Source: Pirellulales bacterium
Lineage (GTDB): Bacteria > Planctomycetota > Planctomycetia > Pirellulales > PALSA-1355
Direction: 5' to 3'
Length of the DNA stretch: 64,000 nucleotides
Assembly (NCBI GenBank): GCA_022844125.1
Contig: JALHMI010000004.1
Location: 124,001 to 188,000, forward strand
Position numbers and translations under genes: made by a program. The notes under the pieces were generated by a model. That model did no database searches. It saw only the letters and a list, made by a program, of their open reading frames with translations, and was not told the origin of the DNA. Positions 1-64,000 of the stretch are shown piece after piece; the first letter of the stretch is position 1; every line of letters begins with the position of its first letter.

Positions 1-714
1 GAGACGGGCGCAGACGAAGTCGTTTACGCCAAGGTTCTGCAGATCGTACTCGCCGCATTCGAGAGCAAGGCCGGCCTGTTCCTGCGGTTCGATACCGATG
101 GATCGCTGGTGGGGCCTTACCGGGCAGCCGGCGCCGTCTTCACGCCTCGCTGCTCACCCGATAGCTGCGACCTCTGGTCCCGGGTTATCGAGCAGCGGCG
201 CGTCATCGCCGAAAATACGCCGCGGATGATGGGCTGCGGCCTCACGGTAGCCCGCTCGCTCGCGGGACCCATCCTGTACGACGACACGGTCCTGGGAATC
301 GTGCATCTGGGAGACGCGCCGACGGACCACACCCAGAGCGAGTGCGACCTGCTCACTCGAGTTCTGCAACTCACCGGGCCGGCCCTCTACGCCCGGATGC
401 GTCTCGCGGAATTGACCTCCCGCGAACTCGAGGTGATGGAGATGATCGTGACGGGCCTTACGCAGAAGCAGATTGCCACGGCGCTGAGCGTGAGCGTGCA
501 AACGGTTGCCAAACATCGGGCCCGCGTCCTTGAAAAACTCTCCGTTCGCGGTGATGTGGACCTGGTGTACTTCGCCCTGAAAAAGCGGTCCAATCGCTTG
601 TTCGATCCTGCCGGCCATCACGTCTTGCGGCACCCGCCGCTCATTGACACCGGCGCAAACTACCTGCCCAGGCAACTGGAACACGAAATTGCGCTCGAGC
701 CGCCGAAGGAATAG
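1..714 (+). CDS. GAF-LuxR family transcriptional regulator, 5' end missing
   Basis: The frame is open from base 1, so the N-terminus lies outside the window. The visible 237 residues begin inside a GAF-like sensory domain (KAGLFLRFDTDG, then a segment ending GIVHLGDAP). The C-terminal ~60-residue stretch starting LTSRELEVMEMI is a LuxR/GerE helix-turn-helix, with the conserved GLTQKQIA and VKxH-like VAKHRARVLEKL elements. GAF-LuxR proteins are DNA-binding regulators that respond to a ligand or redox signal. There is a ~45-residue tail after the HTH, longer than usual. No partner kinase is visible, so the signal is unknown. Confidence 0.85.
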   Translation, partial: ETGADEVVYAKVLQIVLAAFESKAGLFLRFDTDGSLVGPYRAAGAVFTPRCSPDSCDLWSRVIEQRRVIAENTPRMMGCGLTVARSLAGPILYDDTVLGIVHLGDAPTDHTQSECDLLTRVLQLTGPALYARMRLAELTSRELEVMEMIVTGLTQKQIATALSVSVQTVAKHRARVLEKLSVRGDVDLVYFALKKRSNRLFDPAGHHVLRHPPLIDTGANYLPRQLEHEIALEPPKE

Positions 715-782
715 CGGCAGCACGCTGGAAAAACGCCAGGCCGTTGGCGTTGCCAGCCCGTCATGATGGTTTGCCCCGTCGG

Positions 783-811
783 TTGGGTTCGCGGGTGAGT
801 CTGCGTACAAT
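783..811 (+). promoter_or_regulatory. Candidate sigma70-type promoter for DUF3817/ceramidase operon
   Basis: TTGGGT at 783-788 and TACAAT at 806-811 are separated by 17 bases. This gives a leader of about 65 bases before the GTG at 883. It is the only good promoter match between the regulator and this operon. Confidence 0.5.
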
Positions 812-882
812 GGGGGCTTTCTTATCCGATTCGCCGTGCGCCTCGCCCGCCGCAGCCTGCCCTCGTTGAAAGGCCTCTCATC

Positions 883-1212
883 GTGTCGCGTGACCCTGTC
901 CGTGATTTCCGCTGGATTGCAATCGCCGAAGGCGCGTCGTTCCTGCTGCTGTTGTTCATCGCGATGCCGCTCAAATATTGGGCCGGCATCCCCCTCTGGG
1001 TGCGCATCGTGGGCTCCATCCACGGCGGTCTGTTCCTGCTCTACATCTGGGCCGCGCTCCGAGCCGCCAATCACGACAAGTGGTCGATCAAGCAACTGCT
1101 CGTCGCGCTTGTCGCGTCGCTGTTGCCGTTTGGCCCCTTCGTAATCGATCACAAGCTGAAGCAGGAAGAACGAGCCGAGGAACTGGCCACAGCCCGGGGA
1201 CCAGCCAAATGA
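883..1212 (+). CDS. DUF3817 small integral membrane protein
   Basis: This 109-residue protein starts at GTG. Three hydrophobic segments (roughly residues 12-30, 40-60 and 70-88) contain the characteristic DUF3817 elements AEGxSFLLLLFIAMPLKY and GSIHGGLFLLY. Members are small inner-membrane proteins of unknown role, and some are fused to transporters. The stop overlaps the next start as ATGA (1209-1212), so it is translationally coupled to the ceramidase-like gene. The length is normal for the family. Confidence 0.85.
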   Translation: MSRDPVRDFRWIAIAEGASFLLLLFIAMPLKYWAGIPLWVRIVGSIHGGLFLLYIWAALRAANHDKWSIKQLLVALVASLLPFGPFVIDHKLKQEERAEELATARGPAK

Positions 1213-2600
1213 GCCTCTTACGACGTCTCGCCACTGCCGGCTTGCTGTTAGCCGCCGCGCTTGCGATCCCTGGCCCACGGTCGCCCGCCGCTGAAACGCC
1301 GCCCGGCTGGAAGGCCGGCATCGCGCGCACGATCATCACGCCCGAAACCGACGTCTGGCTCGCCGGCTACGGTACGAAGCGATCTTCTGACGGCAAGCTG
1401 CACGAGCTGTGGATGAAGGCCCTCGCGCTCGAAGACGCGCGCGGCCAACGCGCCGTGCTGGTGACCAGCGACTTTCAAGGCGTGCCGCGCAGCATGAGCG
1501 ACCGCGTGTTCACTAAGCTCAAGGACCAACTCGGCCTCGACCGACGCCAGGTGATGTTCACCTTCTCGCACAATCACTGCGGCCCGCGACTGGGCGACGA
1601 CTTGATCGACTACTACCCGGTCGACGAGGCGCAGGAACAACTCGTCCGCGAGTACACCGACCTGATGGTCGAGCGAACCGTGGCAGTCATTGCTGAGTCG
1701 CTCGCGAACCTGGCGCCGGCGGAACTCGCCACAGGTAGCGGGACCGCGACCTTCGCCGTCAACCGACGCAACAACCAGGAAGACGACGTCCCGCGGCTGA
1801 TTGCCGAAGGAAAGCTCGTCGGACCAGTCGACCATCGGGTGCCGGTGATGAAGGTCACGCGGCCGGATGGCGCCACGGCGGCAGTCGTGTTCGGCTATGC
1901 CTGCCATCCGACGACGCTCAGCTTCAATACCTGGAACGGCGACTATCCCGGCTTCGCCCAGCTTGAGATCGAAGCGAAGTATCCCGGCGCGGCGGCGATG
2001 TTCGTGAACACCTGTGGCGGCGACCAGAACCCGCTCCCGCGGCGCAGCGTCGAACTCTGCCAGAAGTACGGCCACGAGCTGGCCGTGGGCGTGCTCTCCG
2101 CGCTCGATGCCCAACTCTCGCCGCTCGAGCCGCGACTTGCGACTGCGTTCACGCTTGTCGATCTGGCGTACCTCGAGGTCACCTCGCGCGAACAGCTCGT
2201 CGCGGCTGCGGCCGACGAAAGCAATGCGATCCAGGCCCGCTGGGCGCGGCGGCTGCTCAAGGAGCTCGATGCCGGCGCCAAGTTCGCTTCCGAGTATCCC
2301 TATCCCGTCCACGTCTGGCGGCTCGGTCGCGATACGTACTGGATCGGCCTGGGCGCAGAATCCGTCGTCGACTACTCGCTCCGCTTTCAGCGCGAGTACG
2401 GCCCGAACACCTGGGTGCTGGGCTACACCGACGACATGCTGGCCTATATCCCCTCGCGCCGCGTGTGGGAAGAAGGGGGCTACGAAGGTGGCGCTCGCCT
2501 CTACGAATACGGCCGCCCCGCCCTCCGCTGGGCCGGCGACGTAGAAGACCGGATCTCAAGCACAGTCCAACGGCTGATGAAAGAAGTCGACCAGCCGTAA
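1209..2600 (+). CDS. Secreted neutral/alkaline ceramidase-like hydrolase
   Basis: The protein has 463 residues. It begins with a signal peptide (MSLLRRLATAGLLLAAALA, cleavage near the Ala-rich stretch at about residue 25-30). The rest matches the ceramidase N-terminal alkaline domain: GIARTIITPE and AGYGTKR near the start, the zinc-site segment FSHNHCGPRLGDD, GYACHPTTL, and VNTCGGDQNP. Family enzymes hydrolyse the amide bond of N-acyl sphingosine, but planctomycete paralogues are numerous and their substrates are unproved. The protein lacks the C-terminal Ig-like domain of true ceramidases. It probably acts in the periplasm or outside the cell. It is coupled to the DUF3817 gene by an ATGA overlap. 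Confidence 0.85.
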   Translation: MSLLRRLATAGLLLAAALAIPGPRSPAAETPPGWKAGIARTIITPETDVWLAGYGTKRSSDGKLHELWMKALALEDARGQRAVLVTSDFQGVPRSMSDRVFTKLKDQLGLDRRQVMFTFSHNHCGPRLGDDLIDYYPVDEAQEQLVREYTDLMVERTVAVIAESLANLAPAELATGSGTATFAVNRRNNQEDDVPRLIAEGKLVGPVDHRVPVMKVTRPDGATAAVVFGYACHPTTLSFNTWNGDYPGFAQLEIEAKYPGAAAMFVNTCGGDQNPLPRRSVELCQKYGHELAVGVLSALDAQLSPLEPRLATAFTLVDLAYLEVTSREQLVAAAADESNAIQARWARRLLKELDAGAKFASEYPYPVHVWRLGRDTYWIGLGAESVVDYSLRFQREYGPNTWVLGYTDDMLAYIPSRRVWEEGGYEGGARLYEYGRPALRWAGDVEDRISSTVQRLMKEVDQP

Positions 2601-2655
2601 CGACTACTGGCGGTGGTCGCCAATAGCCCGAACCGCATTGTCCGCAACGGTTCAG

Positions 2656-3420
2656 CTAACTTCTCTTCCACCCCACAAACAGCTCCATCTCCGACCCATC
2701 CTCCGCCAGCTCGCTCGTCCTGACGATCTCCGGCTCAAAGCCCACCGCGCGCAATAGCTCCAGCCACACCGCGCGCGGGTACACGCCCTCCACGTGCCGG
2801 TCGTGCTCCACGCGCACCGTGCCGTCCGCTTCGCGCAGCGTGATCACGTACTCCACCCGGTAACTCTCATCCGCGGGGTCGGGATCCCAGCACCACTCGA
2901 GAAACCGCAGGCCGCGGCCGTCCGCCGCATCGCTGCCGCCGTGCGACGTGCCAGGAGCGAACGTCTCGCCAGTGCTGTCCGGTACAAACAGCGCCGCCCC
3001 GCCGGGTGCACAATGCACGAAGGCCGTCTCGATCGCGCGCCGCAGATCGTCGCGCGTGACCATGTACATCACGGCATCGTGGACGAACACGCAGTCGAAC
3101 TGGCGTAGCTCTCCGCCCGGCTCGGTCAGCCTCGCCGTGCGCATGTCTCCCGGCACGTGCTCGCACTCGGGATTCAGCTTCCGGCTTTCGGCGAGCATCC
3201 CTTCCGCCGGATCGACCAGCGTCAGCGCGAAGTGCTGCTTGAGAAACGACGCGTTGTTGCCGCCGCCGCTTCCCAGCTCGAGCAGCGTCCGCGGCTCGCG
3301 CGCGCACGCGCGGGCGAGTACCTGCCGATAGAACTCCGCTTCCTCAGCATAATCTTCCACCGGCGACAGCAGCGGCCACCACCGCGCCAGTTCAGCATAC
3401 ATCTTGGGAAGATCGGACAT
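2656..3420 (-). CDS. SAM-dependent class I methyltransferase
   Basis: The protein has 254 residues. I placed the start at the ATG giving MSDLPKMYAELA, because the 24-residue upstream extension looks non-coding and lacks hydrophobic or domain character. Motif I, LLELGSGGGNNASFL (about residues 46-60), is the SAM-binding loop. An acidic residue follows in LVDPAEGML, and the region FDCVFVHDAVMYM is the post-I/motif IV area. It resembles methyltransferase domain 25/11 proteins, and the substrate cannot be read from sequence. It is a single gene, convergent with the ceramidase-like gene. Confidence 0.85.
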   Translation of the reverse strand: MSDLPKMYAELARWWPLLSPVEDYAEEAEFYRQVLARACAREPRTLLELGSGGGNNASFLKQHFALTLVDPAEGMLAESRKLNPECEHVPGDMRTARLTEPGGELRQFDCVFVHDAVMYMVTRDDLRRAIETAFVHCAPGGAALFVPDSTGETFAPGTSHGGSDAADGRGLRFLEWCWDPDPADESYRVEYVITLREADGTVRVEHDRHVEGVYPRAVWLELLRAVGFEPEIVRTSELAEDGSEMELFVGWKRS

Positions 3421-3550
3421 CGCCACCTCGCTTGCAGCTTTCCCGTCCAGTCGCCGATGACAAAGCCATGGGGCCTGTGACGATCGCATCAAGGTCGCAA
3501 TAGTCTACCGCAACCGATCGGAAAACGAACTTCATGAATTCCCGTCGGTC

Positions 3551-4222
3551 TCAAATGTCGTGCGCGGGCGTTAGCCGCGCGGCCGGCGGCACCGCCGTCG
3601 GCGCCCGCTCGGTGAGCGGCAGAAACTGCCCGTCCTCGGGGTCGTAGGCAAAGACCTGCCCGGTTTCGATCTTGTAGACCCAGCCGTGCAGCTTGATCTC
3701 CTCTCGAGCGAGCGCCGCGGCCACGGTCGGATGCGTCCGCAGGTTTCGCAACTGCATCAACACGTTCTCCTCGACGGCCGTGGTCAGCAGTGCCGGTCCC
3801 GCGCGATCGGAGTACTTCTCGGCCAGGATTCGCCGCGTTGCCTCGGCGTGCGAGAGCCAGGACCGCAAGGCAGGCAGGCTCTCCGTCTTCTGGGGTTCCA
3901 GCAGCGCTGCCATGGCCCCGCAGTGCGAGTGGCCACAGACGATGATGTCGCGCACCCCCAGCCCCGCCACCGCGAACTCAATCGTCGGCCCCTCGCCGCC
4001 GTTCGACGCCCCATAGGGTGGTACCAGGTTCCCCGCGTTCCGCAGGATGAACAGATCGCCCGGATCGGTCTGTGTGATCAGGTTGGGGTTAATTCGCGAG
4101 TCGGAACAGGTGATGAACAGGGCATCCGGACTTTGGCCATCGGCCAGGCGCTGAAACAGATCCCGCTGGGCCCCGAAAATGTGCGCCTGAAACTCGTGAA
4201 TTCCCTTAATCAACTTCTGCAT
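3551..4222 (-). CDS. Beta-class carbonic anhydrase
   Basis: The protein has 223 residues from [12 protein letters not shown], and the 18-residue upstream extension is not conserved in the family. It catalyses reversible hydration of CO2. The zinc ligands are clear: Cys39 in CSDSR, then His98 and Cys101 in GHSHCGAM. Asp41 and Arg43 form the usual catalytic dyad. The segments [11 protein letters not shown] and EFAVAGLGV are typical. No signal peptide is present, so it is cytoplasmic. The C-terminal extension after [12 protein letters not shown] is proline/alanine rich and probably unstructured. Confidence 0.95.
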
Positions 4223-4676
4223 GGCGAGCCTCGCGAATGGTTGGGGCCAAAGCACTCCGGTTTCACGTCGGGGCAACTGGCAGCCCCCTCGATGAGTATT
4301 TTCGGCCGCATGCGATCAATTGACAACCGTCGGAAGTACCCGAATACGAATCCGCGTTCCCAGAAGCGAAAGTCGGGCGGTACTTTCACGACGGATGAGA
4401 CCGTTGCCTTAAGTAAGTGCCATTCAGTGTTAAGACACCCAACGAACCGGCTGACTTGCACCACCGCGCAACCCCAAGTAGGATGTCGCTGCGCCTTTCG
4501 CATGTTCCCTCTCGCAGCTCATCGAGAAACGCCCACGACCATTCGGCCCGGTTTCTGGCGTCTTGAATTAGCCCAGCTCTGCGGCAGCCCAGAGATTCTT
4601 CGTCTCGGCTGCTAGTCCTCGCGAGTCCTGGCACGCCCCTCGGCGTTCGCTCGCTCGCTACGCGAAAGGGTCTCTC
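4223..4676. other. Intergenic stretch with no recognised feature
   Basis: 454 bases lie between the divergent carbonic anhydrase and DUF1080 genes. I see no open frame with coding character, no RNA gene and no convincing promoter pair. A short AT-richer patch near 4405-4435 (cttaagtaagtgccattc) is the only compositional break. Confidence 0.5.
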
Positions 4677-5369
4677 TTGAAGCAAGCTCACCTGTTCTCG
4701 ATCAGTTTTGCGTTCTATCTCATCTTCTGCTGGTGCGAATCCGTGGCATGCGGTGGATGGGTCCAACTATTCAATGGGACTAACCTCGACGGATGGACCG
4801 TTTCTGAAAACCCAGCTTCGTTCTCGGTAAGCGATGGGTTGATGGTGGTCGACGGCCCTCGAGCCCACGCATATTACACCGGACCAGAGGCGGCATCGGG
4901 CTTTCCGGAATTCGTGTTCCAGGCGGAAGTCCTGACGACGCGAGGCGCAAACTCGGGGATCTATTTTCACACGCACTATCAAAGCACGGGTTGGCCAAGT
5001 ACCGGATACGAAGCTCAGATCAATCAGACCTACAGCGATCCAAAGAAGACCGGGGGGCTGTACGACGTGCAAGACAACTACGACTCAGTTGCCCGAGACA
5101 ACACGTGGTTTCAATATGAAATTACGGTGATTGGCAAACGCATCATCCTGAAAATTGACGGCGGTACGGTCACCGACTACGTGGAGCCCGATGGCCTGGT
5201 TCGCCCCTGGCGGCAACTCTCCCAAGGCACTTTTGCGATCCAATCGCACCACGCAGGCAACCCGGTGTACTTTCGCAACATACAGGTCCGATCGATCCCC
5301 GAACCATCGACCTGCGTCCTCGGCATGGTCGCCCTGTTCGGCCTGCTGGCGTTCTGGCGAAAGCGATAG
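4677..5369 (+). CDS. DUF1080 (3-keto-disaccharide hydrolase-like) protein with PEP-CTERM tail
   Basis: The protein has 230 residues and a TTG start. A short signal peptide (FSISFAFYLIFCWC) is followed by one DUF1080 concanavalin-like domain, with WVQLFNGTNLDGW at its start, GANSGIYFHTHY, GYEAQINQ, NTWFQYEITV and GTFAIQSHH. Planctomycetes carry many of these proteins, which are linked to cleavage of 3-keto-glycosides. The last 23 residues are a PEP-CTERM sorting signal: PEPST, a hydrophobic helix and a final WRKR. The protein should therefore be processed by an exosortase, which is not encoded in this window. The start could be moved a few codons. Confidence 0.85.
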   Translation: MKQAHLFSISFAFYLIFCWCESVACGGWVQLFNGTNLDGWTVSENPASFSVSDGLMVVDGPRAHAYYTGPEAASGFPEFVFQAEVLTTRGANSGIYFHTHYQSTGWPSTGYEAQINQTYSDPKKTGGLYDVQDNYDSVARDNTWFQYEITVIGKRIILKIDGGTVTDYVEPDGLVRPWRQLSQGTFAIQSHHAGNPVYFRNIQVRSIPEPSTCVLGMVALFGLLAFWRKR

Positions 5370-5533
5370 ATCGACCGCCGATCGTACCTCCTGCGCGTTC
5401 GCTCGCTGTGCGTATGCTTCGCGCGCCCCATTTTCATTGCCGTGTGTGCGCGCGTTGTGCCGCAAATGCTGCGGCTGATTCGCGTAGCGCGAATCGTGCG
5501 CCACACGCCCGCGATCATTGCTTGAAATGTGGC

Positions 5534-6058
5534 CAGCCGTTGACGTAGGCCTCAGGTCAATAGGTTCACGAACCGCAGGTGACCGTGATGCTCAGAAAGA
5601 TGCCCCGCGACCGATCAGTGCGCGTGCCGGCGAACGTCTGCGGAGATCTGCTGACAAAAACGGCCGTGAGAAAAAATCACCCTCTCCGTCACCCTTGACT
5701 GCGAGTGTGGCTGGCTCTTCGCGCAAGTTGTTGCTAATAGTTGCGCAGCGCTGCGCACGGCACACACCGCCCACGTGTCCACCGACTCTAGTAATCAGGC
5801 CAGGATGTCGTTTAGTGTAAGGTCACGACAACAGGTAGAGACCACAACATGCCGACGACCAATGCCCGCTCGACTGAGAACCTGGAGAAGCCGCGCGGCT
5901 CGCGCGCCCTCGCTCGGGCCCCGCAAAGCCTTTGCCGAGGCGGGTGTGTGCGCCCGAAACATCATTTGCACGAAAATCTAAGCGCACACCCCCGAAAAAT
6001 GTGCGCGTAAGAAACAGCCGGGGAAGAATCGATTCCCCCTCAGCTCTTTGACAATTCA
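5534..6058 (+). repeat. Copy A of a ~0.5-kb dispersed inverted repeat
   Basis: This stretch is the reverse complement of 12419-12922, with roughly 80-85% identity by eye and one extra ~23-base piece near 5577-5600. It contains no known gene. Near its inner end is CTCTTTGACAATTCACC (about 6041-6057). The opposite strand holds a 60-codon frame (5592-5774) that is also present at the same length in the other copy. It fills most of the gap between the PEP-CTERM gene and the next gene; the rest of 5370-6225 holds nothing I recognise. Confidence 0.85.
5592..5774 (-). other. Conserved 60-codon ORF inside repeat copy A (uncertain coding)
   Basis: The 60-residue GTG-start frame contains LREEPATLAVKGDGEGDFF and then SRPFLSA. 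The other repeat copy has a frame of identical length at 12702-12884, with 50 of 60 residues identical. In the shared core most differences are third-position and silent, which hints at selection on the protein, but the sample is small. No ribosome-binding site, domain or signal peptide is evident. It may equally be a by-product of repeat conservation. Confidence 0.3.
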
Positions 6059-6225
6059 CCAGTTTCCCCGCCCTGCCTCCGCCGCCGGCGGTCCTGCTAT
6101 CGGTACTGTCCGGAGATGGTACACTAGGGTGCGCCGCCCGGCGGGCAGGTTGCAACCCTTGCGGCAGGCGGTCGCGGCAACCCCAGCCCAACCACCGGCG
6201 CGGAATCGATGCTGATGGGCATTGC

Positions 6226-6888
6226 ATGACTTTCAAATGCACGTGGTGCTGGGCGGCCGTGCTCTGGGCGTTCGGCGCAAACGCGTCCGAACCCCGGCCG
6301 CTGCTCGCGCCAGGCGAACAGTCCGTCACGTTCGTGCTCAAGAACGCTGACGGCCGGACGCCCCAGTTCGCCCTGTTCGACCAGCCCGCGGAAAAGGACA
6401 CCGCCGACAGCATCAATTTTTGGCGCGGCACGCGCGACCTCGTGCAGCGCGGCGTCGCCGTGCAGTTCAAAGCACTGCGGTTCCTCCGCGATGAGGCCGA
6501 TCCCGAGTTGCTTGTCGTTCGCCTGGTCGGCGTGAAGAACGAACTCGAGCTGACCGAGCGCGTGCCACTCAAGGAAGTGCAAAGCGGCAAGCAACTGCGC
6601 ATGCACTTCGGCCCGGCGGCAATCGGGGCCGGCATCGTCACCGGCACGACCGACGCCGAGATGCTGCTGGCCTACGACTCGACCGATCGCACGCTTTCGA
6701 TTCCCGAGATCTCCGGCCAGTTCGAGTGGAAACGGATTTTCTACGATCCCGAGTCCGACTCGGGCGGACTGATGGACGTGCGGGGCGAAGTCGGCGAGGT
6801 TCCGCCCGGCGGGTCGATTCTGAAAGCGACCGAGAAAGCGCGCGAGATAGCCACCGAGAAAGAAACGGTGAAGTCGGCCGCGAAGTGA
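6226..6888 (+). CDS. Secreted hypothetical protein
   Basis: The protein has 220 residues. A weak signal peptide (MTFKCTWCWAAVLWAFGANA, cut after ANA) is followed by a beta-rich region without a family I recognise. The C-terminus (KATEKAREIATEKETVKSAAK) is a charged helix. No catalytic motif is visible. It is an isolated gene preceded by repeat copy A and is probably periplasmic. Codon usage is like that of its neighbours, so it is likely a real gene. Confidence 0.6.
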   Translation: MTFKCTWCWAAVLWAFGANASEPRPLLAPGEQSVTFVLKNADGRTPQFALFDQPAEKDTADSINFWRGTRDLVQRGVAVQFKALRFLRDEADPELLVVRLVGVKNELELTERVPLKEVQSGKQLRMHFGPAAIGAGIVTGTTDAEMLLAYDSTDRTLSIPEISGQFEWKRIFYDPESDSGGLMDVRGEVGEVPPGGSILKATEKAREIATEKETVKSAAK

Positions 6889-6917
6889 TCGCCCCCGCCC
6901 GGGAGACAGCAAGTCCG

Positions 6918-7291
6918 CTAAACGCCGAGTCGCAGTTCGCGCCGCGCCCGATCGCTGAGACGGTGGACGGTCCAGGCCGGATTCCAGGTGTGTTCGACGA
7001 AGACGTCGCGCACTCCGCGAATTGCCATCAGGCGCTCACGGATGCCAGGCGAGATGCGTCCGCCGCCCAGCCACGCCAAGCGGCGGGAAGTTCGTATCCG
7101 ACAGGCCACTGATCGGCTGGCACGGTCGGCGCGGTCTTACTAATGACGAGTCGCCGTTCGAAGCCGAGCGTATCTTTAATTGATTCAGCCAGCGACATTG
7201 CCACATCGCGGTTGCCCGCGGCGTGCGTGTCGGCGAGGAGCGCGAGTTTATCGGCGAAGCTGTCGGTGCGAGCGGAGTTGGGAACGTGCAT
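6918..7291 (-). pseudogene. DUF59/MIP18-like protein gene with an apparent frameshift
   Basis: Two overlapping minus-strand frames together make one protein. The upstream frame (from MHVPNSARTDSFADKL at 7291) runs through GFERRLVISKTAPTVP and PVGYELPAAWRGW. The downstream frame continues GGGRISPGIRERL, then GVRDVFVEHTWNPAWTV and HRLSDRARREL. The second half has the GVxxVxVExxxxPxWTxxRLSxxARxxL pattern of DUF59 proteins (SufT/PaaD/MIP18 class, Fe-S cluster assembly). Adding one G in the G-rich run near 7060-7070 would restore a single frame of ~124 codons. It is either a true frameshift or a sequencing error. The gene is close to tRNA-Leu. Confidence 0.65.
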
Positions 7292-7456
7292 GGCGGGGGA
7301 GTCTCGCAAGCAATAAAAGTCGCGGTAGCGGCGCGGGATGCCACTCGGTTGTACCTTGCCCCGTGGCGCGAAGACACCGGCAGGTGGGCATCCGCAGCGG
7401 ACAAGCGCCGCGACCGGTGCGAGATCCCGCTATTACTGCGGGACGAAATCAGAAAG

Positions 7457-7539
7457 TACCGAAGGTGGGACTTGAACCCACACGCCCTTGCGGGCACCGG
7501 ATTTTGAGTCCGGCGCGTCTGCCATTCCGCCACTTCGGC
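7457..7539 (-). tRNA. tRNA-Leu (anticodon CAA)
   Basis: On the minus strand the gene starts GCCGAAGTGGCGGAATGGC and the acceptor strand ends CTTCGGT plus discriminator A. The anticodon stem CCGGA/TCCGG encloses the loop CTCAAAA, giving CAA, which reads UUG. A long variable arm (TGCCCGCAAGGGCGT) marks a class II tRNA, as expected for Leu. The T arm is GTGGG-TTCAAGT-CCCAC. CCA is not encoded. Confidence 0.97.
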
Positions 7540-7723
7540 CTGTCGTGGATGAAGTATTCCAGTGTTTGGGATTTTGGGCCGGGCGTCAAGGGCCGACGGG
7601 TAGGATGGAAGAACTGTAGGCAAGATTGATGATGTGACACGCCGATCACAGCGATTGTTGCGCCGCCGCGCCGAGCAGCCGGCCGCAGCGTCGGGGTCGG
7701 CAGCTTTTCCAGACACGGGGGGT

Positions 7724-7752
7724 CTGGCAGGCGGTTTTTGGTCCCTTATACT
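7724..7752 (+). promoter_or_regulatory. Candidate promoter for the Gfo/Idh gene
   Basis: CTGGCA (7724-7729) and TATACT (7747-7752) are spaced 17 bases apart, about 85 bases before the ATG at 7837. A small hairpin (CAGAC...GTCTG) precedes it. Confidence 0.45.
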
Positions 7753-7836
7753 GCGGCTTCGTGCCCGCGCCACAAGGGTTTTCGGCGGGTGATTTCCCGG
7801 GCAGGCATTCTTTCATAGCAGGGTAAGGCAGACCTC

Positions 7837-8943
7837 ATGGCTGGCAACAAGAAAGTTCGCGTGGCGATCATCGGGTTGGGTTTCGGCGCCGAGTTCATTC
7901 CGATCTACCAGAATCATCCCCACGCTGAGTTGTACGCGATCTGCCAGCGGAATCCTGAAAAACTCCAGCAGCTTGGCGATGCGTTCGGCGTCGAGAAGCG
8001 ATACACGAAGCTGGCAGACGTGCTGGCTGATTCGAACGTCGACGCGATCCATATCAATACACCGATTCCCGATCACGCCTCGCAAAGCCTGGCGGGGCTG
8101 AAGGCCGGTAAGCACGTGGCCTGTACGGTGCCGATGGCGACGACGATCGACGAATGCCGCGACCTGGTGGCTGCCCAACGGGCCGGCGGCAAGAAGTACA
8201 TGATGATGGAGACGGTCGTTTACAGTCGCGAGTTTCTGTATGTGAAGCACCTGTTCGAGAGCGGCGAGCTAGGCCGCTTGCAGTTCCTGCGCGGCTCGCA
8301 TCAGCAGGAAATGGCCGGCTGGCCCGGCTACTGGGAAGGCCTGCCTCCAATGCATTACGCCACGCATTGCGTGAGCCCCTGTCTGGCGCTGCCGGGCAAG
8401 CTGGCCAAGAGCGTTGTTTGTCACGGCTCGGGCCGCATCAGCGAGGCGCTCTCCAGCAAATACGGTTCGCCGTTCGCGGTCGAGACGGCCACGTTCGACA
8501 TGCACGACTCGCCGCTCTGCGCTGAAGTAACCCGAAGCCTGTTCGAAACGGCCCGGCAGTACATCGAAAGTTTCGACGTGTATGCCGACAAGGTGACGTT
8601 CGAGTGGCCGCGAATCGAGCACGAGCCGGTCGTCCTGCATCGGGGAGAGACGCCGGAGCGAGTGAAGGTGCCCGACTTCGCCGATCGACTGCCCGAAGGG
8701 ATTCGCCGCTTCACGACCAAGGGCGTGTACGACGCTGACGAGACGCAGCATCTCTCGTTCCTGCAGGGAAGCGGCCACGGCGGTTCGCACCCACACCTGG
8801 CGCACGAGTTCCTGAGTGCGATTGTCGAGGATCGCGAGCCGCTGCCGAACGCGGTCACCAGCGCTAACTGGACGATGACGGGCATCTGCGCCCACATTTC
8901 GGCGATGAGCGGTGGCGAACGGGTCGAGATTCCGGTCTTGTGA
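7837..8943 (+). CDS. Gfo/Idh/MocA family oxidoreductase
   Basis: This is a 368-residue NAD(P)-dependent sugar or cyclitol dehydrogenase of the Gfo/Idh/MocA family. The Rossmann fold starts VAIIGLGFGAEF (residues ~9-20), and INTPIPDHASQSLAGLKAGKHVACTVP matches the conserved EKP region, with CTVP replacing CEKP. The C-terminal alpha/beta domain contains the family's His-rich HYATHC segment. The usual EKP lysine position reads TVP, so activity may differ from that of classical dehydrogenases. There is no signal peptide, whereas many planctomycete homologues are Tat-exported. It is convergent with the kinase gene, with only 3 bases between their stops. Confidence 0.9.
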   Translation: MAGNKKVRVAIIGLGFGAEFIPIYQNHPHAELYAICQRNPEKLQQLGDAFGVEKRYTKLADVLADSNVDAIHINTPIPDHASQSLAGLKAGKHVACTVPMATTIDECRDLVAAQRAGGKKYMMMETVVYSREFLYVKHLFESGELGRLQFLRGSHQQEMAGWPGYWEGLPPMHYATHCVSPCLALPGKLAKSVVCHGSGRISEALSSKYGSPFAVETATFDMHDSPLCAEVTRSLFETARQYIESFDVYADKVTFEWPRIEHEPVVLHRGETPERVKVPDFADRLPEGIRRFTTKGVYDADETQHLSFLQGSGHGGSHPHLAHEFLSAIVEDREPLPNAVTSANWTMTGICAHISAMSGGERVEIPVL

Positions 8944-8946
8944 GGC

Positions 8947-10935
8947 TCAGGTTTGCTGAGCGACTTCGCGGAGCGAAGCAGCTACGAGGCGCCCCGTGTC
9001 GGTATCGATCGGGCTTAGCGCGATGTTCGCCGAAAATTCGCTGCCGTCTTTGCGTCGCCCACGCAACGGTGCGCCTGCGCTCATTGGTCGTACGCTGGCT
9101 GCAGCGAAAAAACCGGTGACGTGCGCGGGATGTTGCGCTCGGAAACGCTCAGGAATGAGCATCTCTACCGACTGTCCAATCAGCTCATCGTTCGTGTACC
9201 CAAACAATCGCTCGGTTTGCTGATTCGTCATTGTGATGCGGCCGGTTGGCTCGATGATGACCATGGCGTCTGGAGCGGAGCGAAGTACGCCCTCGAACAG
9301 TCGCTGCGATCGCTTCAGTTCGGAGATGTCGCGGCCCACGATGTAGACGCATTCCTCCGCGGCGATCGGCGTCGCGTTCCAGGAAATCCAGCGATACGAT
9401 CCATCCTGGTGCAGCGCGCGGGCTTCGAAGGAGGCGGCGGTTTGCGTGGTGGCCAATTTCCTCATTCGGCTGGCAATTGATTCACGGTCATCGACATGGA
9501 TCAGGTCACTCAAAGGCATGCCGAGGATCTTCTCACGATCGAAGCTAAGCAAGCGTTGCCAGGCGGGACTGACCTGGCGCAGGGAACCCTTCGCGTCAAC
9601 AATCGCCAGCAGGTCGAGTGACAAGGCAAAGAATCGCTCGCGTTCCTCTTCAGCCTGACGTCGCTCGGCGAGATCGCTGATCCAGCGCTGAGCGGCCGCA
9701 GCCACGCTGGCCGCCGACTCGTAACGATCTTCCGGCTTCTTAGCCAGTCCTTTGAGACAAACCTGCTCTAGCGCTTCAGGGATGCCCGAGACAATTTGGC
9801 TTGGCGGGCGCGGAAGCTCGAATTGCACCCGTTCAAGCACATCGAGGATGTTGCCGCCCGTGAACGGCGGCTGGCCGCTGAGGATTTCGTAAAGGATCGC
9901 GGACAGACCATAGACGTCGGTAGCGGGACCGATCCGATCTGCTTGCCCGGCAGCCTGCTCCGGCGCCATGTAAGCGGGGGAACCGAGAATCTGACCGGCT
10001 TGCGTGGCGAGCGGGCTAGTGGAAGCGGAGGAATCTATATCGGAACCAGTAGTCGGTAGTTCTTCGCCACCGACTTCTTTGGCAAGACCCCAATCGATGA
10101 CCACGACCTCGCCGTAGTCACCCAGAATGACATTCTCGCACTTGAGGTCGCGGTGAATAATGCCCTTCGAATGCGCGTAGGCCACGGTGTTGCAGACGAT
10201 GCAGAACGCGCTTAATAGGTGGAGCAGCGATTCGATCTCCTGAGAACCATCGGCACGCTTACGGTGATATTCCTCGACAAGTTCGGTGAGCGTGCGCCCC
10301 TGCAGGAACCGCATCGCGTAATAGGGGTGTCCCGCACTCTCGTCGAGACAGATCTCGTAAATCGGCACTACGCCCGGATGATCCAGCTTGCCGGTGATGC
10401 GGGCCTCGCGCAGGAAGCGGAGCCGGGCGACGTCCGAGGCGGAACTCCGGGCCTGTAGTCGCTTAACGGCGACGTCGCGATGCAGATCGGCATCGCGGGC
10501 ACGCCAGATTTCGCCAATTCCGCCGGCGGCGTGCAAGGTATTGAGTTGATATCGCTGGGACGGCCGGCTCGTCAAAGCCGCCTCACTGGCAGCCGCACCT
10601 TCGGCCAGACTCTTTCGCATTTCGGTTGTGAGGAGACCGGCGGATTGATCTGCCATCGTGGCCAGCACGCCACGGACCTGCGAGGGAAGTTGACTCAGAC
10701 TGGCCGAGATGTCATCACCGCGGATAAGGCGGCGCTCGACAAGGTGCTCCAGGTGCGCTCGATCGTCTGCGGTAAGCCAGCCTTTTTCGCAGAGGATGAC
10801 CGGCAGAGCCATCGGCGTCAAAGTCGAACAGACGCTGTAGGCCTCGGCCAATTGATCGGACGTAATCAATCCGGTTTGCAGCGCCAGCACACCGAACATA
10901 AGGCTTGCGTCAGCGGTCAAGGGGTTAGCAGACAT
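8947..10935 (-). CDS. Ser/Thr protein kinase with two C-terminal PAS domains
   Basis: The protein has 662 residues from MSANPLTADASLMFG; the 41 upstream codons look like leader. Residues 1-125 are a planctomycete-type helical N-region (FGVLALQTGLITSDQLAEA). The kinase domain spans ~130-420: glycine loop AAGGIGEIW (136-144), Lys158 in VAVK, HRDLKCEN (261-268), DWG (281-283, in place of DFG, as usual in this phylum) and APE (324-326). Two PAS domains follow (about 433-540 and 545-660), with YRWISWNATPI and GRDISEL marking the first. There is no transmembrane segment and no histidine-kinase or output domain after the PAS pair, so the PAS domains probably tune the kinase. Confidence 0.93.
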   Translation of the reverse strand: MSANPLTADASLMFGVLALQTGLITSDQLAEAYSVCSTLTPMALPVILCEKGWLTADDRAHLEHLVERRLIRGDDISASLSQLPSQVRGVLATMADQSAGLLTTEMRKSLAEGAAASEAALTSRPSQRYQLNTLHAAGGIGEIWRARDADLHRDVAVKRLQARSSASDVARLRFLREARITGKLDHPGVVPIYEICLDESAGHPYYAMRFLQGRTLTELVEEYHRKRADGSQEIESLLHLLSAFCIVCNTVAYAHSKGIIHRDLKCENVILGDYGEVVVIDWGLAKEVGGEELPTTGSDIDSSASTSPLATQAGQILGSPAYMAPEQAAGQADRIGPATDVYGLSAILYEILSGQPPFTGGNILDVLERVQFELPRPPSQIVSGIPEALEQVCLKGLAKKPEDRYESAASVAAAAQRWISDLAERRQAEEERERFFALSLDLLAIVDAKGSLRQVSPAWQRLLSFDREKILGMPLSDLIHVDDRESIASRMRKLATTQTAASFEARALHQDGSYRWISWNATPIAAEECVYIVGRDISELKRSQRLFEGVLRSAPDAMVIIEPTGRITMTNQQTERLFGYTNDELIGQSVEMLIPERFRAQHPAHVTGFFAAASVRPMSAGAPLRGRRKDGSEFSANIALSPIDTDTGRLVAASLREVAQQT

Positions 10936-11161
10936 TGCAGCGTGCGATGACGGATGAAAGTAGAATCCACTAGTGCCTGCCGGCCAAGGGAGGACCTGCT
11001 CTAGTATATCGACTCCCCTGCTCGTCCAAAGTCGGCAAGCAACGAAGTCAGCGGGCATCTTCCAGCGTTTCGTTGTGCCGGTAGCTGGAAAATCCGCAGG
11101 GATTATGAGCTACAATTGAATTCATACCATATCCGCACACCACGGTCCGACAGGTCGACGC

Positions 11162-12391
11162 ATGTCGATTGTGCTCTTCGAAGACGAACTGGTTTGCCGG
11201 CTCGATCCGGTCGCGCTGGGCAAGCCGGCGTTCGCGATGAGCTGCGGTGCGGTGCGGCTAGTCGATTTAGTCGCCGGTTGGAATAGTCCACTGTACGCAC
11301 AAGTACGCGCGCATCTGCGCGAAATCGTCGCCGCCGACTACCCGGCCGTTCTGCAGACGCCGCCCCCGACCGATGCGCCGGCACTGTGGATCAATGCCCG
11401 TCTGGCGCCGTCTCGCTCCGCGGGCGAACTGCTCGCAGCCTGGTGGCAGAGCGGAAAGCCGGGCGTTACCAAAACTGGCGAGGCAATCGCCGCGGCGCTG
11501 GTGCCGGCCGGCACTCGAGCGTCCGATTGGCCGCAGCTCGCCGGTTTGGAACTGCCCGCTGTCGAAGGCGAGCTGCCGCTGTTCGAATACGGCCACGACC
11601 TCGTGCGCCACCACTTGAAGACACTCAGTTCGAATCTCGAGCGGCGAATCGCCACGGGCGACTACCGGCAGGTGCAGGACGGCGTGTTCCTGGCCGCAGG
11701 CGCGAAGCTCGGAGCTCATGTCGTGGCCGATACCACGCGCGGGCCGATCGTGCTCGAAGCCGGTGCTTCCATCGGACCTTATTGCTATCTGAGCGGACCC
11801 GTCCACGTCGGACCGAAAGCCCGGGTGATCGAACACGCGGCGCTTAAGGACTGCGTGGCGATCGGCCATACGGCAAAAATCGGCGGCGAAGTGGAAGCCT
11901 CGATCATCGAGCCTTACACGAACAAACAGCATCACGGGTTCCTGGGGCACAGCTACCTGGGAAGCTGGATCAACCTGGGCGCCGGCACCTGCAACAGCGA
12001 CCTCAAGAACACCTACGGCCAGGTGAACATGGAATACCGTGGCCAAAAGGTGCCGACCGGCATGCAGTTCATCGGCGCCATCGTGGGTGACTATGCCAAG
12101 ACCGCGATCAACACCGGCATCTTCACCGGTAAGACGATCGGCGTGTGCAGCATGGTCTACGGCTTCGTGACCACCAATGTACCGAGCTTCGTGAACTACG
12201 CCCGACTGTTTGGGCAAGTGACCGAAGCGCCGGTGGACGTGATGGTCGCCACGCAGCGGCGAATGTTCGAACGCCGCGGCGTCGAGCAGCGGCCCTGCGA
12301 CATCGAACTTCTGAAAGCCATGTACCAGCTCACCGCGCACGAGCGAAAGCAGTCGGGCGATCCGCTATCGCTCGAGCCGCTGTCGCTGTAG
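11162..12391 (+). CDS. GlmU-like sugar nucleotidyltransferase/acetyltransferase (alternative GlmU type)
   Basis: The protein has 409 residues. The N-terminal ~170 residues (MSIVLFEDELVCRLDPVALGKP) match the alternative GlmU family found in Bacteroidetes and Planctomycetes rather than classical GlmU. The C-terminal ~220 residues form a left-handed beta-helix of hexapeptide repeats (VLEAGASIGPYCYLSGPVHVG), with the loop EPYTNKQHHGFLGHSYLG and TCNSDLKNTYG. The predicted role is formation of a UDP- or other NDP-acetylamino sugar for envelope precursors. The N-terminal domain lacks a textbook GxGTRM loop, so the nucleotidyl-transfer function should be regarded as probable only. TACAAT at 11111-11116 may be its -10 element. 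Confidence 0.85.
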   Translation: MSIVLFEDELVCRLDPVALGKPAFAMSCGAVRLVDLVAGWNSPLYAQVRAHLREIVAADYPAVLQTPPPTDAPALWINARLAPSRSAGELLAAWWQSGKPGVTKTGEAIAAALVPAGTRASDWPQLAGLELPAVEGELPLFEYGHDLVRHHLKTLSSNLERRIATGDYRQVQDGVFLAAGAKLGAHVVADTTRGPIVLEAGASIGPYCYLSGPVHVGPKARVIEHAALKDCVAIGHTAKIGGEVEASIIEPYTNKQHHGFLGHSYLGSWINLGAGTCNSDLKNTYGQVNMEYRGQKVPTGMQFIGAIVGDYAKTAINTGIFTGKTIGVCSMVYGFVTTNVPSFVNYARLFGQVTEAPVDVMVATQRRMFERRGVEQRPCDIELLKAMYQLTAHERKQSGDPLSLEPLSL

Positions 12392-12418
12392 CGCGAGGCC
12401 AGGCCGGCCTGGGTGGTC

Positions 12419-12922
12419 GAATTTTCAAAGAGCTGTGGGAAAATCGCAACTTTCCCGGCTGTTTCTTACACGCACATTTTTCGGGCGTGTGCGCTTAGAA
12501 TTTCGTGCAAACGATGTTTCGGGCGCACACACACACCGCGGCAAAGGCTTTCGGTGGCCCGAGCGAGGGCGCGCGAGCCGCGCGGCTTCTCCAGATTCTC
12601 AGGCGATCGGTCCTTTGTCGTGAGCATGCGTCGGTCTCTACCTGTTGTCGTGACCTTACACTATCAGAACTCCTGGCCTGATTCCTAGAGTCGGTGGACA
12701 CGTGGGCGGTGTGCGCTGTGCGCAACGCTGCGCGGCGAGCGGAAACGACTTGCGCGAAGAGCCAGCCACACTCGCGGTCAAGGGTGACGGAGAGGGTGAT
12801 TTTTTCTCACGGCCGTTTTTGTCGGCAGGTCTCCGCAGACGCTCACCGGCGCGCGCACGAATTGGTCCCTGGGCATCTTTCTGAGCCTGAACTTATCGAC
12901 CTGAGGCCTACGCCAACTGCTG
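12419..12922 (-). repeat. Copy B of the ~0.5-kb dispersed inverted repeat
   Basis: This is the reverse complement of 5534-6058 with scattered substitutions. Shared landmarks are CAGCTCTTTGA, GTAAGGTCACGACAACAGG and the block encoding the 60-residue frame. Together the copies form inverted repeats around ~6.4 kb that includes tRNA-Leu, the Gfo/Idh gene, the kinase and the GlmU-like gene. The rest of 12392-13072 contains nothing recognisable. Confidence 0.85.
12702..12884 (+). other. Conserved 60-codon ORF inside repeat copy B (uncertain coding)
   Basis: This GTG-start frame of 60 residues is the counterpart of the one in copy A. Twelve of about 22 differences between the copies fall at third positions, and the core LREEPATLAVKG...SRPFLSA is unchanged. 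No function is recognisable. Confidence 0.3.
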
Positions 12923-13072
12923 AGACGCTAAACGGGAACATCACTCAATACTGAAATGAGTGATGTCGTGATGACCCCGTTTCCGCACGACGAGGCACGC
13001 TGGGTCGCAGTACGAGCACAGTGTCTGCTGCGCAGCACCCGTGGCACCAGCGCCCACCTCGCATCGCGCAAA

Positions 13073-13960
13073 TCAACGCATCGTGAGGCCGATGATCATG
13101 AGCGTGATCAGGGCCAGGTTGAACAGCCCGAACAGTGCGCCGCAAATCGTGCCGACCCAGGCGTGGATGCCGCCGCGAACCTCAGGGTTCTTCCGCACGC
13201 GGCGGATCCCCTGAATGCCGAAGTACACGGCCGCCACGCCCAGCGGAAAGCCCAGGCAAGGGAAGAGCGAGAAGATGCCCAGGTAGTAGGACGCGAGCGC
13301 CGGGCCATTCTTGCTGGGAATGAACGTCTCGGTGATCGAGGAAGAATCGCCCGGCTCGGCACTCCAGACTGGCAGTTCCGCAGTCGTGGGCGCCGAGAAG
13401 GGATTGGGATTCGTGGGCTCGTTGCGAGGAATGTCGCCCGCATTAAATGGCGCGTCAGCGATTGGGTTCTGCGCGGCAAACGCGGCCAGCACGCGCGGCC
13501 GGCTCATGAAGAACCACAACAGCACGGGATACGCCATGCCGAGCAGTCCCCCCACCACGCTGCCAATCGCGCCGATCTTTGCGCCCATCGCTTGACCCGA
13601 ATCATCGCCCTCCAACTGCTCGAGCATGGGCTGGGTAATGTACTGCCAGGTGACAACGACGCCGATGAGCGAGGTGACGATGGCGACCGCGGCGTAAATG
13701 AGCGCCAAGTTGCGAGCCCAGGCGCGCATCTTCAGCAGGCCGATCCCGGAAGCGAATAGTGCGATCACGGTCAAGGGCGAAAGGACCAGCGAGATGATCG
13801 ACCAGATGCGAAGCACCGCGCTGTCGCCAAAGAACGGATTCTGCCCATTAAGGCCCGTCAATGTGGCATGGAAGACAATCGGGAGGCTGAACAGGCCCAG
13901 GATGCCAAAAGCGATGTTCAGCACGCCGAACACAATGACGGACGCGGGACGCTGCATCAT
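13073..13960 (-). CDS. Polytopic membrane protein with C-terminal DUF4190-like domain
   Basis: The protein has 295 residues. The N-terminal half has about four hydrophobic helices (VIVFGVLNIAFGILGLFS, IISLVLSPLTVIALFASG, LALIYAAVAIVTSLIGVV, and a helix around LGMAYPVLLWFF). A ~50-residue Pro/Asn/Ser-rich linker follows (NPIADAPFNAGDI and onward). The C-terminal ~85 residues, with ALASYYLGIFSLFPCLGFPLG then GVAAVYFGIQGIRRV and two helices, are DUF4190-like. The biochemical role is unknown. There are no visible partners. Confidence 0.75.
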   Translation of the reverse strand: MMQRPASVIVFGVLNIAFGILGLFSLPIVFHATLTGLNGQNPFFGDSAVLRIWSIISLVLSPLTVIALFASGIGLLKMRAWARNLALIYAAVAIVTSLIGVVVTWQYITQPMLEQLEGDDSGQAMGAKIGAIGSVVGGLLGMAYPVLLWFFMSRPRVLAAFAAQNPIADAPFNAGDIPRNEPTNPNPFSAPTTAELPVWSAEPGDSSSITETFIPSKNGPALASYYLGIFSLFPCLGFPLGVAAVYFGIQGIRRVRKNPEVRGGIHAWVGTICGALFGLFNLALITLMIIGLTMR

Positions 13961-14169
13961 CCACCTGGTGGCTTGGAATTAGTTGGGGGGCAATTGTAGA
14001 TGCGCCGCCGTACGATGGGGGGGCAGGAAGCCACTAGAGTCTACCGGGGGGGCGCGGCGAGGACCAAATGGAATCGCGTGAAACGGTCGTTACGCGCGCG
14101 GTACAATCGGTGACGAGAGGACTCGCAGGTGTTTGGAATTTTGGGGAAAGGAACGAGCAGCAAATCAGC

Positions 14170-14700
14170 ATGGGCGAAGTCGATTCCACCTCAGACAATA
14201 CACGCCGCGGGTTTCGCTGGTCGCTGCGGACGGTCCTGATCGTCATCACCCTGATCGCGTGCTGGTTGGGCTATGCGATGGATTGGAAGCAGCAGCGACA
14301 AGCCTTTCGAGTGCGACCCGGGGTTTGCGAATTCAACGATACGCCTCCCTCGGTGATCAATCGATGGAACAACCGGTTGCCGGCCTTCGCCCCGGCCGGG
14401 CTGTGGCTGCTCGGGGAGCGTGGCGTGGTTTCGGTTTGGCTATCTCAGGAAATCTGGTCGGCCCAGTTGGAGGCGAATGCCGAGCGACTGTTTCCCGAGG
14501 CGCGAATCATGAAGGTCGATCGTGGAAATTGGGTGAGCGTCCGACCTGCCGAAACACGAACCTTGCCTTGGACCACCTGGCTGCCCCGGGATCCTGCCTT
14601 ATGGGCATCGGGGGCTGCCGGTTTGCTCTTGGTCGCCGGTAAAGCGTGGCGTTTCTATCTGCGAAAACGACATGCGATGGTTGGCGGCGTAACGGCTTAG
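14170..14700 (+). CDS. Planctomycete-type two-TM hypothetical protein
   Basis: The protein has 176 residues from MGEVDSTSDNTRRGFRWSLR. The segment FRWSLRTVLIVITLIACWLG is the RFSLRTLLxxxT-type membrane segment that recurs in many planctomycete membrane proteins. A second hydrophobic helix (WASGAAGLLLVAGKAW) lies near the C-terminus. The region between would face the periplasm. No catalytic motifs are visible. A start at 14068 is possible but adds sequence without the family look. TACAAT at 14102-14107 could be the -10 element. Confidence 0.65.
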   Translation: MGEVDSTSDNTRRGFRWSLRTVLIVITLIACWLGYAMDWKQQRQAFRVRPGVCEFNDTPPSVINRWNNRLPAFAPAGLWLLGERGVVSVWLSQEIWSAQLEANAERLFPEARIMKVDRGNWVSVRPAETRTLPWTTWLPRDPALWASGAAGLLLVAGKAWRFYLRKRHAMVGGVTA

Positions 14701-14766
14701 CCCAACTACTTTCGCAACACGAAGCGACCCGATTCCGCATAGTGTCCCGGCACCGTAGCTCCGTAC

Positions 14767-14797
14767 CTGACAAGGTTTTTTTCATGCGCGGTAGAAT
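14767..14797 (+). promoter_or_regulatory. Candidate promoter placing the transcript start at the ATG (leaderless)
   Basis: CTGACA (14767-14772) and TAGAAT (14792-14797) are spaced 19 bases apart. Only six bases separate the -10 hexamer from the ATG at 14804, so transcription would begin at or next to the start codon. No ribosome-binding site could fit. Confidence 0.4.
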
Positions 14798-14803
14798 CGC
14801 GGA

Positions 14804-14983
14804 ATGGACGAGAAAGCAATCAGCCCCACTGACGACGAGCGAAGTTGCATTTTCTGCCTGTCTCCGGTGACGCCCTTGGGTTCGGACTATGAGTGCCTGA
14901 AATGCGGCGCAATGTTTAAGTGGGCACCGGACTCCGAGGCATGGATCGCCATTCCGCCGGCCTCCGAACCTGAGCTCCGCTAG
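14804..14983 (+). CDS. Small zinc-ribbon protein (59 residues)
   Basis: The short frame starts MDEKAISPTDDE. It contains two CxxC knuckles, CIFC (about residues 15-18) and CLKC (33-36), separated by 14 residues. This is the layout of a rubredoxin/zinc-ribbon fold. The remainder is WAPDSEAWIAIPPASEPELR. Such proteins bind Zn and act in protein or nucleic-acid interactions; no specific family is recognised. The pattern of two CxxC pairs in so short a frame makes chance unlikely. Confidence 0.6.
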   Translation: MDEKAISPTDDERSCIFCLSPVTPLGSDYECLKCGAMFKWAPDSEAWIAIPPASEPELR

Positions 14984-15200
14984 CCGGTTTCCCCGGCCTG
15001 CACACGATCTTCAGACACGACCCTCAACCCCACCCCCAAAGATGTCCATGAAAGCTGAGCGCAAGGCCCGCAGACGTTCGCGACAGCGCGAGAAGAACAA
15101 GCAGCGGTCCGCTCAACACAATTGCCCTAATCACGGGGCCACCTCACTAATACGACACTACCCGGCCGTGACGTACATTTCAGCGGGGCCGGCAGGCGGG

Positions 15201-15206
15201 TATACT
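15201..15206 (+). promoter_or_regulatory. Candidate -10 element for metF
   Basis: TATACT lies 45-65 bases before the metF start. The -35 region is poor (TTTCAG at 17 bases spacing). Confidence 0.35.
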
Positions 15207-15269
15207 GGCGGTTTCTGAGATGGACTGAGCCCGACAAGTGTTAAGAGGTTGCCCAAGACGCAGGCCGCT

Positions 15270-16151
15270 ATGAATCTCCAGCAGGTATACGGTTCCGGAA
15301 AATTCGGTCTGTCGTTTGAATTGTTTCCTCCCAAGACGCCGGCCGGCGACGAGGAGATGTTCGGGCACGTTTCGCGTCTGGTCGAGTTTTCGCCCGACTA
15401 CATTACGTGCACGTATGGCGCGGGCGGCTCGACGCGCGACAAGACTCTCCAGATCGTCGAGCGGGTGCGGCAGCAATTCGGCTGCCTCGTCGCTTCGCAC
15501 CTGACATGCGTCGGTTCGACCATCGACGACCTACGTGGGTATCTGAAGGATGCGATTGGACGCTCGGTCGGTTGCATAGTTGCCTTGCGAGGCGATCCGC
15601 CGCAGGGGGAAACTTCGTTCAAGCCGGTGGCCGGCGGGTTGTCATACGCCAACGAACTGGTGACGCTGATCAAGGGCGAGTTCCCGCAGTTGGGCATCGC
15701 CGTGGCGGGTTATCCGGAGACGCATCGCGAAGCGCCGAGTCCGGAAGTCGACCTGGCGAACCTCAAGCGAAAGGTCGATGCGGGCGCGGACGTCGTGATC
15801 ACACAGCTCTTTTACGACAACGCCGACTTCTTCAAGTTCCGCGACCGCTGCGACAAGGCGGGGATTCGCGTGCCGATCGTGCCGGGCATTTTGCCGGTCA
15901 CGAACCTGGCGCAGATTCGGCGAATCACGTCGCTGTGCGGCGCCGGTTTGCCGCAAACGTTTCAAGAAGCGCTGGAAGCCCAGTCCGACAGTGCTGAAGG
16001 GCAGTTTGCCGCGGGCGTGGACTTTGCGATTCGGCAGTGCCGCGAGCTGGTGGATGCCGGCGTGCCGGGGCTGCACTTCTATGTGCTGAACAAATCGCCC
16101 GCCACGTGTGCGGTGCTAGAAGCCCTGCGCGTGGAGCGAGCGGCGAAGTAG
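15270..16151 (+). CDS. metF: Methylenetetrahydrofolate reductase
   Basis: The 293-residue FAD-dependent enzyme reduces 5,10-methylene-THF to 5-methyl-THF, the methyl donor for methionine synthesis. Family motifs: SFELFPPKTPAG with the catalytic Glu17, TYGAGGSTRDKT, ALRGDPP (residues 106-111, flavin/folate site), and VITQLFYDNADFFKFRDRC. It is a TIM barrel of normal length. I prefer MNLQQVYGSG as the start, although a TTG seven codons upstream (15249) has a closer AGAGG. The gene is cytoplasmic. It is directly followed by the tandem repeat array. Confidence 0.95.
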   Translation: MNLQQVYGSGKFGLSFELFPPKTPAGDEEMFGHVSRLVEFSPDYITCTYGAGGSTRDKTLQIVERVRQQFGCLVASHLTCVGSTIDDLRGYLKDAIGRSVGCIVALRGDPPQGETSFKPVAGGLSYANELVTLIKGEFPQLGIAVAGYPETHREAPSPEVDLANLKRKVDAGADVVITQLFYDNADFFKFRDRCDKAGIRVPIVPGILPVTNLAQIRRITSLCGAGLPQTFQEALEAQSDSAEGQFAAGVDFAIRQCRELVDAGVPGLHFYVLNKSPATCAVLEALRVERAAK

Positions 16152-16162
16152 GAGCGGAGCGA

Positions 16163-16606
16163 GTGTCACCCGGATCCCTGGGTGGCACGGATGCTGCGGA
16201 GCGTGCGATACGGTCTGGTGCCACAGGTGGCCGCGTGGCGGCTCACCTGTGCAACTCTGAGAATGTCAGCACAGATGGCCAAGCTGGCTGTTATAGGTCG
16301 CGAAGTGCACCGGTGACAGCTGCGCAGCACCGGTGGCACCCAAGTCCGCTCGATGGTTAACGGCGTAGGGTGCCATGGGAGCTGCGGAGCAGTCACCCGT
16401 GCTGTGAGCACCTCAGTGTATCCCGCGTTGTGAGGCATCGGTAACGCGTAGCGAACACAGGTGAGCCGCGCTCACGGCCACCTGCGGCACCCAGAATGTC
16501 AGGGTGCCTGGGGGCACAAGAGCGACCGGATATCGCGCCGTGTGAATATCGAGACTGGCGACGGGGTCTCGCGTTCTATGAGCCCTCCTGTGCTGCGCAC
16601 ACCGAG
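16163..16606 (+). repeat. Tandem repeat unit 1 (444 bp)
   Basis: This unit begins GTGTCACCCGGATCCCTGG and is repeated head-to-tail at 16607, almost without change over the first ~240 bases. It is built from shorter palindromes such as CACAGGTGGCCG...CGGCTCACCTGTG and CACCGGTGACAG...CTGCGCAGCACCGGTG. Frames within it have no coding features. It starts 12 bases after the metF stop. Confidence 0.9.
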
Positions 16607-17119
16607 TGTCATCCGGATCCCTGGGTGGCACGGGAGCTGCGGAGCGTGCGATACGGTCTGGTGCCACAGGTGGCCGCGTGGCGGCTCACCTGTGCAACTC
16701 TGAGAATGTCAGCACAGATGGCCAGGCTGGCTGTTATAGGTCGCGAAGTGCACCGGTGACAGCTGCGCAGCACCGGTGGCACCCAAGTCCGCTCGATGGT
16801 TAACGGCGTAGGGTGCCATGGGAGCTGCGGAGCAGTCACCCGTGATGTGAACGCCCCGCTTATCTCACGTTGTAGGCATCTGTGGCGCGTAGCGAACACA
16901 GGTGAGCCGGGCTCACGGCCACCTGTGGCACCCAGCAAGGGTTCCGGCCCGCATCTGACGTCGCGAGCACAGGTGAGCCGCGCTCGCGGCCACCTGTGGC
17001 ACCCAGAATGTCAGGGTGCCTGGGGGCACAAGAGCGACCGGATATCGCGCCGTGTGAATATCGAGCCTGGCGACGGGGTCTCGCGTTCTATAAGCCCTCC
17101 TGTGCTGCGCACACCGACA
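16607..17119 (+). repeat. Tandem repeat unit 2 (with a ~70-bp internal duplication)
   Basis: This second unit diverges after about 16840. It contains an extra copy of the palindrome CACAGGTGAGCC...GGCCACCTGTGGCACCC, separated by a ~35-base spacer (about 16950). The unit rejoins the pattern (AATGTCAGGGTGCCTGGGG) and ends near 17119 at CTGCGCACACCGA. Between here and the next gene (17604) I see nothing except a small hairpin, CGACAGCAAGTTGTCG. Confidence 0.85.
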
Positions 17120-17603
17120 GCAAGTTGTCGGTGCTACCCATCTCGTTTGGCATGGCGCTTGCATAGGGCTGTTTCGGCCGCGGCATAGGCGGCCCGCCGT
17201 GTGTTCCGATTGGAGCGCTCGGCGAGAGTTTGAGGACCAGAGGCGGCGCCTGGGGCTGCCCACACGAGTTGCTTGTCCGAGAGAATCGATTGGCAGCCAC
17301 ACGAGATGCGGCGAGCGGTCGAGACGAGAAAAGCTCCCAAGGGGAGAGATTCTCAACTACCGGCCGCGAGCGTTCGATAGAGAGAACAGGGTAATGCCGT
17401 TCGAACTGAAGCGCGGAGCGGGTTGGGATTGACCCGTTTGGCAGATTCAGATATCGCTGGATTGCCTAAGGCGGTGTTGCGTCACGGAAGACGTCGCAAA
17501 AGACTGACGACCGAGCGCCTCCTACGAACAGACCTCTCCGAGATTGGTCGCCAAGCGGTTCCTGAGAGAACCTGTCTGAGTGACCTTTTACAGGGAGGTA
17601 ACC

Positions 17604-19034
17604 ATGCCAGGACCATTGCGTTCGGCAGCCCGCAGTACCGACCGCCGCGAGTATGCCGCCTTCATTGTTGGCGCGAGCATCGCGCTGCTTCTCGTGGCCG
17701 CGGCCGCTGCCGCTGCCTTGAATCGGACCACTGCCAGTCAGTCCAGCCCGCTGTTGATCCCGGCCGCGTTTGTGCTGCTGGCGTGCGCAGCGTGGCAGGT
17801 CTGGGTGCTCGCGGGTCGCTGGCGGCAGGGATGCTGGCACGAGGTTCGCGGGACGTATCTTTGCGTGCACTTTTGGCAATCGCTGCTTTCCGGCGCGGCA
17901 GTCCTGTACCTGATCGCGCTATGCATCGGGCCAATTTTTGGACTCGGCTGGGCCTGGCTGGCGGCGGTCGCCCTCTGGCAGAGCGCCTTGCTCCTGCCGC
18001 TAACGGCCTCGCCCCAGGTGAGCGAGAACTGGCGGCGCTGGATCGAGACGCGTCGCCCTGGCCGCTTGAACTGGCTGGTCGCGGCGAGCGTGGCCTTGCT
18101 GGGAGCCGGCGAAGGAACGCTTCGCGTGCAGGGAATGCTGGGCGACGAAACGGCTCCTGCGGAGACGCTCGAACTGGCGCGGCTGCAAGCGAATGCGGGC
18201 GGATTTGATTTCGGCACGGACTGGGCTCCTGCATTTGACGTGGAGCGAGGGCGCTTTCGCGTGGCGCTGTTGAGCGACGTCTCGCGCAGCGCTGCGAGTG
18301 TCGAGATGCTCTCCGGGCGGATCCAACAGGCTGTACCGGGGGCTGAGGTGATCTCACTGAAAGTGTCGTTGGCCGAGGCCGATGGCGCGGAGCTGGCCGC
18401 CGAACTTGCCGAGTCGATGCCCGACGTCGTGCTGGCCGTTCTGCCGGCTTGCAGCGAATGGGCGCCCGCGCAGACGCAGCGCAGCGTGTTCGATCGCGAG
18501 CGATTCGAGCTTTCACGCGTCGTGTTCGGATCGGCCGAGGCCAACCGTGCGACCCCGACGAAGTCGCAGGCCGATTACGAAACGTTTCTGAACGAACTTG
18601 GCGGCGATCTGGCGGCTTGCCGCACGCCGCTGGACGACACGATGCGCGAGCGCTGGGAGCGAACCTTCGCGGAACTGGATGAAGCGGTGGATACCTGCCG
18701 CACGGCGAATGTGCCACTGGCGCTGGTCGTGGTGCCGGGCGAACTGCAGCTCAACCAGGGATTGCGAACGACGCTTGTGCGGCGCTGGGGGATGACGCCT
18801 GAGCAAGTGGATGTGGAATTGCCGCAGCGGCGGCTGGCCGGATATGCCCAGCAGCGCGCGGTGCCGCTGGTGGATCTGCTGCCGCACTTGCGGCTCTGCC
18901 GGCAGGCGGTGTACGAACGGAACCAGACCGAGCTCAGCGACCGGGGCAACATCGTGGCCGCGTCGGCGATCGGCGGTTGGCTGGAAAGCCGCTACAGCGA
19001 TCAGATGTCCGAGCAGCTGAGCCGAAACAAGTGA
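17604..19034 (+). CDS. Membrane-anchored protein with possible degenerate SGNH-like domain
   Basis: The protein has 476 residues. The ATG at 17604 follows a strong GGAGGT site, which decides it over the in-frame upstream ATG. The N-terminal ~150 residues contain about four hydrophobic helices (FIVGASIALLLVAAAAAAAL and three more), then one near LNWLVAASVALLG. The C-terminal ~280 residues are soluble. VALLSDVSRS, VPLALVVVPGELQLN and the closing LSDRGNIVAASAIGGWL recall the blocks of SGNH/AlgX-type acyl hydrolases, but the catalytic Ser and His are not clear. I can give no firm function. A palindromic repeat follows 14 bases after the stop. Confidence 0.6.
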   Translation: MPGPLRSAARSTDRREYAAFIVGASIALLLVAAAAAAALNRTTASQSSPLLIPAAFVLLACAAWQVWVLAGRWRQGCWHEVRGTYLCVHFWQSLLSGAAVLYLIALCIGPIFGLGWAWLAAVALWQSALLLPLTASPQVSENWRRWIETRRPGRLNWLVAASVALLGAGEGTLRVQGMLGDETAPAETLELARLQANAGGFDFGTDWAPAFDVERGRFRVALLSDVSRSAASVEMLSGRIQQAVPGAEVISLKVSLAEADGAELAAELAESMPDVVLAVLPACSEWAPAQTQRSVFDRERFELSRVVFGSAEANRATPTKSQADYETFLNELGGDLAACRTPLDDTMRERWERTFAELDEAVDTCRTANVPLALVVVPGELQLNQGLRTTLVRRWGMTPEQVDVELPQRRLAGYAQQRAVPLVDLLPHLRLCRQAVYERNQTELSDRGNIVAASAIGGWLESRYSDQMSEQLSRNK

Positions 19035-19047
19035 GTGACGAAATTCT

Positions 19048-19197
<150 letters not shown>

Positions 19198-19263
19198 ACA
19201 AACGAATAAAGGCAGAAGGCGTATTGCAGCCTTCTGCCTTCATTCTTCCCGCTTCTCTGAGGC

Positions 19264-20925
19264 TTAGGCTTCCTGCGCGATTTCGACTTGGGGCAGCTCG
19301 GCCTTTTCGAGGAAGCCCAGCAGGCCGCGGCAGCGATAGGGCTGCTGGAGCTTGCGGACCGCCTTGGCTTCGATCTGGCGAACGCGTTCGCGGGTGACCG
19401 AGAAGATGCGGCCGACTTCTTCGAGCGTGTACGCGTAGCCGTCGGTCAGGCCGTAACGCATCCGCAGGATTTCGCGCTCGCGGTGGTTGAGCGTCTGCAT
19501 CACGTCGGCCAGGCAGCTCTTGAGCGACTCCTGGTTGAAGTCGTAAAGCGGATCGTCTTCGCGGTGATCTTCGAGGAACTCGCCAAAGTAGCTGTCGTCG
19601 TGATCGCCCACTGGCTGATCCAGCGAGAGTGGCTGGCGAGCCATCTTGAGGATGCAACGGGTGTCTTCCAGCGACAGGCCGGCAGCTTCGGCCGTCTGTT
19701 CGACGGTTGGTTCGCAGCCGTTTTGTTGCACGAGATCGCGAGTCACGGTGCGGACGCGGGTCATGGCGTCGATCATGTGCACCGGCACGCGGATCGTGCG
19801 GCTCTGGTCGGCGATGGCCCGGGTGATGGCCTGACGAATCCACCACGTGGCGTAGGTCGAGAACTTGAAGCCGCGAGCGCACTCGAACTTGTCGACGGCC
19901 CGCATCAGGCCGGTGTTACCTTCCTGAATCAGGTCGAGGAAGCTCAGGCCGCGGTTGCGATAGCGCTTGGCGATCGAGACCACGAGCCGGAGGTTGCCCG
20001 CCGAGAGGACGCGCTTGGCGGCGTCGTACTGCTTCTGCAGCGACTCGGTCCGGTTGACGCGACGATTGAGCGTGGCCGGGCTTTCGGCAGTGACTCGCAT
20101 GAGCTGATGCAGCTCGCGACGCAGTTCGCTGGTCGAGGAGAACGGATAGCTGCCCGGATCGGCGAGTTGTTCGCGGATCGAGTTCATGCGGTCCGCGATT
20201 TCGCCGAGCTTGTCGAGCAGGGGCTGCAAACGCTGCGTGCGGAGGTTCAGCTCTTCGACGAGGCGCACCGCGCGGTGACGGCGACGGACGAGCCGTTGCC
20301 AGGCGGCGCGGCGCTCGCTCATCGAGTTCTTGCGGTGGATGACGCAGTGGAAGTCGCGCTGGTTCTCGTGGAGCAGTTTGTTGAGCGTGGCCAGGTTCGG
20401 GCCGAGCCGTTTGAGGATCCGTTTCTTTTCGGTGGTGTTGGTAACCGAGACTTCGATCGTGCGATCGAGACGGAGATTGCCGTCGCGGACCTTGGTGAGC
20501 AGTTGGACGGCGCCTTGCAGGATGAAGTCGTTCGCCAGCATGTTGTGGCGGAACAGGCGGCGGGTTTTTTCGATGGTGCGAGCGGAGTCGAGTTCCTGGT
20601 CGCGGTTGAGCAGGGGGATTTCGCCCATCTGCATGAGGTACATCCGGACCGGATCGTCGATGTGGCTGACCGAGCCTTCGGTGAGTTCGTCGAGCGCGTC
20701 TTCGGCCTCGACCGCTTCGTCGGCCGCTTCGAAGCTTTCGGCTTCTTCGTCCTCGAAGCCCTCGCTGCTGCTGGCGGCGGTGTCTTCGAATTCGTCAAAA
20801 ATCGGCTTTCCGGCGGCAGGCTTTTTGCCTTTGCGCGATGCCGCGGCATCGTCGGCGGCCGCGGGGGAAGTGCCGTTGGGGGTGGCATTCTTTGCCGGGG
20901 CGGGCTTTCGCACTTTCTTGACCAA
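19264..20925 (-). CDS. rpoD: Primary RNA polymerase sigma factor (sigma70/RpoD)
   Basis: The protein has 553 residues. The TTG at 20925 is chosen because GAGGAG sits seven bases upstream and because it starts with the Lys-rich [12 protein letters not shown]. Residues ~1-95 are basic then strongly acidic, with no classic region 1.1. Region 1.2 is [20 protein letters not shown] ~200-residue non-conserved insert follows. Region 2 has [19 protein letters not shown] and [14 protein letters not shown]. Region 3 is around the segment [11 protein letters not shown], and region 4.2 is [20 protein letters not shown]. These full promoter-recognition regions mark it as the housekeeping sigma factor. It has a long divergent upstream region. 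Confidence 0.97.
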
Positions 20926-21472
20926 GTCGAGACTCCTCGGTGTCGGACAGGTTGCAGCTTCAGGGTCAGCGTCGAGAGGTGGGAAAAGCAGCTTAGGTGC
21001 CAAGCCGTGGGGGGAGTCGGCGCACATTGATGCAAGTCCTGATGTATTAGCCAGTTAGATCGGTAGCCGCGGGTTTCCAAACCCGGACTATTCGCCGCGC
21101 GTGTTGTCGAGAGGCAACGCCTGCTGCCGGTAGACGTGGTGTTTTTGCAGCAGGCCAGTGGTTCGCTCCGATGCCCGGCCGCGCTCACTGCGGGTGCAGC
21201 TTGTGGGGATTATCGCGTTTGGGGCCGCCTCTTTCCCTACGCGTCACTCTTAACTTCGTGCGATCGCCGCTGCACTATTGCGGCTGCGGAACGCCAGCCG
21301 AACGTTTTCTTTGCGCCTCCAGGCTGTGTTCTTTGGCGCTTCCCTTGGCACTCCCCTGCAAGCTAAATTCTGAGTTTCCCCTGTGGGAAAATTGCGCACC
21401 GCCGGGGGGAACCGTTTCCCAGCCGGCGCTTCGAAGGGCGGCATCCGAGAAAACTTCGGGATATTCAAGCGA
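20926..21472. other. Divergent intergenic region between rpoD and the carboxylase gene
   Basis: 547 bases. The only clear structure is a perfect 7-bp hairpin, CGGGTTT-CC-AAACCCG (21070-21085), with no T tract. The frame that extends the carboxylase upstream to 21383 lacks family similarity and a ribosome-binding site. No sure promoter pair was found. Confidence 0.5.
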
Positions 21473-23098
21473 ATGGCCACAGGCACGCGGACGACACTCG
21501 GGCAGTTAGCCCGCCAGTTGGAGAAGGACGAAGCCCAGCTTGCGCTGGGCGGCGGGCCGAAGGCCATCGAGCGGCAGCGCGAGAAAAAGCGACTCTTCGT
21601 GCGCGATCGATTGAAGCTCCTGCTCGACGAGGGGGCGCCCTGGCAGGAACTCGGCCTGTGGGCCGGGTGGGAGATGTACGACGAGTGGGGCGGAGCACCC
21701 GGTGCGGGCGTCGTGTGCGGCATCGGTACGATCGCCGGACGCAAGCACGTGGTGATTGCCAACGACGCCACGGTGAAAGCCGGCGCGTTCTTTCCGGCCA
21801 CGGCCAAGAAAGTGCTGCGGGCCCAGCGGATCGCGATGCAGAATCGGCTGCCGCTGGTGTACCTGGTCGACTCGGCGGGCGTGTTTCTGCCGCTGCAAGA
21901 GGATGTGTTTCCGGACGAGGATGACTTCGGCCGGATCTTTCGCAATAACGCCGTCATCTCGGCGGCCGGAATCAGCCAGATCGCCGCGATCATGGGCAAT
22001 TGCGTCGCCGGTGGCGGGTACTTGCCCGTACTTTGCGACAAGCTGCTAATGACCGACGGCTCGGGGTTGTATCTGGCCGGGCCGGCACTGGTGAAGAGCG
22101 CAATCGGGCAGGTGGTTTCCAGCGACGACTTGGGCGGAGCCGAGATGCACGCCCAGGTGAGCGGGACCATCGACTATCGCGATGCGAACGACGAGGACTG
22201 CCTGGCGCGCTTGCGGCGGCTGGTCGGGCAGGTGCATCCGGATCCCAAGGAACCGCCCGCGCCTTTCATGCGACAATCGGCAGCGCCGCCAAAGCGGCCG
22301 GGGACGGACCTTTACGACATCGTGAGCCCGAACCCGCGCGATGAGTACGAAGTGCTGGACGTGCTCGATTGCCTGGTCGACTCGGGGAGCTTCGATGAAT
22401 ACAAGGCCGAGTACGGCAAGACGCTGGTCTGCGGCACGGCGCGGATTGGCGGGTTTCCGGTTGGCATTGTCGCGAATCAGCATCACCAGGTGCGGCCAGC
22501 GGATGGGCCGATCCAGTTCGGCGGAGTGCTGTATGTCGACAGTGCCGAGAAGGCCGCCCGGTTCGTGATGAACTGTAACCAGGACTGGCTGCCGATCATT
22601 TTCCTGCAGGACGTGAACGGATTCATGGTGGGCCGCGACAGCGAACGCGACGGGATCATCAAGGCTGGCGCCAAGCTGGTCAATGCGATCAGCAACAGCC
22701 GAGTGCCAAAGCTTACGGTGCTAATCGGCGGATCGTATGGCGCGGGGAACTATGCATTGTGCGGCAAGGCGTTCGATCCGCGAATGATCTTCGCCTGGCC
22801 GAACGCCCGGAATGCGGTGATGGGCGGCGAGCAGGCCACGAGCACGCTGCTGGATGTGACGGTGAAAAGCCTGGAGCGGCAGGGGCACGCCGTGGACGCG
22901 GCGGAGCTGGCCGAGCTGCGCGACAAGGTGAAGGGGAATTACGATCGGGCGACCGACGTGCGGCATGGCGCGGCGCGGGGTTGGGTCGACGCGATTCTCG
23001 ATCCGGCCAAGACGCGCGACGCGCTGATCCTGTCGCTCGAAGTGGCGACACGGTACGCCGCGGATGAGCCGTTCAAGGTGGGCGTGTTCCAGGTTTAG
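21473..23098 (+). CDS. Acyl-CoA carboxylase beta subunit (carboxyltransferase, AtuC/MccB type)
   Basis: The protein has 541 residues. It carries both carboxyltransferase halves: the N-half with KRLFVRDRLKLLLDEGAPWQ, FFPATAKKVLRAQ, YLVDSAGVFLPLQEDVFPDE and GRIFRNNAVIS; the C-half with FDEYKAEYGKTLVCG, GFMVGRDSERDGI, LIGGSYGAGNYALCGKAF and MGGEQA. This is the methylcrotonyl/geranyl-CoA carboxylase branch, in which a carboxyl group is moved from biotin to a 3-methyl-branched enoyl-CoA. The biotin-carrying alpha subunit is not in this window. It is first in a same-strand cluster with AtuA-like and enoyl-CoA hydratase genes, which supports degradation of leucine- or terpene-derived acids. Confidence 0.92.
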   Translation: MATGTRTTLGQLARQLEKDEAQLALGGGPKAIERQREKKRLFVRDRLKLLLDEGAPWQELGLWAGWEMYDEWGGAPGAGVVCGIGTIAGRKHVVIANDATVKAGAFFPATAKKVLRAQRIAMQNRLPLVYLVDSAGVFLPLQEDVFPDEDDFGRIFRNNAVISAAGISQIAAIMGNCVAGGGYLPVLCDKLLMTDGSGLYLAGPALVKSAIGQVVSSDDLGGAEMHAQVSGTIDYRDANDEDCLARLRRLVGQVHPDPKEPPAPFMRQSAAPPKRPGTDLYDIVSPNPRDEYEVLDVLDCLVDSGSFDEYKAEYGKTLVCGTARIGGFPVGIVANQHHQVRPADGPIQFGGVLYVDSAEKAARFVMNCNQDWLPIIFLQDVNGFMVGRDSERDGIIKAGAKLVNAISNSRVPKLTVLIGGSYGAGNYALCGKAFDPRMIFAWPNARNAVMGGEQATSTLLDVTVKSLERQGHAVDAAELAELRDKVKGNYDRATDVRHGAARGWVDAILDPAKTRDALILSLEVATRYAADEPFKVGVFQV

Positions 23099-23136
23099 TT
23101 TCGATTGATCGGGTGGAATTCAAACTGGGGACGAGC

Positions 23137-24507
23137 GTGGCAATTCGCATCGGCAACGCGGCAGGTTTTCTGGGAGACAATCTCGATGCGCCGCGGCTGC
23201 TGGCGGAGCAGGGGAACCTCGACTACCTGACGCTCGAGTACCTGGCCGAGCTCACGCTGTCGATTCTCGCCCGGGTGCGCGAGAAGAACCCCGCGGCGGG
23301 CTATGCCGCCGATTTCTTGGAAGTGCTCAAGAGCCTGCTGCCGGCGCTCCAGAACCAGCCGAAGCTGAAGATCGTGACGAATGCCGGGGGGATGAACCCC
23401 GCGGCTTGTGCGCGTGCGGCGTCGGCAGTGCTGGCCAAAGCCGGACTCGGTGATGTGTCGATCGGGGTGGTGTCTGGCGATGACGTGCTGGCCGAGTTCC
23501 CGAAGTTTCAAGCGGCCGGCTGCAAGCTGGAGAACTTTGACACCGGTGAGCCGCTGGACACGGCCAGGCTCTCGCTTGTGTCGGCCAATGCTTATCTGGG
23601 GGCGAAGCCGATCGTCGAAGCGCTCGCGGCCGGCGCGCGGATCGTCATCACAGGTCGCGTGGCGGATGCTTCGTTGACCGTGGGGCCCGCGGTCCATGAG
23701 TTCGGCTGGGGCTGGCAGGACTGGAATCGGCTGGCCGCGGCGAGTGTCGCGGGGCACGTCATTGAGTGCGGCGCCCAGGCCACCGGCGGACTGTATCGCC
23801 ATTGGGAAGAGCTCGACCTGGGACACGTGGGTTATCCGATCGCTGAGCTGGAGGCCGACGGCAAGTTCGCGATCACGAAGACCAAAGAGTCGGGCGGACG
23901 TGTGAATCGGCAGACCGTGACCGAGCAGTTGCTCTACGAGATTGGCGATCCGCAGCACTACCTGACGCCGGATGTGGACGTGGACTTCACGACCCTCGAA
24001 GTGCGCGATGCGGGCGAGAACCGTGTGCACGTGGAGAACGCGACGGGTCGGGAAGCGCCGCCGAGCTACAAGGTTTCGGCCGCATATCGTAGTGGTTTCA
24101 CAGCCAGCGGGCAGCTCCTGGTTTGTGGTCGCGATGCGGTGAGCAAAGCCGAGGCCTGCGGCCGGATGATCTTCGAGCGACTGGCCACCGCGGGCTATGA
24201 GTATGACGAGAAGCTGGTCGAGTACTTGGGCACTGGCGTGTCGGCACCGGGTTTCAGACCGGCCGGCGAAGTGCGCGAAGTCATGCTGCGCGTAAGCGTG
24301 CGCGACGCGCGGCGCGAGGCGGTCGAGCGGTTCACCAAAGAGCTGGCGCCTTTGATCACCAGCGGTCCGCCGGGGTTGGCAGGGTACGCGAGCGGCCGCA
24401 GTTCCGTGCGGCCGGTGTTCGCGTACTGGCCGACGCTTGTGCCGAAGGAACTCGTGACGGCGAGCGTGGAAGTGAAGAAGGTGGATGAGTGGAATACGCA
24501 GGCGTGA
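23137..24507 (+). CDS. AtuA-like protein, DUF1446 domain part
   Basis: The protein has 456 residues from a GTG (VAIRIGNAAGFLGDN), with GGGGA five bases before it; a GTG at 23113 in frame is possible. The entire length is the DUF1446 domain: GNAAGFLGDNLDAPRLLAEQG, DYLTLEYLAELTLSIL, NAGGMNPAACA, ITGRVADASLTVGP and the segment AGHVIECGAQATGG. Pseudomonas AtuA, which is needed for growth on acyclic terpenes, has this domain plus a small C-terminal domain in one chain. Here the second part is encoded separately (24688-25047). The biochemical activity is unproven. The start lies 38 bases after the carboxylase stop. Confidence 0.9.
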   Translation: MAIRIGNAAGFLGDNLDAPRLLAEQGNLDYLTLEYLAELTLSILARVREKNPAAGYAADFLEVLKSLLPALQNQPKLKIVTNAGGMNPAACARAASAVLAKAGLGDVSIGVVSGDDVLAEFPKFQAAGCKLENFDTGEPLDTARLSLVSANAYLGAKPIVEALAAGARIVITGRVADASLTVGPAVHEFGWGWQDWNRLAAASVAGHVIECGAQATGGLYRHWEELDLGHVGYPIAELEADGKFAITKTKESGGRVNRQTVTEQLLYEIGDPQHYLTPDVDVDFTTLEVRDAGENRVHVENATGREAPPSYKVSAAYRSGFTASGQLLVCGRDAVSKAEACGRMIFERLATAGYEYDEKLVEYLGTGVSAPGFRPAGEVREVMLRVSVRDARREAVERFTKELAPLITSGPPGLAGYASGRSSVRPVFAYWPTLVPKELVTASVEVKKVDEWNTQA

Positions 24508-24514
24508 GATTTTT

Positions 24515-24668
24515 GGGTGCCACTGCTGGCTTGCCCAGCAGTGCTCTCCCCTGGTCTTGGCTTGCACTTGCCACTGCTTGAGAGAAGCCGCCAATTTAAT
24601 TGACGCAGCAAGGCAAGAATCAAAGAGGAACACTGCTGGGCGAGCCAGCAGTGGCACCAGTGGCACCC
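24515..24668. repeat. MITE-like palindromic element, copy 2 (154 bp)
   Basis: The arms GGGTGCCACTGCTGG (from 24515) and its inverse ending at 24668 pair over ~29 bases (GTGCCACTGCTGGC...GCCAGCAGTGGCAC), with the right arm carrying an extra GTGGCACC. The interior resembles the 19049-19196 copy (TCTTGGCTTGC/GCAAGGCAAGA). It lies seven bases after the DUF1446 stop and 19 bases before the next start. Confidence 0.85.
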
Positions 24669-24687
24669 AGCGAAGAGAAGAATGCAT

Positions 24688-25047
24688 ATGACAGCGACGC
24701 AAACCATTCGGCTCGGCGAAATCGCTCACGCGCGGAGTGGCGACAAGGGCAATCACGCGAACGTGGGCGTGATTGCCTACACCTGGGCGGGTTTCGACTA
24801 CCTGCGCGATGTGCTCACCGAGCAGCGGGTGAAGGAGTACTTCGCCGAGCTGAAGGTGACGCGCGTCGATCGGTTCGAGCTGCCGCGACTGTCTGCGTTC
24901 AATTTCCTGCTCTACAATGCCTTGGGGGGCGGGGCGAGCCAGTCGCTGCGGATCGACACGCAAGGCAAGCTGCTCGGCACGTCGATTCTGGAGCTCGAAG
25001 TACCGCGGCCCGATAGCCTCGATATCATGCTTCGCCCATTGCACTAG
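24688..25047 (+). CDS. AtuA-like ferredoxin-fold small protein
   Basis: The protein has 119 residues. It starts TIRLGEIAHARSGDKGNHANVGVIA, which is the hallmark of the C-terminal ferredoxin-fold domain of AtuA, and ends with LGGGASQSLRIDTQGK and LGTSILELEVPRP. The ATG at 24688 is preferred over 24682 because of spacing from AGAGAAG. It should pair with the DUF1446 protein encoded just before it, the two being separate chains here but fused in Pseudomonas. Confidence 0.9.
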   Translation: MTATQTIRLGEIAHARSGDKGNHANVGVIAYTWAGFDYLRDVLTEQRVKEYFAELKVTRVDRFELPRLSAFNFLLYNALGGGASQSLRIDTQGKLLGTSILELEVPRPDSLDIMLRPLH

Positions 25048-25077
25048 AGACGCGAAATCCAGTTTCGAGCAGGACGC

Positions 25078-25860
25078 ATGCAACCGATCGTAAAAACACA
25101 GGTTCACGATCACACGGCCACGCTGACGCTTAACCGGCCGGAGAAACGCAACGCACTCTCGCGAGAAATGCTCCGAGAGCTGCATCAGGCCCTCGATGAT
25201 CTGCACCAGGAACGCCGCGTGCGAGGCGTGATTCTGACCGGCGCGGGCCAGGCTTTTTGTGCGGGGATGGATCTCGACGAGATGCGTTCAGCCGCCGAGC
25301 AGGAAGACAAGCACGAGCAGTGGCGAGCCGACGCCGTGCTTTATCACGACGTGATCGAGCTGATGCTACGGTTTCCCAAGCCACTAATCGCCGCGGTGAA
25401 TGGGCCGGCCGTCGCTGGCGGGGCAGGGCTGGTGATGGCCTGCGACCTGGTTGTGGCCTGTGAGGCCGCGACGTTTGGTTTTCCGGAGCCGCGACGAGGA
25501 ATCGTGGCGGGCCTAGTTGCGCCGCTGCTGGCGTTTCGGCTGGGCGGCTCGCGGGCTGCACAGCTCCTGCTGACGGCGCGGTTGTTCTCGGCCGTGGAGA
25601 TGTATGCGTTCGGGCTGTATCACGAACTGATTCACGAAGACAAAATCTGGGCTCGTTCGCGCGAGATCGTGGGCGAGGTCGCACTGAGTGCGCCCGAGGC
25701 GATTGGGCACACGAAGCGGCTGTTGAACGAGGAGATAGGCGAAACGCTGTTCACGCAGCTCATCGCCGGGGCAGCGGCCAGCGCCACGTCGCGCACAACC
25801 GAAGCGGCGGCCGAGGGTCTCAACGCCTTCCTCGAAAAGCGCGATCCCAAGTGGTGGTGA
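25078..25860 (+). CDS. Enoyl-CoA hydratase/isomerase family protein (AtuE/LiuC-like)
   Basis: This 260-residue crotonase-fold enzyme has the CoA-binding and oxyanion-hole segments TLNRPEKRNALSREM, LTGAGQAFCAGMDLDEM and AVNGPAVAGGAGLVMACDLVVA, and the active-site stretch FGFPEPRRGIVAGL with Glu in FPE. It would hydrate the product of the carboxylase (glutaconyl-type CoA) to a 3-hydroxyacyl-CoA. The start is 30 bases after the AtuA-like small gene and is preceded by AGGACG. Confidence 0.92.
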   Translation: MQPIVKTQVHDHTATLTLNRPEKRNALSREMLRELHQALDDLHQERRVRGVILTGAGQAFCAGMDLDEMRSAAEQEDKHEQWRADAVLYHDVIELMLRFPKPLIAAVNGPAVAGGAGLVMACDLVVACEAATFGFPEPRRGIVAGLVAPLLAFRLGGSRAAQLLLTARLFSAVEMYAFGLYHELIHEDKIWARSREIVGEVALSAPEAIGHTKRLLNEEIGETLFTQLIAGAAASATSRTTEAAAEGLNAFLEKRDPKWW

Positions 25861-25889
25861 AAAAGGTTCCAGGAACCTTTGTTTTTGTT

Positions 25890-26657
25890 TCAAACGGGTG
25901 TTTGACCGCGGCGAGCGCATGCGGCGGGGTCGAGGCGCCCATCGTGCAGGGCCGAGGCCACGAGCGCGGCGTCGCAGCCGGCACGAGCGAGCGAGTCGAG
26001 ATCCGCGGCGCTGCGGACGCCACCGCCGGCAATGATCTCCACGTGCGGCGCGAGAGACCTGAGCTCGCGGCAAAGCGGTTCGGTGCCGACCCCTTCGCCC
26101 ATGCCGACGCGGGCCAGGTCGAGCAGGATGATACGCTCGATGCCGAGTCGCAGCGCCAGCATGCCGATTTCGAGCGGCGCGAGACCTTGCCAGGCGGGGG
26201 CAGTTGTCAGCGGCTTGCCTTGCTTCATGTCGAGGCTCAAGACAAGCCGCGCAGGGCCGACGTCGCGGAGCATGGCCGCGAGCGTGTCCGGTGAATCGAG
26301 TGATTCGAGGCCGGCAACAATCCCGGCGAGTGGTTGTCCGCCCAAGCGTGCGCAGGCGAGCTTGCGGGCCGTGGCCGCGTCACGGATGCCGGCATCGACG
26401 ATGAGCTGTAGAGAAAATAGTTCTGACCCCATTTTCTCGATCGCGCCGGCGGAAAAGACTCCCGTCCCCTTTTCGATGGTGTCGAGGTCGGCGACGTAGG
26501 CCTGCGTGAAACCGAGATTCGCGAAGGCGGCCGCGACGGTGTCGAAGCGGGCGTCCGCGCAGAGGCGGCTTTCGATGGGGCGATACTCGTCGCGCCGGCC
26601 ACCGACGCCGCGAACAACGAGGCCGTCTTTCAGATCAATGACGGGAAGGATGCGCAT
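25890..26657 (-). CDS. HisA/HisF-related protein (methanopterin-linked type)
   Basis: The protein has 255 residues and a TIM barrel. It opens ILPVIDLKDGLVVRGVGGRR, a phosphate-binding segment as in HisA, and shows VADLDTIEKGTG, IVDAGIRD, LVLSLDMKQGKP, ERIILLDLARVGMGEGVG and IIAGGGVRS. These match the HisA-HisF related group found beside tetrahydromethanopterin C1 genes in methylotrophs and planctomycetes, rather than true HisA. The molecular role is unsettled. Codons around residues 79-88 (KMGSELFSLQ) are formed by a hairpin with the REP-like string GGGGTCAGAACTATTTTC. Confidence 0.8.
   Translation of the reverse strand: MRILPVIDLKDGLVVRGVGGRRDEYRPIESRLCADARFDTVAAAFANLGFTQAYVADLDTIEKGTGVFSAGAIEKMGSELFSLQLIVDAGIRDAATARKLACARLGGQPLAGIVAGLESLDSPDTLAAMLRDVGPARLVLSLDMKQGKPLTTAPAWQGLAPLEIGMLALRLGIERIILLDLARVGMGEGVGTEPLCRELRSLAPHVEIIAGGGVRSAADLDSLARAGCDAALVASALHDGRLDPAACARRGQTPV
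26411..26438. repeat. REP-like hairpin inside the HisA-like gene
   Basis: GAGAAAAT (26411-26418) and ATTTTCTC (26431-26438) form a perfect 8-bp stem with a 12-base loop. On the minus strand this includes GGGGTCAGAACTATTTTC, a motif resembling sequences associated with REP-type transposases in several phyla. It is translated in frame. Confidence 0.5.
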
Positions 26658-26720
26658 GCGTCTCGAGAGTCAAGTCGACGGGTACCAATCTGACCACGCC
26701 CTTCGCTAGGGCTCAGGGAC

Positions 26721-26928
26721 GTGCCACCCTACGCCGTTAACTCATTCCTTGCTGTGATTCGTGCGTAACGTACGGAACAGGGTACCACAGGTGGCCGCGT
26801 GCGGCTCACCTGTGCTCTTCTGGGAAAGGCAGCAGGGGACCTTCCAGGTCGTAACGTGCACAGGTGACTGCTGCGCAGCACCTATGGCACCCAAGTCCGT
26901 ACCGATGGTTAACAGCGTAGCGTGCCAC
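26721..26928. repeat. MITE-like element with terminal inverted repeats (208 bp), related to the 16-kb array
   Basis: The arms at 26721-26741 (GTGCCACCC...CGTTAAC) and 26908-26928 match inversely at 18 of 21 positions. The interior (CCACAGGTGGCCGCGTGCGG, CACAGGTGACTGCTGCGCAG, GGCACCCAAGTCCG) is ~75% like the first 190 bases of the 16163 tandem unit. There is no coding content. It occupies nearly all of the 293-base gap. Confidence 0.85.
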
Positions 26929-26950
26929 CCAACCGCCAATAACCTGACGC

Positions 26951-28474
26951 TCACTGCTGGATGCTTTTCTCGCCGTAAATCGGCAGGTGGCGATAGTAAA
27001 CTTCCAAGATCATGGCCGACATGGCGGTGCAGTACAAGCGGCCGCCGGGCCCGGAGCCATGATCGCCGTCGAAGTACCAACTGCCGGAAGAGTGTCCTTC
27101 CTTGGCCTGGGTTTCGATCAGGAAGTCGCGCATCTTTACGTTCCAGCGGTGCCATGGCTCGCCGCCCCAGTGATGCATGACCTGCGTGCCGTAATAGTTG
27201 TAGTAGAGGTTGCTGCTGCGTCCCGCCTTGTCGACCGAGGGGCCCTCTTTTCCGAGGGCCACCACGCCGCGCTCCAGCGTCCGATTGGTGCGGCTCCAGC
27301 CGAGATACATCCGGCACAAGAGACCGATGGCGGTGGTCGCGGGCCGGACTTCGCCGCGACTGGTGTAACCGTAGGCGGCGCCGTCATTGGCTTCGACAAA
27401 ATTCAGGAACTTCGTCGTGCGGCGGAACGTGTTGGTCGGCACGCGCAGATCGCCCATCCGGCCGCTCTTGAGCGCCATGAGCTGCCAACCTACGACCGAG
27501 GTGTCGCCCGGCGTGCGCGGCTGGTAGCGCCAGCCGCCCCCCTTGGGATCTTGCGCGTCGACGATGAAGTCGAGCACCGACTGGGCCGGCGATCGCAAGT
27601 TTTGATCTCCGGTCATCGCATAGGCTTCGCACAGCACGATCGAGGCCAGCCCATGGCCGTACATGTTGGCTTGCGGATCCCAGAGGCTGCCGTAATCCTG
27701 CTCGTGGCGAATCGAATTGATCAGGAACTCAAGGCCCTTTTGAACCTGCTCGCGGTAGGTTCCTCGTTGATGTGTCTGGCCCGTGCCGAGGAACGGCAGG
27801 AGCGCGAGCGCGGTCGCCGCGACGTTGGAGTTCACGCGGCCGGCGTGATTGCACTGGCCGTTGCACTCGGGATGGCGGTCGTGGGAGAAGCTCCAATGTC
27901 CCTCGGGCATTTGATGCCTGGCGAGCCAATTGAGCGCGGCGCGCACCGCGGCTTCGCTTCGCTCGTTGCCACCGCCGGCTTCGACGAGCAGCTTGCGCGC
28001 GGTTTCGCTGATCCGCTGGTCAAGCCCGTCAGCGTCGCCCAATCGCAGGGGCTCGTCCGACGCCGGATCGAGACCGGCGTCGAGTTCGCCCGCGGTTATC
28101 GGGAGCAGCGGGCCGGGATCGAACGGCGCGAGTTCGGGCTGCTCGATTGCCGCGGAGGCGAGTGGCTCGGACGTTTCGGGCGTGGGAAGTTCGCTAAGAA
28201 AGCTGTCGGCGCCGAGGTCGGCCGCGGTTTCCAGCGGATCGTCGCCCGAGGTGGAGACCTGGAGCGAAGTGGCGATTTCTGGAGCGGCGATGAGCGTGGT
28301 CCAGGTGGCCAGCAGGAGCACCAGCACGAGGTGCACCACAAGGCTCACGAGCCAACTGGGGATGTAGGGGATCAACTGGCGAAGAACGCCGGACCCGGCT
28401 TCGGCTGCGACCACCGGGGGCGGAGCGGCCGCGGCGTTTTCGGTGAGGACTGGCTCAGGCGAGGTTTGAGGCAT
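26951..28474 (-). CDS. Membrane-anchored prenyltransferase/squalene-oxidase-repeat protein
   Basis: The protein has 507 residues. A transmembrane helix around residues 37-58 (WLVSLVVHLVLVLLLATW) is followed by a low-complexity acidic region to ~residue 170. The C-terminal ~330 residues are alpha/alpha-toroid repeats like those of squalene cyclase and prenyltransferase beta subunits: AALNWLARHQMPEGHWSF, LEFLINSIRHEQDYGSLW, VLDFIVDAQDPKGGGWRYQP and TTKFLNFVEANDGAAYGY. The catalytic DxDD motif of cyclases is absent. Proteins of this type are common in planctomycetes and have no assigned reaction. The segment CNGQCNHAG is a curious Cys pair. The topology suggests a periplasmic toroid. Confidence 0.85.
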   Translation of the reverse strand: MPQTSPEPVLTENAAAAPPPVVAAEAGSGVLRQLIPYIPSWLVSLVVHLVLVLLLATWTTLIAAPEIATSLQVSTSGDDPLETAADLGADSFLSELPTPETSEPLASAAIEQPELAPFDPGPLLPITAGELDAGLDPASDEPLRLGDADGLDQRISETARKLLVEAGGGNERSEAAVRAALNWLARHQMPEGHWSFSHDRHPECNGQCNHAGRVNSNVAATALALLPFLGTGQTHQRGTYREQVQKGLEFLINSIRHEQDYGSLWDPQANMYGHGLASIVLCEAYAMTGDQNLRSPAQSVLDFIVDAQDPKGGGWRYQPRTPGDTSVVGWQLMALKSGRMGDLRVPTNTFRRTTKFLNFVEANDGAAYGYTSRGEVRPATTAIGLLCRMYLGWSRTNRTLERGVVALGKEGPSVDKAGRSSNLYYNYYGTQVMHHWGGEPWHRWNVKMRDFLIETQAKEGHSSGSWYFDGDHGSGPGGRLYCTAMSAMILEVYYRHLPIYGEKSIQQ

Positions 28475-28685
28475 GGACCCGACTCGAATCCGCGAAGCCA
28501 GTACGGTTTGAAGCGCCGTGAGCGAGGCGGCAGTCTTCAGTCTAACCCGGCGCGCGAGCGGGGTGGGAAGTCTGACGGCGGTTTAAGCTGACGGAACCAG
28601 CGGCAGGCCTTGGCCCTCGTCGCCTGGGAGAAGGGGGGCGTTTTGTGGCCGAAATCGGCCCTTCTCCAGAGGTGCCGGTGCGCGT

Positions 28686-28691
28686 TACAAT
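28686..28691 (+). promoter_or_regulatory. Candidate -10 element for rpmG
   Basis: TACAAT sits 75 bases before the rpmG start. The -35 region is weak (TTCTCC at 18 bases). Confidence 0.3.
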
Positions 28692-28766
28692 GCGGACTTC
28701 GCCACAAGCCAAACCGGCCCGCCAGAGGGCTGCCGACAAGAATTCAGATAGCTGGAAAGTCCATCC

Positions 28767-28931
28767 ATGGCCAAGAGCAAGAAAAAAGTCGAAACCATGT
28801 TTCTCGTCTGCGAAGAGACGGGGGACTACAACTACACGATCCGCCGCAAGCCAGGCGGCGAGAAGCTGAAGCTCTCGAAGTACTCGCCCCGCCTGCGAAA
28901 GCACACTTCGCACGTGGAAAAGAAGAAGTAA
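28767..28931 (+). CDS. rpmG: 50S ribosomal protein L33
   Basis: The protein has 54 residues. It opens with the basic AKSKKKVE, then METMFLVCEETGDYNYT with the L33 core (ETGDxNY), and ends RLRKHTSHVEKKK. It has one Cys, not the four of the zinc-binding C+ type, so it is the zinc-independent form. It stands alone and is followed by a terminator. Confidence 0.95.
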   Translation: MAKSKKKVETMFLVCEETGDYNYTIRRKPGGEKLKLSKYSPRLRKHTSHVEKKK

Positions 28932-28963
28932 GCCCTGCGGGTTTGCGAATTGAACACAACGAG

Positions 28964-29004
28964 CACGGGTGAGCCGCCCACGGCGGACGCCCGTGTTTTG
29001 TTTT
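28964..29004 (+). terminator. Rho-independent terminator after rpmG
   Basis: The stem CACGGGTG...CCGCC pairs with GGCGG...CGCCCGTG across a short loop, followed by TTTTGTTTT. It lies 32 bases after the rpmG stop. Confidence 0.75.
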
Positions 29005-29018
29005 GCGCGGAGGGAAGT

Positions 29019-29471
29019 TCAACTCCACAGATGCTGTTCGTCGACGGTGAATCCGTGACGGACGAGGAGTCGTCGCAGCTCGTCCTGAAATGTGATTCGG
29101 CGATGGTGTTCGTCTTGGGTGCGGATGTAGTCGACGACTTTCGCAATGATGGACTCACTGACCGAGAAGGCAGAGTAGCCGGTCTGCCAGGAGAACTTGT
29201 CCAGCAGTGGGTCAGCGGTTTTGATCCACTTGGATGATCCTTTCTTGACCTCCTCGACAATTCGGGCGAGCGCGTGGTTCTTGCTGAGGACAAAGAGTGC
29301 GTGAACGTGGTCGGCATGTCCACCAATGACAATGGCCGGGCTGTTCCACTCTTCGAAGATGCCATTGAGATAGGCGTAGAGTTTCGGCCGGAGCTGTGCG
29401 GAGAGAAAGGGCCGCCTTCCTTTCGTGCTGAACACCAAGTGGATCGTATTCTTGGCGAGGGACTGCGACAT
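29019..29471 (-). CDS. IS200-like/REP-associated tyrosine transposase (Y1)
   Basis: The protein has 150 residues from MSQSLAKNTIHLVFSTKGRR; the 50 upstream codons overlap repeat DNA. Catalytic residues are present: the HUH-type motif HADHVHALF (His55 and His57) and the nucleophile Tyr115 in VVDYIRTQDEHH. Y1 enzymes cut and join single strands at hairpins. No TnpB or typical left/right ends were found. Flanking REP-like inverted repeats (29489-29790) support the REP-associated type. It appears intact. Confidence 0.92.
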   Translation of the reverse strand: MSQSLAKNTIHLVFSTKGRRPFLSAQLRPKLYAYLNGIFEEWNSPAIVIGGHADHVHALFVLSKNHALARIVEEVKKGSSKWIKTADPLLDKFSWQTGYSAFSVSESIIAKVVDYIRTQDEHHRRITFQDELRRLLVRHGFTVDEQHLWS

Positions 29472-29488
29472 GGTTCGTCCCCAGGAAG

Positions 29489-29790
29489 TTTCGCCCTTAC
29501 AGGGCTGGATGTGAAATTCGAGGGGGATTGTAACACGGGGCGATGCCCCGTGCTGACATGTTGCACGCCTACGGCGTAAAGGAAACGCGCAGGCCGTAAA
29601 CCGGGGCCGGTCGGCAAACAATGACAGAGCGTTGACTGGCGGACGAAGTTAGAAATGCCAGCCAGTTGGTTGAATTTAGTGCGACAAGTCTTTCGGCCGT
29701 AGGCCGGCAACATGTCAGCCCCGGGGCAACGCCCAGGGGATAAGGTGCGCTACCTATCTCTTACTGTTCTGACCTGTAAGGGCAAAACGA
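29489..29790. repeat. Nested inverted repeats upstream of the transposase
   Basis: The outer pair is CGCCCTTACAG (about 29490) and CTGTAAGGGC (about 29776). The inner pair is GGGGCGATGCCCCGTGCTG (about 29536-29556), continuing ACATGTTGC, and CGGCAACATGTCAGCCCCGG (about 29705-29725). The region between holds no gene. The layout resembles REP palindromes next to a REP-associated transposase. Confidence 0.7.
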
Positions 29791-29803
29791 ATCGCAGTCC
29801 GAA

Positions 29804-31253
29804 TCAAACCTTCGGCGACCAGGCGACGATGGGTTGGCGGGCGGCCTGGACTTCGTCGGGGCGGCTGATTGAAGTCGTGTGCGGCGCTTCTTGCAACAGG
29901 TCGGCCGGCTCTTCGCTGATCCGGAAGAGCGTCTGGGCGAAGGCGTCGAGCGTTTCTTTGCTCTCGGTTTCGGTCGGCTCGATCATCATCGCTTCGCGGA
30001 CGATCGGCGGGAAGTAAACCGTGGGGGCGTGATAGCCGTAGTCGAGCAAGCGCTTGGCCACGTCCATTGCCGACACGCCGCGGTCGTTCTTAAGCTTCGC
30101 CCCGCTGGCGACGAACTCGTGCATGCAGCGATCCCCCTGCGGCACCGGGAAGATATGCTTCACCTTCGAGAGCAGGTAGTTGGCATTCAGCACCGCGTTC
30201 TCGCTGACGCGCTTGAGGCCGTCAGGGCCATGCGTGCGGATGTAGCAGTAGGCCCGGACCAGAACGCCCACGTTGCCGAAGAAGCTGCGCACACGGCCGA
30301 TCGACTCCGGACGGTCGTATTCGAGATGGAAGCCGTTCTCATCGCGCACCACGACCGGCACGGGCAGGTACGGTTCCAAGACCTTCGAGACGGAGATCGG
30401 GCCTGCGCCGGGACCGCCGCCGCCATGCGGGCCGCTGAAAGTCTTGTGCGGGTTGAAGTGCATCATGTCGGCGCCGAAGTCGCCGGGGCGGGCGATGCCG
30501 AGGATCGCGTTCATGTTCGCACCATCAAGGTAGATGAGTCCGCCAACTTCGTGTACTTTCTTCGCGATTTCGGCAATCTGTCGGTCGAACATGCCGAGCG
30601 TGTTGGGATTTGTGATCATGAACACGGCCGTCTGGAGATCGAGCTTGCTTTCGAGATCGGCCATGTCGACATAACCTGCCGGCGTACTTTTGACGGTGAC
30701 GGTGTCGAAGCCGGCCATCTTGGCGCTGGCTGGGTTCGTGCCGTGAGCGCTGTCGGGAGCCAGGACCTTGGTGCGCTGCTGACCGAGCTTGCGGAAATGT
30801 GCCGCGGCGCAGAGCAGAGCGGCCATCTCCCCTTGAGCGCCGGCGGCGGGCTGGAGCGAGACGGCCGGCAGGCCGGCGATCTCGGCGAGCATCTCTTGCA
30901 GGTTCCAGAGCAGTTCGAGCAAGCCTTGCAGCGTGTCGGCCGGCTGGTAGGGATGCAGGTCGATGATGCCCGGCAGATTGGCGAGGCGCTCGTTCCGCTT
31001 GGGGTTGTGCTTCATCGTGCACGAGCCGAGGGGATAGAAGTGTGTGTCGACCGACATGTTCTGGGTCGAGAGATTCGTGAAGTGCCGGACGAGTTCCGGC
31101 TCGGTGAGCTCGGGGAGCGGCGGCGGCGCGGAAGCCAGGGCATCGGTCGGCAGCAAGTCGGCCAGCGGCACCTCGGGCACGTCGGCGGCGGGAAGCCGCA
31201 CGCCGCGGCGGCCGGACTTACTCAGTTCGAACAGCAGTTGGGTGGCTCGGGTA

Positions 31254-31261
<8 letters not shown>
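29804..31261 (-). CDS. gcvPB: Glycine dehydrogenase (decarboxylating) subunit 2
   Basis: The 485-residue PLP enzyme half, with GcvPA, decarboxylates glycine and transfers the aminomethyl group to lipoyl-GcvH. The PLP lysine lies in NPHKTFSGPHGGGGPGAGPI. Other conserved blocks are PLGSCTMKHNPK, LQPAAGAQGE and DSAHGTNPASA. The stop and start of the two P-protein genes overlap by 8 bases, so translation is coupled. It is the last gene of the gcvT-H-PA-PB operon. Split P-protein is normal in this phylum. Confidence 0.96.
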
Positions 31262-32612
<1,351 letters not shown>

Positions 32613-32653
32613 GGCGGAGAAGTGGCTAGGGGTCAGTGTTCAGTATCGATATG

Positions 32654-32728
32654 AGTCGTGGCTATGTGAGGGGAAGTGTGGGTGATGGCCTGTTCCTGGT
32701 CGCGAGCCACTGACCACGAGCCACGACT
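32654..32728. repeat. Inverted repeat between gcvH and gcvPA
   Basis: The arms AGTCGTGGCT (32654-32663) and AGCCACGACT (32719-32728) are exact inverted repeats with a 55-base centre. The right arm overlaps the gcvH stop codon. In the gcvPA leader RNA they would form a long-loop stem. Confidence 0.6.
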
Positions 32729-33125
32729 AATGTCCTTCCTCGGCGCACTGTTTTTCGTAAGCGGCGTGCGCGAGGAGATTTTTCAGATCGGCTTCGTCGG
32801 CGAGTTTGATTTTCGCGATCCAGCCGTCGCCATAGGGATCGTCATTGAGTTTGCCGAGTCCGTCGGGCAGGGCACGGTTCACTTCGACGATCTCGCCGCT
32901 CACGGGGCTGTAGATATCGCTCACGGCTTTGACGCTTTCGATCTCGCCAATCGATTGGCCGGCCTTCACCTGGCGGCCGACTTCGGGGAGCTCGAGGTAG
33001 ACGAGGTCCGTGAGGGCTTCGACCGCGAAGTGCGAGATGCCGATCGTGGCCACGGGCGAGCCGCCGGAGCGATCGACGTGGACCCATTCGTGTGTCTTGG
33101 CGTAGAGCAGATCCTGCGGCTTCAC
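32727..33125 (-). CDS. gcvH: Glycine cleavage system H protein
   Basis: The 132-residue lipoyl carrier protein has its lipoylation site at Lys66 in GEIESVKAVSDIYSP. It opens PQDLLYAKTHEWV and has the usual EVNRALPDGLGKLNDDPYG tail. It shuttles the aminomethyl group between P- and T-proteins. The gap to gcvT is 32 bases. Confidence 0.97.
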   Translation of the reverse strand: MKPQDLLYAKTHEWVHVDRSGGSPVATIGISHFAVEALTDLVYLELPEVGRQVKAGQSIGEIESVKAVSDIYSPVSGEIVEVNRALPDGLGKLNDDPYGDGWIAKIKLADEADLKNLLAHAAYEKQCAEEGH

Positions 33126-33157
33126 GGCGAGGTTCCTTTGTAACGAGAGGGGATGAC

Positions 33158-34270
33158 TCAGGTTGTGCGCTTGTAAAAGGGGAGCTCAACGACGCGAGCC
33201 GACTCGCGCGAGCCGCGAATGTCGACGGTGAGTTCGCTGCCGGTCGCTGCGTGCTGGCGGCTGACGTAGGCCATGGCGATCGGCCGATTGAGCGTGGGAG
33301 AGAATGTGCCGCTGGTGACGCGGCCGATCTGTTGTTCACCGGCGAGGACCGGATAGCCTTCGCGCGGGACGCGCTTGCCTTCGAGCGTGAGGCCGATGCG
33401 CACAGACGCGCTGGTGTCGGCTTTGCGTTTTGCCAAGGCTTCGCTGCCGGGAAACGTGCGGTCCTTGAGGTTCACCGCGAACGAGAGCCCGGCCTGCAGC
33501 GGGTCGATCTCTTCGCTGAGCTCATGGCCATAGAGCGGCATGCCGGCTTCGAGGCGGAGCGTGTCGCGTGCGCCGAGTCCGACGGCGCTACCGCCGATGG
33601 CCTGGGCTGCTTGGTAGAGCGCTTCCCACAGCGTGAGCGCGGCCTCGGCGGGGACGATCAGCTCGCAGCCGTCTTCGCCGGTATAGCCAGTGCGGCTGAT
33701 GAGGCCCGAGGCGCCGACGAGTTCGCATTCGGCGCCGTGATAGTAGGCGAGCGACTCGGGATCGAGGCTGGTGAGCGGGCGGACGATTTCCAAAGCGCGC
33801 GGGCCTTGGACGGCGATCATCGCGGTCTCAAGCGTGGCGTCGTGGATTTCAACTTCCGCGCCATCGCGGTGGTCGTGCAGCCAACGGACGATCTTCTCGC
33901 GATTGCTGGCGTTGACTACGAGCTGGTAGTAGCTGGCCCCGCGGGAGTGCGTGAGATGATAGACGAGGACGTCGTCCAGCACGCCGCCTGTGTCGTTAGT
34001 CACGAGGGCATAGCGAATCTGGCCGGCAGGCATGCCGGCGACGCGGCGAGTGACGATCCGTTCGAGAAAGGCTTCGGCCGCCGGCCCTTCAAAGCGGATG
34101 CGGCCCATGTGCGAGACGTCGAACAGTCCGGCCGCAGTGCGCGTGGCGTTGTGCTCGACCACGATCGAGCTGTACTGGACGGGCATCGACCAGCCGGCGA
34201 AATCGACCAGCCGTCCGCCGTGCGAGGCGTGCCATCCGTGAAGCGGCGTTTGCGCAAGGGTGCTGGTCAT
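33158..34270 (-). CDS. gcvT: Aminomethyltransferase (glycine cleavage T protein)
   Basis: The 370-residue THF-dependent enzyme releases ammonia from the H-protein intermediate and yields 5,10-methylene-THF. Family blocks are HGWHASHGGRLVDFAGWSM with the FAGWxMPVQY segment, LFDVSHMGRI, RTGYTGEDGCEL and LGARDTLRLEAGMPLYGHE. It is the first gene of the operon. No glycine riboswitch could be recognised upstream (34271-34420). Its product feeds metF elsewhere in the window. Confidence 0.97.
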   Translation of the reverse strand: MTSTLAQTPLHGWHASHGGRLVDFAGWSMPVQYSSIVVEHNATRTAAGLFDVSHMGRIRFEGPAAEAFLERIVTRRVAGMPAGQIRYALVTNDTGGVLDDVLVYHLTHSRGASYYQLVVNASNREKIVRWLHDHRDGAEVEIHDATLETAMIAVQGPRALEIVRPLTSLDPESLAYYHGAECELVGASGLISRTGYTGEDGCELIVPAEAALTLWEALYQAAQAIGGSAVGLGARDTLRLEAGMPLYGHELSEEIDPLQAGLSFAVNLKDRTFPGSEALAKRKADTSASVRIGLTLEGKRVPREGYPVLAGEQQIGRVTSGTFSPTLNRPIAMAYVSRQHAATGSELTVDIRGSRESARVVELPFYKRTT

Positions 34271-34426
34271 CCGGGCGGTGATCCCCAGAAGTGTCGAACG
34301 GACTCTCGCCCCTTAAGGACCAGCTCAAGGCCCAATCGGCGTTCGAGAATCCACAAGATGCCAAAATCGAGAACGTCAGTGGGTATTGTAGCGGGCTGGG
34401 CCAGTGTGCCTAGGGTGCGGGCGATT

Positions 34427-34456
34427 TTGACCCGTGGATGCGCGGAGTGGTAGAAT
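34427..34456 (+). promoter_or_regulatory. Promoter for the ParDE-type module
   Basis: TTGACC (34427-34432) and TAGAAT (34451-34456) are spaced 18 bases apart, with a 35-base leader to the ATG at 34492. It is the strongest promoter match in the window. As in other modules of this class, the antitoxin probably represses it. Confidence 0.6.
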
Positions 34457-34491
34457 CGTTGAAAGCCCCAGTGTCGCATCAGGAGAGATGT

Positions 34492-34731
34492 ATGAGCACA
34501 AACCTTTCGGCCGAGGGAGAAGCGGTGTTGGCCAACGCGGTGGCCTGTGGAATGTTTGCCAACGCTGATCTTGCGATGGAAGAGGCTCTTCGGTTGCTCA
34601 AACGCAAGGTTGAGATTGAGGAGGCACTAATCGCAGGTCTGAACAGCGGTGAGCCCATTCGGGTCGACGACGCTTTCTGGGAGCGAATGAAGTCAGAGAT
34701 GTTGCAGCGCCACCAGTCAGGCCAGTCGTGA
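34492..34731 (+). CDS. ParD-like antitoxin
   Basis: The protein has 79 residues. AGGAGAGATGT precedes the ATG. It opens STNLSAEGEAVLANAV, with EALRLLKRKVEIEEALIAG and the C-terminal toxin-binding segment GEPIRVDDAFWERM typical of ParD/RHH-type antitoxins. It should neutralise the toxin encoded next and repress the operon. It overlaps the toxin start (GTGA). Confidence 0.8.
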   Translation: MSTNLSAEGEAVLANAVACGMFANADLAMEEALRLLKRKVEIEEALIAGLNSGEPIRVDDAFWERMKSEMLQRHQSGQS

Positions 34732-35042
34732 GGTATGACGTCAGCTTCCGGCCAGACGCGATTCGCGACGTGAACTCGCACGCCGAGTACTATCGGCTAA
34801 ACGCGAGTCTCGCGGTCGCCAGCAAGTTCTACGACGCAGTCAATGCATCGGTGACCATGCTTGGTATGCAGCCGGAGCTGGGAGAGTCGTGCTCATTCGT
34901 GCGACTCCGGGAGTCAAACATACGCTTTCGCCGGGTTCAGGGATTTGGAGAATACGTCGTCTTTTACAGGTTTGACGGAGCGGTGATTGAGGTACTACGA
35001 GTGCTGCATGGCAAACAGGACATGGATGCCGTGTTTGCGTGA
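34728..35042 (+). CDS. ParE/RelE-family toxin
   Basis: The protein has 104 residues and a GTG start that overlaps the antitoxin stop. It opens VSFRPDAIRDVNSHAEYYR and has a RelE/ParE fold, shown by the core FRRVQGFGEYVVFYRF and the segment IEVLRVLHGKQDMDAVF. The target (gyrase or ribosome) cannot be told from sequence; the antitoxin type suggests ParE. Confidence 0.85.
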   Translation: MRYDVSFRPDAIRDVNSHAEYYRLNASLAVASKFYDAVNASVTMLGMQPELGESCSFVRLRESNIRFRRVQGFGEYVVFYRFDGAVIEVLRVLHGKQDMDAVFA

Positions 35043-35050
35043 GCTGCTCA

Positions 35051-37306
35051 CTACCTCCGCCGCTTGCCTTTGCTCGGCTTGCTCTTTCCCTTGGCTTTGC
35101 CCTTCTTTTCTTTGCGCTCGGACTTCGTGCCGATGCGGCTGTTGCGTGCCGGGCGCGCGTCGCGCGACACGACGCGAAGGTCCAGTTCGCGGCGGTCGAC
35201 ATCCACGCGAGCGACGCTCACCGTGACATGATCGCCGAGCTGGTAGCGGTTGCCGGCGCGGTTGCCGGTGAGCGTGTGTGATGCGCGGTCGAAGCGATAG
35301 AAGTCGTCCTGCAATGAGCTGATGTGAATCAGCCCCTCGGCGGGCAGGTCGACGCCTTGGGCGAACAGGCCGAACTCCTCGACGCCCGTCACGACTGCTT
35401 CCAGCTTCAGGCCGATGCGGCTGCTGAGGTAATCGAGCAGCTTGACCTTGGTCAGTTCGCGTTCGGCCGCTTCGGCCCGGCGCTCGCGGTCGCTGCAGTG
35501 TTCGCCGACGACCGCCAGCGCGCCGAAATCGTTGCGCGGCTTCTTGCCGCGCAGGATCTGATCGAGCAGGCGATGGATCGTGAGGTCGGGATAGCGGCGA
35601 ATCGGCGAGGTGAAGTGCGTATAACACTCGCTGGCCAATGCGTAGTGACCTTCCTTCTCCGGGCTGTACACGGCCCGCTGCAGGCTGCGAAGCAGGGCGA
35701 AGTTGATGGCTCGCTCTTCGGGCGTACCGTGGACCGCGGCCAGTAGCTTTTGCAACTCGAAGCGGCTTTCGAGGCTTTCGACCTGGTAGCCCATGCCGGT
35801 GACGAATTCGGTGAGGGCTTTGAGCTTGCGCGGGTCGGGGGCCATGTGCACGCGGCGGATGAACTGCAGTTCAGCCTTCTCGAGGTACTCGGCCACAGCT
35901 TCGTTCGCCGCGAGCATGCAGTCTTCGATGATCCGGTGGCTTTCGGTATTTACGACCAGGTGCGCGCCTTCGACGCGGCCGTCGGCATCGAGGTCCACCT
36001 TCACTTCTGGCATGGTGAGTTCGAGGCCGCCGCGCTTGAAACGCCGCTCGCGGAGGATCGCTGCCAGCTTCTGCATCCGGCCAAGCAGGGCGTGCACCTT
36101 CGGATCGAGCTTCGAGCGCCAGCCTTCGGGATCGGCCAGATACTCGTCGACTTCCTCGTACGTGAACCGCCGGCGGCTGCGAATCGCCCCGGACATCGGC
36201 TCCACGTGCACGGATACGCCCTCGGGCGTGTACTCGATGAACACGCTCTTGGTGTAGCGCACCCGGTCGGGCTGCAGGCTCGCGAGCCCGTTCGAGATGA
36301 TCTCGGGGATCATCGGGATCACGCGGTCGGGCAGGTAGGTGCTCGTTGCCCTGGAATACGCTTCGCGGTCGAGGGCCGTGTCAGGCTGGACGAAGTGCGA
36401 GACGTCGGCGATATGGACTCCGAGCACCCAGTGCCCCTTCTCGTTCATTTCAAGCGAGACGGCGTCGTCGAAGTCGCGAGCATCGACCGGATCGATCGTG
36501 ATTGTCACCAGGCCGGTGAGATCAGTGCGTCCCTCGGGAATGCTTTCGTCGAACAGATCGGCCTGATGCCGCGATTCCTGGACGGCATCCTCGGCGAAGT
36601 CTTCGGGCAGGTTGAACTCGCGGATGATTGAGAGGGTATCGACGCCGGGCTCGCCGCGCTGGCCGAGGATTTCGGTGATGACGCCTTCGCCCTGGTTGGA
36701 GTGCGTGGGGAAGCGGACCATCTCGATGACGACTTTGTCATCGGCCTTCGGTCGCTTCACGCCGGGATCGCCGAGCAGGATCGGTTGCGTGAAGGGGAGA
36801 CCGTCGACATGCACATACGACTGGCCGCCCTCTTCGAAATAGGTGCCGACGAACTGGTGCGTTTGCCGCTCGATAATCTCGGCGATCTCGCCCTCGGGAT
36901 TGGGGCGGCGCATTTCGGTTTTCTTCTTCAGCCGCACGAGCACGGTGTCGCCCGTGGCGGCATCGCCGGCGTCGAACTTGGAGATGAAGATGTCCTGCGT
37001 GCGGTCGGCCCCGGGGGCGCTGCCTGAGGGACGCACGAATCCGAAGCCGGCATCGGCGCGGCGAAAGACACCGGTGACGCGGTAGCCTTGTTCCTTGATA
37101 GTGGGGGCGGTCGGCGGGCCAAGCAGGTGATTGGCCCCGTAGCTCACCTTGCCGGCTTTCACGAGCCGCTTGATGGCGCGCTTCAGGTCGCGTGCGCCTT
37201 CTTCATCGAGCTTGAGCTGTTTGGCGATGACGCGCGGCTTGACAGGCTTGAAGCCCTTCTGATTGACCAGGGCCAGAAGTTCGTGTTCGAGTTGCTCGTT
37301 GCGCAC
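35051..37306 (-). CDS. rnr: Ribonuclease R
   Basis: The 751-residue RNase II-family 3'-5' exoribonuclease has a GTG start (AAGGAA upstream). An N-terminal winged-helix domain (QLEHELLALVNQKGFKPV) is followed by cold-shock domains and the RNB catalytic core, with IDPVDARDFDDAVS (271-284) holding the metal-binding aspartates. The S1 domain is in the last ~100 residues (LEAVVTGVEEFGLFAQGVD). The tail (KSERKEKKGKAKGKSKPS) is Lys-rich, as usual for RNase R, and helps unwind structured RNA. Confidence 0.97.
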   Translation of the reverse strand: MRNEQLEHELLALVNQKGFKPVKPRVIAKQLKLDEEGARDLKRAIKRLVKAGKVSYGANHLLGPPTAPTIKEQGYRVTGVFRRADAGFGFVRPSGSAPGADRTQDIFISKFDAGDAATGDTVLVRLKKKTEMRRPNPEGEIAEIIERQTHQFVGTYFEEGGQSYVHVDGLPFTQPILLGDPGVKRPKADDKVVIEMVRFPTHSNQGEGVITEILGQRGEPGVDTLSIIREFNLPEDFAEDAVQESRHQADLFDESIPEGRTDLTGLVTITIDPVDARDFDDAVSLEMNEKGHWVLGVHIADVSHFVQPDTALDREAYSRATSTYLPDRVIPMIPEIISNGLASLQPDRVRYTKSVFIEYTPEGVSVHVEPMSGAIRSRRRFTYEEVDEYLADPEGWRSKLDPKVHALLGRMQKLAAILRERRFKRGGLELTMPEVKVDLDADGRVEGAHLVVNTESHRIIEDCMLAANEAVAEYLEKAELQFIRRVHMAPDPRKLKALTEFVTGMGYQVESLESRFELQKLLAAVHGTPEERAINFALLRSLQRAVYSPEKEGHYALASECYTHFTSPIRRYPDLTIHRLLDQILRGKKPRNDFGALAVVGEHCSDRERRAEAAERELTKVKLLDYLSSRIGLKLEAVVTGVEEFGLFAQGVDLPAEGLIHISSLQDDFYRFDRASHTLTGNRAGNRYQLGDHVTVSVARVDVDRRELDLRVVSRDARPARNSRIGTKSERKEKKGKAKGKSKPSKGKRRR

Positions 37307-37388
37307 GGGCGGGAGTTTCCTTCAGTGTTAACCGCACGCGACCATCGGGCGATCGAAGCGAATCGAGCTGTCGGGCGGCACCGGAATT

Positions 37389-38372
37389 CTACCGTCCGGA
37401 ACCGGCCCGAGGCGCGCCTTTGAACAGTTTTCGACCCAAAGACTGGTTGTAATTGGTCCAGCCGCTCTCGACATTCGGGTCGTCTCGCATCAATTGCTCG
37501 AACGAATGGACCTTGGCGTCGAGATTGTCCAGGTGATGCAGGGCCACGGCCTCGAGCGTCATTGGGAGCTTGGGGCTGCCGTACTCGTACTGGCCGTGGT
37601 GGCTGACGATCATATGCTTCAGCCGCAGGGCCAATTCCTCGGGCAGCGGTTCGCCGCTCAGACGTTCGACTTCCTTGAGCTTCCGGTCAAGGATGCCGAT
37701 GGCCATCACGAGGTGGCCGATCAGTTGGCCTTCGTCGCTGTAGGCGAAATCTCGTTCGTAGGTGAGCTCGTCGATTTTGCCCATGTCATGCAGGAAGGCT
37801 CCCATCAGCAGCAGGTCGGCGTTGATGCTCGGATAGAGCGGGGCCACGGCCAGGCAGACTTCCATCAGGTTGACGACATGTTCGAGCAGGCCGCCGATGT
37901 AGGCATGATGATTCTTCACGCCGGCCGGAGCTCGACTGAACTTGCGCATGAACTCGTCGTCCATGAGGAAGCATTCGGCCAGGTTGAGCAAATATGGATC
38001 GCGCAGCTTGCGGAGTAACGTGCCGAGCTTCACCACGTAGCCGTCGATCTCTTTCGAGTCGAGGATCATGAAGTCGTCGGGGTTCACTTCGTTCGGCGAG
38101 ACCTTGCGGATGCCGGTGGCGATGAGCTGGATGGTGCCCTGAAAGAGTTGCGTGCAACCCTCGACGCGGACATAGTCGCCGTTTTCGAACCCCCGGTAAT
38201 CGTTCTCGCTGGCGTTCCACATGCGGGCCGCGATCGAGCCGCTGCGGTCCGAAAGGTCGAGTTGCAGATAAAGGTTGCCGTTGCGATTGGGCCGCAACTG
38301 CTTTTCACTGGCGAGAAAGATCTGGTCGATGGTTTCCTGGTGAGCCAACTGGCTGACGAACCGCCTGGACAT
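37389..38372 (-). CDS. OB-fold plus HD-domain 3'-5' exoribonuclease (YhaM-like)
   Basis: The protein has 327 residues from MSRRFVSQLAHQETIDQIF. The N-terminal OB-fold (about 25-95, NGNLYLQLDLSDRSG) resembles the tRNA-anti domain of YhaM/CBF1. The C-terminal HD phosphohydrolase domain has HAYIGGLLEHVVNL (His165), FLHDMGKIDEL (His195, Asp196) and MIVSHHGQYEYGS. Family enzymes degrade RNA and ssDNA from the 3' end. It is co-directional with rnr, with an 82-base gap, and the two may share RNA-decay duties. Confidence 0.9.
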   Translation of the reverse strand: MSRRFVSQLAHQETIDQIFLASEKQLRPNRNGNLYLQLDLSDRSGSIAARMWNASENDYRGFENGDYVRVEGCTQLFQGTIQLIATGIRKVSPNEVNPDDFMILDSKEIDGYVVKLGTLLRKLRDPYLLNLAECFLMDDEFMRKFSRAPAGVKNHHAYIGGLLEHVVNLMEVCLAVAPLYPSINADLLLMGAFLHDMGKIDELTYERDFAYSDEGQLIGHLVMAIGILDRKLKEVERLSGEPLPEELALRLKHMIVSHHGQYEYGSPKLPMTLEAVALHHLDNLDAKVHSFEQLMRDDPNVESGWTNYNQSLGRKLFKGAPRAGSGR

Positions 38373-38482
38373 GAGCAACAGCTTTCTAAGACGCCACAAG
38401 CATGGGCGTCGCAAGGACGAGAGAAGGGCGAGCGGGAAAGCTGAATTCTAGGGGGCCGGGTACATGCTCACAAGGGTTCCCA

Positions 38483-38512
38483 TTGTTGCCGTGCGGGGGG
38501 CTCGCATAAAAT
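38483..38512 (+). promoter_or_regulatory. Candidate promoter for proS
   Basis: TTGTTG (38483-38488) and TAAAAT (38507-38512) are spaced 18 bases apart, 66 bases before the ATG. Confidence 0.35.
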
Positions 38513-38577
38513 GGCCCGCTTCCCGAGCAATACTGCTCGTCGAGTTTGTCCGCTAGCAATCGCACATAGGAAATTGA

Positions 38578-40119
38578 ATGATGGCCAAGGCTCCCCAGAC
38601 CGCGATCACTCCGACCCGGGCCGAGGATTATCCCGAGTGGTACCAGCAGGTCGTCCGCGCTGCCGATCTGGCCGAGCAGTCGCCGGTGCGCGGCTGCATG
38701 GTGATCAAGCCCTGGGGCTACGCGATCTGGGAGGCGATGCAGCAGGCGCTCGACCGGATGTTCAAGGAGACGGGGCACGTCAACGCGTACTTCCCGCTGT
38801 TCATCCCGCTCAGCTACCTGGAGAAAGAAGCCGAACACGTCGAGGGCTTCGCCAAGGAGTGCGCCATCGTGACGCACCACCGGCTCGAGGCGGGACCCGA
38901 TGGCGGACTCGTGCCAACCGGCAAGCTCGAAGAACCGCTCGTCGTGCGGCCGACAAGCGAAACCATCATCGGCGCCATGTATGCCAAATGGATCAAGTCG
39001 TATCGCGACCTGCCCATTCTCATCAACCAGTGGGCGAACGTCGTCCGCTGGGAACTTCGTACGCGGCTGTTTCTGCGAACGACCGAGTTTCTTTGGCAGG
39101 AAGGACATACCGCCCACGCCACGGCGGAAGAGGCCATCCAAGAAACCCGCAAGATGCTGGGGGTCTATGCCACGTTCGCCAAAGACTACATGGCGATGCC
39201 CGTCATTCGCGGTGAGAAGACCGCCGGCGAGCGCTTTCCCGGCGCAGTGAACACCTACAGCATCGAGGCCATGATGCAGGACAGGAAAGCACTGCAGGCC
39301 GGCACGTCGCACTTCCTGGGACAGAATTTCTCGAAGGCCCAGGAGATCAAGTACCTTTCCAATGAAGGTCGCGAGGAGTTCGCCTGGACCACAAGCTGGG
39401 GAGTGTCAACGCGACTGGTCGGCGCCCTGATCATGACGCACTCGGACGACGATGGGCTGGTGCTGCCGCCGAAGCTGGCGCCGCAGCACGTCGTGATTCT
39501 GCCGATCTTTCGCAATGACGAGGAAGGCGGGCCCGTGCTGGAGTATTGCCACAAGCTGCGCGGCGAACTCGCGACGCAGACCTACGACAATGCCCCTGTG
39601 CGGGTGCTGGTCGACACGCGCGACATACCGCGCGCCGACAAGAAATGGCAGCACGTGAAGCGCGGCGTGCCCGTGATCGTTGAGGTCGGACCGCGCGATA
39701 TCCAGGGCGACACGCTGATGCCGAAGCGGCGGGACGAGTCGAGTGCCGAAAAGAAGCCGGCCGTTTCGCGTGCGGAGTTCGTCAGTTCAATCGGCACTTC
39801 GCTCGCGGCCATGCAGGCGAACTTGTACAATCGGGCGCTCGCCTATCGCCAGGAATACACCCGCACATTCACGGACCTGGCGGAATTCGAGAGCTACTTC
39901 ACCGCGAAGAACGCCGACAAGCCGGAAATTCATGGTGGGTTCGCAATCGCTCACATCGCCGAGGGGCCGGAGTCGGCTGCGGTGTTTGCTAAGCACAAGC
40001 TGACGGTGCGCTGCATTCCGCTGGATGACGAGCCAGGTTTCGAGGAGCAGGTGGAAGGGAAGTGCCTGTTCAGCGGGAAGCCGACGAAGGTGCGGGCGGT
40101 GATATCAAAGGCGTACTAG
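38578..40119 (+). CDS. proS: Prolyl-tRNA synthetase, archaeal/eukaryotic-type (ProS type 3)
   Basis: The 513-residue class II synthetase attaches proline to tRNA-Pro. It lacks the INS editing domain of typical bacterial ProRS. Class II motif blocks are RPTSETIIGAMYAKWI, RWELRTRLFLRTTEFLWQEGH (motif 2), LGQNFSKAQEIKYL and TSWGVSTRLVGALIMTH (motif 3). The C-terminal anticodon-binding and zinc-like domain follows. ProS type 3 is normal in Planctomycetes and some Firmicutes. Confidence 0.96.
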   Translation: MMAKAPQTAITPTRAEDYPEWYQQVVRAADLAEQSPVRGCMVIKPWGYAIWEAMQQALDRMFKETGHVNAYFPLFIPLSYLEKEAEHVEGFAKECAIVTHHRLEAGPDGGLVPTGKLEEPLVVRPTSETIIGAMYAKWIKSYRDLPILINQWANVVRWELRTRLFLRTTEFLWQEGHTAHATAEEAIQETRKMLGVYATFAKDYMAMPVIRGEKTAGERFPGAVNTYSIEAMMQDRKALQAGTSHFLGQNFSKAQEIKYLSNEGREEFAWTTSWGVSTRLVGALIMTHSDDDGLVLPPKLAPQHVVILPIFRNDEEGGPVLEYCHKLRGELATQTYDNAPVRVLVDTRDIPRADKKWQHVKRGVPVIVEVGPRDIQGDTLMPKRRDESSAEKKPAVSRAEFVSSIGTSLAAMQANLYNRALAYRQEYTRTFTDLAEFESYFTAKNADKPEIHGGFAIAHIAEGPESAAVFAKHKLTVRCIPLDDEPGFEEQVEGKCLFSGKPTKVRAVISKAY

Positions 40120-40161
40120 CGCATCGGTCAACGCTACTAATACTGCGAGCACAGGGGGAAC

Positions 40162-40179
40162 CCCCGGGCAGACCCGGGG
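40162..40179. repeat. Perfect 7-bp GC hairpin before DUF4416
   Basis: CCCCGGG-CAGA-CCCGGGG. It has no T tract. It sits between the proS stop and the DUF4416 start (40186) and could weaken translation or act in Rho-dependent termination. Confidence 0.45.
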
Positions 40180-40185
40180 CTGCAC

Positions 40186-40755
40186 ATGGGTTCCATCACT
40201 CAGCCAGCGCCGGTGCTCTTGATCCTGGCCGCATTCAGTCGGCACGGAGTGGCGCTCGACTGGGCTCGGCAGCAGGCCGAAGCCGCTTGGGGGTCGGTGG
40301 CGCTTGAGAGCGAGCGATTTCACTTCGATGCGACCGACTACTACGAGGCCTCGATGGGGCCGGAAATCTCCAAGGTTTTTTATGCCTTTGAGCGGCTGAT
40401 CGACCCGGCCACCGTGGTTGACCTGAAATTGCAGACGAACGCCTGGGAGGCGGACTATGCTGGATTGGGTAAAGGCGGGGCGGGAATGGGCGGGCACATT
40501 GAAGAGCGCCCGCTCAATCTCGATCCGGGCTACCTGACGCCGGCCAAGCTGGTGTTGGCGTCGACGAAGGATCATGCCCATCGGTTGTATTTGTCGCGCG
40601 GAATCTACGCCGAGGTCACGTTGTACTACAAGCATCGCCAGTGGCAGAGTCGAGACTGGACGTTTCCCGACTACCAGCGCGCCGACTACCAGCAGTTTTT
40701 CAGCACTTGCCGCGAGTATCTGCGCGCGCGCACGTCGCGGGGACCGGCGGCATGA
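40186..40755 (+). CDS. DUF4416 family protein
   Basis: The protein has 189 residues. DUF4416 blocks are FHFDATDYYEASMGPEI, TVVDLKLQTNAWEADY, RPLNLDPGYLTPAKLVLAST, then KDHAHRLYLSRGIYAEVTL and WTFPDYQRADY. The family is widespread in delta-proteobacteria and planctomycetes and is uncharacterised. Its stop overlaps the next start (ATGA at 40752-40755), so it is coupled to a polyprenyl-phosphate sugar transferase. Confidence 0.85.
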   Translation: MGSITQPAPVLLILAAFSRHGVALDWARQQAEAAWGSVALESERFHFDATDYYEASMGPEISKVFYAFERLIDPATVVDLKLQTNAWEADYAGLGKGGAGMGGHIEERPLNLDPGYLTPAKLVLASTKDHAHRLYLSRGIYAEVTLYYKHRQWQSRDWTFPDYQRADYQQFFSTCREYLRARTSRGPAA

Positions 40756-41900
40756 GCAGCAGCGTGGTGGCGCTGGCGATCTTGCCGGGACTCGTCGTGA
40801 GTCTCGCGGCGTGCTACGTGGTGCGAATGCTCGCTCCGCGGCTGGGGCTCGTCGATCGGCCAGGGCATCGCAAGATCCATGCGCGACCCGTGCCCTATGG
40901 CGGTGGGATCGGCATCTGGGCGGGGGTTATCGTCCCGCTTGTTCTCGGGCAGTTACTGCTATGGTTTTGGAGCGGTTCGTCCGCTGCTGGTTTGGATTGG
41001 TCGCGGTTCGGCGACTTCGCTCAGCGCCTGGGTGAGTTCGTTTCGCCACATCTGCCGGGGCTCCAGTCGCGAACCGGCGAACTGTGGTTCTTTCTGGCGG
41101 CCGCCACGGTTCTGATGCTGTTGGGGCTCGGGGATGACTTGTGGAAGATCAATTGGCGCTGGCGGCTGGCCGTGGAGTTCGCGGTGGCGACGGCCGTGGT
41201 TTATGTCCCTGGCTGGCGACTGACGCTGTTCGTGGATCTGCCGCTGCTGACGGATGTCGTCACCATCTTGTGGATTGTCGGGCTGGTGAACTCGATCAAC
41301 TTTCTGGACAACATGGACGGCCTGGCCGGCGGGGTATCGGTGATCGCCGCGACGCTGCTGGCAGTTTACATGTTGATCGTGCCCGAAGCGCCGGGACAGC
41401 CGCAGTTATTCATTGCTGGATTTTTGTTCTTGCTGGTGGGGTCGCTCGTGGGATTCCTGTGGCACAATCGTCCGCCGGCGCGGCTGTTCATGGGAGATGC
41501 GGGGAGCTATTTCGTCGGCTTCTCGCTGGCCGTGATGACGACGCTGGCCACGTTCAGCGGGCCGGGGATCCCCAGGCATTCGATCCTCGCGCCGGTGTGC
41601 GTCCTGGCGGTGCCGCTGTATGATACGTTGAGCGTGGTTGTGATTCGGTTGCGCAATGGCCGCAGCCCGTTCGAGGGTGACACGAATCACTTTTCTCATC
41701 GGCTGGTCGCGCTGGGGCTGAGCAAGGTGCAGGCGGTACTGACGATCTATCTGACCACGGCCGCTTGTGGACTGGGAGCGCTGGTGTTGCCGCAGGTCGA
41801 CGCGCTGGGAGCCGCGATCATCGCCCTGGTGATCGGATGCCTGTTGGGAGTGATCGCCATTCTGGAAGTGGCGGCTCGGCGACGAATGCGGGAGGGTTGA
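40752..41900 (+). CDS. Undecaprenyl-phosphate N-acetylhexosamine-1-phosphate transferase (WecA/TagO/MraY family)
   Basis: This 382-residue polytopic protein has about 10 membrane segments. It begins DRPGHRKIHARPVPYGGG, the substrate-recognition segment of the WecA/TagO group. The catalytic Asp-rich blocks are GLGDDLWKI and NFLDNMDGLAGG, with the HIH-type loop FLWHNRPPARLFMGDAGSYF. It loads a sugar-1-phosphate onto undecaprenyl phosphate to start a surface glycan. It is translationally coupled to DUF4416 and is followed 8 bases later by the ligase-like gene. Confidence 0.9.
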   Translation: MSSSVVALAILPGLVVSLAACYVVRMLAPRLGLVDRPGHRKIHARPVPYGGGIGIWAGVIVPLVLGQLLLWFWSGSSAAGLDWSRFGDFAQRLGEFVSPHLPGLQSRTGELWFFLAAATVLMLLGLGDDLWKINWRWRLAVEFAVATAVVYVPGWRLTLFVDLPLLTDVVTILWIVGLVNSINFLDNMDGLAGGVSVIAATLLAVYMLIVPEAPGQPQLFIAGFLFLLVGSLVGFLWHNRPPARLFMGDAGSYFVGFSLAVMTTLATFSGPGIPRHSILAPVCVLAVPLYDTLSVVVIRLRNGRSPFEGDTNHFSHRLVALGLSKVQAVLTIYLTTAACGLGALVLPQVDALGAAIIALVIGCLLGVIAILEVAARRRMREG

Positions 41901-41908
41901 GCGTTACG

Positions 41909-44194
41909 ATGGCCACACCTGCCGCAAAGACTGTCAGACAGCCGGTACCGCCAGCAAGCGCGGGTGATGCGGAGTCGCTGGCAGATCGGATGCGCGTCTG
42001 GTTGCTGGCGGGCTTCGCGGCCGTGTGCGTGGCGCGGCCGCTGGTGCCGAGCGAAGGCGTCTCGTGGCTTGGCGACGGGCACGCGTTCACCATGCTGCTG
42101 CTGATCCTGACAGGCGGCTATCTGCTGCTGGCCTGGTACGAGGGGCGATTCACGCGCCGCTTCCATTGGACCGACGCGGGCGTCGCGGCGCTGGTGCTGT
42201 TCTGCGTGGCCAGTGCGCTGTTGGGGGTGTTTGTGTTTTTTAACGGCTCGGCAGGGAATCCCGAGTTTCGGGCCAGGTTCCCGGCGCCGCGGCTGGCGCT
42301 GAACATGACCTGGGAATGGATCGGCCTGGGGCTGACGTATTTCCTGGCGCGGCAGTTGCCAAAGTCGGCGCTGCAAACGCGCGTGCTGGTGACGATCATG
42401 ATTGCGCTGGCCGCGGCTCTGGCGGTGCTGGGTTTGTACCAGGTTGCCGTGACCCTGCCCGCCGAACGCGCCGCGTACGAGGCGGACCCGGACCGGGTGC
42501 TCGCCGAACTGGGCCAATCGTTTGAGCCGGGTTCGCCGGAGCGGGTGCGCTTCGAGGCCCGGCTGGCGAGTACCGAGCCCTTGGCCACGTTTGCGCTGAC
42601 GAACTCACTGGCCGGGGTGCTGGTGGCCTGGATCATCGTGCACGCGGGCGTGCTCTGGCAGATGGTTCGCGCGCAGCGCGGGGCGCCGCTGGACGGGATA
42701 GCGCTGGTGCGCATGGTTGCCGGCTTCGCGGCGCTGGGCGTGATGCTCCTTTGCCTGGCACTTACCAAGAGCCGTAGCGCGTACTTGGCGCTGGCGGTTG
42801 GTGCCGTCGTGCTGCCGCTGGTGATGCAGTCGCTTTCCGGTGCGGCTTGGAAACGACTCGGGCTGGGCTGCGCGGTGGTGGCGGCGCTGGCGATCGGACT
42901 TGTGGCGGCGGGCGTGGGCCGGCCGCTGGTGGATGACGCCGCGCGGTCGTTTCAGTTTCGACTCGAATACTGGCAGGCGACGCTCGACCTGATCGCGAAT
43001 TTTCCGGTGCTGGGGGTCGGGCCGGGCGAGTTTCAAGACTACTACACAATGTACAAGCTGCCGCAGGCCAGCGAGGAAGTACGCGATCCGCACAACTTCC
43101 TGCTTGAAGTCTGGGCGACGGGCGGTACCTTCGCGCTACTGGGGCTGGTGGCAACGTTGGCCGGGTTCGGAACGGCCTGGTACGAGTCGCGCAGCGGGTC
43201 GGCCGATGAGGCGACGGAACCGTCGACACCGCGCGACAAACCCGGGCTGCCGCTGGTGGGCGCCCTGGCCGGTTTACCGCTGGCGTATGCGGCGGGGTTG
43301 CCGTTTGGATTTCTATTCTCGCTGGACCAGGCCCTGCTCGCGGCAATCACGGGCGCGGTGCTGACGTTTGCCGTGTGGCGCTGGCTCGGCACGGGGTCGC
43401 TGCCGCGCAACTTGCCGGCCGTGGGAGCTCTCGTGCTGATGATTCACTGGCTCGCCTCGGGTGGATTCACCTTTCCCGGCGTCGCCGGTTCATTCTGGCT
43501 GCTGGTCGCACTGACGGTGAATCAGGCGACGCAGAGGCAGCCTGAGCAGGCGCCGCCGCGCGGCGGATTTCTTGCTTCTCGTCCGCGCTGGGGGGCGGCG
43601 GGAGCGATCACGCTGACGCTGGCTGCACTGGTGGCGTGTTACTTGACGGGCTTGTTGCCGGTCTTGGCGCTACGAGCTTCGCTGGCGCGGGCGGCAAACC
43701 CGGAGTTAAATCCTCAGACGCGGTTTGGGCTGCTGCTGCAGGCTGGCGCCGCCGACTGGGCTTCGGCCGAGCCGTTCATGGCCATTGCCGAGTTGAGCGC
43801 GGAGCAAGTCCGCGCCAATCCGACGAGCACCGAATGGCCGCAGAATCTGGTCAAGGCCGCCCGTGGCGTGATGGCCTTGCACGGCCATTCAAGCGCGAAC
43901 GCCCGCCGTCTCGGAGGCCTGTTACGCGAAGTGTATGGGGTGACGGGGAACATCGGTGCGGCCGAACGCTGCGTCGACCTGACCCGCGTGGCGGCGATGT
44001 TTTATCCCAACTCCGCGCTATTGCAGGCCGAGTACGCCCTGGCGCTGGACCTGGTTTCGAACAAGAAAGCGGCGCGGCGCGTCGCCGCCAGGGCCCTGGA
44101 ACTCGACGAGCTGACGCCGCACGCCGATAAGAAGCTGCCGGGAGATTTGCGGCAGCGGATGCGCGAATTGGCGGAGAACAAGGACGACGTCTGA
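41909..44194 (+). CDS. O-antigen ligase-like (Wzy_C) membrane protein
   Basis: The protein has 761 residues and about 12 hydrophobic segments. The Wzy_C/WaaL hallmark is FQFRLEYWQATLDLIANFPVL followed by GVGPGEFQDYY and DPHNFLLEVWATGG, with R and H residues conserved in ligases. The preceding loop includes LALTKSRSAYLAL. After the last membrane helix, ~170 residues form a soluble TPR-like tail (AAEPF..., ARAANPELNPQTRFGLLLQ), as in many planctomycete ligase-like proteins. It would transfer or polymerise glycan at the periplasmic face. It shares an operon with the sugar-1-phosphate transferase. Confidence 0.85.
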   Translation: MATPAAKTVRQPVPPASAGDAESLADRMRVWLLAGFAAVCVARPLVPSEGVSWLGDGHAFTMLLLILTGGYLLLAWYEGRFTRRFHWTDAGVAALVLFCVASALLGVFVFFNGSAGNPEFRARFPAPRLALNMTWEWIGLGLTYFLARQLPKSALQTRVLVTIMIALAAALAVLGLYQVAVTLPAERAAYEADPDRVLAELGQSFEPGSPERVRFEARLASTEPLATFALTNSLAGVLVAWIIVHAGVLWQMVRAQRGAPLDGIALVRMVAGFAALGVMLLCLALTKSRSAYLALAVGAVVLPLVMQSLSGAAWKRLGLGCAVVAALAIGLVAAGVGRPLVDDAARSFQFRLEYWQATLDLIANFPVLGVGPGEFQDYYTMYKLPQASEEVRDPHNFLLEVWATGGTFALLGLVATLAGFGTAWYESRSGSADEATEPSTPRDKPGLPLVGALAGLPLAYAAGLPFGFLFSLDQALLAAITGAVLTFAVWRWLGTGSLPRNLPAVGALVLMIHWLASGGFTFPGVAGSFWLLVALTVNQATQRQPEQAPPRGGFLASRPRWGAAGAITLTLAALVACYLTGLLPVLALRASLARAANPELNPQTRFGLLLQAGAADWASAEPFMAIAELSAEQVRANPTSTEWPQNLVKAARGVMALHGHSSANARRLGGLLREVYGVTGNIGAAERCVDLTRVAAMFYPNSALLQAEYALALDLVSNKKAARRVAARALELDELTPHADKKLPGDLRQRMRELAENKDDV

Positions 44195-44272
44195 CTTCGT
44201 ACGGTTGTCCGAGCGGGATAGAATGAGGGCTGGCAGTCCACCGAGATCAACGAACTTGACGGCGAGGGCAGT

Positions 44273-45439
44273 TTGAAGAGTCGCACGATATTCTTGGGGA
44301 GCCTGGTTGCCGGGATCGCCGTCGGCGCGGGCATCACCTGGGTCAGCTTTGGCCAGGCCGGTTCGCTCTTGGGACCGCCGCCCGCGGAGTTGCCGCTGGC
44401 GGGCAGCAAGGACGAAGAGCCTCGGCTGGCAATTGACGCCACGGCTCATGACTTCGGCACTGTCGAGCGATCGCAGACCGCGCGTCATGCGTTCAGAATA
44501 TCCAATCACGGCCAGGGAGTCCTGCGACTGAAGGCCGGCCGCACGACGTGCAGTGCGTGCACGATTGCCTCGCTCGACAAGACGGAACTGGCAGCGGGCG
44601 AGACGGCCAACGTCGTGATCGAGTACAAACCGGGTTCGTTTGCGCGGGATTTTCGCCAGACGGCCACGGTGCTTACCAGCGATCCGCAGAACTCGCGCGT
44701 CGAACTGACCGTGAGCGGCAAGGTGAGCGACAAGCTGCTCAACCAGCCGCAGACGTTTGAGTTTGGTAACGTTCCGGCCGGTAATAGCGCGACCGCCGAG
44801 ATGCGGCTGTTCTATATGCTGCAAGGAGAGATCCGCGTAACCGCTCAGGCGTTTACGGGCGAAACTTCGGCGGATTGCTTTTCGCTGGAAGTGCGACCAG
44901 TTGAGCCTGAGAAACTGGCCGAAAAGGAAGCTAGCAGTGGGGTCTTGCTGGTGCTGTCGCTCAAACCGGGGTTGCCCCTGGGGCCGTTTGTCCAGACAAT
45001 CCGGCTGACCCTGGATACTGGCGAAGGCACAGAATCGTTTGAGCGCAAGTTAGGCGCTTTGGGAACGATTGTCAGCGACGTGACCATCGTGGGACCAGGC
45101 TGGCAAGCGAGTGAAGGCGTGTTGGCTCTGGGCGCTGTTCCGCGCGGCGAGGGTGCCAAGCGGACGCTGCGGATCCTGGTGCGCGGCGAAGATCGCAAAC
45201 AGGTTCGAATGGAGAAGGTGAGCGTCGATCCGCCCGAGGTGCAGGTCACGCTGGGCGAGCCGTCGCCGCTGAACGAGAACGTCGAGCAGATTCCGTTGGA
45301 AGTCGAGATTCCGCCGGGCCTTCCGCCGCTGGTTCGGCTGGGTTCGCCGCAGTCGCCGTACGGCGAGATTCTGCTCAAAGTGGACAATCATCCGCACGTC
45401 AAGGAACTGAAGTTGCGGTTGAAGTTAACCATCGAATAA
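44273..45439 (+). CDS. DUF1573 domain periplasmic protein
   Basis: The protein has 388 residues and a TTG start after GGCGAGGGC. An N-terminal membrane anchor (TIFLGSLVAGIAVGAGITW) precedes a DUF1573 Ig-like domain, shown by DATAHDFGTVERSQTARHAF, the loop GRTTCSACTIASLDK, AAGETANVVIEYKP and TVLTSDPQNSRVELTVSG. A second beta domain follows. The CSAC pair is a notable variant of the usual CGC(T) of DUF1573. It is co-directional with the tetraheme and TPR genes downstream. TAGAAT at 44219-44224 may be its -10 element. Confidence 0.85.
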   Translation: MKSRTIFLGSLVAGIAVGAGITWVSFGQAGSLLGPPPAELPLAGSKDEEPRLAIDATAHDFGTVERSQTARHAFRISNHGQGVLRLKAGRTTCSACTIASLDKTELAAGETANVVIEYKPGSFARDFRQTATVLTSDPQNSRVELTVSGKVSDKLLNQPQTFEFGNVPAGNSATAEMRLFYMLQGEIRVTAQAFTGETSADCFSLEVRPVEPEKLAEKEASSGVLLVLSLKPGLPLGPFVQTIRLTLDTGEGTESFERKLGALGTIVSDVTIVGPGWQASEGVLALGAVPRGEGAKRTLRILVRGEDRKQVRMEKVSVDPPEVQVTLGEPSPLNENVEQIPLEVEIPPGLPPLVRLGSPQSPYGEILLKVDNHPHVKELKLRLKLTIE

Positions 45440-45503
45440 TCGCCCGCGGCAGCTTGCCGCGGTGGGGCTTTCTTCCAAGGATGGATGCAAGGTGGCTCGG
45501 ATG

Positions 45504-47237
45504 AATTCAGCAACTTGGCACGCGCGTGGGCTCGCAGCTTTTGCCGTTCTCGGCGTGGGTTTACTGACGGGGTGCGGCGAAACGTCGCGTCCGGCAGTGA
45601 CGGCCTCGCTGCCGAGCGAAGGCTCGCGCGGCGAACAGCGCGCAGTCGAATCGATCACGCCGGCGGAGTTGGGTTCGCCGAGTGCGAACCCCGCTACGCC
45701 GATCGAACCGTTCGAGGATGCGGGTGCTGCCGCATCGACGGCGGTGGTCAGAGACGACTCGGCGGCTGAACTTGTGGCCGACAACCGAACCACGGCTCAT
45801 GTGGAGCCTGCTGCCCACGACGGCTACCACGCCAGGCCCAAGGTCGACCCTACCGAGGTGAACGGCAAGTACTTTGAGGGCTGGGCGAAGCCGAAGCTGG
45901 CGATTGTCTTCAGCGGGCGGCAGGACGGTTACCTGGAGCCGTGCGGCTGCGCGGGGCTCGATCTGCAGAAGGGCGGCATGAGTCGCCGGCACACGTTCAT
46001 TCGCGAGCTTGAAGAGCGCGGCTGGCCGGTGGCGGCGCTGGACGTAGGCGGACTGGTGCGTCGCTTTGGCCGGCAAGCCGAATTGCAGTTTGCGATCTCG
46101 GCCGAAGCGCTCAAGAAAATGGGCTACCAGGCCGTCGGATTCGGGCCGGATGACCTGCGGCTTTCGGCCGGCGAGGTGGTGGCCGCCGTCGCCGGTTCGA
46201 GCCCCGAGGATACAATCTTCGTCTCGGCAAACGTGGACCTGTTCGACCTGACGCCGAAGACGCGGATCATCGAGGCCGGCGGGATGAAGATTGGCGTCAC
46301 CTCGGTCCTGGGCAAGACGTATCAGGAGCAGATCAACAACGACGAAGTGGTGATCACGCCGGCCGAAGAGGCCCTGACGGCGGTCGTTGACGAGTTGGCC
46401 GCCTGCGATGTGCGAGTGCTGTTGGCGCATGCGACGGTCGACGAGACGCGTGAGCTGGCGAAGAAGTTTCCGCAATTCGAAATGGTGGTGACTTCCGACG
46501 GACGGGATATTCCACCGCTCGAGCCGGAGACGATTGCAGGCCATACGCGGCTGATCGAAGTCGCGCCCAAGAGCATGTACGTGGTTGTCGCCGGGTTCTA
46601 CGACGACAAGCAGCAGCCGATTCGCTTCCAGCGCGTGGCGCTCGACTCGCGGTTTCCGGATTCGCCGGCGATGAAGAACCTGATGGCCACCTATCAGGAT
46701 CAACTGCGGCAACTCGGCTGGAAGGAGTTGGGGATCAAGGGCGTGCCACATCCGCTCGCGAAGGACGGCGCGAAGCTTTCGGGGCAATTCGCCGGCGCGC
46801 AGTCGTGCAAAGAGTGTCACCCAACGGCGTTCGGCATCTGGAGCAAGACGAAACATGCGCACGCGACGGAGACGCTGGCCAAGCTCGACCCGCCGCGGCA
46901 ATTCGACGCCGAATGCGTGAGCTGCCATGCGACGGGCTGGAATGCCCAGGAGTACTATCCGTTCTTGACGGGCTTCGACGGCCTCGAAACGACGCCGCAC
47001 CTGGCCGGCAACCAGTGCGAAAATTGTCACGGTCCGGCGGCTGCGCACGTGGCGGCCGAGAACAGCCGCAATCGCACGAGGCGTGACGAGGAGCGGCTGG
47101 CGCTGAAGCTCACGGCGGGGCAGGCGTTTGAGAACGTGTGCATCAAGTGCCACGATCACGACAACAGTCCCGAGTTCAACGAGCAGAGCTTCGAAGCCCA
47201 CTACTGGCCGAAGGTCCAGCACAAGGGCAAGAAGTAG
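45504..47237 (+). CDS. Lipoprotein: metallophosphatase-like domain fused to tetraheme cytochrome c554-like domain
   Basis: The protein has 577 residues. The lipobox LLTGC places the lipidated Cys at 25; GTG 45492 is an alternative start. Residues ~130-395 resemble UshA/SoxB-type 5'-nucleotidases in outline (GGMSRRHTFIREL, VAALDVGGLV, GYQAVGFGPDDLRLS), but metal-binding His/Asp residues are missing: the first motif reads IVFSGRQDGYLEPCGC and the GNHE motif reads GPDD. The C-terminal part has four CxxCH heme sites: CKECH (435-439), CVSCH (471-475), CENCH (505-509) and CIKCH (546-550), with extra His residues as in c554 cytochromes. It should be an outer-surface or periplasmic redox lipoprotein. 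Confidence 0.88.
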   Translation, partial: NSATWHARGLAAFAVLGVGLLTGCGETSRPAVTASLPSEGSRGEQRAVESITPAELGSPSANPATPIEPFEDAGAAASTAVVRDDSAAELVADNRTTAHVEPAAHDGYHARPKVDPTEVNGKYFEGWAKPKLAIVFSGRQDGYLEPCGCAGLDLQKGGMSRRHTFIRELEERGWPVAALDVGGLVRRFGRQAELQFAISAEALKKMGYQAVGFGPDDLRLSAGEVVAAVAGSSPEDTIFVSANVDLFDLTPKTRIIEAGGMKIGVTSVLGKTYQEQINNDEVVITPAEEALTAVVDELAACDVRVLLAHATVDETRELAKKFPQFEMVVTSDGRDIPPLEPETIAGHTRLIEVAPKSMYVVVAGFYDDKQQPIRFQRVALDSRFPDSPAMKNLMATYQDQLRQLGWKELGIKGVPHPLAKDGAKLSGQFAGAQSCKECHPTAFGIWSKTKHAHATETLAKLDPPRQFDAECVSCHATGWNAQEYYPFLTGFDGLETTPHLAGNQCENCHGPAAAHVAAENSRNRTRRDEERLALKLTAGQAFENVCIKCHDHDNSPEFNEQSFEAHYWPKVQHKGKK

Positions 47238-47315
47238 GGGAGCCGCCTTACTCCACGGCATGCCGCCGCAGGCATCGGCCGGGGGCTGGACGTACTGGCT
47301 GCTTGGGAGCTCACG

Positions 47316-49106
47316 ATGCCGGCAAAGAGAGGCGAGGTGTCGGTCAAGCACGTCGCAGCATCCAAGCCCGTTGTGTTCGCTGGCGTGCTGCTCATCTTGT
47401 TGGTGGTGAGCCTGGCGATCTGGAACCATCGCCTCGCGAGCAACCGCGAACTGCACCTGGTCAACGGCTTTGACGTGCCGGTCGTGCTCCAGTTAGACCA
47501 ATGGCCGGAAGTCGCGCTTGAGCCGCATCGCGGCGTCAAGTTGGATCTGGCCGAGGGCCGGCACTTCGCCAAGGTTTCCTACGCCGGTCAGACGCTGGCC
47601 GAGGGTGCGTTCGAGGTGAGCACGCCCTATTTGAGCCGGTGGTGGCTTAGGCCGCTGTTCATCTACAACGCCGGCGGCGGCGCTCCGATCGTGTGGGAGG
47701 AAGTCGTCTATGCCGAGAAGCTGACCGACGGCGGTGAAACGCGGGTCTCGCTCAATCCGGGGCTGAACGCGTTCGATCACGTGGACTACGTGTTTCAGGA
47801 GTTTCCGTCGTCGCTCGAAGGTCTGGGAGGACAACGCTTGGTGCGAACGCGCGTCAGCGTGGCCCCGCTCACCACCGATCAGGTGCTGCTTTTGCCGCCG
47901 GAGATGGCTAGCCTGGACGACAAGCTCGCATATGTCGAGAGACACATGCGGCTGGGAGACGATTCGAAGTTTATGCTTCAGTCGTATGTGTCCGCGGCGG
48001 CAGCCGCCAATAAGTTGGACCGGGCCAAGATGTTTATTGCGGCCGGGCTGGACGAGACGCCGCTGAAGATCGAGTGGCATCGAATGGCTGAAATGCTCGC
48101 GCAAGCTCCGGTCGAGCGCGAGGCGCTGCGCTTGCGATACAAGCAGTTGATTGCCGAGGATTCTGAGAACGCGATCGCCTGCTACCTGCTGGGGCGGATG
48201 GAGCCAATCGAAGCGGCCATTGCGCTGTACGATCGCGCCATCGAAATCGATTCAGAAGCGTACGATCCCTGGCTGGCCAAGGGAGATCTTTTGCGCTCGA
48301 TGGGTGACTTTGCAGCCGCGCGGACTTGCTATGAGCGTGCCGTGGAGTTGGAGCCCGACGACCAGGAACTGTACGGCTACTTCCTGGACGTGCGTTATGC
48401 GCTCGGCGAGTTTGCCGAGCTGGAAGCGGAGGTGCGCGAGGAACTGCGACTGGATTCCGCGCGACTGGATATGCATTTGCGACTGGTCGGCGTGCTGTAC
48501 GCTCAGAACAAAGTTGACGAAGCGCGTCAGGTTAACGAGGAATATGTAGCGCGAGCCCGGGCCGAGTCGAAGGACTTTCCGGCGCAGACCGTGGGATTGT
48601 GCTACGGGGCGCAACATTACCTGGAGCGCGACTTTGCCCAGGTGCTTGAGGATTCGCAGACCTACCCTCTGGCTGGCGGGGAAGCCAGGATGCGGTATCA
48701 AGCTCAGCTCGAACTGGGGCAGCTCGACGAGGCCGGAAAGAGCTTGTTGGCGGCCGGCGGCGACGGCTTCGACATGCTGCAACTTGGCGTGGCCTGGCGA
48801 CTGGCGGGCCACGAAGCCCAGGCGCGCGAGTGGCAGGCCCGCGCGATTCAACAACTCAACGCGGGGGGCGACCAGCACCAGCTCGCTGCGAAGCTGGTGA
48901 CCGAGCCGGCGAGCGTTTCGCGGAGCGACGTGCAGCACGTGCTGCTGGAGCCAGCGAACAAGGTGGCGCTGTCGCTAGCGATCGCCCAGCAGCAGCCGCG
49001 CGGGAAACGCGAGGAACTCCTGTCGCTGGCCGAGCGGATGAACTACACGCTGGGCGCCTTGTGCTATTTTCGCGAGAGCGCGATCAAGGCTCTGAAAGCA
49101 AAATAG
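47316..49106 (+). CDS. Membrane-anchored TPR protein
   Basis: The protein has 596 residues. One transmembrane helix (KPVVFAGVLLILLVVSLAIW, ~residues 17-36) precedes a beta domain (NGFDVPVVLQLDQ) and, from ~residue 190, tetratricopeptide-like repeats including IEAAIALYDRAIEIDSEAYD and ARTCYERAVELEPDDQELY. TPR arrays mediate protein contacts. The gene follows the tetraheme lipoprotein by 78 bases and may belong to the same envelope module. Confidence 0.8.
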   Translation: MPAKRGEVSVKHVAASKPVVFAGVLLILLVVSLAIWNHRLASNRELHLVNGFDVPVVLQLDQWPEVALEPHRGVKLDLAEGRHFAKVSYAGQTLAEGAFEVSTPYLSRWWLRPLFIYNAGGGAPIVWEEVVYAEKLTDGGETRVSLNPGLNAFDHVDYVFQEFPSSLEGLGGQRLVRTRVSVAPLTTDQVLLLPPEMASLDDKLAYVERHMRLGDDSKFMLQSYVSAAAAANKLDRAKMFIAAGLDETPLKIEWHRMAEMLAQAPVEREALRLRYKQLIAEDSENAIACYLLGRMEPIEAAIALYDRAIEIDSEAYDPWLAKGDLLRSMGDFAAARTCYERAVELEPDDQELYGYFLDVRYALGEFAELEAEVREELRLDSARLDMHLRLVGVLYAQNKVDEARQVNEEYVARARAESKDFPAQTVGLCYGAQHYLERDFAQVLEDSQTYPLAGGEARMRYQAQLELGQLDEAGKSLLAAGGDGFDMLQLGVAWRLAGHEAQAREWQARAIQQLNAGGDQHQLAAKLVTEPASVSRSDVQHVLLEPANKVALSLAIAQQQPRGKREELLSLAERMNYTLGALCYFRESAIKALKAK

Positions 49107-49126
49107 CGACGCGCGAGCAGGTCGGA

Positions 49127-51505
49127 TTACTTCTTTTCCGTACCGCCGTTGGTTTCGGCGTCTGCTTGAGGAGCCTTGGTTTCCGCCGGCTCGGGCGTGG
49201 GTTTCGGTTCCGGCACGGCCGCCTTCTCGGTCGCCTGGGCCTCGGCCACCTTGATCTTCTCCTGGATCGTTTGGGCCTTGTCGGGCTCCTCGTCACGCTC
49301 GTAAGCGGCGGCACTCTTCCGCCAACTGTCGATCGCATCGGCGATCTGACCGTTGAGCAATTGCGCTTCGCCCAGGTGATCGAAGATCACGCCGTCGGCT
49401 TCAGGAATGGAGGCGGCGACCTTCAGTTCAGCGACGGCCTCGGGATATCGCCCCAGCCGATACAGCACCCAGCCCAGGCTGTCGCGATAGGCCATGTTCT
49501 TGGGATCGTCGGCGACGGCCGCTTCGATCATCCGCCGGGCGAGATCGAGATGTTTGCCGGCGTCGGCCCAGAGATAGCCCAGGTCGTTAAGCGCCCCGGC
49601 GTCCTCGGGAAATTCGTCGAGCACCTGTTCGAGCCACTCCTCGCCCAAGTCTTGATCACCTTGCATGATGGCGATGTTCGAGAGCACGAGGCGGGCGTCG
49701 CGCAGCACGTCGCGCACTTCAGGCGATTCATAATTCTTGTCGTACTCGTCGAGCAGCATCTGGTAGCGCCGCTTGGCCTCGTCCAAACGATCGGCATGGA
49801 ACTCGATCCAGGCGGCGCGGCTGGCGAAGCGAGGTGCGTCGGTCTTGGCCCTGGCGGCAGCCTCGGCCCGGGCGAGCGCCTCGTCCGTGCGGCCAGCCAT
49901 TTCCAGTGCGCCGGAGAGATAGAACTCGAGTGTCGGCTTATCGTCGGCGAGAGCTTCGTTCTCCAGGCCCCGTTCGAGAATCTTGATCGCGCGGTCGTGT
50001 TGTTCCTTGGCAAACAGTTCGAGTCCCCAGGTGACGAGCGTCTCGGCAGGCTTGACGCCTTCGGCCTTGAGAGCCGCCTCGAACAGCTGCTCGGCTTCGT
50101 CGTACTTCTCCAGCTCGAGAGCAAGCAGCGCGGCGGCCATCAGCGGGCCGTAGTCGAGCGGCTTGGCATCGGCGACCGGCTCGTCGGCCTCGGGGAGCTG
50201 TTTGAGGGCTTCGTTCACGACCGCTTCCGCGGCAGGGCGATCCTCGGCGAGCGCATCGCCCGACTCTCCGAGCGGCGCGAGGCTGGCCGTGCGGCCGACG
50301 GTGTCACCCAGCAGCGCGAGCAGTTTTTCGCTTTCCTGTTGACGTCGGTAAATGTCGACGAGTCCCGTGACGGCTTCGATCGGCGGACGTTGTGGGCGGG
50401 CGGCAATGATCGCTTCAAAGATCGGGCGCGCCTTTCCCAACTGGCTTTCCTTGCGATACCGCTCGGCGATGAAGTAGCTGAGCGGGATGTTCTCAGGATT
50501 GGCGGCGCGAAACACTTCGAGCCGTTCAAGCAATCTGCCTTCCTGGCCAAGATCCGTCAGCACCTGCTCGAAAAGCTCGTAGGGATCGGTTCCCTGGGAG
50601 GCGGACTTTTCTGCGAGGTAGGTCTCAAGCTTCGCCAGTGCCTGGGCCGGCCGCCCACGCAGAGCGTCGAGTCGGGCGGCGTTGTACAGCGAGAGGGCTT
50701 CATCCTTCTGGAAGGTGGCCGCCTTGGCGAAGGCCGCCTCGGCCGCGTCCGCGCGTTTGGCCTCCAAGAAGCATTCGCCAAAGAGCTGGTAGGTCAGTTC
50801 GCCCTTGTTGACCAGGGCCTTCTGCACGTCATCCGAGAGTCCGAAGTCGCCCGGCGTCTCGAGAGCCGCGATTACCTTGGCAAAGTTGTCGGCCGAACGC
50901 TCGTAGTTCTTTTCCAGGAAGTACAGCCGGCCGATCTCCATCCACATCAGCACCGAGTCGGCCGAGGGCTTGCCAGTTTTTTCCTGGAGGAGCAGGGCCT
51001 TCTCGTACAGCCTGAGCGCGCGCTGCGACTGGCCATTTTCGGTCAGGTACATTGCCAGGCGGCGGAGCAGATTGGCGTCCGTCGGATCGCGCTCGGCCAT
51101 CAGCAAGGCATAGCGAACGCCTTCTTCCTCCCGCTCGAGATTGAACGCCAGGGGGACGATCTCGCGGAGGGCGGCCGTGGCGGCCGGATCGAAGCGAAAT
51201 GCCCGTTGATAGTTCCGCAGGGCCTCGGCGTAGTTCTGCTTCTGTTCGGCCACCCGCGCGGCAGCGAACAGGGCCAAAGCCTGGATGTGATCCTCCTCAT
51301 CGTCACTACGCGGCCGGAGCGGCGTCAGCGGTTCGACCGCGTCGTCGAAGGGAGAGTCCGCGGGGACCGCCAGGTTCTTGGTTTCGGCTGGGGCGGCGGC
51401 GAGCGGAAGGGCCGTGGTGATGACCAGCAGCAGGGCCAAGGCCCACGAACTGAGCAACCGCGTGGGGCCGCTGTTCGACGAGGAGAGGGGGGCTCGGCGT
51501 GTCAT
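49127..51505 (-). CDS. Secreted large TPR protein
   Basis: The protein has 792 residues. I chose ATG at 51505 (MTRRAPLSSSNSG) because a signal peptide follows (LLSSWALALLLVITTALPLAAA). The mature part is almost all TPR repeats, e.g. ALRNYQRAFRFDPAATAAL, RALRLYEKALLLQEKTG and YPEAVAELKVAASIPEADG. The C-terminal ~45 residues are Glu/Pro/Ala/Lys-rich and disordered. It is probably a periplasmic scaffold of the BepA/PEP-TERM-system TPR class; the precise role is unknown. It is convergent with the previous TPR gene. Confidence 0.85.
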   Translation of the reverse strand: MTRRAPLSSSNSGPTRLLSSWALALLLVITTALPLAAAPAETKNLAVPADSPFDDAVEPLTPLRPRSDDEEDHIQALALFAAARVAEQKQNYAEALRNYQRAFRFDPAATAALREIVPLAFNLEREEEGVRYALLMAERDPTDANLLRRLAMYLTENGQSQRALRLYEKALLLQEKTGKPSADSVLMWMEIGRLYFLEKNYERSADNFAKVIAALETPGDFGLSDDVQKALVNKGELTYQLFGECFLEAKRADAAEAAFAKAATFQKDEALSLYNAARLDALRGRPAQALAKLETYLAEKSASQGTDPYELFEQVLTDLGQEGRLLERLEVFRAANPENIPLSYFIAERYRKESQLGKARPIFEAIIAARPQRPPIEAVTGLVDIYRRQQESEKLLALLGDTVGRTASLAPLGESGDALAEDRPAAEAVVNEALKQLPEADEPVADAKPLDYGPLMAAALLALELEKYDEAEQLFEAALKAEGVKPAETLVTWGLELFAKEQHDRAIKILERGLENEALADDKPTLEFYLSGALEMAGRTDEALARAEAAARAKTDAPRFASRAAWIEFHADRLDEAKRRYQMLLDEYDKNYESPEVRDVLRDARLVLSNIAIMQGDQDLGEEWLEQVLDEFPEDAGALNDLGYLWADAGKHLDLARRMIEAAVADDPKNMAYRDSLGWVLYRLGRYPEAVAELKVAASIPEADGVIFDHLGEAQLLNGQIADAIDSWRKSAAAYERDEEPDKAQTIQEKIKVAEAQATEKAAVPEPKPTPEPAETKAPQADAETNGGTEKK

Positions 51506-51655
51506 GCCGTGGTTCTCGCGAGTTTTGCGGGGGCTGCGCAGCGGGGCAGGGGATTGCCGACGCGGGCCGGTTCCATTGTACCGGCAAGCGGTGTTCTGGG
51601 CAGGCAAGCGTCCGCCCATCGCCAGCCGTCTGCCCAGGTCGGGCAGCATTGGTCG

Positions 51656-52594
51656 CTAGCGAGGCTTTCGCTTGGCGAGCGCCTTGGCGGGGACTTTTTT
51701 CGCGGGCAGGGGTTTCTTCTTGGCCGGAGCGGCGGCCTTTTGCCGGTGGACGGCTTTTTCCGGAGCTTTTTGAACTTGTTTCTCCGCCGGCTTGGACTTC
51801 TTGCCCGCGGCGTCCTTCAGATCCTTGCCGTCCTTCTTTTTGCCGTCCAACCCCTTTTTGTGAGCGACGGGCGCCGGAGCGGGCTCCGGCGGCGGTTCCG
51901 GCGCCTTCTTGGACGCCCGTTTGGGAAACCGCTCTTTGGCGTCGGGAGCGATCGAGAGCAGCAACTCGCGGACGCTGTTGGAAAACGGCGAGGCGAAAAA
52001 GTCGGCTCCCAACTCGTGCAGCAGCGAGCCAAACTCCTGGCCTTTGCTCTTGGGAATGGCGCGTTCCATGCCGGGGACATTGCCCGACTCGGCTTCGGAC
52101 TCGCTGATCACACCGACGACGTAGAGCGCGCCGAGCGTCCCTTTGTCGACGGGGATCGCGTGGCCGCCGAGCGCGGTCTGCGTCGCGTAGGCCACGACGA
52201 ACGGCGTCGCGCCTTGCAGCTTCTGCATCCGCTTGACGGCTTCGCCGATGTTTTTCTTCTTGAGGTGCTCCAGATCGAACGAGTAGTCCGATTCGAAGAC
52301 GCTTTGCAGAATGCCCTTGAGCCGCGCGGCCGCTTCGTGGGCGTCGGGCAGCATGCTCATGACTTCGGCGAGTTCCTTGACCGTGCTGACGCGGATCTCA
52401 TTCCAGTCGAAGAAAGCCCGACGGACGGTTTCATAGGCCTGCACGGCCGTATCATGCCGGGCGTTTTCCAGCAAGGCTGCAAAGAGCAACGTATCCAGCA
52501 GCACGTGATCGCCCTTGGTGGGCGTGTGCTTGTAGGTGCGCTTGAGCACCTTGTGCGTTTTGTTCAGAAGTGATGCGCGGTTCGTCGTGCTCAT
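51656..52594 (-). CDS. Endonuclease III-like HhH-GPD protein with histone-like basic tail
   Basis: The protein has 312 residues. Residues ~1-220 have an HhH-GPD outline: LDTLLFAALLENARHDTAV, NEIRVSTVKELAEVMSMLPD, LKGILQSVFESDYSFDLEHL, then a helix-hairpin-helix region LQKLQGATPFVVAYATQTALG and the Asp-containing segment HAIPVDKGTLGAL. In EndoIII this region is LPGVGRKTA...VDTHV; here the Lys of the hairpin is Thr while the Asp stays, and no [4Fe-4S] cysteines exist. Residues ~225-312 are a Lys/Ala/Pro tail (KKGLDGKKKDGKDLKDAAG) like histone H1. It is likely a DNA-binding protein, possibly without glycosylase activity. Confidence 0.7.
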   Translation of the reverse strand: MSTTNRASLLNKTHKVLKRTYKHTPTKGDHVLLDTLLFAALLENARHDTAVQAYETVRRAFFDWNEIRVSTVKELAEVMSMLPDAHEAAARLKGILQSVFESDYSFDLEHLKKKNIGEAVKRMQKLQGATPFVVAYATQTALGGHAIPVDKGTLGALYVVGVISESEAESGNVPGMERAIPKSKGQEFGSLLHELGADFFASPFSNSVRELLLSIAPDAKERFPKRASKKAPEPPPEPAPAPVAHKKGLDGKKKDGKDLKDAAGKKSKPAEKQVQKAPEKAVHRQKAAAPAKKKPLPAKKVPAKALAKRKPR

Positions 52595-52675
52595 GCCAGT
52601 CTCAACAGGGTCGCGGATTCGTGGGGTGGGATATTCTGAGCGGGCAGGTGGGAAATCGTGGTGATGCGTGTGCGT

Positions 52676-53167
52676 TTAGCGAGAGTCGTTCGATGGCTCG
52701 TCGTCGATCGCGTCCGTGTCCATCACGTCGCCGTCAGAATCGTCCTCGGGTTGTTCTTCGTCGTGGTCCAAGTCTTGATCATCCGCAAGCTGATCGTGGT
52801 GCTCAGCGTGGGCTGGGGGCAGCACGGATTGCAGAATCTGGCTGATCTCGATCGAACGTTTGACTCCCAAGTCTAGCACGAACGCCAGACGGGGGGTGTA
52901 GCGCGTGTCGATTCGTTTGGCGACCTTGGATTGCAAAAATCCCGCGGCATTTTGCAGTCCCCGCAGGCTAAGCTGCTGTTTCGTTTCATCCCCCATAACC
53001 GATACATGCACCTTGGCCTGCCGCATATCCGCGGAGACCTCGACATACGTTACGGTCACATCCTTCACTCGGGGGTCCTTGAGGTCCGTCAGAATCGCCA
53101 TGCTGACGACCTCGCGGATAGCTTCGGCCGCCTTTTGCGTTCGTCTCGAACTCATGCCAACACTCAC
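52676..53167 (-). CDS. rbfA: Ribosome-binding factor A
   Basis: The 163-residue 30S maturation factor has the KH-fold core [38 protein letters not shown] and [21 protein letters not shown]. The C-terminal ~40 residues are an acidic extension (Asp/Glu/His rich). The start may be the second ATG (53155). It lies 75 bases after infB in the usual nusA-infB-rbfA order. Confidence 0.92.
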
Positions 53168-53242
53168 CCGTTCCGCCGCTTGATCCAGACCGCCAGCACT
53201 TCAGGACCCGCGCCGCACGTACGACGCCGGTCCGACGTGCCG

Positions 53243-55909
53243 TTAGAAGGTGCGGGCGAACTCCTCTACCTTGTACACTTCGAGAATGTCGCCTTCCTTG
53301 AGGTCGTTGAACCCGGCCAGCTTGATGCCGCATTCCAGGCCTTCGCGGACTTCGCGGGCGTCGTCCTTCTCGCGTTTCAGCGAATCCATCGCGTAGTCGC
53401 CGATGATTCGGTTGTCGCGAATCAGCCGCACGCGGCCGTTACGCTGGATCGTGCCCGAAAGCACGCGGCAACCGGCGATCGTGCCGACCCGGCTGATCGT
53501 GAACGTGCGTTGCACGAGGGCCCGGCCCATGTCGACTTCGCGCTGCTCGGGTTCGAGCATGCCTTCGAGCGCGGCCTTCAGGTCTTCGGTCAACTTGTAG
53601 ATGATGTCGTAGCGGCGAACCTGTACGCCCCGGTCATCGGCGAGCGAGCGGGCGTTCTCGTCTGGCACGACGTTGAAGCCAATGATCACCGCGTCTGAAG
53701 CGTCGGCCAGGTGCACGTCCGCTACGGAGATGCCGCCGACCGTGGCTTGGAGCAACTTGATCTTCACCTCGGGGTGAACAAGCTTGGTGAGCTCCTTCTG
53801 AATGGCTTCGATCGAGCCGCGCACATCCGCCCGGAGGATGATATTGAGCGTCTTGACCTCTTTCTGGCCGAGGTGATCGAACAGGTTCTCCAGCGTGACG
53901 TGCTGGGGCTCCAGGCCGAGGGCGGCGCGACGGCTCATGCCTTCGCGCTTCTCGGCGATTTCGCGGGCCACGGAGATTTCCGGCAGCACGAAGAAGTGCT
54001 CGCCGGCCGCGGGCGCCACGTTGAGCCCGGTCACGTTGACCGGCATGCTCGGGCCGGCCGTCTGGTGCTGCTTTGTGGGTTTGAGCGTGTCGTACATGGC
54101 TTTGACGCGGCCATAAGCCGAGCCGCAAACCACGGCGTCGCCAACCTTGAGCGTGCCGGCCTGGACAATGAGCTTGGCCACCACGCCCCGGCCTTCGTGC
54201 AACTCGGCTTCGAGGCACGTGCCGCGAGCCGGGCGGTTCGGATTGGCCCGGTAGTCGCGCAGTTCGGCGATCGTGAGCAGGGTTTCCAGCAGGTCGTCCA
54301 TACCGGTGCCTTGCGTGGCGCTGGTTTTGACGACTTCGGTGTCGCCACCCCATTCGCTGGGCAAGAGCTCCGCGGCGGCGAGCTGCTGGTAAATGCGCTG
54401 GACGTCCACGCCGGGCAGATCGATCTTGTTCAGCGCCACGACGATTGGCACCCCGGCCGCCTTGGCGTGAGAGATGGCTTCCTCGGTCTGCGGCATGAGT
54501 CCGTCGTCCGCCGCTACAACCAGCACGGCGATGTCCGTAACGTTGGCGCCACGCGCCCGCATTTCGGTAAACGCCTCGTGGCCCGGCGTATCGACAAACG
54601 AAATCTTGCGGCCGTCCTTCTCGATCTGATAGGCACGGATGTGCTGGGTGATGCCGCCGCTTTCGCCGCTGACCACGTTGATGCCGATAATCCGATCCAA
54701 GAGCGATGTCTTACCGTGATCAACGTGACCCAGGAATGTGATCACGGGCGGTCGTGGCTCGAGCAGGACGCCCTCTTCATCGTCACCACTGAGTCGAGCG
54801 AGCGTCTCCTCGCCGGCGTCAACCGCCTGCTTGAAGTCGACCTCGAGGCCGAGTTCGACGGCCAGGAGTTCGGCCATGTCGGGCTCGATCTCGGAGTTGA
54901 TGTTGCCCATCGTGCCGAGTTGCAGCAGGTGGCGGAGCACCTGCTGGGCAGTGACCCCCACGGCTTCGGAGAAGCTGCGGACAGTGGCCGGAAACTGCAC
55001 GGTGGCGCGACCTTTGCGCGGGGCGGCGGTATTCGTTCCGGTGCGCTTGGTGGGGCGGTAGGCACGAGATCGACGCGGCGCCGAGGCACCTTCTTCGTCA
55101 TCTCCGCGGCGCGTCACGTTGGTCACGCGGCGGCGATTGAGCTGCCGCTGCTCGCGGCCGACCGGAGCCATTTCCTCGGTCGGAGCTGCGGCCGGACCGC
55201 CGCTCTTGGTGCGGCGGCCGCGGCCTGGTGCGGCGGGTTCCGCCGGCGGGGGCGCGGCGCCGCCTCGATCGCGCCGTTCGCCGCGACCACCTGGTGGGAC
55301 CGGGCCGCGGGTGGGTTTCGGCGTGGTCTGCTCTTCCTGGTGACGCTTGTCCTGCGTCTTGCGCACGTGATCGATCAGCGGCTTGCTGCCGCCGCGATTG
55401 GCCGCCTTGATGGCGTCGATCGGCAGCCGCATGTCGGGCTTTTGAGCCTCGACTTCCTTCTCCGCCGCCTGCTCGGGCATCGTCACTTCCGGCATCGGCG
55501 CGAGCTTGATCGCGGCCGTCCGCGGTGGCGGCGAGGGGCGCGGGCCCACGGGCCTCGGCGCCGGCGCGTCGGGCTTCTTTCTGCCGAGCACCGGAACCTT
55601 GTCGGGCACCGTGCCTGTGGGAGCAATGTAGTCTTCGCGGCGCACGACATCAGGCCCTTCAGGGGCAGACGCGGGTGCGGGGGTCGAGGCGGGCGTCGAC
55701 ACCGGAACGGGCGCAGCAGGACGCGGTTTGGCGGGCTTGCCGCCGCCGGCGCCGCCGGCCAGGTACGCTTTGACGCGGTCGACCTCTTCATCCGTCAGGC
55801 TGGCAAGTGCCGAGCCTTTACCGGTCACGCCGGCGGCCGTGCAAATGTCGACCAGGACTTTGCTGTCGAGCTTCAGTTCTTTCGCCAAGGAATAGATACG
55901 AACGGGCAA
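53243..55909 (-). CDS. infB: Translation initiation factor IF-2
   Basis: The 888-residue GTPase positions initiator tRNA. Residues 1-50 form the N-terminal subdomain ([17 protein letters not shown]), 55-300 are a Pro/Ala/Arg-rich linker, and 310-370 the conserved IF-2N region. G motifs: GHVDHGKT (394-401), DTPGHE (~440) and NKID (~494). Domains II-IV end with [18 protein letters not shown]. It is in an operon downstream of nusA (105-base gap). Confidence 0.97.
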
Positions 55910-56014
55910 GTTTTAGCCCTCCACTGCCGTGTCGCGACTGGCCGTTACGCCGGCCGGCCAGGACATCAATTGATAACCCTAATTCATGGACGAGTCTCCC
56001 CTATCACGTTGACC

Positions 56015-57367
56015 TCATCCTTCGTCCGCCGCGGGCGGCTCACTGCCTTCCGCTGCGGGCGAACTTTCCTCACTTTCAGTCGGCGGCAGATCGTCTGCCG
56101 CGGGGGCGGTTTCGCCGCGGGCCGCACGTTCGGCGGCTTCGGCTGCTTCGGCGGCCGCGGTGGCCGCGTCGATCCGCTCTTGTTCACGCTGGCGTCGGCG
56201 TTCGAGCGCGGCGGCCTGTTCGGCCTCTTGCGCCTTCGCTTCCGCTTGTTCTATGATCTGCGATGCCTGCTCTTCGGACAACTCGCCCATTTCCTGCAGG
56301 GCGTCCGGCTCGATGATCGAAAGGTCGTCGTACGACAGGAATCCCTCGCCCACCAGCCGCTCACTGAGGCTTTCTTCCACGCCCTCGAGCGAGGAAAACC
56401 CGACCACGGCTCGCTCAATCGACTCGTCGAGCTCTTCGCGGGTCATGATCTCGATGTCCCAGCCGCAAAGCTTGCTCGCCAGGCGGACGTTCTGCCCGCG
56501 GCGGCCGATGGCCAGCGAAAGCTGATCCTCGCGGACCAGGACGATTGCTCGACCCAGCATCTGGCAGAGGATGACTTCCTCGACCTCGGCCGGCTGCAAG
56601 GCGTTGGGAATCAGGACTTGCAGGTCGTCGCTCCAGCGGACGATGTCAATTCGCTCGCCGGCCAGTTCGTCGACGATGTTCTTAATGCGGTTGCCGCGGA
56701 CACCAACGCAAGCGCCGACGCAGTCGACTCGCTGGTCGGAACTGCTCACAGCCACCTTGCTGCGGTAGCCGGGCTCGCGTGCCATGGCCCGGATTTCGAT
56801 GACGCCATCGGCGATTTCGGGAATCTCCTGCTCGAACAACCGCTGCACGAGTTGCGGGCGGGTGCGGCTGAGGATGACCTTCACACGGCTGCCGGCCTTG
56901 CGGACTTCGAATACCGTGGCTCGCACGCGTTCGTTGGGATGGTGCGTTTCGCCGGGGATCTGCTCGCTGCGGGGGAGGATCGCCTCGACGTTGGTGAGCG
57001 AGACCGTGGCGGCGCCGCCTTCGTAGCGCTGGACCACGCCGGTGATCATCTGGCCGATCTGCTCGAAGTATTCGTCGTACAGGGCGTCACGCTCGGCTTC
57101 GCGGATCTTTTGGATCATCACCTGCTTGGCGGTTTGCGCGCCGATTCGCCCGACGGTTTCCTCGGGATCGAGAGGCGTGCCGTTGTGGGTGCCGCTGATC
57201 GAGCCGTCTTTGCGGTCGATGTTGACGACAATATCTTCTTCTTCGCCGTATTGTTTTTTGGCGGCAGACACCAGGGCCGCTTCGATCGCGGTAAACACGA
57301 CCTCCTTGTCGACGTTCTTGTCGCGGTGGATCGCGTCGACGATTCGCAGCAGTTCGTTGGCATTCAT
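56015..57367 (-). CDS. nusA: Transcription termination/antitermination factor NusA
   Basis: The protein has 450 residues. The N-terminal domain ([20 protein letters not shown]) is followed by an S1 domain ([21 protein letters not shown]) and two KH domains ([42 protein letters not shown]). A helix-hairpin-helix-like domain and an acidic C-tail ([20 protein letters not shown]) end the protein. rimP, usually the first gene of this operon, is absent; the upstream 219 bases hold no gene. Confidence 0.96.
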
Positions 57368-57586
57368 GGTTGGTTCGATTCCCTCGGCTAAGCTCGAATT
57401 GTCGGGGCGAGGTCGCGAGGCGTGCCGTCACGTGATTGGCGGCCGACTCGGAAACTATCCCCTCGGCGAATTGTTAAACGTGAGTCTTCAGACGCTTACA
57501 GTCTCCACAAATAGGTCGAATCGGGGCGGGTTCGAATTCGGGGTCTCGTTTTCGTCCGTCGTGCCTCTTCGGTCCATCCGCTGCGG

Positions 57587-58849
57587 TCAAGCTCTTCGGC
57601 CGCTCGCTCCGCTTCCCGCTCCGGCGAGCAGGCTGTCGTTCGTCTCGCGGTCGAAAATGTGTAGTTTCCGTGGATCCAAGCTGACAAAGACCGTTTGCTC
57701 GGCATGCCACTCGGCCATCGGCTCGCCTTTACTCAGTACGTCGATTTCCTCATCCGAGTGCGGGTCGTGTTCCTTGCCGGGAGAAGCTTTTGCGACTCTT
57801 GCTCGCAGCTTCACCACGCTCGCGTCACCGAGCATTTCGACCAGGTCGACCATCGCTCTCAGTCTTCCCGGTGCCGGCTCGGCATGCACCTGGACGTCTT
57901 CAGGCCGCACACCCAACGTCACCGGTAACTTGTCCGTCTTTGACAAAAACTCGGTTAGTTCAATTTCAGCGAGCGACAGGGCTTCAGCGAGCGGTAGAGT
58001 CCAGTCACCGCGCCGAAACTGCCACTGCTGTCCGTTCAGCTCGATCACACCCTCCAGAAAGTTCATCGCCGGCGTGCCGACAAATCCCGCCACGAAGCGG
58101 TTGGCCGGCAGGCCGTAAACTTCCATCGGCGAACCGATCTGCTGTATCTTGCCTCTGTCCATCACCACGATGCGGTCGCCCAGCGTCAGGGCTTCGACCT
58201 GATCGTGGGTGACGTAAATCATCGTTGTCTGCAATCGGCGGTGGAGCTCTCGGAGCTCTCGCCGCATTTCCACCCGAAGCTTGGCGTCCAGGTTCGACAG
58301 CGGTTCGTCGAACAAGAACACGGCGGGGTTGCGGACGATCGCTCTGCCCAGAGCCACTCGCTGTCGCTCGCCGCCGGACAGTTGCCGGGGCAAACGCTGG
58401 AGCAGGTGTTCGATCCCCAGGAGCCGGGCCGCATCGTGCACCCGCTCGGCAATCGCAAACCGCCGCGCCGCCAACTCACGCTTGCTGGCCGCGGGCAAAG
58501 CCCACCGCCACCACTTCTGCCAACCACTCACGCCCTCGCGGAGTTCCAAGCCAAAGGCCATGTTCCGGTACACGTTCATGTGCGGATACAAGGCATAGTT
58601 CTGGAACACCATGGCGATGTCCCGACCTTTGGCCGGAACGTCGTTTACCAGGCGCTCGCCGATCGTGATCTTCCCCGCATCGGGCTCTTCCAGCCCCGCG
58701 ATCAGCCGCAGGGTTGTGGTCTTGCCACAACCACTGGGTCCAACCAGCACGAGAAACTCGCGATCGATGACCTCTAAGTTCAAGTCCCGAACGGCCGCCG
58801 CACCCCCGGGATAAGTCCTCGACACGTTCTCGAGGCTGACGCCCGCCAT
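57587..58849 (-). CDS. ABC transporter ATP-binding protein, MalK/UgpC type
   Basis: The protein has 420 residues. Walker A is [10 protein letters not shown] (about 38-47), Q-loop [19 protein letters not shown], signature [14 protein letters not shown], Walker [16 protein letters not shown], and H-loop [15 protein letters not shown]. After ~residue 240 a TOBE-like domain ([12 protein letters not shown]) is typical of sugar/glycerol-phosphate importers. An insertion of ~25 residues ([20 protein letters not shown]) sits after the Q-loop. No permease or binding protein is adjacent, so it may serve several transporters. Confidence 0.93.
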
Positions 58850-59240
58850 TGACCTGCTCTGTAGGAGTGCGATCAGGGAGCGAATCCGGTATTCAGCGAC
58901 AGGCTATTTGGCCGCGTGTTGCGCAGCCGCAAACCGCCGTCAGGAAACAGTTTCCACGTTGTCCGCCCCGCCGGTTTTGGCCTTCGGAGCGGCTTCAATC
59001 TTCAAAAATCGTTCCTGCGAAACCACTTACGATGAGTTCGCAATCCGGTAAACATACCGCCTTGGCCGGAGAGTGTCAAGCAGCGGAAGTCGGCCAGGGG
59101 AGGGTGGATCGCTGTGCCCGTGCGGCCTTGGATGCGGTCGACCGGCAAGCGATGAAGTGGCAAGAAAAGCTGGCCCTGTTGCCGAGGGGACGAGGCAACC
59201 AGGCCTGCCAGCAGGAGACTTCGGGAAGAACTACTTGGGG
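58850..59240. other. Intergenic stretch with no recognised feature
   Basis: 391 bases between the ABC ATPase start and the His-rich protein stop. I see no coding frame, RNA or clear hairpin with a T tract. Confidence 0.5.
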
Positions 59241-60995
59241 CTATTCATCTTTGCTCTCGGACGGTTTGTCGTCGTCCGAATTCTTGTCAGCCTTCTTGTT
59301 GTCAGCTTCCTGGGAGTTGCCGGCTTTTTGGCCGCGCTCACCTTTGCTGCGACGCTTTTCGCCCGGCTTGTCGCGATCGCCGTCCTGCTTGGCACGGTCG
59401 TGCGCGCGTTCACCGTGGTGTCGCTTCTTGAAGCCAGCCGGGTGCATCCGCGGCGGACGACGCTCACCGTGTTCGCGGTTGATGCCCGGGCCGTCTTCGC
59501 GATGGCGCTCGATGTGACAGGCGAAGTGCGGAGGCCTCGGTCCGCCTAAGCCGTCGCTCATCCGGCGTTCAACTTGCCCGTGACCTTCGCCGTGACCGGG
59601 CCGCGGGCCACGGTGATGCGAGGCGACGTGCCCACGATGCCAGCCATGTTGGGGCCGCACGCTGAACTTCTGGCCCGCCCCGCCCCAGTTGCCATGAGCG
59701 AACCGAGCGTCGTGCTGCCGATGCTGTCCGTGCCCGCGGTGGGCAAAGTGATGCAGACCACGAGGTCCTCGGTGGCGGGGGCCAGCGTGCGAGAACGAGC
59801 GCGGGCCGTGCTGCGCGCCCATCGCCAGGGCCACGCGATTCCAGGCTTGCCGGCGAGCGTCGAAGCCCGGGCCAAAATGGCGGCCGGGACCGAAGTGAGG
59901 CCGCGAGTGCGGCCCGTGTTGGGCGAAGTGCCGACCGTGAAACTGGCCGCCAAACTGCGGCCGCTGGCCGTGGTGAGCGAATCGGGCAGGTGGATGACGG
60001 TGGGGACCGCGCTGGGCAAGGCCATGCTCGGGCCCGCGGCGGTGATGGCCGTCACGGTGTTGAGCATGTTGCGCATGTCGGTGATGCGCGTGCCGGGCCT
60101 GCGGACGGCGACCGTGATGCCGCGCGGCATGTTCGCCGCGCCCACGGTGTCTCGCATGTCTGGCAAGATTTTTCTTCGAATTGCTGGAGCGATTTGCCTT
60201 ATTCTTGTCGCCGTCCTGCTGCTTCTGGCCTTCCGTCTTTTCTGCCTGACCATCGCCGGACTCATCTTCAGGGGATTCGTCGGCAGTCAGAACCGTGGTC
60301 ACTGGCTCGCGGCGGAAGCTGGCATCACCAGCGCCGCGCCGGCCGCGTCCTGGCCCTCGTCCGCCGGGTCCTTCGAGTTGCCCCTCGAACTTCTTGCCTG
60401 TGAGTTCGCCCCAATGGGTCTTCTGCTCGTCGGTCAGCAATCCCTGCAGCTTTTCCTCGGTTGCCTGGCGAACGGCCTGCATCTTGCGGAAGGCCTCGGC
60501 TCGATCGCCATCGGCGCCTTGCATCAGCGAGCGCATTTCTTCGCGGATGGCCGACTGGACCTCTTCGATTGATTTCTTTTGCTCGTCCGTAAGGGCGAGC
60601 TTCTCGGCCACCTCGGGGCTGGCGAGCGCGGCCGGGCCGGCGACCTGGAGCGAGATCTGTTTGAGTCGCGTGCGCTGCTCGTCGTTCAGAATCGTGTCGA
60701 CGGCCTTCTGACCGGCTTCACGGCTTTCGCTGAACCTCTTCATTCGCTCTTCGCGGCTGGCGTCGCGGAGACCCGAGGCGCCTGCACGCTGTTTGGCGGT
60801 GAACTCTTCAACTTGCTTGACTTGTTCTTCGCTGAGTTTGAGATCCTCTTGCACGGATTGTTGGCCGAGCAGCATGGCGCCGCTGGGGCTGCCGCCAAGA
60901 CCGCGAGGGCCGAGTCGCTCGCGCTGCTGAGCCAGCGCGGCGGATGTCATCGCGACGAGCGCGGCGAACAGGAATAGCTTGGGGACGCTCCGCAT
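59241..60995 (-). CDS. Secreted histidine-rich protein with Spy/LTXXQ-like N-terminus
   Basis: The protein has 584 residues. AGGAGAGG five bases before the ATG fixes the start (60995), and a signal peptide follows (SVPKLFLFAALVAMTSAALA). Residues ~45-215 are helical with repeated LSEEQVKQVEEF, ILNDEQRTRLKQISLQ, LALTDEQKKSIEEVQ and LLTDEQKTHW patterns, i.e. LxxEQ repeats like periplasmic Spy/CpxP. Residues ~280-540 are His/Arg/Gly-rich with about 49 His in ~260 residues (HAHHRHAQHAQH). The C-tail is Lys/Glu/Asp-rich. The His block suggests metal (Zn, Ni or Cu) binding or storage in the envelope. Confidence 0.85.
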   Translation of the reverse strand: MRSVPKLFLFAALVAMTSAALAQQRERLGPRGLGGSPSGAMLLGQQSVQEDLKLSEEQVKQVEEFTAKQRAGASGLRDASREERMKRFSESREAGQKAVDTILNDEQRTRLKQISLQVAGPAALASPEVAEKLALTDEQKKSIEEVQSAIREEMRSLMQGADGDRAEAFRKMQAVRQATEEKLQGLLTDEQKTHWGELTGKKFEGQLEGPGGRGPGRGRRGAGDASFRREPVTTVLTADESPEDESGDGQAEKTEGQKQQDGDKNKANRSSNSKKNLARHARHRGRGEHAARHHGRRPQARHAHHRHAQHAQHRDGHHRRGPEHGLAQRGPHRHPPARFAHHGQRPQFGGQFHGRHFAQHGPHSRPHFGPGRHFGPGFDARRQAWNRVALAMGAQHGPRSFSHAGPRHRGPRGLHHFAHRGHGQHRQHDARFAHGNWGGAGQKFSVRPQHGWHRGHVASHHRGPRPGHGEGHGQVERRMSDGLGGPRPPHFACHIERHREDGPGINREHGERRPPRMHPAGFKKRHHGERAHDRAKQDGDRDKPGEKRRSKGERGQKAGNSQEADNKKADKNSDDDKPSESKDE

Positions 60996-61222
60996 GTTTA
61001 CCTCTCCTGGTTGGTTCAACGATCCGATCGCCGCAGAAGCCGCGGGCAGCGCACTGGTCCGGCGGGCCGTGTGCCTCTAAGAGATGAAACCGCTCTGGCG
61101 CGGGCGAGTTCCGCGCGCAGCGTGCAGAAACCGCCTGCGCGGTCCGGCGATTCCGGTCGAGAACAATGCCAGCACACGGCAGCAGCGAAGCTAAGTCGAG
61201 ACCTTAATCTCCGCTTAAGCTT

Positions 61223-62539
61223 CTAGCCGCTGAAGGCGGAGACCAGGATGGCGCTGGCCTGTCCCTGGGGCGTGACGTTCACGTTCAGGAAGCTCGCGCC
61301 AGGGCTGTCTCCGTCGCGGCACACCGCCAGCTTGCACTTGGGATCGGGCGTGTCGTAATTGAGCACGGGGAACAGCCGCTGGTGCTCAAGCGAAAGCACG
61401 CTGGCGATCATTTCGATCAGGCCGCCGCCCGCGCCCAGGTTTCCGAAGTAGCTTTTGGCCGCCGCGATCGGAAGCTTCGCCGCGCCATCGCCGAACACGT
61501 CGTGGATCGCGCGGGATTCTTCCTCATCGCAACTGCGCGTGCTGAGGCCATGCGCGTGCAAGTGGCCGACGTCGGCCGGCTTGCGATCGGCATCGCGGAG
61601 TGAAGCGGCCATCACATTGCGAAGCGCGGTTTCGCGGTGCGCGATGCCGCTCAAGTCGGCCACTGAGCTGGAAGCCGTCCCGAGCACTTCGCCGTAAATC
61701 TTCGCGCCGCGGCGTTTGGCCGATTGTAGTTCCTCGAGCACGACCGCGCCCGCGCCTTCGCCCAGCACCATGCCCTCGCGATTGAGATCGAACGGGCGGC
61801 TGGCCTTGGTCGGCTCAACGCCGTCGGCGGCGACCTCTTCCTGCGTGAGCGAGTGGACCATCTTCATCGGATGGATGCGGCTGCCGGTCGCGCCGGCGAC
61901 CATGATGTCGGCGCTGCCGCGGAGGATCGTGCGAAAGGCTTCGCCCGCGGCCGCGTTGGCAGATGCTTCGCGCAAGGTGAGCGAATTGTTCGGGCCGCGC
62001 AGATCGTTGTAGATCGCTAGGTGGCTGGCCGGCATGTTCGGCAGGTACTTGAGCAGCCACAGCGGCGTGAGCTGCTGCATGCCTTCGCTGGCCCAGCGCG
62101 TGAAGTCGAAGTTTCCTTCTTCGTCGATGCACTTCATGATGCCGGCGGCGAAATCGTCCGGCAGCGTGAGCATGTAGTCGCTGCCAAACAGCACGCCGAT
62201 CCGTTCGGGATCGACACCATCGGCGGCATCAAGCTTGGCGTCAGTCACGGCGCGCTGCGCTGCGGCGACGCCCATTTGCGTTTCGCGACACATCACCTTG
62301 AGTCCCTTGCGGATGGCCTTTTTCCGTTCCGCGTCGAGCGGGCCGAAGTCGTCGATCGAGCCGGTGAATTCGCGAGCCTCGGCGGCGAACTTCGTCGGCA
62401 GATACTGCGTGTTGATGGCCGACAGCGGCGCGACGCCGCTCTTGCCGCTGGTCAGCCCCTCCCAGAGCGAGTCGAGCGTCATGCCCAGAGGGCTGATAAC
62501 GCCCATGCCGGTAATCACTACCCGCCTTGTCGTATTCAT
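61223..62539 (-). CDS. Beta-ketoacyl-ACP synthase II-like protein with altered active site (CLF-like)
   Basis: The protein has 438 residues from MNTTRRVVITGMG; a GTG two codons earlier (62545) has AGGAG nearby. The fold is FabF: VVITGMGVISPLGM, GVLFGSDYMLTL, PFDLNREGMVLGEGAGAVVLEEL and GHLHAHGLSTRSCDEEE. Compared with E. coli FabF, the nucleophilic Cys163 position (TACxS) reads LREAS, with Glu191 in its place. The His340 position reads SYFGNLGAGGG, with Asn367. His330 and Lys362 remain. It cannot perform normal condensation and resembles chain-length factors (KS-beta), which carry Gln. No ACP or partner KS is in the window. Confidence 0.85.
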   Translation of the reverse strand: MNTTRRVVITGMGVISPLGMTLDSLWEGLTSGKSGVAPLSAINTQYLPTKFAAEAREFTGSIDDFGPLDAERKKAIRKGLKVMCRETQMGVAAAQRAVTDAKLDAADGVDPERIGVLFGSDYMLTLPDDFAAGIMKCIDEEGNFDFTRWASEGMQQLTPLWLLKYLPNMPASHLAIYNDLRGPNNSLTLREASANAAAGEAFRTILRGSADIMVAGATGSRIHPMKMVHSLTQEEVAADGVEPTKASRPFDLNREGMVLGEGAGAVVLEELQSAKRRGAKIYGEVLGTASSSVADLSGIAHRETALRNVMAASLRDADRKPADVGHLHAHGLSTRSCDEEESRAIHDVFGDGAAKLPIAAAKSYFGNLGAGGGLIEMIASVLSLEHQRLFPVLNYDTPDPKCKLAVCRDGDSPGASFLNVNVTPQGQASAILVSAFSG

Positions 62540-62806
62540 GTACACGGTTGACGCACTCCTGAAAAGGTTCCGGCCGTTGCAGAGATTCGCGCGAACGAAC
62601 TCGCCGAAGGTAGTTTGCCAACGGCTGGTCTCTGTTGGTTCCGGCGGCCTGGGAGGGGACACGGCGAGCCGGACGACGTCGTTCGTAACTCTCTTGGCGA
62701 CTCGATGAGGACCCTAAGTTTATCGTGATCGGTAATGATTGGCGAGCGAGGCTACACGGTCGCGCAAGGCTCACGCGGCGAACGGCACCCTGCTGTCAGG
62801 GTGCTC

Positions 62807-64000
62807 TCAGTATCGGTTCTGGTACAAGCTGGCTTCGCGCTGGGCCGGCAATGCCGAAGGCTGAACGCCAACCTTGCCACGCGACTCGACGAAGATCAGC
62901 ATCTCGGCCCGCGGCGGACCCGACAGCAGCGGCACGCTGAGCGTGCCCGAGGCGTCCGGAATCGGCGCGGGACCGACTCCCAAGCTGATCAACAGGACCT
63001 GGTCGGTCGGCCAGCGGAAACGCTCGTGCAGCCGGATGCTGATGCCCTGGCTGACTTCGACTTTCTGACGCTGCCGGGGCGCGGCCGTGGTCGGCACGTC
63101 GATCATGACTGGCACCATCTTTTCGACCTGGTCGACGTCGCAGCGAATTACCGCATCGACCACCGTGCCGTCGATCGAGAGCAGGGGGTTGAACTCCAGC
63201 TTGAAGCCCTCGTCAAACTGGCCCATCACTGGTTCATAGCCAGGCCAACTGCCGTCGGCCTTCAGGATGACGTCGCGAACATAGTTGCGGGTCTGATTGG
63301 CCGAGACTTGTTTTGACTGGCCGTTGTTGACCATCAGGTGCGGCGTGCCGTGCTCGCGAAAGTCGCTGCGGCGGCGCAGATCGGCCACCATCAGGGCAAA
63401 GTCTTCTTTGGCCATCAGCCAGGCCGACGTGCCCTGACTCTGCGTGGCCACGGGGTGCAGCACCGTGTGATGCTTCGAGCGCCAGTCGGGACTGCCGAGC
63501 GTGACCACCCGCATGCCGAACACGTGCGACTCGGCTTCGGAGTTGACGAAGCGATCGACGATATCCTGCACGACGGCCTGCATTGGCGGCGTGTGATAGA
63601 CGATCACCCGTCGGCTGTCGACGCTGAGAATTCCCAGCGGAGTGCCGTGCCAGGCTTCGTAACCGGTCTCGCGCAGAATCCAATCGAGAATAGCCTGCTC
63701 GGGCTTTACGGTTGAGCTGACGCGGGCGGTGTAGGGAGTGATGTCGTACTCGCGCCATTCCTGGCCGGCGTCGTTGGGGAGCGTGCCGGGGCCGGCGCTG
63801 ACGCGCGCGATCGGCTCGCGAGCGCGAACGGGCATGGCGGGTGTTTGCGGGGCGGCGCCCTGCGGAATGGGGCCTTGGGGAATGGTGCCTTGAGTGAAGG
63901 TTGCCGGCTGACCGGCCGGAAGCTGCGCGGTGGGGAGCGGTTGGATCGGCGGCTGTGAAACGGGCGCGAGCGTGCCGCTGGTGCGGACCACGCCGCCGGG
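62807..64000 (-). CDS. Proline-rich secreted protein, N-terminus outside the window
   Basis: The frame stays open to the window end, so the protein is partial (397 residues visible). An N-terminal Pro/Gln-rich linker (IQPLPTAQLPAGQPATF) precedes a region with ILRETGYEAWHGTPLG and ILSVDSRRVIVYHTPPMQAV, followed by VVQDIVDRFV. This resembles the N-domain/short-domain pattern of secretins (STN/N1). The C-terminal part (DASGTLSVPLLSGPPRAEMLIFV) is like the closing strand of a secretin-type beta region. It is possibly a secretin-family or outer-membrane protein; I cannot be more precise. Confidence 0.65.
   Translation of the reverse strand, partial: PGGVVRTSGTLAPVSQPPIQPLPTAQLPAGQPATFTQGTIPQGPIPQGAAPQTPAMPVRAREPIARVSAGPGTLPNDAGQEWREYDITPYTARVSSTVKPEQAILDWILRETGYEAWHGTPLGILSVDSRRVIVYHTPPMQAVVQDIVDRFVNSEAESHVFGMRVVTLGSPDWRSKHHTVLHPVATQSQGTSAWLMAKEDFALMVADLRRRSDFREHGTPHLMVNNGQSKQVSANQTRNYVRDVILKADGSWPGYEPVMGQFDEGFKLEFNPLLSIDGTVVDAVIRCDVDQVEKMVPVMIDVPTTAAPRQRQKVEVSQGISIRLHERFRWPTDQVLLISLGVGPAPIPDASGTLSVPLLSGPPRAEMLIFVESRGKVGVQPSALPAQREASLYQNRY

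Follow-up and report, generated by a model that had tools for sequence, protein, structure and literature searches.

A FabF-type ketosynthase lacking the nucleophilic cysteine is a candidate chain-length-factor-like subunit in Planctomycetota

What does a protein with the fold of the elongating ketosynthase FabF do when its nucleophilic cysteine has been replaced by glutamate? The question is raised by a gene, here called KS1, in a stretch of 64,000 nucleotides (the window; G000:C4:124001-188000) from contig 4 of the genome of a Pirellulales bacterium (GCA_022844125.1); the features discussed are collected in Table 1. The KS1 protein of the window carries both ketoacyl-synthase domains (PF00109, E 1.5e-39; PF02801, E 6.1e-21), which were its only Pfam matches at E 0.001, with no KAS III family domain. 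Against the NCBIfam fabF model it scored 289.8 bits, below the equivalog cut-off of 493.75, and it shares about 30-34% identity with the nearest solved FabF structures. An AlphaFold2 single-chain model, made with 38 orthologues as input, had a mean pLDDT of 88.7 and a pTM of 0.90, residues 162-166 being the sole run of at least 3 residues with pLDDT below 50. The nearest solved folds to this model were FabF enzymes (Foldseek TM 0.83), and its best PDB match was the FabF 1j3n (Z 57.9, 2.3 A, 395 residues).

Table 1. Features of the KS1 region; positions are those of the window, with position 1 as its first letter.
Feature	Position	Strand	Remarks
KS1, FabF-fold ketosynthase-like, Glu for nucleophilic Cys	61223..62539	-	ATG to stop, 438 aa
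Glu191 codon GAA (FabF Cys163 position)	61967..61969	-	alignment to FabF
His330 codon CAT (FabF His303 position)	61550..61552	-	alignment to FabF
Lys362 codon AAA (FabF Lys335 position)	61454..61456	-	alignment to FabF
Asn367 codon AAC (FabF His340 position)	61439..61441	-	alignment to FabF
KS1 residues 159-167 PLWLLKYLP, FabF positions 131-139	62039..62065	-	fixed motif; placement at subunit interface inferred
KS1 residues 423-426 TPQG, in place of FabF GFGG gating loop (399-402)	61262..61273	-	
Gene 1, 468 aa, between FabF and KS1	62807..64000, extends to G000:C4:188213	-	
LTXXQ-motif protein, downstream of KS1, His-rich C-terminal half	59241..61019	-	
nusA-like gene, downstream of KS1	56015..57367	-	name from sequence recognition

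The initial annotation had read the active site as Glu191 in place of the cysteine and Asn367 in place of the second catalytic histidine, with His330 and Lys362 kept. The alignment bears this out, placing these residues at FabF positions 163, 340, 303 and 335, and no cysteine was found at the nucleophile position of the window protein when it was aligned to FabF and chain-length factor (CLF) positions. Its Cys-His-His triad is absent and Glu191-His330-Asn367 stands instead. KS1 and FabF (KAS II) have the fold in common, but KS1 is without the cysteine, the second histidine, the GFGG loop and Asp265.

The substitution is general in the order. We examined two sets of Pirellulales sequences, one of 39 related genomes and one of named loci from the GTDB collection; for the latter 577 candidates were confirmed and the best 80 of them used (12 of these repeat genes of the orthologue set described below and 68 are new). 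A KS1 orthologue with at least 51% identity was present in 38 of the 39 genomes, the exception being one that is 83% complete (G032) and carries only a paralogue at 43%. All 38 orthologues have Glu191 and Lys362, and conservation of His330 and Asn367 is 90% or higher, with His330 replaced by Tyr in one and Asn367 by His in one and by Ser in one; many residues around the active site are also invariant, and pocket residues are conserved. In the 80 named loci (best of 577 candidates), Glu163 and Asn340 were found in 80/80, Lys335 in 79/80 and His303 in 77/80 (FabF numbering), and TPQG replaces GFGG in 64/80, the rest having near variants. Four contigs titled Nealsonbacteria or Kuenenia stuttgartiensis (L163, L183, L190 and L221) carry a Pirellulales-type KS1 (58-59% identity), and these metagenome titles look mislabelled.

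A second gene of the same type lies elsewhere in the window genome (G000:C3:402718-403962), also with Glu, His, Lys and Asn. Its family is 38-47% identical to the window protein, and 13 of 15 aligned members have Glu and 2 have Asp. In the fetched locus (L072, G000:C3:395000-411000) this ketosynthase (7713-9053) is divergent from a gene at 9384-10508 that Pfam assigns to the fatty acid desaturases, and a gene of the same cluster as this desaturase adjoins the second-family gene in 9 of 15 loci. Further ketosynthase domains of the genome are part of much longer open reading frames, 1711-3769 aa (G000:C9:234454 and 241382; G000:C15:67190 and 68648), which are probably type I polyketide synthases or PUFA-type synthases.

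A role like that of a CLF had been held doubtful in the initial annotation on the ground that no catalytic partner (KS-alpha) is present. A FabF with Cys-His-His lies just past the window end, 0.4 kb beyond it (G000:C4:188396-189646), upstream of KS1 on the same strand at a distance of 1.9 kb, with gene 1 in between; gene 1 had no Pfam-A match at E 0.001. The genes upstream of KS1, past the window end, are gene 1, FabF, acyl carrier protein (ACP), FabG, FabD and L32, so that KS1 stands downstream of rpmF-fabD-fabG-acpP-fabF. On the other side, beyond the LTXXQ-motif protein, follow genes that we take, from recognition of their sequences, to be an ABC ATPase, nusA and infB. The C-terminal half of the LTXXQ protein is long and very rich in His and Arg, and may be a metal-binding tail or reflect a frame problem. 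Among the 49 of the 80 named loci (best of 577 candidates) with at least 5.5 kb upstream, FabF and ACP were each found upstream of KS1 in 24, and the fab linkage was missing in 25. Gene 1 was commoner there than FabF, being present in 38 of the 49. nusA was downstream in 33 of the 58 loci from the same best 80 with at least 3 kb downstream.

A second Cys-His-His ketosynthase of the window genome, here KS2 (G000:C7:189906-191180), lies on contig 7 in an ACP-dehydratase-KS2 cluster with a FabA-like dehydratase, so that KS1 and KS2 are not adjacent. With a threshold of 60% identity, 36 of the 39 relatives have KS2 (one match being partial), among them 35 of the 38 that have a KS1 orthologue. The view is different in other classes of the phylum. 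In a first set of such loci, another ketosynthase was within 0.8 kb of KS1 in 12/12, one neighbour being cut at the contig end and left unread, and in ten further loci (L241-L250) it was so in 10/10, the neighbours all having Cys-His-Lys-His; the two genes frequently abut or overlap, and L251 is likewise paired. Many of these loci were picked since adjacent hits were already visible, and the seven picked otherwise (L134, L136, L247-L251) were paired in 7/7. Five of the 12 first-set loci (L125, L126, L134, L136 and L137) have the order dehydratase-ACP-dehydratase-KS1-KS2, in L136 with one extra gene, the dehydratase being assigned by Pfam in L125 and the ACP recognised from sequence. Elsewhere, a Cys-bearing KS1-like gene is in tandem with a ketosynthase (L131-L133), and in L141 KS2 was the sole ketosynthase found. 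Together with the FabF just outside the window, these KS1-KS2 pairs remove the objection that a partner is absent.

Own-class pairing is less regular. One locus titled Pirellulaceae (L195) has a KS1 orthologue (2496-3974, +) head to head with a KS2 (987-2399, -) about 0.1 kb apart, this KS2 being 70% identical to that of the window genome; it was the only locus of the best 80 of 577 with KS2 in view. Another family of the own class was surveyed in 20 genomes: 9 had a FabF within 1 kb (that of G219 judged from positions only), 1 had a gene of KS2 type (beside the contig 7 copy of G191, one of two copies) and 10 had no ketosynthase in the fetched flanks. A 1007-aa frame in G218, which we considered as a natural KS1-KS2 fusion, seems to be a read-through of a non-coding frame upstream of KS1, KS2 being a separate gene there.

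The Cys-less proteins group together. In a quick tree of 90 rows, all 48 sampled Cys-less planctomycete ketosynthases formed one clade (SH-aLRT 99), and in a careful tree of 60 rows, which left out as long branches two aryl-polyene-type ketosynthases of a Klebsiella aerogenes record (L228) and two other window-genome ketosynthases, together with 26 other rows, the clade was recovered with its 31 rows at 100/99; both trees were midpoint-rooted for drawing. In the careful tree, under that root, KS1 and KS2 grouped to the exclusion of FabF and of KS-alpha and CLF from Streptomyces (100/98). The sister of the KS1 clade is formed by Cys-bearing ketosynthases (L131 and L133), and the next clade is KS2, which contains both the catalytic neighbours of KS1 genes and the own-order KS2. 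It is the free trees, and not the AU tests, that favour a separate origin of KS1 and CLF: they place KS1 with the planctomycete KS2, although holding KS1 with the Streptomyces CLF was not rejected (p 0.468 and p 0.117). The free trees thus lend no support to CLF as a direct relative of KS1.

To compare residues, 257 non-identical sequences were sorted by best match into 167 KS1, 38 of a KS2 set, 50 FabF and 2 others; three of the KS2-set rows (L122-L124) are Cys-bearing KS1-like genes, leaving 35 for KS2 proper. Cys163, His303, Lys335, His340 and Asp265 are kept in 50/50 FabF and 38/38 KS2-set rows, and GFGG in 49/50 and 31/38, the remainder being alignment gaps. In KS1, Cys163 and Asp265 are lost in 167/167, GFGG is found in 1/167 and Asn404 in 9/167 (4 rows are gapped there), and the cysteine position is occupied by Glu in 160 and by Asp in 5, with one Asn and one Gln. 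The residues that FabF and KS2 retain make up the gate and oxyanion hole of elongating ketosynthases, and the GFGG loop supplies an oxyanion-hole amide (PMC7138838).

KS1 also carries a fixed motif. At FabF positions 131-139 KS1 reads P-L-W-L-L-K-Y-L-P, with P131, L132, L138 and P139 in 167/167, W133 in 165, Y137 in 163 and K136 in 155. KS2 mostly has E-x-E-Q-E where KS1 has this motif (of 35 rows, 32 have Glu at position 134, 30 at 136 and 31 at 138; 32 also have it at position 108), and FabF mostly I-P-K-L-M. Since K136 is usual in FabF as well (48/50), the KS1 motif does not distinguish KS2 from FabF as the partner. In ApeO-ApeC the two subunits have a cavity in common, and its end is formed by His138 from one and Glu142 from the other (PMC8358021); His138 is 29 residues before Cys167, in the same segment as the KS1 motif, which we matched by residue offset and not by superposition. 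An acidic wall of KS2 facing a Trp/Lys/Tyr wall of KS1 would be compatible with a heterodimer. The Cys-bearing sister (L131 and L133; genomes G049 and G069), a KS1-like gene whose tandem neighbour is a divergent KS2, has PLWLLKHLP, so that the motif probably predates the loss of the cysteine. This Cys-bearing gene is a possible intermediate before that loss.

Taken with some reserve, the probable reading is that, across Planctomycetota, KS1 serves as the beta subunit, itself without catalytic activity, in a FabF-type ketosynthase built as a heterodimer, and functions as chain-length factors do in type II polyketide synthases. The partner would be a Cys-His-His ketosynthase, by descent KS2 (the contig 7 gene in the window genome) and/or the neighbouring FabF, and would carry out the chemistry. 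The W161/K164/Y165 segment of KS1 would close the far end of a shared acyl cavity and so determine the choice of acyl chains and the extent of their elongation, and KS1, having Glu191 in the nucleophile place, could not be acylated there. The weightiest counterpoint is that the own group keeps Glu, His, Lys and Asn alike, beyond the needs of a dead site, which makes a second, catalytic role of KS1 conceivable. Several further observations speak against this reading: KS1 is not beside KS2 here, FabF is upstream in only about half of the own-order loci surveyed (best 80 of 577), half of the 20-genome family have no ketosynthase in the fetched flanks, and the presumed interface segment would overlap the stretch 162-166 that is modelled at low pLDDT.

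The initial annotation had offered two functions for KS1, partner of an active ketosynthase and malonyl-ACP decarboxylase. The first gained from the gene pairing, the phylogeny, the loss of gating residues and the fixed motif at the putative interface, whereas the second, though possible, is the weaker rival and seems improbable to us. In KSQ-type malonyl-ACP decarboxylases Gln occupies the cysteine position and both histidines are kept, a signature from which KS1 departs with Glu at the cysteine position and a His/Asn pair. According to this alternative, the Glu-His-Asn-Lys site would make acetyl-ACP and prime FabF or KS2, and the joint retention of His303, Lys335 and Asn340 with Glu in the own group (best 80 of 577), as well as the ACP and FabF genes upstream in the 24 of 49 loci, would suit such a role; Cys-His-Asn is the usual triad of priming ketosynthases (PMC12664062). 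However, among 22 paired KS1 of other classes Glu163 is kept in 19 but Lys335 in 14, Asn340 in 8 and His303 in 7, and since these residues are so often lost in paired relatives, the site is not kept for decarboxylation there, which speaks against this activity as the ancestral role. The replaced GFGG loop, as a source of an oxyanion-hole amide (PMC7138838), likewise argues against it. Nor is a priming enzyme missing that would demand a decarboxylase, because PF08545, a marker of KAS III generally and not of FabH alone, matched in 39/39 genomes, strongly in 38 and weakly in G014 (E 6e-6); the absence of KAS III (FabH) as a reason for this activity found no support.

It is quite unlikely, in our view, that KS1 is a homodimeric acyl-ACP-binding protein that regulates the fab operon, tuning fatty acid synthesis by unreactive binding of acyl-ACP. 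Its place downstream of rpmF-fabD-fabG-acpP-fabF, its near-universal presence in the order and its conserved pocket would fit, but the fab linkage is missing in 25 of the 49 loci (best 80 of 577), and its pairing with a catalytic ketosynthase in other classes points rather to a structural partner. It is very unlikely that the fold has been turned to a new catalysis in which Glu acts as general base or nucleophile. The invariance of Glu191, Lys362 and many nearby residues in the 38 orthologues and the prevalence of TPQG would agree with it; His, Lys and Asn are variable in the KS1 of other classes, however, and no substrate is suggested. A miscall or pseudogene was discarded, the frame and the Glu being conserved across the order.

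How close is the proposed beta subunit to known systems? Like the CLF of type II polyketide synthases (L225-L227; actinorhodin CLF, 1tqy_B), KS1 is related to FabF, has the nucleophilic cysteine replaced and, in other classes, is encoded beside a ketosynthase with Cys-His-His. It differs in having Glu where the CLF has Gln (3/3 Streptomyces CLFs) and in His303 and Asn340, where the three have Asp and Arg. As to adjacency, the FabF of the window genome is 1.9 kb off with one gene between, and KS2 is on another contig.

The substitution, and the general kind of system (KS-CLF gene pairs in Planctomycetes), are already in print (PMC2649909, PMC10132072). Rattray et al. 2009 list for Rhodopirellula baltica RB4527 (NP_866153) Glu163, His298, Lys328, Asn333 and Pro392, in FabB numbering (their Table 2, PMC2649909); this protein is most likely a KS1 orthologue, judged by the shared residue signature as tabulated and without alignment. 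They also give Asp163 for R. baltica NP_865682, and concluded that two divergent FabF paralogues in Kuenenia stuttgartiensis do not fit normal elongation (PMC2649909). The available part of that paper assigns RB4527 no function and does not analyse its gene pairing, clade or interface. The paralogues of the anammox ladderane clusters resemble KS1 in being Cys-less ketosynthases with a locus number next to that of a canonical FabF (kuste3606 with kuste3605, kuste2805 with kuste2804, the first pair also with ACP and FabZ; PMC2649909, PMC4790861), but, compared by their published description, they have Val or Phe at the cysteine position and Asn/Glu at the histidine positions. A survey of KS-CLF gene pairs counts Planctomycetes among 14 phyla, and its available text does not name the KS1 family, its residues or its motif (PMC10132072). 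In the openly accessible literature that we searched, we found no function named for the KS1 family and no account of the phylum-wide clade, the KS2 neighbour or the interface motif.

A wider history, which we offer tentatively and consider rather unlikely as a whole, is that the condensing enzyme of fatty acid elongation in Planctomycetes is a heterodimer. The duplication that gave KS1 and KS2 would be separate from that of the actinobacterial CLF, the interface motif would have arisen before the cysteine was lost, and in Pirellulales KS1 would have moved beside the fab operon, where it would now also pair with FabF. Polyketide synthesis is the setting in which chain-length factors are known, and were this history true, primary fatty acid synthesis would use one. 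If KS1 is a CLF-like beta subunit, such a subunit would be near-universal in an order and lie near fatty acid genes in about half of the loci, making planctomycete lipid synthesis mechanistically unlike the E. coli model. The Cys-bearing sister with the same interface motif would record a stepwise passage from a ketosynthase to a non-catalytic partner, and a similar logic may hold for the non-canonical FabF genes of the ladderane clusters.
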